The notes under the pieces are model-generated. The model was not told the DNA's origin. It searched no databases and was given only the letters and a program-made list of their open reading frames with translations. This document shows, in pieces, positions 1 through 29,204 of a stretch of DNA of 29,204 bases. Each line of letters starts with the position of its first letter. The stretch's first letter is position 1. This stretch comes from a virus, in the IMG/VR virus record IMGVR_UViG_3300042465_002383, positions 1 to 29,204 of that record. One strand, written 5' to 3'. The position numbers and the translations under genes are program-made.

Positions 1-119
1 GCTACTCTACTCAGACATCTTTGGCTAAGTACTTTAATATCAATAACACATCAGCTTTCTTTCTAATCAAAGAAATAAAACAAAATATCAAAGAGATACA
101 ATATAGGTATAAAAAGTAA
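1..119 (+). CDS. 3' end of sigma-factor-like gene (duplicate of 29079-29196)
   Basis: The window opens inside the second base of a codon of the sigma-like gene annotated in full at 28657-29196. The last 39 codons and the TAA stop at 117-119 are present. It is not a broken gene: it is the same locus seen twice because the contig ends overlap. On the closed circle this gene lies directly before the small gene at 124, five bases from its ATG. Confidence 0.9.
   Translation, partial: YSTQTSLAKYFNINNTSAFFLIKEIKQNIKEIQYRYKK
97..110 (+). promoter_or_regulatory. Candidate late promoter element TACAATATAGGTAT (copy 1 of 5)
   Basis: The element TACAATATAGGTAT lies inside the last codons of the sigma-like gene, 13 bases before the ATG at 124. 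Four near-identical copies sit at 2052, 9364, 12531 and 15110. If TACAAT is the -10 hexamer, transcription would start near base 109 and give a leader of about 15 bases before the gene at 124. This copy would drive the terminase operon. Its promoter role is inferred from position and repetition, not shown. Confidence 0.55.
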
Positions 120-123
120 TATT

Positions 124-420
124 ATGGAATACACAATCAAACCAGAATTTGTAGGTAAAACAGTGAAAATCTATGACAGATTTCAAGGTACTAAGACAAT
201 CATAGTAGATAATCTTGACCTGAGCAAAGTAAAATACTATCAGACAATTGGACTTAAGCACATCTTTGAAGAGGTAGTAACTGCTACAGCTCCTGAGCCA
301 ACTGTAATTGAATACACAGCAGTTGAGGATGTACCAGTAAAAAAGAAACGCACTAAGAAATTTGTTGAGAGATTAGAAGAGGTTAAACAAGAGCAAGAGT
401 CAAACAATGGCGAAGCCTAA
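124..420 (+). CDS. Unknown small protein before the terminase genes
   Basis: This 98-residue protein is not recognised. The N-terminal half (about residues 1-50) looks like a compact alternating-strand fold; the C-terminal half is rich in Pro, Glu and Lys, with a basic stretch KKKRTKK near residue 75 followed by a charged helix. The gene overlaps the small terminase gene by 14 bases, so the two are probably translated together. Its place directly before the terminase suggests a role in packaging or late control, but nothing in the sequence proves it. Confidence 0.75.
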   Translation: MEYTIKPEFVGKTVKIYDRFQGTKTIIVDNLDLSKVKYYQTIGLKHIFEEVVTATAPEPTVIEYTAVEDVPVKKKRTKKFVERLEEVKQEQESNNGEA

Positions 421-832
421 ATACATAGCTACTCCTGAGGCAATGTGGGACTTATTTGTATCTTACAGAGACTGGTGCAAAGCTAATCCTAGATATCAAT
501 ACTCACTTTCTAATAAAACTGGTGAGGCAACTGCTATCCCATTAGAAAGACCATTGACTCAAGTAGGGTTTAGAAGTTACGCTGCAGATAATGGTTCAAC
601 AGTAACAGATTATTTCTCAAACAAGGATGATAGATATTCTGAGTATGCCACAATCTGTACACGCATAGAGGAGGCCATCCGACATGATCAGATTGAAGGT
701 GGCATGGTTGGACAATACAATCCATCCATAACTCAGCGACTGAATAATCTGACTGAGAGAGTTGATACTACCAGCAAAGGTGAATCTATCTCAGAGATAA
801 AGGTTAATATTATTACTTCTAATAAAGAGTAA
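407..832 (+). CDS. terS: Terminase small subunit (DNA-packaging protein, gp3-like)
   Basis: The 141-residue protein would recognise phage DNA and hand it to the large terminase for packaging into the prohead. It has the layout of gp3-type small terminases: an N-terminal helical part (WDLFVSYRDWCKANP), a middle helix with FRSYAADNGS and YFSNKDDRYSEYATICTRI, and the typical C-terminal signature GGMVGQYNPSITQRLNNLTE around residues 103-122. It lies immediately before the large subunit, the usual order. The 5' end overlaps the preceding gene by 14 bases and no Shine-Dalgarno sequence is visible. Confidence 0.85.
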   Translation: MAKPKYIATPEAMWDLFVSYRDWCKANPRYQYSLSNKTGEATAIPLERPLTQVGFRSYAADNGSTVTDYFSNKDDRYSEYATICTRIEEAIRHDQIEGGMVGQYNPSITQRLNNLTERVDTTSKGESISEIKVNIITSNKE

Positions 833-882
833 TATATCTTAATAATAATAATATAAGTACTACTAAGTGGTATGATTTGTCT

Positions 883-2034
883 ATGGAGTTAAATTCAACA
901 GTAATCTTTCAAAAGAATCATGAGGCACTCAATAGCCCTGAGCATAGATTTATCATCAATGAGGGTGGCTCAAGGTCATCTAAGACATACTCACTTTGTC
1001 AGCTGATTATTGTCTACTGTCTACAGAATCCTAACAAGGTAGTCAGTATTATCAGAAAGACTTTCCCAGCATTGAGAGCTACAGTGATGAGAGACTTCTT
1101 AGAGATAATGAAGACACTTGAGATTTATGATGTATCAAGGCACAATAAGTCTGAGCACATCTATACCTTTGGCAATGGATCTATTGTGGAGTTCTTCTCT
1201 GTAGATGATGAGCAAAAGATAAGAGGCAGAAAGCGAGACCTTGCCTGGTGTAATGAAGCTAATGAGCTGTACTATGATGACTTCACTCAACTCAACATGA
1301 GGACAGAAGGAAAGCTAATCTTTGACTACAATCCATCGGAGTCTAACTCATGGCTGTATGAGCTACCATCTGAGGAGTCAATCTTAATCAAGTCAACTTA
1401 TAAAGACAATCCATTCCTACCTGAGTCAATCAAAAGACAGATTGAAGACTTGAAGAGAACTGATGAGGCACAATATCAGATTTATGCACTAGGAGAGAAA
1501 GCTATCTCTAAAAGTAACATCTACAGCAATTGGTCCTTTGTTAAGCATAGGCCTGCTAAGTTCACATCTTATGTGTATGGCTTAGACTTTGGTTACAATC
1601 ACCCTACTGCATTGGTCAGAGTATACTGGAGAGATAAAGACATCTACATTGAGCCAGTCATCTATGAAAGCTACTTGACCACTACTGACCTAATCGCAAG
1701 AATGGACCAGTTAGGAATTGAGAAGACCATCAACATACTAGCTGACTACTCAAGGCCTGAGACTATAGCAGAAATCGACAGAGCTGGATATTACATTGAG
1801 AATGCTAACAAGGTAGTCAAGCAAGGGATAGATAACATTAAGACCTTTGGTGTATTCTGTGAGGACCATCCAGCTATCAAGAAAGAATACGAGAACTACA
1901 AGTGGAAGAAAATAGGTGACACAATCACAGATGAGCCAGTCAAGTTATGGGATGATGCAATGGATGCTATCCGTTACGCAGCAACATACATCAAGAAAGA
2001 ATATTTTACAGATGACAGCTATCTATCCTTCTAA
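883..2034 (+). CDS. terL: Terminase large subunit (packaging ATPase-nuclease)
   Basis: This protein of about 383 residues is the packaging motor. The ATPase half carries a Walker A GGSRSSKT near residues 28-35, a Walker B-like LAWCNEAN near 120-127, and a coupling motif KLIFDYNP near 144. The nuclease half has the RNase H-like acidic residues in YGLDFGYNHP (D near 235), ILADYS (D near 288) and WDDAMDAIRYAA (near 356-366). Length is usual for the PBSX/Terminase_3 group. I chose ATG 883; an in-frame TTG two codons upstream is less likely. A 50-base A+T-rich gap separates it from the small subunit. Confidence 0.95.
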   Translation: MELNSTVIFQKNHEALNSPEHRFIINEGGSRSSKTYSLCQLIIVYCLQNPNKVVSIIRKTFPALRATVMRDFLEIMKTLEIYDVSRHNKSEHIYTFGNGSIVEFFSVDDEQKIRGRKRDLAWCNEANELYYDDFTQLNMRTEGKLIFDYNPSESNSWLYELPSEESILIKSTYKDNPFLPESIKRQIEDLKRTDEAQYQIYALGEKAISKSNIYSNWSFVKHRPAKFTSYVYGLDFGYNHPTALVRVYWRDKDIYIEPVIYESYLTTTDLIARMDQLGIEKTINILADYSRPETIAEIDRAGYYIENANKVVKQGIDNIKTFGVFCEDHPAIKKEYENYKWKKIGDTITDEPVKLWDDAMDAIRYAATYIKKEYFTDDSYLSF

Positions 2035-2051
2035 TTGAAATCATTTAAAAG

Positions 2052-2066
2052 TACAATATAGGTATG
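2052..2066 (+). promoter_or_regulatory. Candidate late promoter element ending in the ATG (copy 2 of 5)
   Basis: TACAATATAGGTATG lies between the terminase and the first tail gene, and its last three bases are the start codon at 2064. Taking TACAAT as a -10 hexamer puts +1 on the A of ATG, giving a leaderless mRNA. The 19 bases upstream share 13 positions with the 19 bases before copy 5, although both are A+T-rich, so this similarity is weak. There is no room for a normal ribosome binding site between AGG and ATG. Confidence 0.6.
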
Positions 2067-3560
2067 GCAACAACAATCATAGCACAGCCTCAAGACTTCA
2101 CTCCAGCATACAATGAGTGCAAGTTTATCATTGACTCAACTAACAAGAATAAGTCAGGCTTCAGATATATTTTTGAGGTGTTTGACTCAGTGACCAATGA
2201 TAGAATAGGATACTATAAAGCACTACCAACTTATGGCACTGGCTATGGTGAACAAGATTTATCTAAGCTATTAAGCAACTCAGTGAGCTTTGACTTCAAT
2301 CCTTCAATCACTACTTTCTATGATGCGTCAAATAGTTACTTTGGCTATGATGTTAAGTTTGGTGAGGAGTATATTTTTGACATGAGCTATACAGCATCTC
2401 TTACAGATAATGGTGGCAATGTACGCATCACAGCTACACATCCATTCCAAGTAGGTGACCAGATTAACATCGTGCAAGGTGTAGGTGGAGCAGCTGCCAA
2501 TCCTGGTGTTGAGGGGTTGCATACTGTGATAGCTATCACTGGCACAACTAACTTCACAATTAATGCACTATGGTCAGGAGTCACAGATGCTACTATCAAT
2601 GGAGTAGTTGAGTATGCTGATAAGAGAAAGACTATAGACTTAGACATAATCTCTACACTTGATAAATTTGTTTTCAATGGTGTTTATTCATGGCTTGACT
2701 TTCCTTATTGGGATGAGCTAGACTATGAGCTTGATGGTGTGACTAAGGAATGGCTAACAGACCAGCCTCAATCATTTAGCTCAACACCTGGTCAAGATTT
2801 ATGGTTAAACATGCGTGGCTTTGGTGTTGCACCAGCTGGCAAGGTATACTTTCAAAATGATAATGGTGATTTATTCTCTAAGGTAGTAGCTGGCACTGAG
2901 ACTATCAAAGGTGTGGCAGTTGGTCCTAATAACTATGGCTCACTTACATTGATTAGTGGCACTGCTCCATTGGTAAAGAATGACACTAAGAGCTATGAGG
3001 TTTGGTATGTTGATGGACTTACACCAACACAAAAGTCAATCAAGTATAAGGTAAACATAGATAGAAGGATGTTAATCTCTGAGAGTCACATTGTGTTCTT
3101 AGATAGATTAGGCTCATGGAGTAGTTTTGCTTTCCAGCTTAAGAGCTATGAAAGAGGCAACATCAATAGACAGACTTACAATCAAGATGTACCTGGTGCA
3201 GTTGTTGATGGTCAGTGGGGGTATAAAAGTTATGAACAAGGTACTATCAACATTAACACTGAGGTGACTAAGTTAGTTGACTTATCAACAAATTACATGA
3301 CAGAAGAGGAGGGTGTGTACTTTCAGCAGTTGTTGACATCACCACAAACTTACATTAAGAATGTACTCTATCGCATCACAGAAGATGGAGCTGTACTATT
3401 CGATGAGGCTGGCTGTATTATTCACGTACCTGAGTCAACAGAGTATGTCAGCTGTAATGTTACCACTACCAACTTTGAGGTGTATCAACAAAGAAACAAG
3501 AATCTAATCAAGCAATCTATTCAAGTAAGGATAGGCAACAACGACATAATCAATGGTTAA
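2064..3560 (+). CDS. Structural (tail) protein, 498 aa
   Basis: I do not recognise a named family, but the composition (beta-rich, many Gly, Asn, Thr and aromatic residues, no catalytic motif) and the place between terminase and tape measure fit a tail structural protein. About residues 118-190 form a distinct unit with VGDQINIVQG, EGLHTVIAITGTTNFTINAL and then YADKRKT, which looks like an inserted beta domain. The C-terminal part (EQGTININTEVTK, then YIKNVLYRI) resembles parts of distal tail proteins of Bacteroidota phages that I have seen. It overlaps the next gene by eight bases (ATGGTTAA), so the two are translationally coupled. Confidence 0.7.
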   Translation: MATTIIAQPQDFTPAYNECKFIIDSTNKNKSGFRYIFEVFDSVTNDRIGYYKALPTYGTGYGEQDLSKLLSNSVSFDFNPSITTFYDASNSYFGYDVKFGEEYIFDMSYTASLTDNGGNVRITATHPFQVGDQINIVQGVGGAAANPGVEGLHTVIAITGTTNFTINALWSGVTDATINGVVEYADKRKTIDLDIISTLDKFVFNGVYSWLDFPYWDELDYELDGVTKEWLTDQPQSFSSTPGQDLWLNMRGFGVAPAGKVYFQNDNGDLFSKVVAGTETIKGVAVGPNNYGSLTLISGTAPLVKNDTKSYEVWYVDGLTPTQKSIKYKVNIDRRMLISESHIVFLDRLGSWSSFAFQLKSYERGNINRQTYNQDVPGAVVDGQWGYKSYEQGTININTEVTKLVDLSTNYMTEEEGVYFQQLLTSPQTYIKNVLYRITEDGAVLFDEAGCIIHVPESTEYVSCNVTTTNFEVYQQRNKNLIKQSIQVRIGNNDIING

Positions 3561-6342
3561 AATAGTTCTACCTAATGGAGTGCTTGATGTATCTGAGAAT
3601 CTTGCACTACCTATCACATTTAGTGTTGGTGACATTAGAGATTTATCCTCACGCAAGGGGACATTCTCTAAGACCATCACACTAGCTGGCACTAAGAATA
3701 ACAACGATCTACTTGGTCACTACTATGATGTCAACATACAAGCCGGCACATTCAACATCAACACACTAACAAAGTGTCAAATCATTCAGAATGGTGTACC
3801 TATTTTAGATGAGGCACTATTGCAATTGGTAAGTGTCAACAAGCTACAGACTAACACCAGGTATGAAGATGAGGTAAGCTATGAAGTATTAATCAAGGAT
3901 AGTAGAGCTGAGTTCTTCACAGCTATCACAAATGCTAACTTAACTGACTTAGACTTCTCTGACTTGGACCATGTGTTTAGCTCTACAAATATTGCAGGCT
4001 CATTTAGTAACACTGTGGCTGATGGCTACAAGTATGTCATGCCGTATATCAATAGTAATGACTACAATGCTAATGACTTCAAGCCAGCAATCTATGCTAA
4101 GACTTACTTTGATAGAATCTTTGCTGTGGCTGGTTTCACATACACCTGGAATGAGTTAACATCAGCTCACTTTGATAAGTTGTTAATTCCTTACAATGGT
4201 GACAAGAATAATCAAGATTATGAAGATTATAAAGTAGAGGCTACCAACACATGGACCACAAGCTATGTTCAACCTACTGGATACAATAATACATTTGAGG
4301 AGCTTATTGACTCAGGATGGTCAGAGGTTACAGATGCACAGAATATCTTTGACCCTACTACTGGAGAGTATTCAACACCATTTAGCACTAATGCTGTGGC
4401 TAGTGAGAATTACTCCTATGGCTTAGCAATTGGTGGAACTATAACATTAGAGAACACAAGTGGAGGTAATGCTAGATTGAGAACACCAGGTACTTTCTTA
4501 GATTTTGGATATAAAAAATATAGAGTATATGCTAGAGTACAAGTAGCTGGTAACACAAATGCTATCATTGTGTATGGATCAAGTGTTATTGTTAATTACT
4601 TTACTGGCTCTCCATTACCTAATGGCAATACTACTATCTTATCATTCTCAGACACTTTGACTATTCCAGCAGTTGTGAATGGTGTAATATTAGGAATCAC
4701 TGCATCAGATATTCAGATTCTTGAGATAGGTGTTGAGATTTATCCTGTATACAGTTATACTGATGATACACAATTACCTTATAATACATTGTGGTATACT
4801 TTTAGTGGTACGACATTAGCACCAGTTAATGTAGTGCTTGACTTGATATCTATTAACATGGTTATTCTACCAAGTAACAACATACAAGTAACTGGTAGTA
4901 CACTTAACATCAACCAATACGTACCAAAAGAGATCAAGCAGTCTGACTTTGTTAAGTCTATCCTACAGATGTACAACTTGTATGTTGAGCAAGATGTTAA
5001 CAATCCTTACAATCTAATCTTAAGACATCGTGATGAGTACTATGATTCAGGAGCTGAGAAAGACTGGAGTAGAAAGTTAGCTAAGGATAAGGACCAACAG
5101 TTAATTTTCCTTCCTGACTTGACTAACAAGAAGCTCAAGCTCACTTATGCACCTGACACAGATGAGTTCAACACAATGTACACTCAAGCTACTAGTGAGA
5201 TTTATGGTCAGTTAGAGTATACATTTGACAATGAGTATGTGAAGGATGTATCTACTCAGGAGTTGATATTCTCACCTACACCAGTATTCTTGACTTCATT
5301 TGGAGCTTATGTACCAGCTATCATTGGAGCATCACCTAACACTAACATCCGTATCTTGTATGATGGTGGCTTGCAATCTTGTCAGCCATTTGACATCTTA
5401 GACTTTGGCACTACTGGTGAATTTGGCTTGACTGACTATCCAATGTTGGGACATTTCGACAATGCGTCGACACCTAGCTTTGATATCAACTTTGGCACAA
5501 ATGACTTCTATTTCTATGAGCCAATATCACTGACAGCTAATAACCTATACAATCTATATTGGAGAAGGACAGTTAATCAGATTAATGTAGGCAAGATGCT
5601 GATAGCTATGTTTGACTTGACTGAGCTAGACATCCAATCACTTAAGCTGAATGATAAGATATACATAGACAACTCCTGGTGGAATATCAACAAGATTCAA
5701 GATTATAATGGCAATCAGAGACAACTCACTAAGGTAGAGTTAATCAGCATTGACACTGAGATAGACCTTGCACCATTTAAGACTGGCTTAGGTAGGCCAT
5801 TTGGTGATGTAATGATAGGAGTAGGAGTAGATGCATTGGTAGGTAAAAATACTTTTAACAACAATGTCATCTTACCAGGTGCGAATGCTCAAGTCTTTGG
5901 TAAGGGTAACGTGGTCACAGCAGGTACAAAAGGAATCATAGTAGGTGATGGTCAGACATTGAGTGATAGTGGTATGGTTATAAACAACCTGACTGTCACT
6001 GGCACTATCAATGGTGATGTTGTAGTACCTTATAAAAAATATGTAGCTACAATTAGTCAGACTGGCACAAGTGATCCTACAGTCACAGTACTTGAGAATA
6101 CAATAGGTGATATAGTGTGGACTAGAGTAGCTGTAGGAGGTTACTCAGCTGATTTATTAGGAGCTTTCCCTAATCAAGATAAAGTATATTTGTCAATCAA
6201 CAACACATTGACATCAGTGTTTATAACTGAGTTCAAATGGGGTACACTTGACAATGTCAATATTAATACCTATGATTTAACTGCCACATCTACAGATGGA
6301 GCTATGTCTTTTAACACAATAGAAATTAGAGTTTATGAATGA
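3553..6342 (+). CDS. Large tail-tip / distal tail structural protein, 929 aa
   Basis: The N-terminus carries RKGTFSKTITLAGTKNNNDL (about residues 34-53), a signature I associate with a large tail protein found in Bacteroidota phages and prophages. The middle (about 130-620) is a long mixed beta region with a helix-rich insert around PKEIKQSDFVKSILQMYNLY, which resembles tail-hub folds. The C-terminus (about 755-929) has short Gly/Asn/Val repeats (MVINNLTVTGTINGDVVV) typical of beta-helical fibre stems and ends in a globular-looking domain beginning YKKYVATISQTG. It probably forms the tail tip and may contact the host. Start overlaps the previous gene and the end overlaps the tape measure gene by eight bases. 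Confidence 0.7.
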   Translation: MVKIVLPNGVLDVSENLALPITFSVGDIRDLSSRKGTFSKTITLAGTKNNNDLLGHYYDVNIQAGTFNINTLTKCQIIQNGVPILDEALLQLVSVNKLQTNTRYEDEVSYEVLIKDSRAEFFTAITNANLTDLDFSDLDHVFSSTNIAGSFSNTVADGYKYVMPYINSNDYNANDFKPAIYAKTYFDRIFAVAGFTYTWNELTSAHFDKLLIPYNGDKNNQDYEDYKVEATNTWTTSYVQPTGYNNTFEELIDSGWSEVTDAQNIFDPTTGEYSTPFSTNAVASENYSYGLAIGGTITLENTSGGNARLRTPGTFLDFGYKKYRVYARVQVAGNTNAIIVYGSSVIVNYFTGSPLPNGNTTILSFSDTLTIPAVVNGVILGITASDIQILEIGVEIYPVYSYTDDTQLPYNTLWYTFSGTTLAPVNVVLDLISINMVILPSNNIQVTGSTLNINQYVPKEIKQSDFVKSILQMYNLYVEQDVNNPYNLILRHRDEYYDSGAEKDWSRKLAKDKDQQLIFLPDLTNKKLKLTYAPDTDEFNTMYTQATSEIYGQLEYTFDNEYVKDVSTQELIFSPTPVFLTSFGAYVPAIIGASPNTNIRILYDGGLQSCQPFDILDFGTTGEFGLTDYPMLGHFDNASTPSFDINFGTNDFYFYEPISLTANNLYNLYWRRTVNQINVGKMLIAMFDLTELDIQSLKLNDKIYIDNSWWNINKIQDYNGNQRQLTKVELISIDTEIDLAPFKTGLGRPFGDVMIGVGVDALVGKNTFNNNVILPGANAQVFGKGNVVTAGTKGIIVGDGQTLSDSGMVINNLTVTGTINGDVVVPYKKYVATISQTGTSDPTVTVLENTIGDIVWTRVAVGGYSADLLGAFPNQDKVYLSINNTLTSVFITEFKWGTLDNVNINTYDLTATSTDGAMSFNTIEIRVYE

Positions 6343-8914
6343 AGTTGAGATACCATTAAAGATAACTGGCATAGGTGCCATAAAAGCTGAGTTAAGAGAG
6401 TTAAAGGGTGCTATTGCTGATGCAACTGATCCGGAACAAATTGCCAAGTTATCACAGAGAGCTGGGGAGCTGAAAGATAAACTATCTGATGCTAATGAGG
6501 CTGTTAATAATTTTGCTACTGGTTCTAAGTTTGAACAAGTCAGCAACTCATTAGGTGGTATTAAAGACTCATTGCTATCCTTAGACTTTGCAGAAGCTCA
6601 ACAAAAAGCTCAAGTTTTTGCTAGTGCATTAGGGAACGTCAATCCAAAAGAGATAGCGGCAGGATTCAAAGCCTTCACTGGAGTCATTAAGACTATGGGT
6701 AGTGCATTTGTTAAGTTAGGAGTACAGATACTTGCTAATCCTATTTTTCTATTGGTAGCTGTGATAGTTGCTATAGTTGCTGCAGTTGTTATGGTCCTTA
6801 AGTATTTTGGTGTACTTGATGCTGTACTTAAGGCATTGATGGCTCCTATCAATTTAATCATTGATGGATTCAAAGCATTGACTGACATGTTAGGATTGAC
6901 AAGTTTTGCAGCTGAAGAAAATGCAGAGGTTGTTAAGAAGACTGAGGAGGCTAAAAGAGAGGCAATGAATGAAACCTTTGCCAATAGAAAGAAAGTAGCT
7001 GAGATGACTGCTACAATGAGCAGAGAAGAGATAGCTATGATGGAGGAGTTGACTGGTGTACAGATTGACACATCTAAGTCATCATTTGACATTGAGAATC
7101 AAAGATTAGAAAATAATCAAAAATCACTACAAGCACAACTTGACTCACTACAAGCTATAGAAGATGCTGGTGGTGAACTTACTGATGAGCAAATTAAGGA
7201 TAGAGAAAAGCTCAAAGATGAGTATAAGAAGAATAATCAAGCAATAGAGGAGAACGAAAGAGCTAGAGCTAAGGCAATCATAGACATCAATCAGAGACAG
7301 AATGACTTGTTAATTAAGTCACGCATGAGGTTAATGACTGATGAGAATGAAAGAGCTAAGGCACAATTAAAACTTGACCAGGAGAAAGAGATTAAAGAGC
7401 TCAACATCTTGATTAGAAATGCTAAGGTATTAGGTCAATCTACCAAAGGATTTGAAGAGGCTAAATTAAACACTAAAGCATTTTATGCAGCAGAAGCTAC
7501 TAAGATAGATACTAGAGTTGCTGATGAGACTAAGAAGGCGGCTGAGAAACAACGCAAAGAGAATGCTGATAGACAGAAAGCTAACTATGAAAGCTATGTT
7601 AAGTCATTAGAGCAAAAGTTAAAAGCTACTAAAGACTCTAATAAAGTACTAATCTTAGCTACAGAAGAAGGTACTCAATCAAGAGTAGATGCTGAGGTCA
7701 AAGCACTCCAGGTAGAAGTTGACTACATGGCTAAAAATGCTAAGGCTTTTAAACTTAGTCAGGATCAATTAACAATCATTAGAGCTGAGACACTTAAGCA
7801 ACAAGAAAAACTACAAGAAGACTACAATAAGAAGGTCACTGATGCAACCAATAAAGAGAATCTAGCTAAGGCACAGAATGACTTGTTAACAGCTAGTACA
7901 GATGAGGCTAAACTAGATGCTAAGATTAAGCTACTTGAAGCTGAGGCTAAGGTTAAACTACAGAATGAAGAGTTAACAGCTATTGAGATAAAGAATATCA
8001 ATGACCAGTTAGTAGTTGATTTGGGTGTAGTTGAAAAAGCTAAGACTGATTTAGCATTTGAGAAGACAAAAAAATTAATTGATGCTGAAAAATTAAGAGT
8101 TGAGACTGCACTATCATTAGCGGCTTTTGAGCTTGAAAGATTTAAAGGCAACAAGGATGAGGAGATAAGACTTAACAATGAATTCTTAGCTAAACAACTT
8201 ACAGCATTAGATGCACAGAAATTAGCTGAGCTTAACAACTTGAATCTATCTGAGACTGAAAAAGAAGCTATCAGAGAAAAGTATAGACAAGCTAAAATCA
8301 CAGCAGAAGAAGCTACAGCTAAGAAGATTGAAGAGATTGAAGCTGAAGCTACAGCTAAGACCTTAAAGAACATTAATGATGGCTTTGATACTACTAAGCA
8401 AGCACTAGGAGCTATCACAAGCATGCAAGAAATTACTAACAGAAACAAGTTGAAAAATGTTGAGAAAGGTAGTAAAGAAGAGGAGAAGATACTTAAGCAA
8501 CAATTTGAGCAACAGAAAAAAATGAACTTAGCAATGGCTGCAATTAATGGAGCTCAAGCTATCTTAGCTATTTTATCAGTTCCTGACTTCACACTAGGTA
8601 TTGCATCAGGGATAAGAATAGCGGCATCTATAGCGGCAACTGCTGCATCTATCTCAGCTATCTCAGCAACATCTTTTGAGGGTGGTGGAAATGCTCCAAC
8701 TCCAGTAAGTGGTGGTACTTCACAGACTAATACTGGACCAATGGCTACTCCTAATCTTTTTGGCAATAGCAATAACGCTAATAATGTTGGAGGAGAGAAT
8801 CAAAATAGCAACCAATCAACTCCTAACTTCACAGTCACAGCTGTAGTTAGTGAAACAGAAATGACAAACGTACAGAATAGAGTTAACAGAATCCAAAGAA
8901 ACGCAGAATTATGA
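6335..8914 (+). CDS. Tail tape measure protein
   Basis: This 859-residue protein sets tail length and is likely injected with the DNA. It starts with helical coiled coil (residues 15-60), has a strongly hydrophobic stretch ANPIFLLVAVIVAIVAAVVM near residues 131-155, then more than 500 residues of Lys/Glu/Ala-rich coiled coil, and a second hydrophobic Ala/Ile/Ser-rich section near 730-780. The C-terminus is a low-complexity Gly/Asn/Ser tail. Length, coiled coil and paired membrane segments are the usual marks of tape measures in siphoviruses. At about 0.15 nm per residue the coiled part would fit a tail of roughly 110-130 nm, which is an estimate only. Confidence 0.93.
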   Translation: MNEVEIPLKITGIGAIKAELRELKGAIADATDPEQIAKLSQRAGELKDKLSDANEAVNNFATGSKFEQVSNSLGGIKDSLLSLDFAEAQQKAQVFASALGNVNPKEIAAGFKAFTGVIKTMGSAFVKLGVQILANPIFLLVAVIVAIVAAVVMVLKYFGVLDAVLKALMAPINLIIDGFKALTDMLGLTSFAAEENAEVVKKTEEAKREAMNETFANRKKVAEMTATMSREEIAMMEELTGVQIDTSKSSFDIENQRLENNQKSLQAQLDSLQAIEDAGGELTDEQIKDREKLKDEYKKNNQAIEENERARAKAIIDINQRQNDLLIKSRMRLMTDENERAKAQLKLDQEKEIKELNILIRNAKVLGQSTKGFEEAKLNTKAFYAAEATKIDTRVADETKKAAEKQRKENADRQKANYESYVKSLEQKLKATKDSNKVLILATEEGTQSRVDAEVKALQVEVDYMAKNAKAFKLSQDQLTIIRAETLKQQEKLQEDYNKKVTDATNKENLAKAQNDLLTASTDEAKLDAKIKLLEAEAKVKLQNEELTAIEIKNINDQLVVDLGVVEKAKTDLAFEKTKKLIDAEKLRVETALSLAAFELERFKGNKDEEIRLNNEFLAKQLTALDAQKLAELNNLNLSETEKEAIREKYRQAKITAEEATAKKIEEIEAEATAKTLKNINDGFDTTKQALGAITSMQEITNRNKLKNVEKGSKEEEKILKQQFEQQKKMNLAMAAINGAQAILAILSVPDFTLGIASGIRIAASIAATAASISAISATSFEGGGNAPTPVSGGTSQTNTGPMATPNLFGNSNNANNVGGENQNSNQSTPNFTVTAVVSETEMTNVQNRVNRIQRNAEL

Positions 8915-9363
8915 CCAGTTATCAAGCACTAATAAACAAGATTGAGGCATTTTATAACGATCACCTACAAGTTAAGAAAGTAGGTAGTGACTTCAATGAG
9001 CAACTTCCTAACTTTGCCACAAAAGATGAGAGGTATCCTTTGGTTTTTATCACTCCAATTGTGGCATCTACTACAATGGATGTAAACACTATCAGCTTAG
9101 AGGTGTATTGCTTAGATATTATCCAAAAGGATAGAGCTAACATCACAGTGATATTGTCAGACTGTCATCAGATATTGGTAGACTTAATCAACTATTTCAA
9201 TTTTAGTGATGATTATTCCTTTGATATTGTAGGCTCACCATCAATCACTCCATTAAATAATCAGCTACTAGATTATGCTGCAGGATGGGTGATGACATTA
9301 GATGTTGACATCAGTAATTGGACCAATTGTCAAGTACCTCTTATAACTAATTTACCAGGTTAA
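8911..9363 (+). CDS. Small tail protein, possibly tail terminator or completion protein
   Basis: The 150-residue protein overlaps the tape measure gene by four bases (ATGA), so the two are coupled. It has the pattern of small tail-completion proteins: an N-terminal helix (ALINKIEAFYNDHLQ), then beta strands with PLVFITPIVAST, a helix with ILSDCHQILVDLINYF and a final strand pair LDYAAGWVMTLDVDI. These parts resemble tail terminator folds in order and size. The family assignment is inference from layout; I see no diagnostic motif. Confidence 0.6.
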   Translation: MTSYQALINKIEAFYNDHLQVKKVGSDFNEQLPNFATKDERYPLVFITPIVASTTMDVNTISLEVYCLDIIQKDRANITVILSDCHQILVDLINYFNFSDDYSFDIVGSPSITPLNNQLLDYAAGWVMTLDVDISNWTNCQVPLITNLPG

Positions 9364-9378
9364 TACAATATAGGTATG
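9364..9378 (+). promoter_or_regulatory. Candidate late promoter element ending in the ATG (copy 3 of 5)
   Basis: TACAATATAGGTATG begins one base after the TAA of the preceding gene, and its last three bases are the start codon of the fibre gene at 9376. It is identical to copies 2 and 5 over 15 bases. It would make the fibre gene a separate transcription unit with a leaderless message. Confidence 0.6.
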
Positions 9379-10644
9379 GCACGCAGACAGAAGATATCAC
9401 AGATGAATCCGAAAGGAGCTAACCTACAAGCTACAGATTTGCTTGAGGTAAGTGTACTTACTGGCACTGGTTATGACACTTATTCCATAACTGGTCAACA
9501 GATTATCAATGCTGGTGGAGGTGGTGGTAGTCAGGACTTGCAACAAGTTACTGATTTAGGGAGTGAGACTACTAATGGAATTCTCACTACAAACTCATTT
9601 GTGGCAGTTGATGATTTTTCAAGCCCAGATAATTCTACAGTTTTATCTCCTAATTCTCTTGAGTTATCTAACAATTTAACTGGAGAACAGCTTTTTTTAA
9701 GTAGTTATGATATTCAACTAATTAAAAGTGGAACGGCTATTGGTAAATTTAAAGCTACAAATGTCACTTCACCTAACAATGTCACTCTTGAATTTCCTGA
9801 CAAAGCAACTGGAAGCTACACAATAGCTACTACAGCTGATATACCTAGTGTCAGTGGATTTGTACCTTACACTGGTGCAACAGCTGATGTAAACTTAGGC
9901 ACGTTTCATTTAGATGCTGCTAAAGGTACATTCACTCACAGTGGTAGTACAGATACTCTTACAGCTACTCACTCAAGTGGTAGTGGAATAGGTTTGTCAA
10001 TCACTAAAGGTGGCAACAATGAAGGACTGAAAGTCAATAAGACATCAGGTAGTGGTAATGCTGCTACAATAATTGGTACATTAGAGGCTACTACATTAGT
10101 TAAGACTGGTGGAACGTCTAGTCAATACTTGATGGCAGATGGTAGTACCAATACATTAAATCAAGCTGCTATACTTTCATTGTTAGGATGGTTTAAAACA
10201 ACTGTTACAACGAATTACACTGTAACAGGTACAACGGGTGAAACTATTGTTAGCTCAACTCAAGTACCTACATTAAGCAATGGAACTATCTTTAAAATAA
10301 ATACATTAAGATTTACAAAAGGTGCTCTTGCAGGTAGTACAATTAGAGCATATTTAAGCCCTAACAGTGCCAATCTTTCGGGTGCTGTTCAAATACTATC
10401 AACAGGTTCTGTTATTGTAGCAGGGACTAGATTAGCCACAATTAGTAGAGTGTTTGAGATTGAAGGTGGTAACATAAAAGGATTAAATTCAGCTACAGGT
10501 GTAATCAACGACAATGGTACAAGTACAGTTGTAGCATTAGACGCTGCACTTCCAAGTGGTACATTATATCTTATTGTAACAGTTACAAATTCTTTAACTA
10601 CAGAATCAACTACACAAGAACTTTTAGACATTTCAAATTTCTAA
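9376..10644 (+). CDS. Tail fibre / receptor-binding candidate
   Basis: The 422-residue protein begins with RRQKISQMNPKGANLQATDL, an N-terminal anchor I associate with fibres of flavobacterial phages. After a Gly run (GGGGGS near residue 52) come beta-rich segments with Gly, Ser, Thr and Asn (SGFVPYTGATADVNLGT near 160; TGGTSSQYLMADGS near 245), the style of trimeric fibre stems. The last 150 residues, from about GWFKTTVTTNYT, form a separate domain without repeats that is the likely receptor-binding tip. The sequence contains no peptidase or endosialidase motif. Confidence 0.75.
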   Translation: MARRQKISQMNPKGANLQATDLLEVSVLTGTGYDTYSITGQQIINAGGGGGSQDLQQVTDLGSETTNGILTTNSFVAVDDFSSPDNSTVLSPNSLELSNNLTGEQLFLSSYDIQLIKSGTAIGKFKATNVTSPNNVTLEFPDKATGSYTIATTADIPSVSGFVPYTGATADVNLGTFHLDAAKGTFTHSGSTDTLTATHSSGSGIGLSITKGGNNEGLKVNKTSGSGNAATIIGTLEATTLVKTGGTSSQYLMADGSTNTLNQAAILSLLGWFKTTVTTNYTVTGTTGETIVSSTQVPTLSNGTIFKINTLRFTKGALAGSTIRAYLSPNSANLSGAVQILSTGSVIVAGTRLATISRVFEIEGGNIKGLNSATGVINDNGTSTVVALDAALPSGTLYLIVTVTNSLTTESTTQELLDISNF

Positions 10645-10647
10645 TAT

Positions 10648-10809
10648 ATGTACACAATTATAGATACTACAACTAATAGATTGCTTTTTGCAAAATTTGA
10701 CAATGAAGTGTTAGAAGGTCAAGTTGCTATTGAGCAAATTTGCACAATTGAAAATCCTGAGCAAAAAGATATTTATTATAATTTTGAAACTAAACAATTT
10801 TATATCTAA
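10648..10809 (+). CDS. Short unknown protein after the fibre gene
   Basis: An ATG at 10648, three bases after the fibre stop, opens a 53-residue reading frame beginning MYTIIDTTTNRLLFAKFDNE and ending QFYI. Its TAA shares a base with the ATG of the next gene (TAATG), which supports real translation. Aromatic and acidic residues dominate and there is no membrane segment. Short proteins of this style occur after fibre genes in related phages and may act as fibre chaperones or accessory tip proteins; this is inference from position. Confidence 0.7.
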   Translation: MYTIIDTTTNRLLFAKFDNEVLEGQVAIEQICTIENPEQKDIYYNFETKQFYI

Positions 10810-11258
10810 TGGCATACGCTAACAACGGAGAGTTTAATGTGCTCTATAAGACTAGGAGAAGGATGGCTAACATCCTTAAAAGAATACTTAGAAATGATAT
10901 AGTAGATGGTCAAGGTACACTGGTAGAATCAATTAGAATCAATGCTAAAATCACCAGCTTTGAAAAGTTAGAAATACAGATAGTGGCTATGTACTATTTT
11001 ATCTTCTTGAATAATGGTGCTTTCTTATGGAATGGTGGAGTAATTACACCTAGAGACTATGTCAATCAGTTTACAAATGAGCTTAATAACTCAGGAATAA
11101 CAGCAGAAATATACTCACAGTACACAGAATGGTTAACAAAGCGTTATCCTATGCTTAAAGTTGCTGAGATACTTGAGAAGAATCAGAGAATTACATACAC
11201 ATTTGAGGCACTTGATCCACCAGAAGGATTCAAAGTAGGCTATCCATTAGATGTTTAA
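10809..11258 (+). CDS. Unknown protein, possibly neck or tail completion
   Basis: The 149-residue protein has a basic N-terminus (YKTRRRMANILKRILRND), then IRINAKITSFEKLEIQIVAMYYFIFLNNGAF and a C-terminal helical region. The size, basic start and central strand-helix pattern are reminiscent of HK97 gp10-type tail completion proteins, but the similarity is too weak to be sure. The gene starts on the stop of the preceding one, and its last 12 bases overlap the 3' end of the minus-strand gene at 11247. No terminator hairpin is seen at this convergent junction. Confidence 0.65.
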   Translation: MAYANNGEFNVLYKTRRRMANILKRILRNDIVDGQGTLVESIRINAKITSFEKLEIQIVAMYYFIFLNNGAFLWNGGVITPRDYVNQFTNELNNSGITAEIYSQYTEWLTKRYPMLKVAEILEKNQRITYTFEALDPPEGFKVGYPLDV

Positions 11259-11978
11259 TTCTTTCTTCATGGCTAACATGTTGAAGGTCATGATAAGTGG
11301 TAGGTTAGTGACCTCTTCAAACTTAGTCAAGTCTTCATTACATAGAGAATAGATTAATCTTTCCCACCCCCACTTTAACTGACTCTTTTCTTTTTGTATT
11401 TCTTTGGCCTCTTCACTATTGGTAGGCCTTACCTCCTCCTCATCCTCAGCTGTATTGTCATGGAATAAGTTGCCATAGGTATCCATGAAGTTTTCTCTAA
11501 AAGATATGAACTCAGGAATAATACCATAGATGTCATTGATTTTATACTCATCAAACAGCTCATGTCTATCTCTTGGACTGAAAGCATACGGCTCATAAAT
11601 AGTCACACCCCATTCATTGGTAGATTTTTGCCTATACATAATGGATGCAATGTGACCAATGTGCTTATTGTAGTCTTTTGAAAAGTAGAACTCAAGGTCA
11701 ATATACTCACCAATGGTTAACTTATCTAGTGGCTTGTAATGATAGTCATCAAGCTGTCTCTTAAAGTTCTTAGATGGCTCTGAATTAATGTACTTGATGT
11801 CAGACAGCATCACAGTGACCTCTTCAATATCTAAGTCTTCAATGTCCTCAGAGTTAATGTCACCTAGTGCAGCGAGAATCTCAATCTCTCTACTGAATAC
11901 TTCTTGAATGCTGTATAAGTCTCTGACCTCTTTGTACTGGAATACATCAATCTCACTCCATGATTTCGGTAGGTACAT
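11247..11978 (-). CDS. Minus-strand protein, paralogue of its neighbour; possible long tail assembly chaperone
   Basis: The likely start is the ATG at 11978 (MYLPKSWSEIDVFQYKEV), giving 243 residues; the frame opens further upstream only to a TTG. Residues 1-125 align by eye with the neighbouring minus-strand protein: P..W.E(I/L).V.Q(Y/F), a shared E(I/V)...LG, D...(L/I).IEE, DDY.Y against DGYTY, and HI..I....R. About 120 extra residues follow, with an acidic Glu-rich loop (AEDEEEVRP) and a C-terminal helix. One short and one extended version of the same domain is the pattern of gpG/gpGT tail assembly chaperones, here as separate genes. The function is inference. Confidence 0.65.
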   Translation of the reverse strand: MYLPKSWSEIDVFQYKEVRDLYSIQEVFSREIEILAALGDINSEDIEDLDIEEVTVMLSDIKYINSEPSKNFKRQLDDYHYKPLDKLTIGEYIDLEFYFSKDYNKHIGHIASIMYRQKSTNEWGVTIYEPYAFSPRDRHELFDEYKINDIYGIIPEFISFRENFMDTYGNLFHDNTAEDEEEVRPTNSEEAKEIQKEKSQLKWGWERLIYSLCNEDLTKFEEVTNLPLIMTFNMLAMKKELNI

Positions 11979-12498
11979 CCTTTGGCATTTGTTTAGATAA
12001 TTTCTGACCAATTTCTACCAGGTATGGGACTGCTAACTCAGCCTTTAACTCTCTAATCATTTTAGCTTTTAGCTTGATGTGTGCATCTACATAGTGCTCA
12101 GCTTTTGTCAAGTCAGTACGTTTGAATAAAACTGCTAACAGCTCAGAGATATATCCTTTGTGCTTAGATGCCATAATTCTCTCAATGTGCTTAGTGTCTT
12201 TAACAGATAGTTTAAACTGGTCCTCAAATGCAACATAAGTGTAACCATCCAATTCTAGTTTGTTCACTAGCTCAGGCTTTGATTGAATGTCATTGAAAGC
12301 TCTTACAATTTCTTTAAACTCTTCAATCTGTACATCATCAAATTCAATTGTAGGAACTCCTAAGAATTCAAATACTTCTAAATGCTTGTCAATTGCATCT
12401 AGCTCTACTTTTCCATGAATAGTTGTGATCGTTTCAAACTGCTGTACTGTCAATTCATTCAATTGATTAGGTACTTCTTTACCTAGTATTGTTACCAT
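11953..12498 (-). CDS. Minus-strand protein, possible short tail assembly chaperone
   Basis: The 181-residue protein starts MVTILGKEVPNQLNELTVQQ and is mostly acidic helices. It appears to share an N-terminal domain with the downstream minus-strand gene, which it overlaps by 26 bases; the downstream ATG follows AGG directly in this overlap. It is the first gene of a two-gene leftward operon enclosed by rightward structural genes. In many siphoviruses two chaperones lie near the tape measure gene, which makes that a reasonable guess, but they are not normally on the opposite strand. A repressor or anti-sigma role is also possible; no DNA-binding motif is seen. Confidence 0.65.
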   Translation of the reverse strand: MVTILGKEVPNQLNELTVQQFETITTIHGKVELDAIDKHLEVFEFLGVPTIEFDDVQIEEFKEIVRAFNDIQSKPELVNKLELDGYTYVAFEDQFKLSVKDTKHIERIMASKHKGYISELLAVLFKRTDLTKAEHYVDAHIKLKAKMIRELKAELAVPYLVEIGQKLSKQMPKDVPTEIME

Positions 12499-12514
12499 AG
12501 ATTTTAATTTTTAA

Positions 12515-12522
12515 CAAATATA
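12515..12522 (-). promoter_or_regulatory. Possible -7 element for the minus-strand pair
   Basis: Read leftward, the 44-base divergent gap contains TATATTTG, which fits the Bacteroidota -7 consensus TAnnTTTG and lies about 17 bases before the ATG at 12498. The place where a -33 TTTG would be expected (near 12542-12545) reads CATG, so the match is only half. The same gap holds the rightward element for 12543, so two promoters would fire away from each other. Confidence 0.4.
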
Positions 12523-12530
12523 AGAACTTT

Positions 12531-12545
12531 TACAATATAGGCATG
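12531..12545 (+). promoter_or_regulatory. Candidate late promoter element ending in the ATG (copy 4 of 5)
   Basis: TACAATATAGGCATG differs from the other copies only by C for T before the ATG. The start codon at 12543 is its last three bases. It lies in the only divergent gap in the genome and would start the head operon with a leaderless mRNA. The one variable base is the base just before the predicted +1, which agrees with -10 recognition ending earlier. Confidence 0.6.
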
Positions 12546-13499
12546 GATAGACCAGTCTATAAGATTACAATTGAGGATGAGTATGCTGATGGTGAGAACT
12601 TAGGCATAGAAATGATTGCTTTCACATCTAAACCTGCTATTAAGGTTAAAGGTATGGCATTCAATTCTCATGTAGCTATGGCATTCAAGGATGATGTTAA
12701 AATGAGAGTTGTTGCACCAGCAATGATTCCTATGAACATCTACAGAAAAGATGAGGATGGTGAAGAGTATGATGTACAATTCACAGAAGAAGTCATTGAG
12801 GCTATCCATTCTAAGTTCATGCAGAATCTACAGAACAAGGACATCTTTAACCTGGAGCATGATGCTAGTGAAAAAGTACCAGCATACATCCTAGAGGCTT
12901 GGATAGTTGATAGTCCTAAAACTGACAAAGCATTCACTACTTATGGCATTGAAGTACCAAAAGGTACATTGATGTTGAATAGTCAAGTGACAGACAGAGC
13001 TTATTATGATGAGCTTGTTGAGTCAGGTCAAGTAGGCTATTCAATTGAGGGCTTTCTAGGTATGAAATTATCGGAACAAATTAAATTAAATACTATGAAA
13101 TTACCTGACGGAGAACATCTAATTGAAGGCAAAATCTATGTTGTAACAGACGGAGAAGTTGTTGAGATTAAAGATGTACCTACAGAGATGGAAGCTGAGT
13201 TATCAGTTGATCCAGCTGTGGAAGAAGAAGTGGCTGATGCTGAGGCACAAGCTACAGAAGAAGCTGAAACAGAAGAAGTAGCTATGGCTATTGATCCAGC
13301 TGTAGATGCTGAAGCTATTATTGCTATTGTGAGACCTTTATTAGAGGAGCACATGAATTCAGTTATCTCTATGATTGCGGCCCTTAAGAATCAAATTGAG
13401 GAGAGCATCACAGTAGAGACTGAAGAAGAAGTTGAGCCAGTTGCATTGACTGCTCACGAAAAGTTCAAAGAGTTTGTAAAATTTTCAAAATCAAAATAA
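12543..13499 (+). CDS. Prohead maturation protease (XkdF-like) fused to scaffold-like region
   Basis: The 318-residue protein would process the prohead from inside. Residues about 85-175 match the XkdF-type serine protease (Peptidase_S78_2) pattern: NLEHDASEKVPAYILEAW with the likely catalytic His106, GTLMLNSQVTDRAYYDELV, and GQVGYSIEGFLG with the likely catalytic Ser167. Residues about 195-265 are very rich in Glu, Ala and Val, and the last 50 form a probable coiled coil, so a scaffold-like section is fused behind the protease. The major capsid gene starts two bases after its stop. Start chosen at the ATG in the promoter-like element. Confidence 0.88.
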   Translation: MDRPVYKITIEDEYADGENLGIEMIAFTSKPAIKVKGMAFNSHVAMAFKDDVKMRVVAPAMIPMNIYRKDEDGEEYDVQFTEEVIEAIHSKFMQNLQNKDIFNLEHDASEKVPAYILEAWIVDSPKTDKAFTTYGIEVPKGTLMLNSQVTDRAYYDELVESGQVGYSIEGFLGMKLSEQIKLNTMKLPDGEHLIEGKIYVVTDGEVVEIKDVPTEMEAELSVDPAVEEEVADAEAQATEEAETEEVAMAIDPAVDAEAIIAIVRPLLEEHMNSVISMIAALKNQIEESITVETEEEVEPVALTAHEKFKEFVKFSKSK

Positions 13500-13500
13500 A

Positions 13501-14436
13501 ATGACACGTAACCTAAAATTCGACCTAGACATCGAAACAAATGCACTTTTGTGTGCAAACCCAGATGAGTTTTATTCAAAAGCATACTTATCAAGTCCTG
13601 ACATTGCTAACAACTTCAGAACTTTACCAGGTATCAAGAGCAAAACTAAATTAGCAAATGTTACTTTTGGTAGCTTATTGCAAGCATCAACTTGTAATTT
13701 CAATGCACCAACTGATTCATTGGATGCAATTGACATTGACGTATGTCCTTTGTCAGCTATGGCTCAACTTTGTCAATTTGACTTAGAGCAGTCTTTCTTA
13801 GCTTTGCAAATGTCTCAAGGCTCAAATGGTGACTTCACTGTTGCATCATTCATGTCTTACTACTGGAATGAAATGGCTAATGTTATTGGTCAAGATTTAG
13901 AGTTGTTAAGATGGCAAGGTGACATCGCATCAGGAGACGCATTATTAGCCCTTTGTAATGGTTACTTAGTTCAATTATGTAGTGATGAAAACTTAGCAGC
14001 TGGTTTATACTCAGGAGCTATCTCTACATCAAATGTATTGACAGTATTAGAGGCTGTAGTTAACGCTGCACCAGCTTCTATTGTACGCAAAAAAGCAGAC
14101 TTAAGATTGTATGTTTCAACAAATGTAGCTAATGCTTATGAGTTGAAAGCTGCACAAGGTAACACACAAACTTATGTGACTTTACCATTAGGATTGACTT
14201 TCTTAGGAATCAATGTAGTAGTTTGTGAAGGTATGCCTGACAACACTATCGTATTGACTTTGAAAAACAACCTAGTATACGCATTTGATGCTGAAGGTGA
14301 TTCAAAAGCATTGAAAGCTGTGAACTTATCTGATTCAGTTGCTGAGCCTTATTTGAGAACTCGTGCTAACATGAAAGCTGGTTTCCACTACACAAACCCT
14401 GCAGAGATTGTTGTATACAATGTATGTTTTGACTAG
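13501..14436 (+). CDS. Major capsid protein
   Basis: The 311-residue protein directly follows the protease-scaffold gene and is followed by a strong terminator, the usual place of the main shell protein. It has no cleavable domain of its own, but about residues 55-100 (FGSLLQASTCNFNAPTDSLD) look like a strand-rich arm, followed by a long helix region (FMSYYWNEMANVIGQDLELL) like the spine helix of the HK97 fold. The C-terminal part has NTQTYVTLPLGLTFLGINV and EPYLRTRANMKAGFHY. It is richer in commonly used codons such as TTG, GCT and CAA than its neighbours, which would fit high expression. No enzymatic motifs were seen. Confidence 0.85.
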   Translation: MTRNLKFDLDIETNALLCANPDEFYSKAYLSSPDIANNFRTLPGIKSKTKLANVTFGSLLQASTCNFNAPTDSLDAIDIDVCPLSAMAQLCQFDLEQSFLALQMSQGSNGDFTVASFMSYYWNEMANVIGQDLELLRWQGDIASGDALLALCNGYLVQLCSDENLAAGLYSGAISTSNVLTVLEAVVNAAPASIVRKKADLRLYVSTNVANAYELKAAQGNTQTYVTLPLGLTFLGINVVVCEGMPDNTIVLTLKNNLVYAFDAEGDSKALKAVNLSDSVAEPYLRTRANMKAGFHYTNPAEIVVYNVCFD

Positions 14437-14447
14437 ACATTAGTATT

Positions 14448-14476
14448 GGGGAGTGGTAAAATACTCCCCTATTTTT
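14448..14476 (+). terminator. Rho-independent terminator after the capsid gene
   Basis: GGGGAGT at 14448-14454 pairs with ACTCCCC at 14463-14469 around an eight-base loop, followed by TATTTTT. The stop of the capsid gene lies 12 bases upstream. It probably ends most head-gene transcripts after the capsid and keeps its mRNA stable, with read-through feeding the tail-tube gene, which has no promoter-like element of its own. Confidence 0.85.
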
Positions 14477-14499
14477 AACCTTTAAAAACATAAAAAGAC

Positions 14500-15036
14500 A
14501 TGGCATGTGATGCACTACAAACCATCCTGAAAAGTTGTGATAACAACACTGGTGGTATTTATAAATTTTACGTCAATCAACAAGATAATGTTGACATGAC
14601 TACCTTAACAGTTGACGCTGGTGATGATTACTTAATTGATAACTTAGATCTAGTAGGTGGAGCTGATCCATTTATTGAGTTTGAATTCAGAAGAAACACA
14701 TCAAGCTACACTGAAGAGTCAAACATTGACTTAATTAATGGCTCTTCTTTTGTTACTCAGACTATTAACCTAATGTTTCACAGACGTGAGTCAATCAAGT
14801 CTAGTGCAATTAAAGTATTAGGTTCTGGTCAGCAGTACTTAAGTGGTATTGTACAAGATGCTAATGGCTTATACTGGTTCTTCCCTTACTTGCAGTTGAC
14901 TGCTACTGGTGAAGGTTCTGGTACAGCTCGTGCTGATGGTTCTAAGTATTCAATCACTTTGCTTGCAGAGAATGAATTTTTAGCTTACCAAATTGAAGAG
15001 TCAGTAGTGACTGCTTTGTTAACTCCAGCTCCATAA
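14500..15036 (+). CDS. Tail tube-like (major tail) protein
   Basis: The 178-residue protein begins MACDALQTILKSCDNNTGGI and is beta-rich with charged turns (EFEFRRNTSSYTEESNIDL, TINLMFHRRESIKSS), then GQQYLSGIVQDANGLYWFFP and ARADGSKYSITLLAENEFLA. This order, with a ring-forming strand set and the final LLAENE segment, matches tube proteins of Bacteroidota siphoviruses. It lies between two terminators, as expected for a strongly and separately expressed structural gene. Alternatively it could be another decoration protein of the head. The start is preceded by an A-rich stretch, not a Shine-Dalgarno site. Confidence 0.7.
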   Translation: MACDALQTILKSCDNNTGGIYKFYVNQQDNVDMTTLTVDAGDDYLIDNLDLVGGADPFIEFEFRRNTSSYTEESNIDLINGSSFVTQTINLMFHRRESIKSSAIKVLGSGQQYLSGIVQDANGLYWFFPYLQLTATGEGSGTARADGSKYSITLLAENEFLAYQIEESVVTALLTPAP

Positions 15037-15062
15037 TCTAGCTTTCTTCCATAGATAAAGAG

Positions 15063-15090
15063 GCCTTGCAGAAATGTAAGGCTTTTTTTT
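15063..15090 (+). terminator. Rho-independent terminator with GAAA tetraloop
   Basis: GCCTTGCA at 15063-15070 pairs with TGTAAGGC at 15075-15082 (one G-U pair) around a GAAA tetraloop, and eight T residues follow. The GNRA loop and the long T run make this a textbook terminator. It lies 26 bases after the tail-tube stop and 20 bases before the next promoter-like element at 15110, which marks a clean boundary between transcription units. Confidence 0.93.
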
Positions 15091-15109
15091 AATTAAAATT
15101 TTTACTAAG

Positions 15110-15124
15110 TACAATATAGGTATG
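15110..15124 (+). promoter_or_regulatory. Candidate late promoter element ending in the ATG (copy 5 of 5)
   Basis: TACAATATAGGTATG stands 20 bases after the T run of a strong terminator, and its last three bases are the start codon at 15122. This is the best single argument that the element is a promoter: after the terminator the connector and portal genes need a new start, and no host-type TAnnTTTG is present in the gap. Confidence 0.65.
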
Positions 15125-15457
15125 ATATATCTTGAGAAAGACTCAACCAATAGCTTTGTGCTGACCTTAACTGAGGTCACTACACTATCAAATGCTTACT
15201 ACTTGTTTGAGTTTGAAGATGAGTTTAACACAACACCCAACCCTATTTACTGGCAAGGTGCTGACACTTCATTGTGGCCCTCAAGATTTAATCTATTCAC
15301 CATTACTGATCCCTTAGATATTGACTTTATAAAAGGTCAGTACAGATACAAGGTTTATGAAAGCTCTACTCCTACATTAGATCCAACTGGATTGACAATG
15401 ATAGAAGAGGGTAGAATGGTAGTGGCTGGAGCACAAACTAACTCAATTTATGACTAA
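15122..15457 (+). CDS. Small structural protein before the portal gene
   Basis: The 111-residue protein starts MIYLEKDSTNSFVLTLTEVT and is almost wholly beta strand, with YYLFEFEDEF near residue 27, WPSRFNLFTI near 52 and GQYRYKVYES near 72. I have seen this type next to portal genes in Bacteroidota phages, where its function is not known. A head decoration or neck protein is likely. Its stop and the ATG of the portal gene overlap (TAATG), so both are made together. Confidence 0.7.
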   Translation: MIYLEKDSTNSFVLTLTEVTTLSNAYYLFEFEDEFNTTPNPIYWQGADTSLWPSRFNLFTITDPLDIDFIKGQYRYKVYESSTPTLDPTGLTMIEEGRMVVAGAQTNSIYD

Positions 15458-16764
15458 TGGCTTGGTATAGTAGATTTATAAACAACAACAAAGGACCAGA
15501 AGTAGTAGAAGGCTATCAGTCTTTCAGTACTCCATTTGGTAAAGTAGGTGGTGCTAACTTATCACTACCTTATGTCAATGGTAGATACCAGGTGGCTGGC
15601 TATATTCCATTTGGCCAGGATAATCTTTTCCCTGAGCTACTTAATCAGCTGTACTATACATCACCTTTACATGGTGCAATAGTTGACTTTAAGACCAACT
15701 CAGTTGTTGGTGGTGGTTATACATTGAAAAATGAAGGAATGACCAATGAAGACAAGCTCAAGCTATACACCTTTGAGAAAAAAATTAAATTAGGCAAAGT
15801 AGATAGAGCTATCTCACAGCAGTTGATAGTACATCACAGAGTATACTTCAAGCTGTGCTACAATAAAAAAAGAGAGCTATATAAAATCTACAATGTGTCA
15901 CCTGAGAAGGTCAGAGTTGCTAGAGATAAGCAAACATATTTTTTATGTGATGATTGGTCAGCTCGCATTGATGTAACTCAAATCAAGAAATACCATCCAA
16001 GCAACACAGAATCTGAGCAGTTGTATGTTTATGAAGTAATGACATTAGGTCAAGAATATTACTCACTACCACAGTACACCTCAGCTCTTAACTTTGCATT
16101 CCTTAGTGGTGAGCTTTCATACTTCGCAAAAAGTAACATTCAAAATAGTGTGTTCCCTTCCTTTGCTATGATGTTTCCTAAGAGACCACAGTCAGAAGAG
16201 GAGAAGTCAATGATTAAGGCTACTATTGATAGGTTAAAAGGTGCAGCTAATGCTGGGAAAGCTGTAGCATTCTTTGCTAACTCAGCGGACCAACTACCTA
16301 AGATTGAATCTTTACCAACAAATGGCAATGATAAACTCTTTCATGAGGCATCAGCTTTGAACACTGAACAGATTTGTTTTGCTCACACAATTGATCCTAT
16401 CCTTATGGGTGTTCGTACTACTGGTGCATTAGGTGGTGGAGCTGATATCAAGCAAGCCTATGTGGTATTTGAAAAGAATGTAGTAATGCCATTAAGAGCA
16501 CAAGTAGAAGAGATTATCAATGAGATTTTAGAGATTGCTAAGATACCAGGTACATACACTATCAACAACTTCCAAATAATCAATGAGACAATTGTAGAGA
16601 TTGAAGGTGACGCATCTAAAACAGCTGATGCTATCAACTCACTAAGTCCATTGGTAGCTACAAAAGTACTTAATGCAATGACTCCTAATGAAGTGAGAGC
16701 ACTTGCATCTTTACCACCAATTGAAGGAGGTGACATAATACCAACTGAAATACCTGCACCATGA
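15457..16764 (+). CDS. Portal protein
   Basis: The 435-residue protein would form the dodecameric ring through which DNA enters the head. Features seen: N-terminal GYIPFGQDNLFPELLNQLYY near residues 48-67, a segment SPLHGAIVDFKTNSVVGGGY near 70-89 typical of HK97-type portals, and the wing/stem part with LFHEASALNTEQICFAHTID, then GVRTTGALGGGADIKQAY and a long helix EKNVVMPLRAQVEEIINEIL. The C-terminus (residues about 395-435) has the small helical tail with TPNEVRALASLPPIEGGD that is common in this family. Length is normal. It lies unusually far from the terminase, on the other side of the tail genes. Confidence 0.9.
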   Translation: MAWYSRFINNNKGPEVVEGYQSFSTPFGKVGGANLSLPYVNGRYQVAGYIPFGQDNLFPELLNQLYYTSPLHGAIVDFKTNSVVGGGYTLKNEGMTNEDKLKLYTFEKKIKLGKVDRAISQQLIVHHRVYFKLCYNKKRELYKIYNVSPEKVRVARDKQTYFLCDDWSARIDVTQIKKYHPSNTESEQLYVYEVMTLGQEYYSLPQYTSALNFAFLSGELSYFAKSNIQNSVFPSFAMMFPKRPQSEEEKSMIKATIDRLKGAANAGKAVAFFANSADQLPKIESLPTNGNDKLFHEASALNTEQICFAHTIDPILMGVRTTGALGGGADIKQAYVVFEKNVVMPLRAQVEEIINEILEIAKIPGTYTINNFQIINETIVEIEGDASKTADAINSLSPLVATKVLNAMTPNEVRALASLPPIEGGDIIPTEIPAP

Positions 16765-17327
16765 TCTACTTTATAACAGAAACCTATCTAAAAGTCAACA
16801 CCCCTATCACAGCGAATGTAGATGTGACAGATGTTACTCCATACATAGCTACTCAGGCACAATTGAGAGTGATGCCTATACTTGGTACAACCTACTATAA
16901 ATATCTACTTAACAGATACAATATACAAGCACTTACCAATGATGAGACAACACTTGTAGAGTTCATTCAGCCAGTGATAGCTTGGAGGTCAGCAGAAGAT
17001 GCTATCTTTGGATTGACTTATCAGTTAAAAAACAAAGGACTTCAAACTCAGTTTGGTGACTACTCAGCATCTGTAAGTAGAAATGAGGTAGCATTTGGAA
17101 TGGAGCACTATGCACAAAAGGCTTCATTTTATGAGCAAAGATTAATCAGATATTTAATAGCTAACAAAGACCTTTATCCGGGCTTTACAGATAAAACAAA
17201 CAGAGACACTGACCTTAGACCAATGATAGACGAATGTTCTTGCAATTGCATAGGTCAATGTCATAGTGGATGCCCTTGTGGTGGGATGAGAGAAAATGGT
17301 TATAATAATTCAATACTGATACTATGA
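16761..17327 (+). CDS. Head-tail connector-like protein with a C-terminal cysteine cluster
   Basis: The 188-residue protein overlaps the portal gene by four bases (ATGA). The helical body, with TPYIATQAQLRVMPILGTTY near residue 26 and FIQPVIAWRSAEDAIFGLTY near 68, fits the gp6-like/DUF6712-type adaptor that docks beneath the portal. The C-terminus is odd: six cysteines at about 159, 161, 163, 167, 171 and 173 with a His at 168 in 15 residues (CSCNCIGQCHSGCPC), which looks like a metal-binding knot. Adaptors usually lack this. The connector call rests on position and helix pattern. Confidence 0.75.
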   Translation: MIYFITETYLKVNTPITANVDVTDVTPYIATQAQLRVMPILGTTYYKYLLNRYNIQALTNDETTLVEFIQPVIAWRSAEDAIFGLTYQLKNKGLQTQFGDYSASVSRNEVAFGMEHYAQKASFYEQRLIRYLIANKDLYPGFTDKTNRDTDLRPMIDECSCNCIGQCHSGCPCGGMRENGYNNSILIL

Positions 17328-17584
17328 TATTAATTGAACAATGGGCTAACAACATCAATGTAAATGAACCACTTAATGGCTCATGGATTGAAGCTATAGC
17401 TCAAGAATATAAAGCTGAAGAAGTTACTGGTGATAGACTTGCTGATATAGCTATAAAATTAGGGGTTAGGTTAGACAGAAGCACAGGTGATCACTATCAT
17501 GACATTTGTATTGCATTAGGAAAAAGTAACCCATTAAATGGTAGTTATTTGGAAAGAATTGTACAACTAACAACACCAGCATAA
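17324..17584 (+). CDS. Small unknown protein with a repeated PLNGS motif
   Basis: The 86-residue protein is coupled to the connector gene by an ATGA overlap. It carries an internal duplication: EPLNGSWIEAIAQ near residue 16 and NPLNGSYLERIVQ near residue 69. Between the two lies a helical stretch with GDRLADIAIKLGV and DHYHDICIALG. The double motif suggests that the protein contacts two equivalent surfaces, perhaps in the neck. It is the last gene before the lysis module. Function is unknown. Confidence 0.7.
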   Translation: MILIEQWANNINVNEPLNGSWIEAIAQEYKAEEVTGDRLADIAIKLGVRLDRSTGDHYHDICIALGKSNPLNGSYLERIVQLTTPA

Positions 17585-17585
17585 G

Positions 17586-17876
17586 ATGGGATTTAATGAG
17601 GTAGCGTTTACAATAATTACAATTTTATTATCTGGCATTGGATACTTCCTTAAGAATGTACATGGTGATATTAAAGCTGTAGTTGATGAGCAAAAAAAGA
17701 TAATCGGTGATGTTGGAGCTCTAAGAGGCAAGATTGACCTGGTAGATAATGAGTCAAGATTTAGAAGTGACTCAATTGAAAAAATGACACAGCTTGAAAT
17801 TAAGCATCTTGCTGAGCACATCAGTGAGTTGACTCAATCAGTTAAGAAATTAATAGAAATACAACTAGTAAAATGA
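17586..17876 (+). CDS. Membrane-anchored coiled-coil protein, holin-like or lysis accessory
   Basis: The 96-residue protein has one N-terminal membrane segment (about residues 5-22, VAFTIITILLSGIGYFL) followed by a long charged helix with heptads (KAVVDEQKKIIGDVGALRGK, then TQLEIKHLAEHISELTQSVK). This one-TM plus coiled-coil layout resembles XhlA-type lysis accessory proteins. It lies one base after the preceding stop and overlaps the next holin-like gene by four bases. It could also be a spanin-like or tail-associated protein; there is no lipobox. Confidence 0.65.
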   Translation: MGFNEVAFTIITILLSGIGYFLKNVHGDIKAVVDEQKKIIGDVGALRGKIDLVDNESRFRSDSIEKMTQLEIKHLAEHISELTQSVKKLIEIQLVK

Positions 17877-18076
17877 CACTAAGAGACAGATGGTGTGCCA
17901 AAACACCTAATTTTTGGATCAAAGTAAGGAACTTATCAATCACTATTGGTACCATTGGTGGTATTCTTTTAAGCTCACCAGTTGCACTACCACCATTAGT
18001 TCTATCTATTGCTGGCTACTTAGTAACTGCTGGCACAATTGGAGCTACTTTATCACAATTAACAGTACAAAAGTGA
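17873..18076 (+). CDS. Putative holin, two membrane segments
   Basis: The 67-residue protein has a short basic N-terminus (TLRDRWCAKTPNFWIKVR) and two hydrophobic Gly-rich segments, about residues 22-40 and 42-62, separated by a Pro turn. Size, two segments and place directly before the endolysin gene fit a class II-type holin that opens the inner membrane at the end of infection. It overlaps the genes on both sides (ATGA before, TGATG after), so the lysis genes are coupled. Confidence 0.75.
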   Translation: MTLRDRWCAKTPNFWIKVRNLSITIGTIGGILLSSPVALPPLVLSIAGYLVTAGTIGATLSQLTVQK

Positions 18077-18147
18077 TGGAATTTTTATTAGGTATTGCAT
18101 GTGGTACAGTATTAGGTTTAATTGTAATAGTTTACTATGAATTATAA
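18076..18147 (+). CDS. Tiny membrane protein, 23 aa, between holin and endolysin
   Basis: The ATG at 18076 shares its A with the TGA of the holin gene. The frame encodes MEFLLGIACGTVLGLIVIVYYEL and stops at 18147, overlapping the endolysin start at 18137 by 11 bases. The whole protein is one membrane segment with a Gly motif (GIACGTVLG), which suggests helix packing. Overlap on both sides supports real translation. It could be an antiholin, a second holin or a lysis-timing peptide; the sequence cannot decide. Confidence 0.55.
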   Translation: MEFLLGIACGTVLGLIVIVYYEL

Positions 18148-18652
18148 CTGGCTAAAACAAGAGACTGGTCCTAGAATCCTAGTGCAAGCTGTCAGTTTGA
18201 TAGGTACTAGAGAAATTATAGGTAAAAATCATAACCCTATCATTTTATCCTGGGCTATTGAGCTTAAGATTAAAGCATACACTAATGATGAGATTCCCTG
18301 GTGTGGTTTATTTATTGCTTATTGTGCACACAAAGCTGGTGTTCAAGTAGTAGATGGTCCTTTATGGGCCTTGAACTGGGCTAAGTATGGCACAAAAGTA
18401 GATACTCCTATGTTAGGTGATGTACTTACCTTCAAGAGAGATGGTGGTGGTCATGTTGGCTTGTATGTTGGTGAAGATAGAACTCACTACCATGTGCTAG
18501 GTGGTAACCAATCTAACCAGGTGAATGTGATGAGACTTGCTAAGTCAAGATTGCATCAAGCTAGAAGAACAGCATGGAAAATAGCTCAGCCATCCAATGT
18601 AAGAGTAGTAAATTTATCAAGTCAAGGAATAATAAGTAATAACGAAGCATAA
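18137..18652 (+). CDS. Endolysin, cysteine peptidase of the NlpC/P60-CHAP type (TIGR02594-like)
   Basis: The 171-residue protein would cut peptidoglycan peptides to release progeny. Catalytic parts are clear: Cys56 in DEIPWCGLFIAYCAHKAG and His106 in GDVLTFKRDGGGHVGLYVG, with a likely third polar residue in LGGNQSNQV near 121-129. This matches the TIGR02594 group of phage and bacterial cell-wall hydrolases. No signal peptide is present, so export depends on the holin. The C-terminal 35 residues (from about SRLHQARRTAWK) are basic and may bind the wall. It follows three membrane-protein genes in an overlapping lysis operon. Confidence 0.9.
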   Translation: MNYNWLKQETGPRILVQAVSLIGTREIIGKNHNPIILSWAIELKIKAYTNDEIPWCGLFIAYCAHKAGVQVVDGPLWALNWAKYGTKVDTPMLGDVLTFKRDGGGHVGLYVGEDRTHYHVLGGNQSNQVNVMRLAKSRLHQARRTAWKIAQPSNVRVVNLSSQGIISNNEA

Positions 18653-18928
18653 ATGAAAACACCCAAGAAAAAAAAAGACATTAATATCAACATTGATACT
18701 AAGAATGTGGATGTTAAAGTTACTCGTAAAAATGGCACTACAGAGGTTAAAGTAGACACTCCTAAGGTAGACGTAGACTTTCATAAAGAAAGTGACTCTA
18801 AGAGCCTTAAAATAGATACAGAGAAGGTAGATGTCCAAGTGAACAATGGAGAGGTTAATGTTGATGTAAATGAGCAGTCAGGCTTTGTAGGAAAGTTAAT
18901 AAAATTAATTCTCAGAAGAAAAAAATAA
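18653..18928 (+). CDS. Repetitive Val-Asp protein with a basic amphipathic tail
   Basis: The ATG follows the endolysin stop directly. The 91-residue protein is made of repeating strands in which hydrophobic and acidic residues alternate: DININIDTKNVDVKV, then TEVKVDTPKVDVDF, LKIDTEKVDVQV and GEVNVDVNEQ. It begins with a basic run (KTPKKKKD) and ends in GFVGKLIKLILRRKK, a typical basic amphipathic helix. Such a design could be a beta-solenoid strip with a membrane-binding end. I do not recognise a family. By place it belongs to the lysis operon and may help to disrupt the outer membrane, but this is a guess. Confidence 0.7.
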   Translation: MKTPKKKKDININIDTKNVDVKVTRKNGTTEVKVDTPKVDVDFHKESDSKSLKIDTEKVDVQVNNGEVNVDVNEQSGFVGKLIKLILRRKK

Positions 18929-18929
18929 G

Positions 18930-18937
18930 TATATTTG
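18930..18937 (+). promoter_or_regulatory. Possible -7 element TATATTTG after the lysis genes
   Basis: TATATTTG fits the Bacteroidota -7 consensus TAnnTTTG and begins two bases after the stop of the repetitive protein. No TTTG is found at the right distance upstream (18907-18910 reads AATT), so the promoter is incomplete. With the terminator at 18976-19009 it would give an RNA of about 60 bases that has no reading frame of note. Confidence 0.3.
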
Positions 18938-18975
18938 TACTGCATGTATATTGTTTGGTTACAATAACACCTAAG

Positions 18976-19009
18976 AGGGATGATCTAGTGATAGTTTATC
19001 CCTTTTTTT
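18976..19009 (+). terminator. Rho-independent terminator with GTGA tetraloop after the lysis module
   Basis: Bases 18976-18987 pair with 18992-19003 over twelve positions with one T-T mismatch and one G-U pair. The outer part is AGGGAT with ATCCCT and the inner part CTA with TAG, closed by a GTGA tetraloop. Seven T residues run from 19003. It would end the late transcripts and separate them from the early region that begins at the promoter at 19041. Confidence 0.88.
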
Positions 19010-19040
19010 ATCCTTGTAAATGTTAAAATATGTTAATTAA

Positions 19041-19071
19041 TTTGCATAAGTGAAAATAGTTCTTAACTTCG
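19041..19071 (+). promoter_or_regulatory. Host-type early promoter TTTG-N19-TAACTTCG
   Basis: TTTG at 19041-19044 and TAACTTCG at 19064-19071 are separated by 19 bases, close to the Bacteroidota primary-sigma consensus TTTG-N19/20-TAnnTTTG (one change, C for T, in the -7 box). Transcription would start near 19078, about 24 bases before the ATG at 19102. It stands after the late terminator and probably drives the chain of small early genes. Confidence 0.75.
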
Positions 19072-19101
19072 CTACATAATTATTAACAAAAAACCAAACA
19101 C

Positions 19102-19182
19102 ATGGAAGGAAAAATCGTTTATTTATTGATACTATACAGCATAGTAGCAACTATAAAAATTTTAACCCTTAAATCAAAGTAA
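19102..19182 (+). CDS. Small membrane peptide, 26 aa, first early gene
   Basis: The ATG at 19102 lies in an A-rich context 30 bases after the early promoter and opens a 26-residue frame, MEGKIVYLLILYSIVATIKI and six more residues, ending at TAA 19180-19182. One membrane segment fills most of it, with Lys at both ends. It stops one base before the next ATG. As the first gene after a host-type promoter it should be made early; single-TM early peptides often change host membrane functions, but no function can be read here. Confidence 0.55.
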   Translation: MEGKIVYLLILYSIVATIKILTLKSK

Positions 19183-19183
19183 C

Positions 19184-19420
19184 ATGCAAAATTTAATTAA
19201 TCACATCATTCAAGAAGAGAAAAAAAGCTGGGACATGTACCTATTTGTAATGGATCATTTTGGAAAAGAGTCTGAGCCAGCAACAAGATGGAAGTCAATT
19301 TGGAATACTTACAACATGATGATTAAAGAATTCAACTTGACTACTCCTACTAGGAGAAGAAACCTAAGTAAATTCAAGCACAAGAAGTACACAATCATCA
19401 AAACAACTTGTGAGCTATGA
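19184..19420 (+). CDS. Unknown early protein, 78 aa
   Basis: The protein starts MQNLINHIIQEEKKSWDMYL and is helical, rich in Lys, Arg, Trp and Met, with a strongly basic C-terminal part (TPTRRRNLSKFKHKKYTIIK, about residues 50-72). The basic end may bind nucleic acid. Its stop overlaps the ATG of the next gene in GAGCTATGA, a junction that recurs in this region. I do not recognise the family. Confidence 0.7.
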   Translation: MQNLINHIIQEEKKSWDMYLFVMDHFGKESEPATRWKSIWNTYNMMIKEFNLTTPTRRRNLSKFKHKKYTIIKTTCEL

Positions 19421-19548
19421 TTTGCCCTGACTGCAATGGAGAGGGTACTGTAGAGGTACACTACTGCACATTTGGTAATGAAATTCACTACACAGAAGAG
19501 GAGTGTGGATGTAATAACGGAGAAATTGATGACAATGAACTTAGCTGA
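19417..19548 (+). CDS. Small zinc-finger-like protein, 43 aa
   Basis: The ATG at 19417 overlaps the preceding stop (ATGA). The frame begins MICPDCNGEGTVEVHYC and continues to ECGCNNGEIDDNELS. CPDCNGEGTV is the CxxCxGxG repeat of DnaJ-type zinc fingers, and CGC plus the lone Cys in HYC can complete the site. It is a compact zinc ribbon of the type common in phage early regions. Partner and function are unknown. Confidence 0.7.
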   Translation: MICPDCNGEGTVEVHYCTFGNEIHYTEEECGCNNGEIDDNELS

Positions 19549-19735
19549 TATTGAAAGTTATTGGACCAAGAGAGGTCACTTTAACATCTTACTTTATATT
19601 AACTACCTAAGAGCAAAAAATGAAAACTTACAAAGTAACAATGAGAGACAAGTCCTTCAAAATAGTGAAGGCATACGATCAACACCATGCCATACTACTA
19701 GTGGACAGATGGCCAGTATTAATCTTAAAAATTGA
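19529..19735 (+). CDS. Unknown early protein, overlapped by another frame
   Basis: The start is probably ATG 19529 (MTMNLADIESYWTKRGHFNI), which overlaps the zinc-finger gene by 20 bases, or the second ATG at 19535. Residues 1-40 look like a normal helical protein (NILLYINYLRAKNEN), but the C-terminal half (SEGIRSTPCHTTSGQMAS) is low in quality and coincides with the gene at 19620 read in the +1 frame. Either the two genes truly overlap by 116 bases, or the first gene is really shorter and has been extended by a frameshift. Confidence 0.45.
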   Translation: MTMNLADIESYWTKRGHFNILLYINYLRAKNENLQSNNERQVLQNSEGIRSTPCHTTSGQMASINLKN

Positions 19736-19745
19736 GGAGCTATGA
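19620..19745 (+). CDS. Short unknown early protein, 41 aa
   Basis: The ATG at 19620 lies after a run of A residues and opens MKTYKVTMRDKSFKIVKAYD, continuing through HHAILLVDRWPVLILKIEEL to TGA at 19743-19745. It has a regular strand-helix-strand pattern and ends in GAGGAGCTATGA, overlapping the next ATG, the same junction used by other genes of this region. For the shared part I trust this frame more than the one that started at 19529. Confidence 0.6.
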   Translation: MKTYKVTMRDKSFKIVKAYDQHHAILLVDRWPVLILKIEEL

Positions 19746-19984
19746 CACCGAAAGAGAAAGCAAAAGAGTTAGTAAGTAAATTTCAAAAGCAAATATTTTT
19801 TGAGGTAACTAATGAAAGATTAGATATAGAAGAAGCAAAAGGATGTGCATTGATTGCAGTTGATGAGATATTAAAAGCAATACCAAGTGAATACTTAGAC
19901 GAATGGAAAGGCGAAACATATATGTCAATCAATGAAGATGTAGAATACTACCAAAAAGTTAAACAAGAAATACAAGCACTATGA
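19742..19984 (+). CDS. Conserved small phage protein, 80 aa
   Basis: The protein begins MTPKEKAKELVSKFQKQIFF and contains EEAKGCALIAVDEILKAIPS near residues 30-49, ending YYQKVKQEIQAL. This is a familiar all-helical early protein of Bacteroidota phages and prophages, normally about 70-80 residues; no function is known to me. It overlaps both neighbours by four bases. Confidence 0.8.
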   Translation: MTPKEKAKELVSKFQKQIFFEVTNERLDIEEAKGCALIAVDEILKAIPSEYLDEWKGETYMSINEDVEYYQKVKQEIQAL

Positions 19985-20154
19985 CAGCAACACACAGAAT
20001 TTGGCTTGAGGACTCAGTAGAAGAGCTAGGTGGCTTTTGGTGGTATTGCTACCTTGATCACAATGGATGCCTACAAGATGAGAAGTATCCTGATGACCTA
20101 CCAGAGACACCACAATGGTATATTAATAATGGTTATAAAGTAGAAGAGCTATGA
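19981..20154 (+). CDS. Unknown early protein, 57 aa, rich in aromatic residues
   Basis: The ATG at 19981 overlaps the preceding stop and the frame ends in GAAGAGCTATGA at 20154. The protein, beginning MTATHRIWLEDSVEELGGFW, has five Trp and many Tyr and Asp (GFWWYCYLDHNGC, then TPQWYINNGYKVEEL). It looks like a small beta-rich acidic domain. Acidic early proteins of this size can be inhibitors of host DNA-binding enzymes, but nothing specific is seen. Confidence 0.65.
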   Translation: MTATHRIWLEDSVEELGGFWWYCYLDHNGCLQDEKYPDDLPETPQWYINNGYKVEEL

Positions 20155-20507
20155 AAGCAAGTGATTTAAGGATAGGAAACTATTTAAACGGAAAACAAGG
20201 TCACGTTATTATTACTGAAATTAGAACAAATAACAGTGTAAAAATACTAGATAATACAAGTAGTTTTTATGTTGGAACTTGTTTACAACCAATTGAATTA
20301 ACTAAAGAGTGGCTGTTGAAATTTGGGTTTGAGAAAAAATACGATGACTTAAATTGGTACATAAAAGGTAATTATTGTTTTTCTTTTTTAAAAGAATTAG
20401 ATTTAATTGTATTTAAAATAAAATTTCAAACAATAGGTATTTGCACAATTAAATACGTCCATGAAGCACAAAACATTTACTTTGCACTAACTGGGGAGGA
20501 GCTATGA
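20151..20507 (+). CDS. Conserved phage protein of the 'MKASDLRIGN' type, 118 aa
   Basis: The start MKASDLRIGNYLNGK, the middle PIELTKEWLLKFGFEK near residues 47-62 and the end YVHEAQNIYFALTGEEL are features of a protein found very often in Bacteroidota phages, prophages and mobile elements. The function is not known to me. It has a beta-rich N-terminal half, perhaps SH3-like, and a helix before the final strands. The stop lies in GAGGAGCTATGA and overlaps the next ATG. Confidence 0.85.
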   Translation: MKASDLRIGNYLNGKQGHVIITEIRTNNSVKILDNTSSFYVGTCLQPIELTKEWLLKFGFEKKYDDLNWYIKGNYCFSFLKELDLIVFKIKFQTIGICTIKYVHEAQNIYFALTGEEL

Positions 20508-20743
20508 ATCAAGAACAAAAGCTCCTAGCTGTAGTGGCATTGCTACCAGTACTCGCTGACTTATTAGAAGATATACCATTATTCAGAATGTGCAAAAGAC
20601 ATGGTAACGCATTTATAGATGAGGTCAGAAAGGTAGACAACATCATCATCAATGATGCAGAGCTTGAGGCACAATCTCAACAAGTGAACATTCAGAGAGC
20701 ATTTAGACAATGGCTAGAAAAAGAATTTAAAGAGAAAACATGA
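20504..20743 (+). CDS. Unknown helical early protein, 79 aa
   Basis: The protein MNQEQKLLAVVALLPVLADL continues with EDIPLFRMCKRHGNAFIDEV and ends RAFRQWLEKEFKEKT. It is all helix, with a hydrophobic but not membrane-length N-terminus (residues 7-21). It overlaps both neighbours by four bases. No family is recognised. It lies before an HNH endonuclease, but coupling of genes here is so general that this says little about its role. Confidence 0.7.
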   Translation: MNQEQKLLAVVALLPVLADLLEDIPLFRMCKRHGNAFIDEVRKVDNIIINDAELEAQSQQVNIQRAFRQWLEKEFKEKT

Positions 20744-21360
20744 CACAGAATGAAATCATAAGACAAAGATTCCCGCATGAAAGGACTCAAGGTATTGCTG
20801 ATGACTTAGGACTCAGCTATTCTCAAGTTGCTAGCAGAGCATCTACAATGGGACTTAGAAAGACCTTAGAATTTAAACAGTCAGAGTCTTCCGGTAGAAC
20901 AAATCTCATTGAAGGTGGTAAAAAGTTTAGATTCAAAAAAGGCAACGTACCATTTAACAAAGGTAAAGAAATGCCAGCAGAAACATATGAGAAAGTCAAA
21001 GCTACAATGTGGAAAAAAGGCAATAGACCTCACAACTGGAAGCCTGACGGATCTATAGTAGAGAGAAAAGATACTGATCTAAGTGGTAGAGTATATCTAT
21101 ACTATAAAATTAGTGATAGCAAATGGATTCTATATCATAACAAAATATGGATTGATGCTAATGGACCAATTCCTAACAAGCACATAGTAACTTTCATAGA
21201 TGGTAACACTAGGAATTGTCAATTAGAGAACTTACAATGCATAAGCATGAAGGACAATGTCATAAGGAATAGCATCCAAAGATTCCCTCAAGAAATACAA
21301 CAAGTAATTAAATTAACAAGTAAACTAAACAAGAAAATAAATGGCAAGAAACAAAATTAG
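20740..21360 (+). CDS. HNH endonuclease with N-terminal DNA-binding part
   Basis: The 206-residue protein has an N-terminal helix-turn-helix-like section (residues 11-40, GIADDLGLSYSQVASRASTM), linker motifs of the NUMOD3 kind (FRFKKGNVPFNKGKEMP near 63-79), and an HNH nuclease part: KWILYHNKIWIDANGPIPNK with His133, then HIVTFIDGNTRNCQLENL at 148-165. This is the HNH_3-type arrangement of phage homing endonucleases, which cut DNA and help their gene to spread. It overlaps the next gene by 20 bases and no intron is evident, so it is free-standing. A role in packaging or host DNA cleavage is possible. Confidence 0.85.
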   Translation: MTQNEIIRQRFPHERTQGIADDLGLSYSQVASRASTMGLRKTLEFKQSESSGRTNLIEGGKKFRFKKGNVPFNKGKEMPAETYEKVKATMWKKGNRPHNWKPDGSIVERKDTDLSGRVYLYYKISDSKWILYHNKIWIDANGPIPNKHIVTFIDGNTRNCQLENLQCISMKDNVIRNSIQRFPQEIQQVIKLTSKLNKKINGKKQN

Positions 21361-21586
21361 TGATCTACGTGACCACATGTTTGCAGCACTAGAAAGGCTT
21401 AATGATGAGTCTTTAAGTAATGAACAGATAAAAGAAGAGGTTGACAAGGCAAAGGCTATAAGCTCTATCGGATCTGTTATCATTAACTCAGCTAAGCTAG
21501 AGGTAGACTTTATAAAGGCTACTGGAAGGATAGACTCAGACTCTGACATCTTTAAGAATATTGACTCAAAGAAACAACTATCATGA
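21341..21586 (+). CDS. Conserved phage protein, 81 aa
   Basis: The protein MARNKISDLRDHMFAALERL continues with SNEQIKEEVDKAKAISSIGS and VIINSAKLEVDFIKATG (about residues 27-62). This all-helical pattern recurs widely in phages near HNH endonucleases and replication genes; I know no assigned function. The start lies 20 bases inside the HNH gene and the stop overlaps the next ATG by four bases. The last 20 residues are Ser/Asp-rich and may be disordered. Confidence 0.8.
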   Translation: MARNKISDLRDHMFAALERLNDESLSNEQIKEEVDKAKAISSIGSVIINSAKLEVDFIKATGRIDSDSDIFKNIDSKKQLS

Positions 21587-21777
21587 AACAAACAGCAGTA
21601 GAATGGTTATTTGATAACTTAGATTTAAGCGGTGGAAGTGAAGCTATTAAAACGCTAAAACAAGCCAAAGAAATGGAGAAAGAGCAGATAATTCAGTTTG
21701 CAACAGATTGTATCTATAAAGATGATTGCTTTTTTATAGTAGAACAACACTACAACGAAACCTTTAAATCAGAATAA
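21583..21777 (+). CDS. Conserved small phage protein 'MKQTAVEWL', 64 aa
   Basis: The start MKQTAVEWLFDNLDLSGG, the middle LKQAKEMEKEQIIQFATDC and the end EQHYNETFKSE belong to a short protein seen in very many Bacteroidota phages. It is a two-helix acidic protein of normal length for the type. The start overlaps the preceding stop. Function is unknown. Confidence 0.85.
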   Translation: MKQTAVEWLFDNLDLSGGSEAIKTLKQAKEMEKEQIIQFATDCIYKDDCFFIVEQHYNETFKSE

Positions 21778-21778
21778 G

Positions 21779-22039
21779 ATGAAAAGAACAATATTAAAAC
21801 TACAACACAAAGAGAAAGAAGACTTGTTTATTGTGGTCAGTGGTGGAGTAGCTGATGCTTATGATGTGTCTGAGAAATACAAAGGTAAGGGCTACAGCAT
21901 TAAAGAAATTACACCAGCTCAGATGTGCATCTTTCAAAATGAGAAATGTCCAATAATTACTGAACATCTGAACTATTACACTATTTTTCACAATCAACAA
22001 GAATTAGCAGTTACTTCAACACAAATCGAGATATTATGA
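21779..22039 (+). CDS. Unknown early protein, 86 aa
   Basis: The protein MKRTILKLQHKEKEDLFIVV is mixed strand and helix (GGVADAYDVSEKYKGKGYSI near residues 22-41) and ends VTSTQIEIL. It starts one base after the preceding stop and overlaps the DnaA-like gene by four bases, so it is probably made together with that protein. No family is recognised. Confidence 0.7.
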   Translation: MKRTILKLQHKEKEDLFIVVSGGVADAYDVSEKYKGKGYSIKEITPAQMCIFQNEKCPIITEHLNYYTIFHNQQELAVTSTQIEIL

Positions 22040-22410
22040 TTGAAAAAATAAAATACATGATTAAACTTTACAACCTGACCACCAGCTGTAGAGATAGAGA
22101 CTTAATCTACAAGAGAGCTTATGTTTATTCTGAGCTCCAAAAATTAGGAATGAATCTGTCAGAGATTGGTAGATTGATGGATAAGCACCATGCAACTGTC
22201 ATCAATGGACTAAAAGTGGACAATCAATTCCAAAGTTGTGACAGAATTTATGATGATGCTATAGCACCAATTAAAGACTATCTTTATCCACCAGTGCAAC
22301 TACCTAAGTACTCTATCTTTGAGGATGTTATCAAGTGTAACAACACCACAGATTTAAGAGTAATCAAGGACAGATTAGCTAACAATCAGTACATAGAGCG
22401 TGACAAGTGA
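22036..22410 (+). CDS. DnaA domain IV-like DNA-binding protein, candidate origin-binding protein
   Basis: The 124-residue protein has a helix-turn-helix with the DnaA C-terminal signature: MNLSEIGRLMDKHHATVING at residues 39-58, compared with the SxxEIGRxFGxxDHSTVxxA pattern of bacterial DnaA domain IV. The preceding helix (DRDLIYKRAYVYSELQKLG) fits the rest of that domain. There is no AAA+ ATPase part, so the protein can bind but not melt DNA by itself. The C-terminal 60 residues are not recognised. The gene is directly followed by repeat-rich DNA and then by the primase-helicase, which suggests that it marks the origin. It could instead be a repressor acting on the same repeats. Confidence 0.75.
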   Translation: MIEKIKYMIKLYNLTTSCRDRDLIYKRAYVYSELQKLGMNLSEIGRLMDKHHATVINGLKVDNQFQSCDRIYDDAIAPIKDYLYPPVQLPKYSIFEDVIKCNNTTDLRVIKDRLANNQYIERDK

Positions 22411-22574
22411 CAACTCTCCTATGGGGGGGTACTGAGTTTTTTAAAAAAAAGTAGGGGGACACCCCCAAAAAAAGTTGTCTAGTTGTCACGCTTTTGCTGA
22501 AAGTCAATACCAGTATAGCTTATAGGCGTGACAAGGAATTTAAAAGTTGTCCCATAGTTGCCATGTTCGTCACG
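22399..22574. other. Candidate replication origin: cluster of CGTGACA / AGTTGTC repeats
   Basis: Short repeats are clustered in both orientations: CGTGACA at 22399 and 22527, GTGACAACT at 22407, AGTTGTC at 22473, 22481 and 22545, AGTTGTCACG at 22481 and CGTCACG at 22568. GTGACAACT (22407-22415) and AGTTGTCAC (22481-22489) form a perfect 9-base inverted pair. The first repeat lies in the last codons of the DnaA-like gene. Between the repeats are G and C runs and A tracts. Iterons beside an initiator-like gene and a primase-helicase gene are the hallmark of a phage origin; an operator for the promoter at 22577 is the main alternative. Confidence 0.6.
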
Positions 22575-22576
22575 CA

Positions 22577-22607
22577 TTTGGATAATTAAATTTTATTATT
22601 ACATTTG
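22577..22607 (+). promoter_or_regulatory. Host-type promoter TTTG-N19-TACATTTG before primase-helicase
   Basis: TTTG at 22577-22580 and TACATTTG at 22600-22607 with 19 bases between are a full match to the Bacteroidota primary-sigma consensus. Transcription would start near 22614, about 80 bases before the ATG of the primase-helicase. The last CGTCACG repeat ends three bases before the -33 box, so a repeat-binding protein could control this promoter. Confidence 0.85.
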
Positions 22608-22641
22608 CAAAGGGGTTTTGGAGGCATCCATTTAAAAAGTT

Positions 22642-22679
22642 TTCTTGCTACTTTTCCCCTTCTTTTTTTTTAGCAAGAA
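22642..22679 (+). promoter_or_regulatory. Leader hairpin with all-pyrimidine loop
   Basis: TTCTTGCTA at 22642-22650 pairs perfectly with TAGCAAGAA at 22671-22679. The 20-base loop consists only of C and T. It lies in the leader of the primase-helicase message, 14 bases before the ATG. The loop's CCCCTT (22656-22661) can pair with AAGGGG (22610-22615) near the predicted start of the RNA. The T run is inside the loop, so it does not look like a terminator. Confidence 0.6.
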
Positions 22680-22693
22680 TAAAAGTAAGAATT

Positions 22694-25027
22694 ATGAAAA
22701 AAATATCTGTATTCAAGTCATTGTTTAACTCGAAAGAGACTCCATTCAATCTTAATCTAGCTGAGGTAGTTGCTAGAATTAAATTAGGAACTCCTGAACT
22801 TATTGAAAAGATTAATCTAATTAGATCAGTAGACAAGAAAGACTCTAAGTATTCAACAGCTAAAAAGGGACTTATTGCAATTATGTTTAATGGTACATTC
22901 TCTGAAAGGAATGCAAAAGGATTAATTGAGCACTCAGGACTTTGTATCTTAGATTTTGATGGTTATCCATCTACTGAGATAATGCAAGCTGAAAGAAAAA
23001 GATTGATTGATGACCCCTACGTTGTGATAGTTTTTACTTCACCTGGTGGCAATGGCCTCAAAGCTGTCATAAGAATACCTGAGTCAACAGCTGTAGAACA
23101 TAAAAGAAGGTTTTTAGCCTATGCTGAATACTTCAAGTCAGATTATTTTGATGTTAAAAATCAAGATGTATCAAGAGTATGCTTTGAATCTTACGACCCT
23201 GACATCTATTTTAATGAGTTCTGTCAAGTTTTTGAAGGAATTACACAAGATAAAGGATTTGAGTATGTTGAGAAGCCTCCAATCTGTATACTCCAGGATG
23301 AGAATAAAAAATTAGAACTGATTGAAAAGTTTAAGTTTAAAAGTTCATTCTCTGATGGATCAAGAAATCATTTTATTTTTGAATTTGCTTGCTGTTTGGC
23401 TGATTATGGAATTAACCAGGATGTAGCTGAGCACTATCTGTCTAATAAGTACACAACAAATGAAGACTTTACTCACTCTGAAATGCTATCAGCAATAAAA
23501 TCAGCATACAAAAAGAGTAAATTTAACAGCAAGTACTTTGAGGATAAATCAACTATTGATAGAATTAAACTGAAAGTCAAGAATGGTGTGGATGATGAGC
23601 AAATTAAGAAGGACCACAACATCACCACAGAGATACTTACTGACATTAAAGATGATAGTAGTAGTGATGACATCTTTTGGAGTGTATCAAAAAAAGAGAT
23701 AGTAACAATTGAGCCATTGAAATACAGCAATTTTCTAGTAAAAAATGGATTCAATAAATTTTATCCTGAGAATGCTGAGAAACCTACATTTGTCAGAGTC
23801 ATTGAAAATAAAGTTAGGCTCTCTTCTGTAGATCAGATTAAAGACTTTGTACTAACCTATCTAATTAAAAAGGGACAAATCAATATTTGGAATCACTGCT
23901 CCAGGTCACCTTATCTATTCTCAGAGAATCACCTCAACATGATTGACTCAGTTAGTCTCAAAATGTTACAAGATACTCAAGACTGCTCTTATTTACCATT
24001 CCTAAATGGTGTTGTTAAAGTTACTAAGGATGAGACTAAAATGTTATCTTACATTGATGTTGAAGGTTACATCTGGGAAAATCAAATAATCAATAGAAAT
24101 TTTGAGCTTGTTATAAATTTTGAGAATGACTTTTTTGACCTGGTGAAGAAAGTATCTAATGAAGAGCCAAAAAGAATAGCTGCACTACAATCAACACTTG
24201 GATACTTACTTCATGGTTATAAAGATAGGACCAATCAAAAGGCAATTATTTTTAATGACCAAGAGATAGATGAGAATCCTAATGGTGGTAGTGGTAAATC
24301 ACTAATGTTAACAGCTCTCAATCACATCAGAAAGACAGTCAAGATAGATGGTAAACTTTACAATCCTAGCAAGTCAGAATTTTTATATCAGAGAGTCAAC
24401 TTAGATACTCAAATTCTAGCATTTGATGATGTTGTTAAGAACTTCAATTTTGAGCAATTATTCATGATAGTATCTGAAGGAATAACTGTCAATAGAAAAA
24501 ATAAAGATGAGGTGTTTATCCCATTTGAAAGGTCACCTAAGATAGTCATCACAACTAACTATGTTATTCAAGGTGCAGGTGGTAGTCATGATAGAAGAAG
24601 ACATGAGATAGAATTTTTCCAATACTTCAATGCTAATAATTCACCTTTACATGTTTACGGCAAATTACTATTTGACCAATGGTCCACAGATGACTGGTTA
24701 AAATTTGACAATTACATGATCAAGAATTTACAGCTATACTTAAGAGAAGGACTAACTAAGTCAATTAGTATAAATGCAGACTCAAAGAGATTTATTCAAG
24801 CTACTTCTAAGGACTTCTTTGACTTTGTTAGTGAGAATGAACTTGTTAAAGATGTTATCTATTATAACAATGAGCTACTTCAATCTTTTGAGACTGATTT
24901 TAATTATAAGGACATGACTCCTCAGCGTTTCTCAAAATGGTTAGTTGAATACGCAAAGTATAAAGGCTATAAAATAGAAAAGGGAAAAAATCACAAAGGT
25001 AGAAATATCACTTATACAACACTATGA
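22694..25027 (+). CDS. Primase-helicase (BT4734/VirE-N-like primase plus D5-type SF3 helicase)
   Basis: The 777-residue protein is probably the replication helicase with primase activity. The N-terminal domain, about residues 15-185, matches the BT4734-like/VirE-N family (KGLIAIMFNGTFSERNAKGL, then GLCILDFDGYP and VIVFTSPGGNGLKAVIRI). A PriCT-like helical part follows near 215-270 (SDGSRNHFIFEFACCLADYG). The C-terminal half is a D5-like superfamily 3 helicase: Walker A GGSGKS at 531-536, Walker B-like ILAFDDVV near 575, and IVITTNY followed by GGSHDRRRHEIEFFQYF near 616-650 with sensor and arginine finger. Length is normal. It is made from its own host-type promoter and overlaps the next gene by four bases. 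Confidence 0.9.
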   Translation: MKKISVFKSLFNSKETPFNLNLAEVVARIKLGTPELIEKINLIRSVDKKDSKYSTAKKGLIAIMFNGTFSERNAKGLIEHSGLCILDFDGYPSTEIMQAERKRLIDDPYVVIVFTSPGGNGLKAVIRIPESTAVEHKRRFLAYAEYFKSDYFDVKNQDVSRVCFESYDPDIYFNEFCQVFEGITQDKGFEYVEKPPICILQDENKKLELIEKFKFKSSFSDGSRNHFIFEFACCLADYGINQDVAEHYLSNKYTTNEDFTHSEMLSAIKSAYKKSKFNSKYFEDKSTIDRIKLKVKNGVDDEQIKKDHNITTEILTDIKDDSSSDDIFWSVSKKEIVTIEPLKYSNFLVKNGFNKFYPENAEKPTFVRVIENKVRLSSVDQIKDFVLTYLIKKGQINIWNHCSRSPYLFSENHLNMIDSVSLKMLQDTQDCSYLPFLNGVVKVTKDETKMLSYIDVEGYIWENQIINRNFELVINFENDFFDLVKKVSNEEPKRIAALQSTLGYLLHGYKDRTNQKAIIFNDQEIDENPNGGSGKSLMLTALNHIRKTVKIDGKLYNPSKSEFLYQRVNLDTQILAFDDVVKNFNFEQLFMIVSEGITVNRKNKDEVFIPFERSPKIVITTNYVIQGAGGSHDRRRHEIEFFQYFNANNSPLHVYGKLLFDQWSTDDWLKFDNYMIKNLQLYLREGLTKSISINADSKRFIQATSKDFFDFVSENELVKDVIYYNNELLQSFETDFNYKDMTPQRFSKWLVEYAKYKGYKIEKGKNHKGRNITYTTL

Positions 25028-25584
25028 CACTTCAAGAATTCACTAAGATTTGTATTGACTTAGAAATGAAAGGACAGAATCCTTTGTTTTTAGGCTCAAT
25101 TGAAAAGAAATATAAATCTAGACATAAATTAGTGAAATCAAAAGAAGTCATTAAAACAGTTAGAGAAACATTGCTTGATGATAGAGGTATTCCATACACC
25201 CAAGTTACAAAAGGTACAAGCAAAAAGATACCAGATACTAATGCAATTACTAAACTAATTGAAGACTACATGAGAGTAATTTATGGATGTTTAGATGTGA
25301 GGAGAGTATCCAGTGAAGGTAGATGGAGAAAAGATGCTAGTAAAAAAGCTGGTGGATTCTTTCTTAAAGGACTCAACAAAGGTATGGCTGATGTTGAAGG
25401 AACTTTGCTTAATGGTGTAAAATTCGCAATTGAACTAAAAGCCAGTAAAGGTGACAGCCAAAGAAAAGAACAAGCAGAACATCAATCAAATTTAACACAG
25501 TCAAATGCTTACTACTATCTATGTAGATGGGTAGACTTTGAGCAATTTCAAAAAGAAATACAAAAATTAATACCAATACAATGA
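25024..25584 (+). CDS. VRR-NUC-type nuclease (PD-(D/E)xK fold)
   Basis: The 186-residue protein has the nuclease core in its second half: RRVSSEGRWR near residue 94, GFFLKGLNKGMADVEGTLLN at 111-130 with Asp123, FAIELKASKGDSQRKEQAEH with Glu137 and Lys139, and TQSNAYYYLCR. These are the D, ExK and Q/K positions of VRR-NUC enzymes, which act on branched or flap DNA. The N-terminal 80 residues are a helical region not recognised. It is coupled to the primase-helicase by an ATGA overlap and may process replication forks. Confidence 0.85.
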   Translation: MTLQEFTKICIDLEMKGQNPLFLGSIEKKYKSRHKLVKSKEVIKTVRETLLDDRGIPYTQVTKGTSKKIPDTNAITKLIEDYMRVIYGCLDVRRVSSEGRWRKDASKKAGGFFLKGLNKGMADVEGTLLNGVKFAIELKASKGDSQRKEQAEHQSNLTQSNAYYYLCRWVDFEQFQKEIQKLIPIQ

Positions 25585-25673
25585 AAAATAGAAATTATGA
25601 TTGGTGGATTTATCCATTTTTAGGCATACTATTTTGGTATGTAGTTATTCACTTTATAATAAAATATTGGTAA
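25581..25673 (+). CDS. Tiny membrane protein, 30 aa
   Basis: The ATG at 25581 overlaps the nuclease stop (ATGA). The frame begins MKNRNYDWWIYPFLGILFWY and ends KYW with TAA at 25671-25673. It is one membrane segment flanked by aromatic residues. The next ATG follows one base later, and the tight packing suggests real translation. Function is unknown. Confidence 0.6.
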   Translation: MKNRNYDWWIYPFLGILFWYVVIHFIIKYW

Positions 25674-25674
25674 A

Positions 25675-25881
25675 ATGCTAAAAATAGGAGATACAATTAA
25701 AGACACAGAAGACACTGACTGCTACTTTGTAGGTGAAGTAGTGAAGCTCAATACATTTGGTGGAGTTGAATACTACAAAGTAACTCAAGTTATTTGGAAT
25801 GGTGAAGACTATACAGATGATGATTTAATTGGTAAAGTAATTGCACCCCGCTGGTGGTATATTCAATTATTTTTATTCTAA
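25675..25881 (+). CDS. Conserved small phage protein, SH3-like, 68 aa
   Basis: The protein starts MLKIGDTIKDTEDTDCYFVG and has VEYYKVTQVIWNGEDYTDDD and APRWWYIQLFLF. The all-beta pattern with a conserved Gly-Asp turn at the start resembles an SH3-like barrel. The N-terminus and the PRWWYI end occur in a short protein seen in other Bacteroidota phages. Function is unknown. A promoter follows its stop, so it ends a transcription unit, although no hairpin is visible. Confidence 0.75.
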   Translation: MLKIGDTIKDTEDTDCYFVGEVVKLNTFGGVEYYKVTQVIWNGEDYTDDDLIGKVIAPRWWYIQLFLF

Positions 25882-25885
25882 ATAG

Positions 25886-25915
25886 TTTCACAAGTAAAAT
25901 AAATCATTACATTTG
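25886..25915 (+). promoter_or_regulatory. Host-type promoter TTTC-N18-TACATTTG before the recombination genes
   Basis: TACATTTG at 25908-25915 is a full -7 box and is identical to the one before primase-helicase. The -33 box TTTC at 25886-25889 has one change and the spacing is 18. Transcription would start near 25922, about 15 bases before the ATG at 25937. It would drive the ERF and exonuclease genes. Confidence 0.72.
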
Positions 25916-25936
25916 TAAACAATTAAATAAATATAT

Positions 25937-26446
25937 ATGCAAACACAATTAACCAAAGTGTCGCTGTGGATTAAAATTCACAAGGCAAAAATGAGTATTG
26001 AGAAAGTTAAAAAAAACGCTAACAATCCTCACTTTAAAAAAAGCTATGCAGACATTAACGCATTGCTAGAAGCAGTTGAGCCAATACTCCATGAAAATGG
26101 ACTGCTCCTAATTCAACCTATTTGGGATGGAATATTATATACAGTTATAATAGACATTGAAACAGGTGAACTGGTAGATTCATGGTTAAAATTACCTGAC
26201 AATCTTGACCCCCAAAAAATGATTAGTGCCACAACTTACTACAGAAGAGCAACACTTCAATCACTTTTAAGCCTTCAAGCTGTAGATGATGATGGTGAGT
26301 CAATTAAGTCAGCAACAATACCAAAGCCATCACTATCAGATGACAGATTTAAAGAAGCTCTTAAATCTATTGAGTCAGGTAAGTACACAGCAGAGAAATT
26401 AAAATCAGAATTTTTATTAACCAAACAACAAATGCAAGCACTATGA
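25937..26446 (+). CDS. ERF-family single-strand annealing protein
   Basis: The 169-residue protein matches the ERF recombinase family: NPHFKKSYADINALLEAVEP with a short helix at residues 30-49, LHENGLLLIQPIW, the strand pair TVIIDIETGELVDSWLKLPD and the signature DPQKMISATTYYRRATLQSL near 94-113, then LQAVDDDGES. These proteins anneal single strands in phage recombination. The C-terminal 50 residues look like a flexible linker plus one helix. It overlaps the exonuclease gene by four bases, the usual pairing of annealase and nuclease. Confidence 0.9.
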   Translation: MQTQLTKVSLWIKIHKAKMSIEKVKKNANNPHFKKSYADINALLEAVEPILHENGLLLIQPIWDGILYTVIIDIETGELVDSWLKLPDNLDPQKMISATTYYRRATLQSLLSLQAVDDDGESIKSATIPKPSLSDDRFKEALKSIESGKYTAEKLKSEFLLTKQQMQAL

Positions 26447-27063
26447 AATGGCATCCATCATCACTAGGAAAATTAATGACTGAGTCAAGAACTAAGTCAG
26501 AGCTATTAAGTCAGACTACTAAGTCTTATATCGCTAACAAAGCAAAAGAGGACTTCTTTGGCTACAACTCATTTGTATCAACAAAAGCAATGCAGAAAGG
26601 CACTGACTGGGAGCACGAGTCTATAGAGTTAGTCAATCAGATTAGAGACACATTCTACATCAAGAATGAAGAAACTATTGAAAATGACTATCTAATTGGT
26701 ACTCCTGACATCATCTTAGAAAATTCAATTATTGACATCAAGACTTCATGGTCCTTAGAGACTTTTCCAGCTATAGCAGCAGAAGGAATCAACAAAGATT
26801 ATGAATGGCAGTTGAGAGGATACATGTGGCTTTGTGATAAGGCATCAGCTGAGCTAATCTACTGCATGATTGATACAGATGACTTTTTACTATCTGACTG
26901 GGATAACAAAACTATCCACAAGGTATCTCACATTGATCCTAAGAAACGAATCACAGTACTTGAGTATACTTACAGCCAAGAAGATGAGGAGAAGATAGCA
27001 GAGAGACTGTACAACTGCACTAATTACTACAATGAATATCTTGAACAATTAAAAAATAAATAA
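26443..27063 (+). CDS. YqaJ-type exonuclease (PD-(D/E)xK)
   Basis: The 206-residue protein has the core of phage recombination exonucleases: MQKGTDWEHESIELVNQI (Glu near 57-59), LIGTPDIILENSIIDIKTSW with Asp89, Asp98 and Lys100, and YEWQLRGYMWL with Gln123. These are the conserved catalytic positions of lambda Exo/YqaJ nucleases. It would chew 5' ends to make 3' tails for the ERF protein encoded just before. The pair forms a complete two-component recombination system. Confidence 0.9.
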   Translation: MKWHPSSLGKLMTESRTKSELLSQTTKSYIANKAKEDFFGYNSFVSTKAMQKGTDWEHESIELVNQIRDTFYIKNEETIENDYLIGTPDIILENSIIDIKTSWSLETFPAIAAEGINKDYEWQLRGYMWLCDKASAELIYCMIDTDDFLLSDWDNKTIHKVSHIDPKKRITVLEYTYSQEDEEKIAERLYNCTNYYNEYLEQLKNK

Positions 27064-27064
27064 G

Positions 27065-27244
27065 ATGGAAGTACAAATAAACCGCCAGTACAAGAATGAA
27101 ACAAGGAATCAATTAGTGGTACCTATTCAAGCAACTAAGTACATGGTCACCTATCAAGTGACTCAAGCTACTACAGACAACTCAATAAAAGAGTTTAAAT
27201 GCAGTACAGATAGATTTTTAAACCTTTATAAAATAGCAAAATGA
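27065..27244 (+). CDS. Unknown small protein, 59 aa
   Basis: The ATG at 27065 follows the exonuclease stop by one base. The frame begins MEVQINRQYKNETRNQLVVP and ends DRFLNLYKIAK with a TGA overlapping the next ATG (ATGA). It is basic and mixed strand and helix. I do not recognise it. Its place within the recombination operon may indicate a helper role. Confidence 0.65.
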   Translation: MEVQINRQYKNETRNQLVVPIQATKYMVTYQVTQATTDNSIKEFKCSTDRFLNLYKIAK

Positions 27245-27453
27245 CAGAAAAAGAATTTTACCAACATGCAATGATTGCTGCAATGCAAGGACTTCTATCA
27301 GCAAGTGGAGATGGCTATGCAGCTGAGTACGTACAACCTTATTCAACTGTAGCATCAATGGCTGATAATTATGCAAAAGCTCTGACAATAAGAGCTGAGA
27401 TTGAAGTAGCTAAAATGATACTTGAAAATCCATTCCCTGAAAAAATAGTATAG
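27241..27453 (+). CDS. Conserved small phage protein, 70 aa
   Basis: The protein MTEKEFYQHAMIAAMQGLLS continues with ASMADNYAKALTIRAEIEVA and ends NPFPEKIV. It is helical and of normal length for a short protein often seen in early regions of Bacteroidota phages and in prophages. Function is unknown. It is the last gene before the terminator at 27492-27553. Confidence 0.8.
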   Translation: MTEKEFYQHAMIAAMQGLLSASGDGYAAEYVQPYSTVASMADNYAKALTIRAEIEVAKMILENPFPEKIV

Positions 27454-27575
27454 AGGCTCGGCAAAAGCTAACAAATAGGCTCTAGTAAGCCACCCCTCCT
27501 AAGTTAAAACCTGGGAAGTTAAAACTGATGTGAATAACAAGGAGGGGTTTTTTAAGTAACAACAAAACAAATAAT
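27454..27575 (+). other. Structured non-coding gap with direct repeats
   Basis: The 122-base gap has AGGCTC twice (near 27454-27486), a small GGCT/AGCC hairpin, a long hairpin terminator and, inside its loop, AAGTTAAAAC twice at 27501-27510 and 27516-27525. No reading frame or host-type promoter was found. So much repetition in a short gap suggests a regulatory RNA or a protein-binding leader rather than plain spacer. Confidence 0.45.
27492..27553 (+). terminator. Terminator with 9-bp stem and long loop
   Basis: ACCCCTCCT at 27492-27500 pairs with AGGAGGGGT at 27540-27548, followed by five more T residues up to 27553. The 39-base loop is unusually large and contains the direct repeat AAGTTAAAAC. 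The GC-rich stem followed by a T run is what a terminator needs; the long loop makes regulation by loop binding possible. Confidence 0.75.
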
Positions 27576-27848
27576 ATGATTTACAAATTAGAAGGCAAAG
27601 TAAAACTAAAAAGCGAGCCAAAAAAAGTATCTGAAAAGTTCACAGTGATGGACTTAATTATTGAGACTAAAGATGAAAAGTACCCTCAAGTTCTTAAATT
27701 CCAAGCATCAAATGACAAATGTCATGAGCTTAAAAACTATTCAATCAATGAAGAGGTAGAGATATCTTTTGACCTTAGAGGTAGAGAATACAATGGTAAC
27801 TACTACACTACATTGAATGTTGTAAGTATCAAGTCAACATTGTTCTAA
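27576..27848 (+). CDS. DUF3127-type single-stranded DNA-binding protein
   Basis: The 90-residue protein has the layout of DUF3127: LEGKVKLKSEPKKVSEKFTV at the start, LIIETKDEKYPQVLKFQAS near residues 27-45, and VEISFDLRGREYNGNYYTTL near 61-80. This is an OB-fold, SSB-like family typical of Bacteroidota and their phages. It would cover single strands during replication and recombination and lies downstream of the ERF-exonuclease pair. No host-type promoter is seen, so read-through from upstream is needed. Confidence 0.88.
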   Translation: MIYKLEGKVKLKSEPKKVSEKFTVMDLIIETKDEKYPQVLKFQASNDKCHELKNYSINEEVEISFDLRGREYNGNYYTTLNVVSIKSTLF

Positions 27849-28018
27849 TGGAAAAGCTAAAAATGTTCGGAATCTGGGCTGTAGTATGCCTAATCTGGGT
27901 GATATTTGTAGCTCTATTCATGTATGGTGTTGACATGATGTTTGGCACCATTGGAGTAGTAGTAGTATTTGTATTAGTATTTATCTACTATGTTTATAAT
28001 CTTTACAAATTATGGTAA
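27848..28018 (+). CDS. Small membrane protein, 56 aa, two segments
   Basis: The ATG at 27848 overlaps the preceding TAA (TAATG). The frame MEKLKMFGIWAVVCLIWVIF runs through a Val-rich stretch (GTIGVVVVFVLVFIYYVYNL) to TAA at 28016. Two membrane segments, about residues 9-28 and 33-50, fill it. It overlaps the next gene by seven bases. Role unknown; superinfection exclusion or membrane anchoring are possible. Confidence 0.7.
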   Translation: MEKLKMFGIWAVVCLIWVIFVALFMYGVDMMFGTIGVVVVFVLVFIYYVYNLYKLW

Positions 28019-28236
28019 GAACAATCACAATCTATCTGAGAGAATTTGACTCAAACATAAAGACCTGGATGATTGAAGAGATACAATCAAGAATCAATAA
28101 CAGATACAAACAGAGTCACATTGCTGAAGACATAGGAGTCACAAACACACAAATGTCAAGATTTCTTAATGATCACAAAGTATCTGAGGACTTTTACATC
28201 AAATGGTTTAATTGGTATCAAAAGCAAGGGAGTTAA
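28012..28236 (+). CDS. Small helix-turn-helix DNA-binding protein
   Basis: The 74-residue protein has a helix-turn-helix at about residues 31-53 (RYKQSHIAEDIGVTNTQMSR, then FLNDHKVS), like Cro/XRE-type proteins that read operators. It is basic at the start and ends YQKQGS. It is the only clear small regulator in the window and stands a few genes before the sigma-like gene, so it may time the early-late switch. No operator can be named. Confidence 0.75.
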   Translation: MVRTITIYLREFDSNIKTWMIEEIQSRINNRYKQSHIAEDIGVTNTQMSRFLNDHKVSEDFYIKWFNWYQKQGS

Positions 28237-28246
28237 CAGCTCCCTT
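28226..28246 (+). terminator. Weak hairpin over the stop of the HTH gene
   Basis: AAGGGAG at 28226-28232 pairs with CTCCCTT at 28240-28246 around TTAACAG, which contains the stop codon of the HTH gene. Only TATAAATTATT follows instead of a T run, so termination would be partial or the hairpin may protect the mRNA end. Confidence 0.5.
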
Positions 28247-28272
28247 TATAAATTATTACTAAATTTACACAC

Positions 28273-28500
28273 ATGATAGCATACATCACTCCATTAGTAG
28301 TATCCTGGTGGTTCACTAACTTTGAGCCAATCCAAAAATTCATTGACAGATTCATTCTACCTGACTGGCTACACACTGCTCTAGGATGCTGGAAGTGTAT
28401 GTCATTCTGGTCAGCATTAATCTATTCACAATCATTAACTGTAGCATGTGCTACTTCACTCACTGCCGTATGCTTGAACAAGCTGATATACAACTCGTAA
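28273..28500 (+). CDS. Small membrane protein with a CxxC motif, 75 aa
   Basis: The protein MIAYITPLVVSWWFTNFEPI continues with QKFIDRFILPDWLHTALGCW and KCMSFWSALIYSQSLTVACA. It has hydrophobic segments at about residues 2-14 and 45-70 and a GCWKC motif near 38-42. Similar short membrane proteins with SWWFTNFEPIQKF occur in flavobacterial phages. Function is unknown. It overlaps the next gene by 31 bases. Confidence 0.75.
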   Translation: MIAYITPLVVSWWFTNFEPIQKFIDRFILPDWLHTALGCWKCMSFWSALIYSQSLTVACATSLTAVCLNKLIYNS

Positions 28501-28673
28501 ATTCCATAATAGTACTACCTGAGGCTGAGATTATGACAAAGAGGTCACTTAATCAACTCAAGCAAGTGAAAGTCAAAGCTACTAAGGTGATTGATAAAGA
28601 GTGCTTTTGTTCTACAGTAAGAAGAAAAGTGTGGTATAAGGACTTTTTATCCTGGTATGAAAAGAATGCTTGA
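28470..28673 (+). CDS. Small protein with a Cys-x-Cys motif, 67 aa
   Basis: I chose ATG 28470 because the part before it in this frame lies wholly in the membrane-protein gene and is of poor quality. The protein then begins MLEQADIQLVNSIIVLPEAE and contains KVIDKECFCSTVRRKVWYKD followed by FLSWYEKNA. The CFCSxxRR segment is distinctive and the end of the frame overlaps the sigma-like gene by 17 bases. Function is unknown; a DNA- or RNA-binding role is possible from the basic Arg/Lys cluster. Confidence 0.65.
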   Translation: MLEQADIQLVNSIIVLPEAEIMTKRSLNQLKQVKVKATKVIDKECFCSTVRRKVWYKDFLSWYEKNA

Positions 28674-29196
28674 CCAATACTTGCAAAAAAACTACACAGA
28701 GGTGCTCAAATACACAAAGCACTTTATTCAACGACTCAAAATACCTAGCTCTGTAGAAGCTGATGCAGTAATTAATAACGCTTACATTCATTGTGCTAAG
28801 CTAGAAATAGAAGAAGCCACAGAAGACAAAGCAAAAAGCTATCTACTAAACACAATCAAGTATGAACTAATCTGGACTCAAGGCTCAAAGACCAAGAAGG
28901 ATGACATCTATAGGTCACATGAATATTTAAACGACTCACTAGATGATCCTTCTGACATGGACCACAAAGTCAACTTAGAAGAAAGCTACAATTTCAAGAA
29001 AGCAATGGTAGAGATATACCGAAACTCTTTGGATGATAGAATTAAAAAGATTATCTTTGAGGCATACTATGACAAAGGCTACTCTACTCAGACATCTTTG
29101 GCTAAGTACTTTAATATCAATAACACATCAGCTTTCTTTCTAATCAAAGAAATAAAACAAAATATCAAAGAGATACAATATAGGTATAAAAAGTAA
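28657..29196 (+). CDS. Sigma-factor-like protein (sigma-70/ECF type), candidate late activator
   Basis: The 179-residue protein looks like a short sigma factor. Residues about 33-80 (VEADAVINNAYIHCAKLEIE, then YLLNTIKYELIWTQ) resemble sigma region 2, and the C-terminal part (SLDDRIKKIIFEAYYDKGYS, then TSLAKYFNINNTSAFFLIKE) resembles the region 4 helix-turn-helix. The acidic linker lies between. It is the last early gene and lies directly before the terminase operon on the circle. Its last codons contain the first late element (29174-29187). Similarity is by pattern, so the call is moderate; a plain HTH activator is the alternative. Confidence 0.6.
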   Translation: MKRMLDQYLQKNYTEVLKYTKHFIQRLKIPSSVEADAVINNAYIHCAKLEIEEATEDKAKSYLLNTIKYELIWTQGSKTKKDDIYRSHEYLNDSLDDPSDMDHKVNLEESYNFKKAMVEIYRNSLDDRIKKIIFEAYYDKGYSTQTSLAKYFNINNTSAFFLIKEIKQNIKEIQYRYKK

Positions 29197-29204
29197 TATT
29201 ATGG
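29078..29204. repeat. Terminal direct repeat, right copy
   Basis: This is the exact second copy of bases 1-127. It holds the end of the sigma-like gene, the first late element (29174-29187) and the first four bases of the gene that is complete at 124. Confidence 0.95.

Follow-up and report, generated by a model that had tools for sequence, protein, structure and literature searches.

A candidate ECF-like sigma factor and late promoters abutting start codons suggest an early-late switch in uncultured phages of about 29 kb

Genome layout and the sigma-like gene

The stretch of DNA analysed here (referred to below as the window) comprises 29,204 nucleotides of viral sequence, corresponding to positions 1 to 29,204 of the IMG/VR record IMGVR_UViG_3300042465_002383. 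Its two ends carry identical sequence (terminal redundancy, 1–127 = 29078–29204), such that the ends join to give a circle of 29,077 unique bases, and positions 29174 and 97 are therefore a single site. The window belongs to a group of uncultured phages with genomes of about 29 kb. Read from the sigma-like gene (28657–29196, + strand), the gene order runs through the terminase genes, tail-type genes, a head protease (a Peptidase_S78_2 match) and the capsid gene, the portal gene, a gene after it with a DUF6712 match, and a CHAP-type lysozyme; a block of small genes, a 777-aa primase-like protein with a BT4734-like N-terminal domain and an ERF recombinase then lead back to the sigma-like gene. 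This gene precedes the terminase-structural block in all the genomes compared, and lies in an early region with host-type promoters. The nearest terminases among cultured phages are those of Parabacteroides, Bacteroides and Flavobacterium phages (32–34% identity), and these affinities, together with the BT4734-like domain, DUF6712 and the presence of the Bacteroidota −7 promoter box before early genes, make a bacterium of the Bacteroidota the likely, although not proven, host. An Rfam scan of the sequence gave no match.

The 179-aa product of the sigma-like gene was assigned on the basis of its open reading frame (ATG to TAA), its conservation and its predicted fold. The frame is conserved across the phage family and was found in every relative with enough sequence (38 to 100% identity), and no relative of the protein was present among 50,697 phage records. 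AlphaFold, in two runs with different alignments, predicted two helical domains (residues 2–76 and 98–178) separated by a low-confidence linker, and Foldseek comparison gave the sigma2 and sigma4 folds in that order, which places sigma2 at about residues 2–76, the linker at about 77–97 and sigma4 at about 98–178. The modest pTM of the model (0.42) is due to uncertainty in the arrangement of the domains. When the model built from the deeper alignment was searched against the PDB, places 1 to 27 of 350,542 chains were all occupied by sigma factors, the best match (E 7.5e-4) being a chain from an RNA-guided transcription complex; with the model from the shallower alignment, sigma factors filled nearly all of the first 40 places. 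The sigma4-type part alone aligns with PDB structures at 2.4–3.5 Å over 63–70 residues, and the large rmsd of the full-length structure alignments results from a different domain arrangement. Among the viral predicted structures of BFVD, the first match was an unnamed relative, and the next were named phage sigma-70 region 2, RpoE/sigma24 and ECF proteins.

Sequence profiles also place the protein closest to the sigma factors, below annotation thresholds. The window protein scored best with NCBIfam sigma70-ECF (TIGR02937; E 0.0022), in a match spanning residues 5–170 of 179 and profile positions 3–161 of 165; the same profile matched 14 of 43 family members (best E 1.1e-5), and further NCBIfam sigma families ranked below it, also under their cut-offs. 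No NCBIfam sigma match exceeded the curated cut-off (17.6 bits for the window protein, with 42.9 required), Pfam and PHROGs gave no significant sigma match for the window protein or the 34 members scanned, and a PDB sequence search with the family profile returned no match. A profile-profile match to a small ECF alignment was collinear over the full length (148–152 columns), with a weak E-value (0.1 or 0.009, according to the alignment used). The RinA profile, by comparison, produced a sub-threshold match (15.4 bits against 31.9) confined to residues 112–170, rather than a full-length one. The initial annotation had recognized parts resembling sigma regions 2 and 4 and had proposed a structural comparison with sigma factors; that comparison agrees with the NCBIfam sigma70-ECF result, and sigma factors head both the PDB and the viral structure searches. 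Given this predicted fold and a sequence similarity that lies under annotation thresholds, the protein can be considered with good confidence to be an ECF-like sigma factor.

A small conserved open reading frame (28386–28673, + strand) overlaps the start of the sigma gene by 17 nt. It carries the motif CFCxxVRRKVWYKDFxxWYE and is present in 21 of the 21 genomes compared, with no match in Pfam, PHROG or cultured phage records. Its true start is probably internal (MLEQ/MFEQ), and its product is a possible partner of the sigma factor.

The bipartite late element

The string TACAATATAGG occurs exactly at positions 97/29174, 2052, 9364, 12531 and 15110, which makes five unique sites, all on the + strand, for an expectation of 0.02 per strand under a dinucleotide model (Poisson probability of at least five copies, about 2e-11). 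The initial annotation had spoken of five elements and had placed one of them inside the coding end of the sigma gene (29174 = 97), whereas an AACA-like upstream box and a fixed contact with the start codon had both been missed. According to a layout derived from orthologous places in 21 genomes, TACAATATAGG is half of a bipartite element consisting of an AACA-like box, 16–18 nt, AATATA and a start codon 3–6 nt further on. Four of the five copies are followed by one base and then ATG; the remaining copy, within the final codons of the sigma gene, is followed by TATA in the closest relatives of the window and by TATG in the others.

The element is found before the same operons in most clades, its conserved places being gene 2064, the gene after ORF 8911–9363, the head protease gene at 12543, gene 15122 before the portal gene, and the end of the sigma gene. 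In the window, the candidate late promoter at the sigma-gene end (29156–29184, + strand, the same site as 79–107) has an AACA box at 29156–29159 and TACAATATAGG at 29174–29184, and would serve g124-terS-terL. P2064 (2033–2066, +) has an AATT box at 2033–2036 that overlaps the terL stop codon, TACAATATAGG at 2052–2062 and the ATG at 2064, and P9376 (9345–9378, +) has an AACT box at 9345–9348 within the last codons of ORF 8911–9363, TACAATATAGG at 9364–9374 and the ATG at 9376. P12543 (12513–12545, +; AACA box 12513–12516, TACAATATAGG 12531–12541, ATG 12543) heads the head protease-capsid operon, and P15122 (15091–15124, +; AATT box 15091–15094, TACAATATAGG 15110–15120, ATG 15122) heads the portal operon. 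A predicted intrinsic terminator (15060–15085, +; 11-bp stem followed by a U run, fold −14.5 kcal/mol, z −4.1) runs straight into P15122. The upstream box is, thus, degenerate (AATT or AACT) at three of the five sites in the window. The best-fitting −10 register is TACAAT, with the A of ATG as +1, in the window's clade and (C/T)AATAT across all clades, and both registers place the start of transcription at or beside the start codon.

The exact element string was found 131 times in the forward and never in the reverse orientation in 80 loci of relatives, and 83 of the 84 bipartite copies in 20 terminase-selected genomes share one orientation, with none in reversed-pattern controls. Late genes in internal positions, such as those for capsid and portal, were not preceded by it, and contigs unrelated to these phages that matched the 14-base pattern had single, chance-like copies (47 of 47). 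For the co-occurrence of gene and element, loci were chosen by terminase and not by the sigma gene. The sigma-like gene lies 0.6–1.5 kb before the terminase in 72 of the 72 loci with enough upstream sequence (eight others are too short to tell), and both gene and bipartite element are present in all the near-full-length records searched from that set (20 of 20 for each), the element in 2–6 copies in the main orientation and the reversed pattern in none. Relatives carrying the element and lacking the gene, which the initial annotation had considered incompatible with its interpretation, were looked for in these loci and records, and none was seen. These counts show that the sigma gene and the element are a stable core feature, which does not in itself prove recognition of one by the other; given the strong synteny and the relatedness of the phages, the pair is not independent evidence.

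The element exists in clade-specific versions. The window's group and that of G021 have AATATAGG, the L206 group has AATATAAG, and G026 and G032 have AATATAGT; near G040 the version is AATATATA, and much of the G059–G068 set carries TGCAATATAAG. Non-homologous sites within a genome share the clade version (flanking similarity 0.84 versus 0.50; 0 of 1000 label permutations), a permutation figure that is supportive rather than strict, as the clade labels, although they agree with protein identity, were set after the sites had been seen. Such concerted change is as expected from one trans-acting reader, in a co-variation drawn from related and not independent phages. Two records deserve mention in their own right. 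L206 (contig JAIXRY010000011.1, 29.6 kb) was binned in the MAG of a pond bacterium; it is one of these phages and carries its own version of the element (TACAATATAAG / GACAATATAAG). The 33-kb L383 record (G061) has two sigma-like genes (9789–10337 and 32857–33387, both on the − strand) and only two matching elements, one with TGCAATATAGG instead of TGCAATATAAG, and is possibly a chimera or the result of a duplication.

Selection at the DNA level inside the sigma gene was assessed with 140 unique sequences retaining the element, in which 55 codon columns combine a conserved residue with a synonymous choice. The median relative codon entropy over these columns is 0.85, and synonymous variation is zero in exactly four of the 55, K167 (AAA), Q174 (CAA), Y175 (TAT) and Y177 (TAT), all of which lie under the AACA and AATATAGGTAT boxes; by contrast, tyrosine 151 is encoded by TAC in 68% of the sequences. 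The restriction of invariant codons to the boxes indicates that it is the promoter DNA, and not the peptide, that is being kept. No element stands at the sigma-gene end in the most distant clade, which accounts for 35 of the 175 unique genes. That promoter and gene overlap probably reflects the compactness of the genome and not the working of the switch, as two further late promoters reach into coding ends and this distant clade has no such overlap. An autoregulatory signal inside the sigma gene was considered and dropped on the same two grounds, the element being the promoter of the next operon. In the window (97–124), a transcript from the sigma end would start at ATA, in frame with the ATG of the next gene 15 nt on; in most other clades, an ATG occupies this spot and opens a short reading frame of 54–58 codons.

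Two promoter classes and a shared site

In 21 genomes, the gaps of 25 nt or more that precede genes were compared, with expectations obtained from shuffles. The host box TAnnTTTG was present in 37 of 159 early gaps (7.9 expected) and in 19 of 22 gaps before leftward genes (1.0 expected), but in only 4 of 147 late rightward gaps (4.6 expected), whereas the late element preceded 91 of 386 late + strand genes versus 4 of 472 early genes, with none on the minus strand; as the 21 genomes are related, these counts are not independent trials. The early host boxes are mostly located about 21–28 nt before the start codon, whereas the late boxes touch it. The raw number of TAnnTTTG boxes differs little between the early and late arcs, and the contrast is clear only in the gaps before genes. 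A scan for generic sigma-70 promoters returned 59 matches against an expectation of 70 and was not informative. The initial annotation had described the sigma-like gene as the last gene of an early region transcribed by the host polymerase, ahead of late genes under phage control. The gene order holds in all the genomes compared and host boxes are enriched early, and the division between early host and late phage promoters is supported by the occurrence of TAnnTTTG before early genes and its absence above chance before late ones.

One of the early boxes, TACATTTG (25908–25915, + strand), is followed 21 nt later by the start of the ERF recombination gene. Another host-type −7 box, TATATTTG (12515–12522, − strand), is directed towards the leftward genes 11956–12498 and 11250–12011, 12–17 nt before the start codon, and overlaps the upstream box of P12543: in AACAAATATA (12513–12522), AACA is the P12543 upstream box and the reverse complement holds TATATTTG. 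This dual-use site is conserved in nearly all the genomes compared, and its layout suggests that the late and leftward promoters are mutually exclusive, in which case a late factor bound at P12543 would presumably shut off the leftward genes. In the G021–G037 clade, TATATTTG is only 5–6 nt upstream of the start codon of the primase gene, and the early mRNA for primase may be leaderless too.

A predicted late switch and its alternatives

Taken together, the data make it probable, in our view, that host sigma-A drives the early genes and that the 179-aa factor drives the late operons as leaderless mRNAs. To judge from the sequence, host polymerase with its primary sigma factor would transcribe the early genes, including the sigma-like gene, from TAnnTTTG promoters. 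The ECF-like factor, with its sigma2 and sigma4 domains, would then recruit host core RNA polymerase to the five bipartite late promoters, where the fold and the promoter layout suggest that sigma4 would read the AACA-like box and sigma2 the (C/T)AATATA box. The geometry predicts that transcription starts at, or about 0–3 nt from, the first start codon of each late operon, and a start so placed means that the late mRNAs should be leaderless. The copy in the last codons of the sigma gene would act as the promoter of the terminase operon and not as a feedback site; in the window's clade it is an exception, with TATA for TATG and a predicted leader of about 15 nt. Core-polymerase binding, recognition of the element, the start point and the order of events in infection are all steps that we infer. 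The redirection of host polymerase to the elements, as put forward in the initial annotation, is consistent with the predicted sigma folds and with the presence of both gene and element in the 20 near-full-length records searched.

Leaderless late mRNAs would be unusual for this phylum, in which only 5.5% of the mRNAs of F. psychrophilum are leaderless (PMC9723704), and F. johnsoniae transcripts mostly have leaders: 87% of those with a probable promoter have leaders of more than 10 nt, and transcription starts 4–5 nt after the −7 box (PMC6847099). That an abundant uncultured group of phages of about 29 kb, probably of Bacteroidota, should express its virion operons without leaders, through a dedicated ECF-like sigma factor with promoters fused to start codons, is a more demanding proposal, which we favor with less assurance.

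It seems unlikely that the late promoter is read by a host alternative sigma factor, or by sigma-A with another phage activator, the sigma-like protein then being a co-activator (RinA-like), an appropriator or an anti-sigma factor. Recognition of the promoter by the sigma-like protein is itself a deduction, the (T)AATATAG box is similar to TAnnTTTG, the −7 box of the host, in several positions, RinA gave sub-threshold matches to the C-terminal half of 13 of 43 family members (best E 0.0013), and another small conserved gene is found immediately upstream. Against this alternative stand the prediction of both sigma2-like and sigma4-like domains in the phage protein, a sigma70-ECF profile match that spans the full length and scores better than RinA, and elements that change in concert by clade within the phages. 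The proximity of the elements to start codons (1–4 nt), in a phylum without Shine-Dalgarno sites (PMC6847099), could also be taken to mean that the conserved sequence signals the start of translation instead of being a promoter. This is considerably less probable, given the second box 16–18 nt further upstream, the location of an element after a terminator, and its absence before internal late genes. Moreover, the sigma-end copy is kept in the window's clade with no start codon touching it (TATA), which argues for a promoter rather than a translation signal. Least plausible of all, to the point of being nearly negligible, is a promoter for a T7-type single-subunit polymerase: TATAGG followed by a gene start does resemble the T7 initiation region, but GG is not conserved between clades, the far-upstream box is, and a PHROGs scan of 20 larger proteins found no polymerase gene, the 777-aa protein being primase-like.

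A phage sigma factor acting on dedicated late promoters, the reading preferred here, has precedents, as phage-encoded sigma switches are well known from SPO1 and T4. SPO1 gp28 and gp34 and T4 gp55 redirect host core polymerase to later genes and are essential for infection (PMC9429907). The likeness to these factors lies in the logic of the switch and not in a sequence comparison, and the protein described here differs from them in its ECF-like size with both sigma2 and sigma4, in the phages of about 29 kb, probably infecting Bacteroidota, that encode it, and in promoters that abut start codons. ECF promoters have an upstream box containing AAC at about the same spacing as here. In Flavobacterium, they have a CGT-type −10 (PMC9723704), in contrast to the AATATA of these phages. 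The protein resembles ECF factors (RpoE/sigma24 type; PDB 1or7, 6dv9; TIGR02937) in its two helical domains with a flexible linker and its full-length, albeit sub-threshold, profile match, but no anti-sigma gene was identified here. Leaderless genes of Deinococcus-Thermus have TANNNT about 6–7 bp upstream of the ORF, where it serves as the classical −10 region of the host (PMC12340547); they share with the layout predicted for the late operons a −10 box directly before the start codon and an mRNA without leader, whereas the factor proposed for these phages is phage-specific and the phylum is one in which leaderless mRNAs are rare. The Bacteroidota primary promoter (TTTG / TAnnTTTG; PMC6847099) provides the very box that precedes early and leftward genes in these phages, and the late element differs from it in both sequence and placement relative to the start codon. 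Literature searches of open-licence full texts found no report of such a sigma switch or of leaderless late promoters in Bacteroidota phages. The initial annotation's view of the switch as previously undescribed for such phages agrees with these searches, although phage sigma switches as such are known from SPO1 and T4.

Little seems to be known about the timing of gene expression in Bacteroidota phages, and the switch proposed here would have two parts, one 179-aa protein and five promoters, in a genome of 29 kb. The family lies below annotation cut-offs and has no match among phage records, which would account for numerous "unknown" late regions among uncultured phages. A compact sigma-promoter pair of this kind would also constitute an orthogonal expression part for Bacteroidota. 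If the late mRNAs are leaderless, the phage shifts translation initiation along with transcription, and the late switch would change promoter class and mode of translation initiation together.
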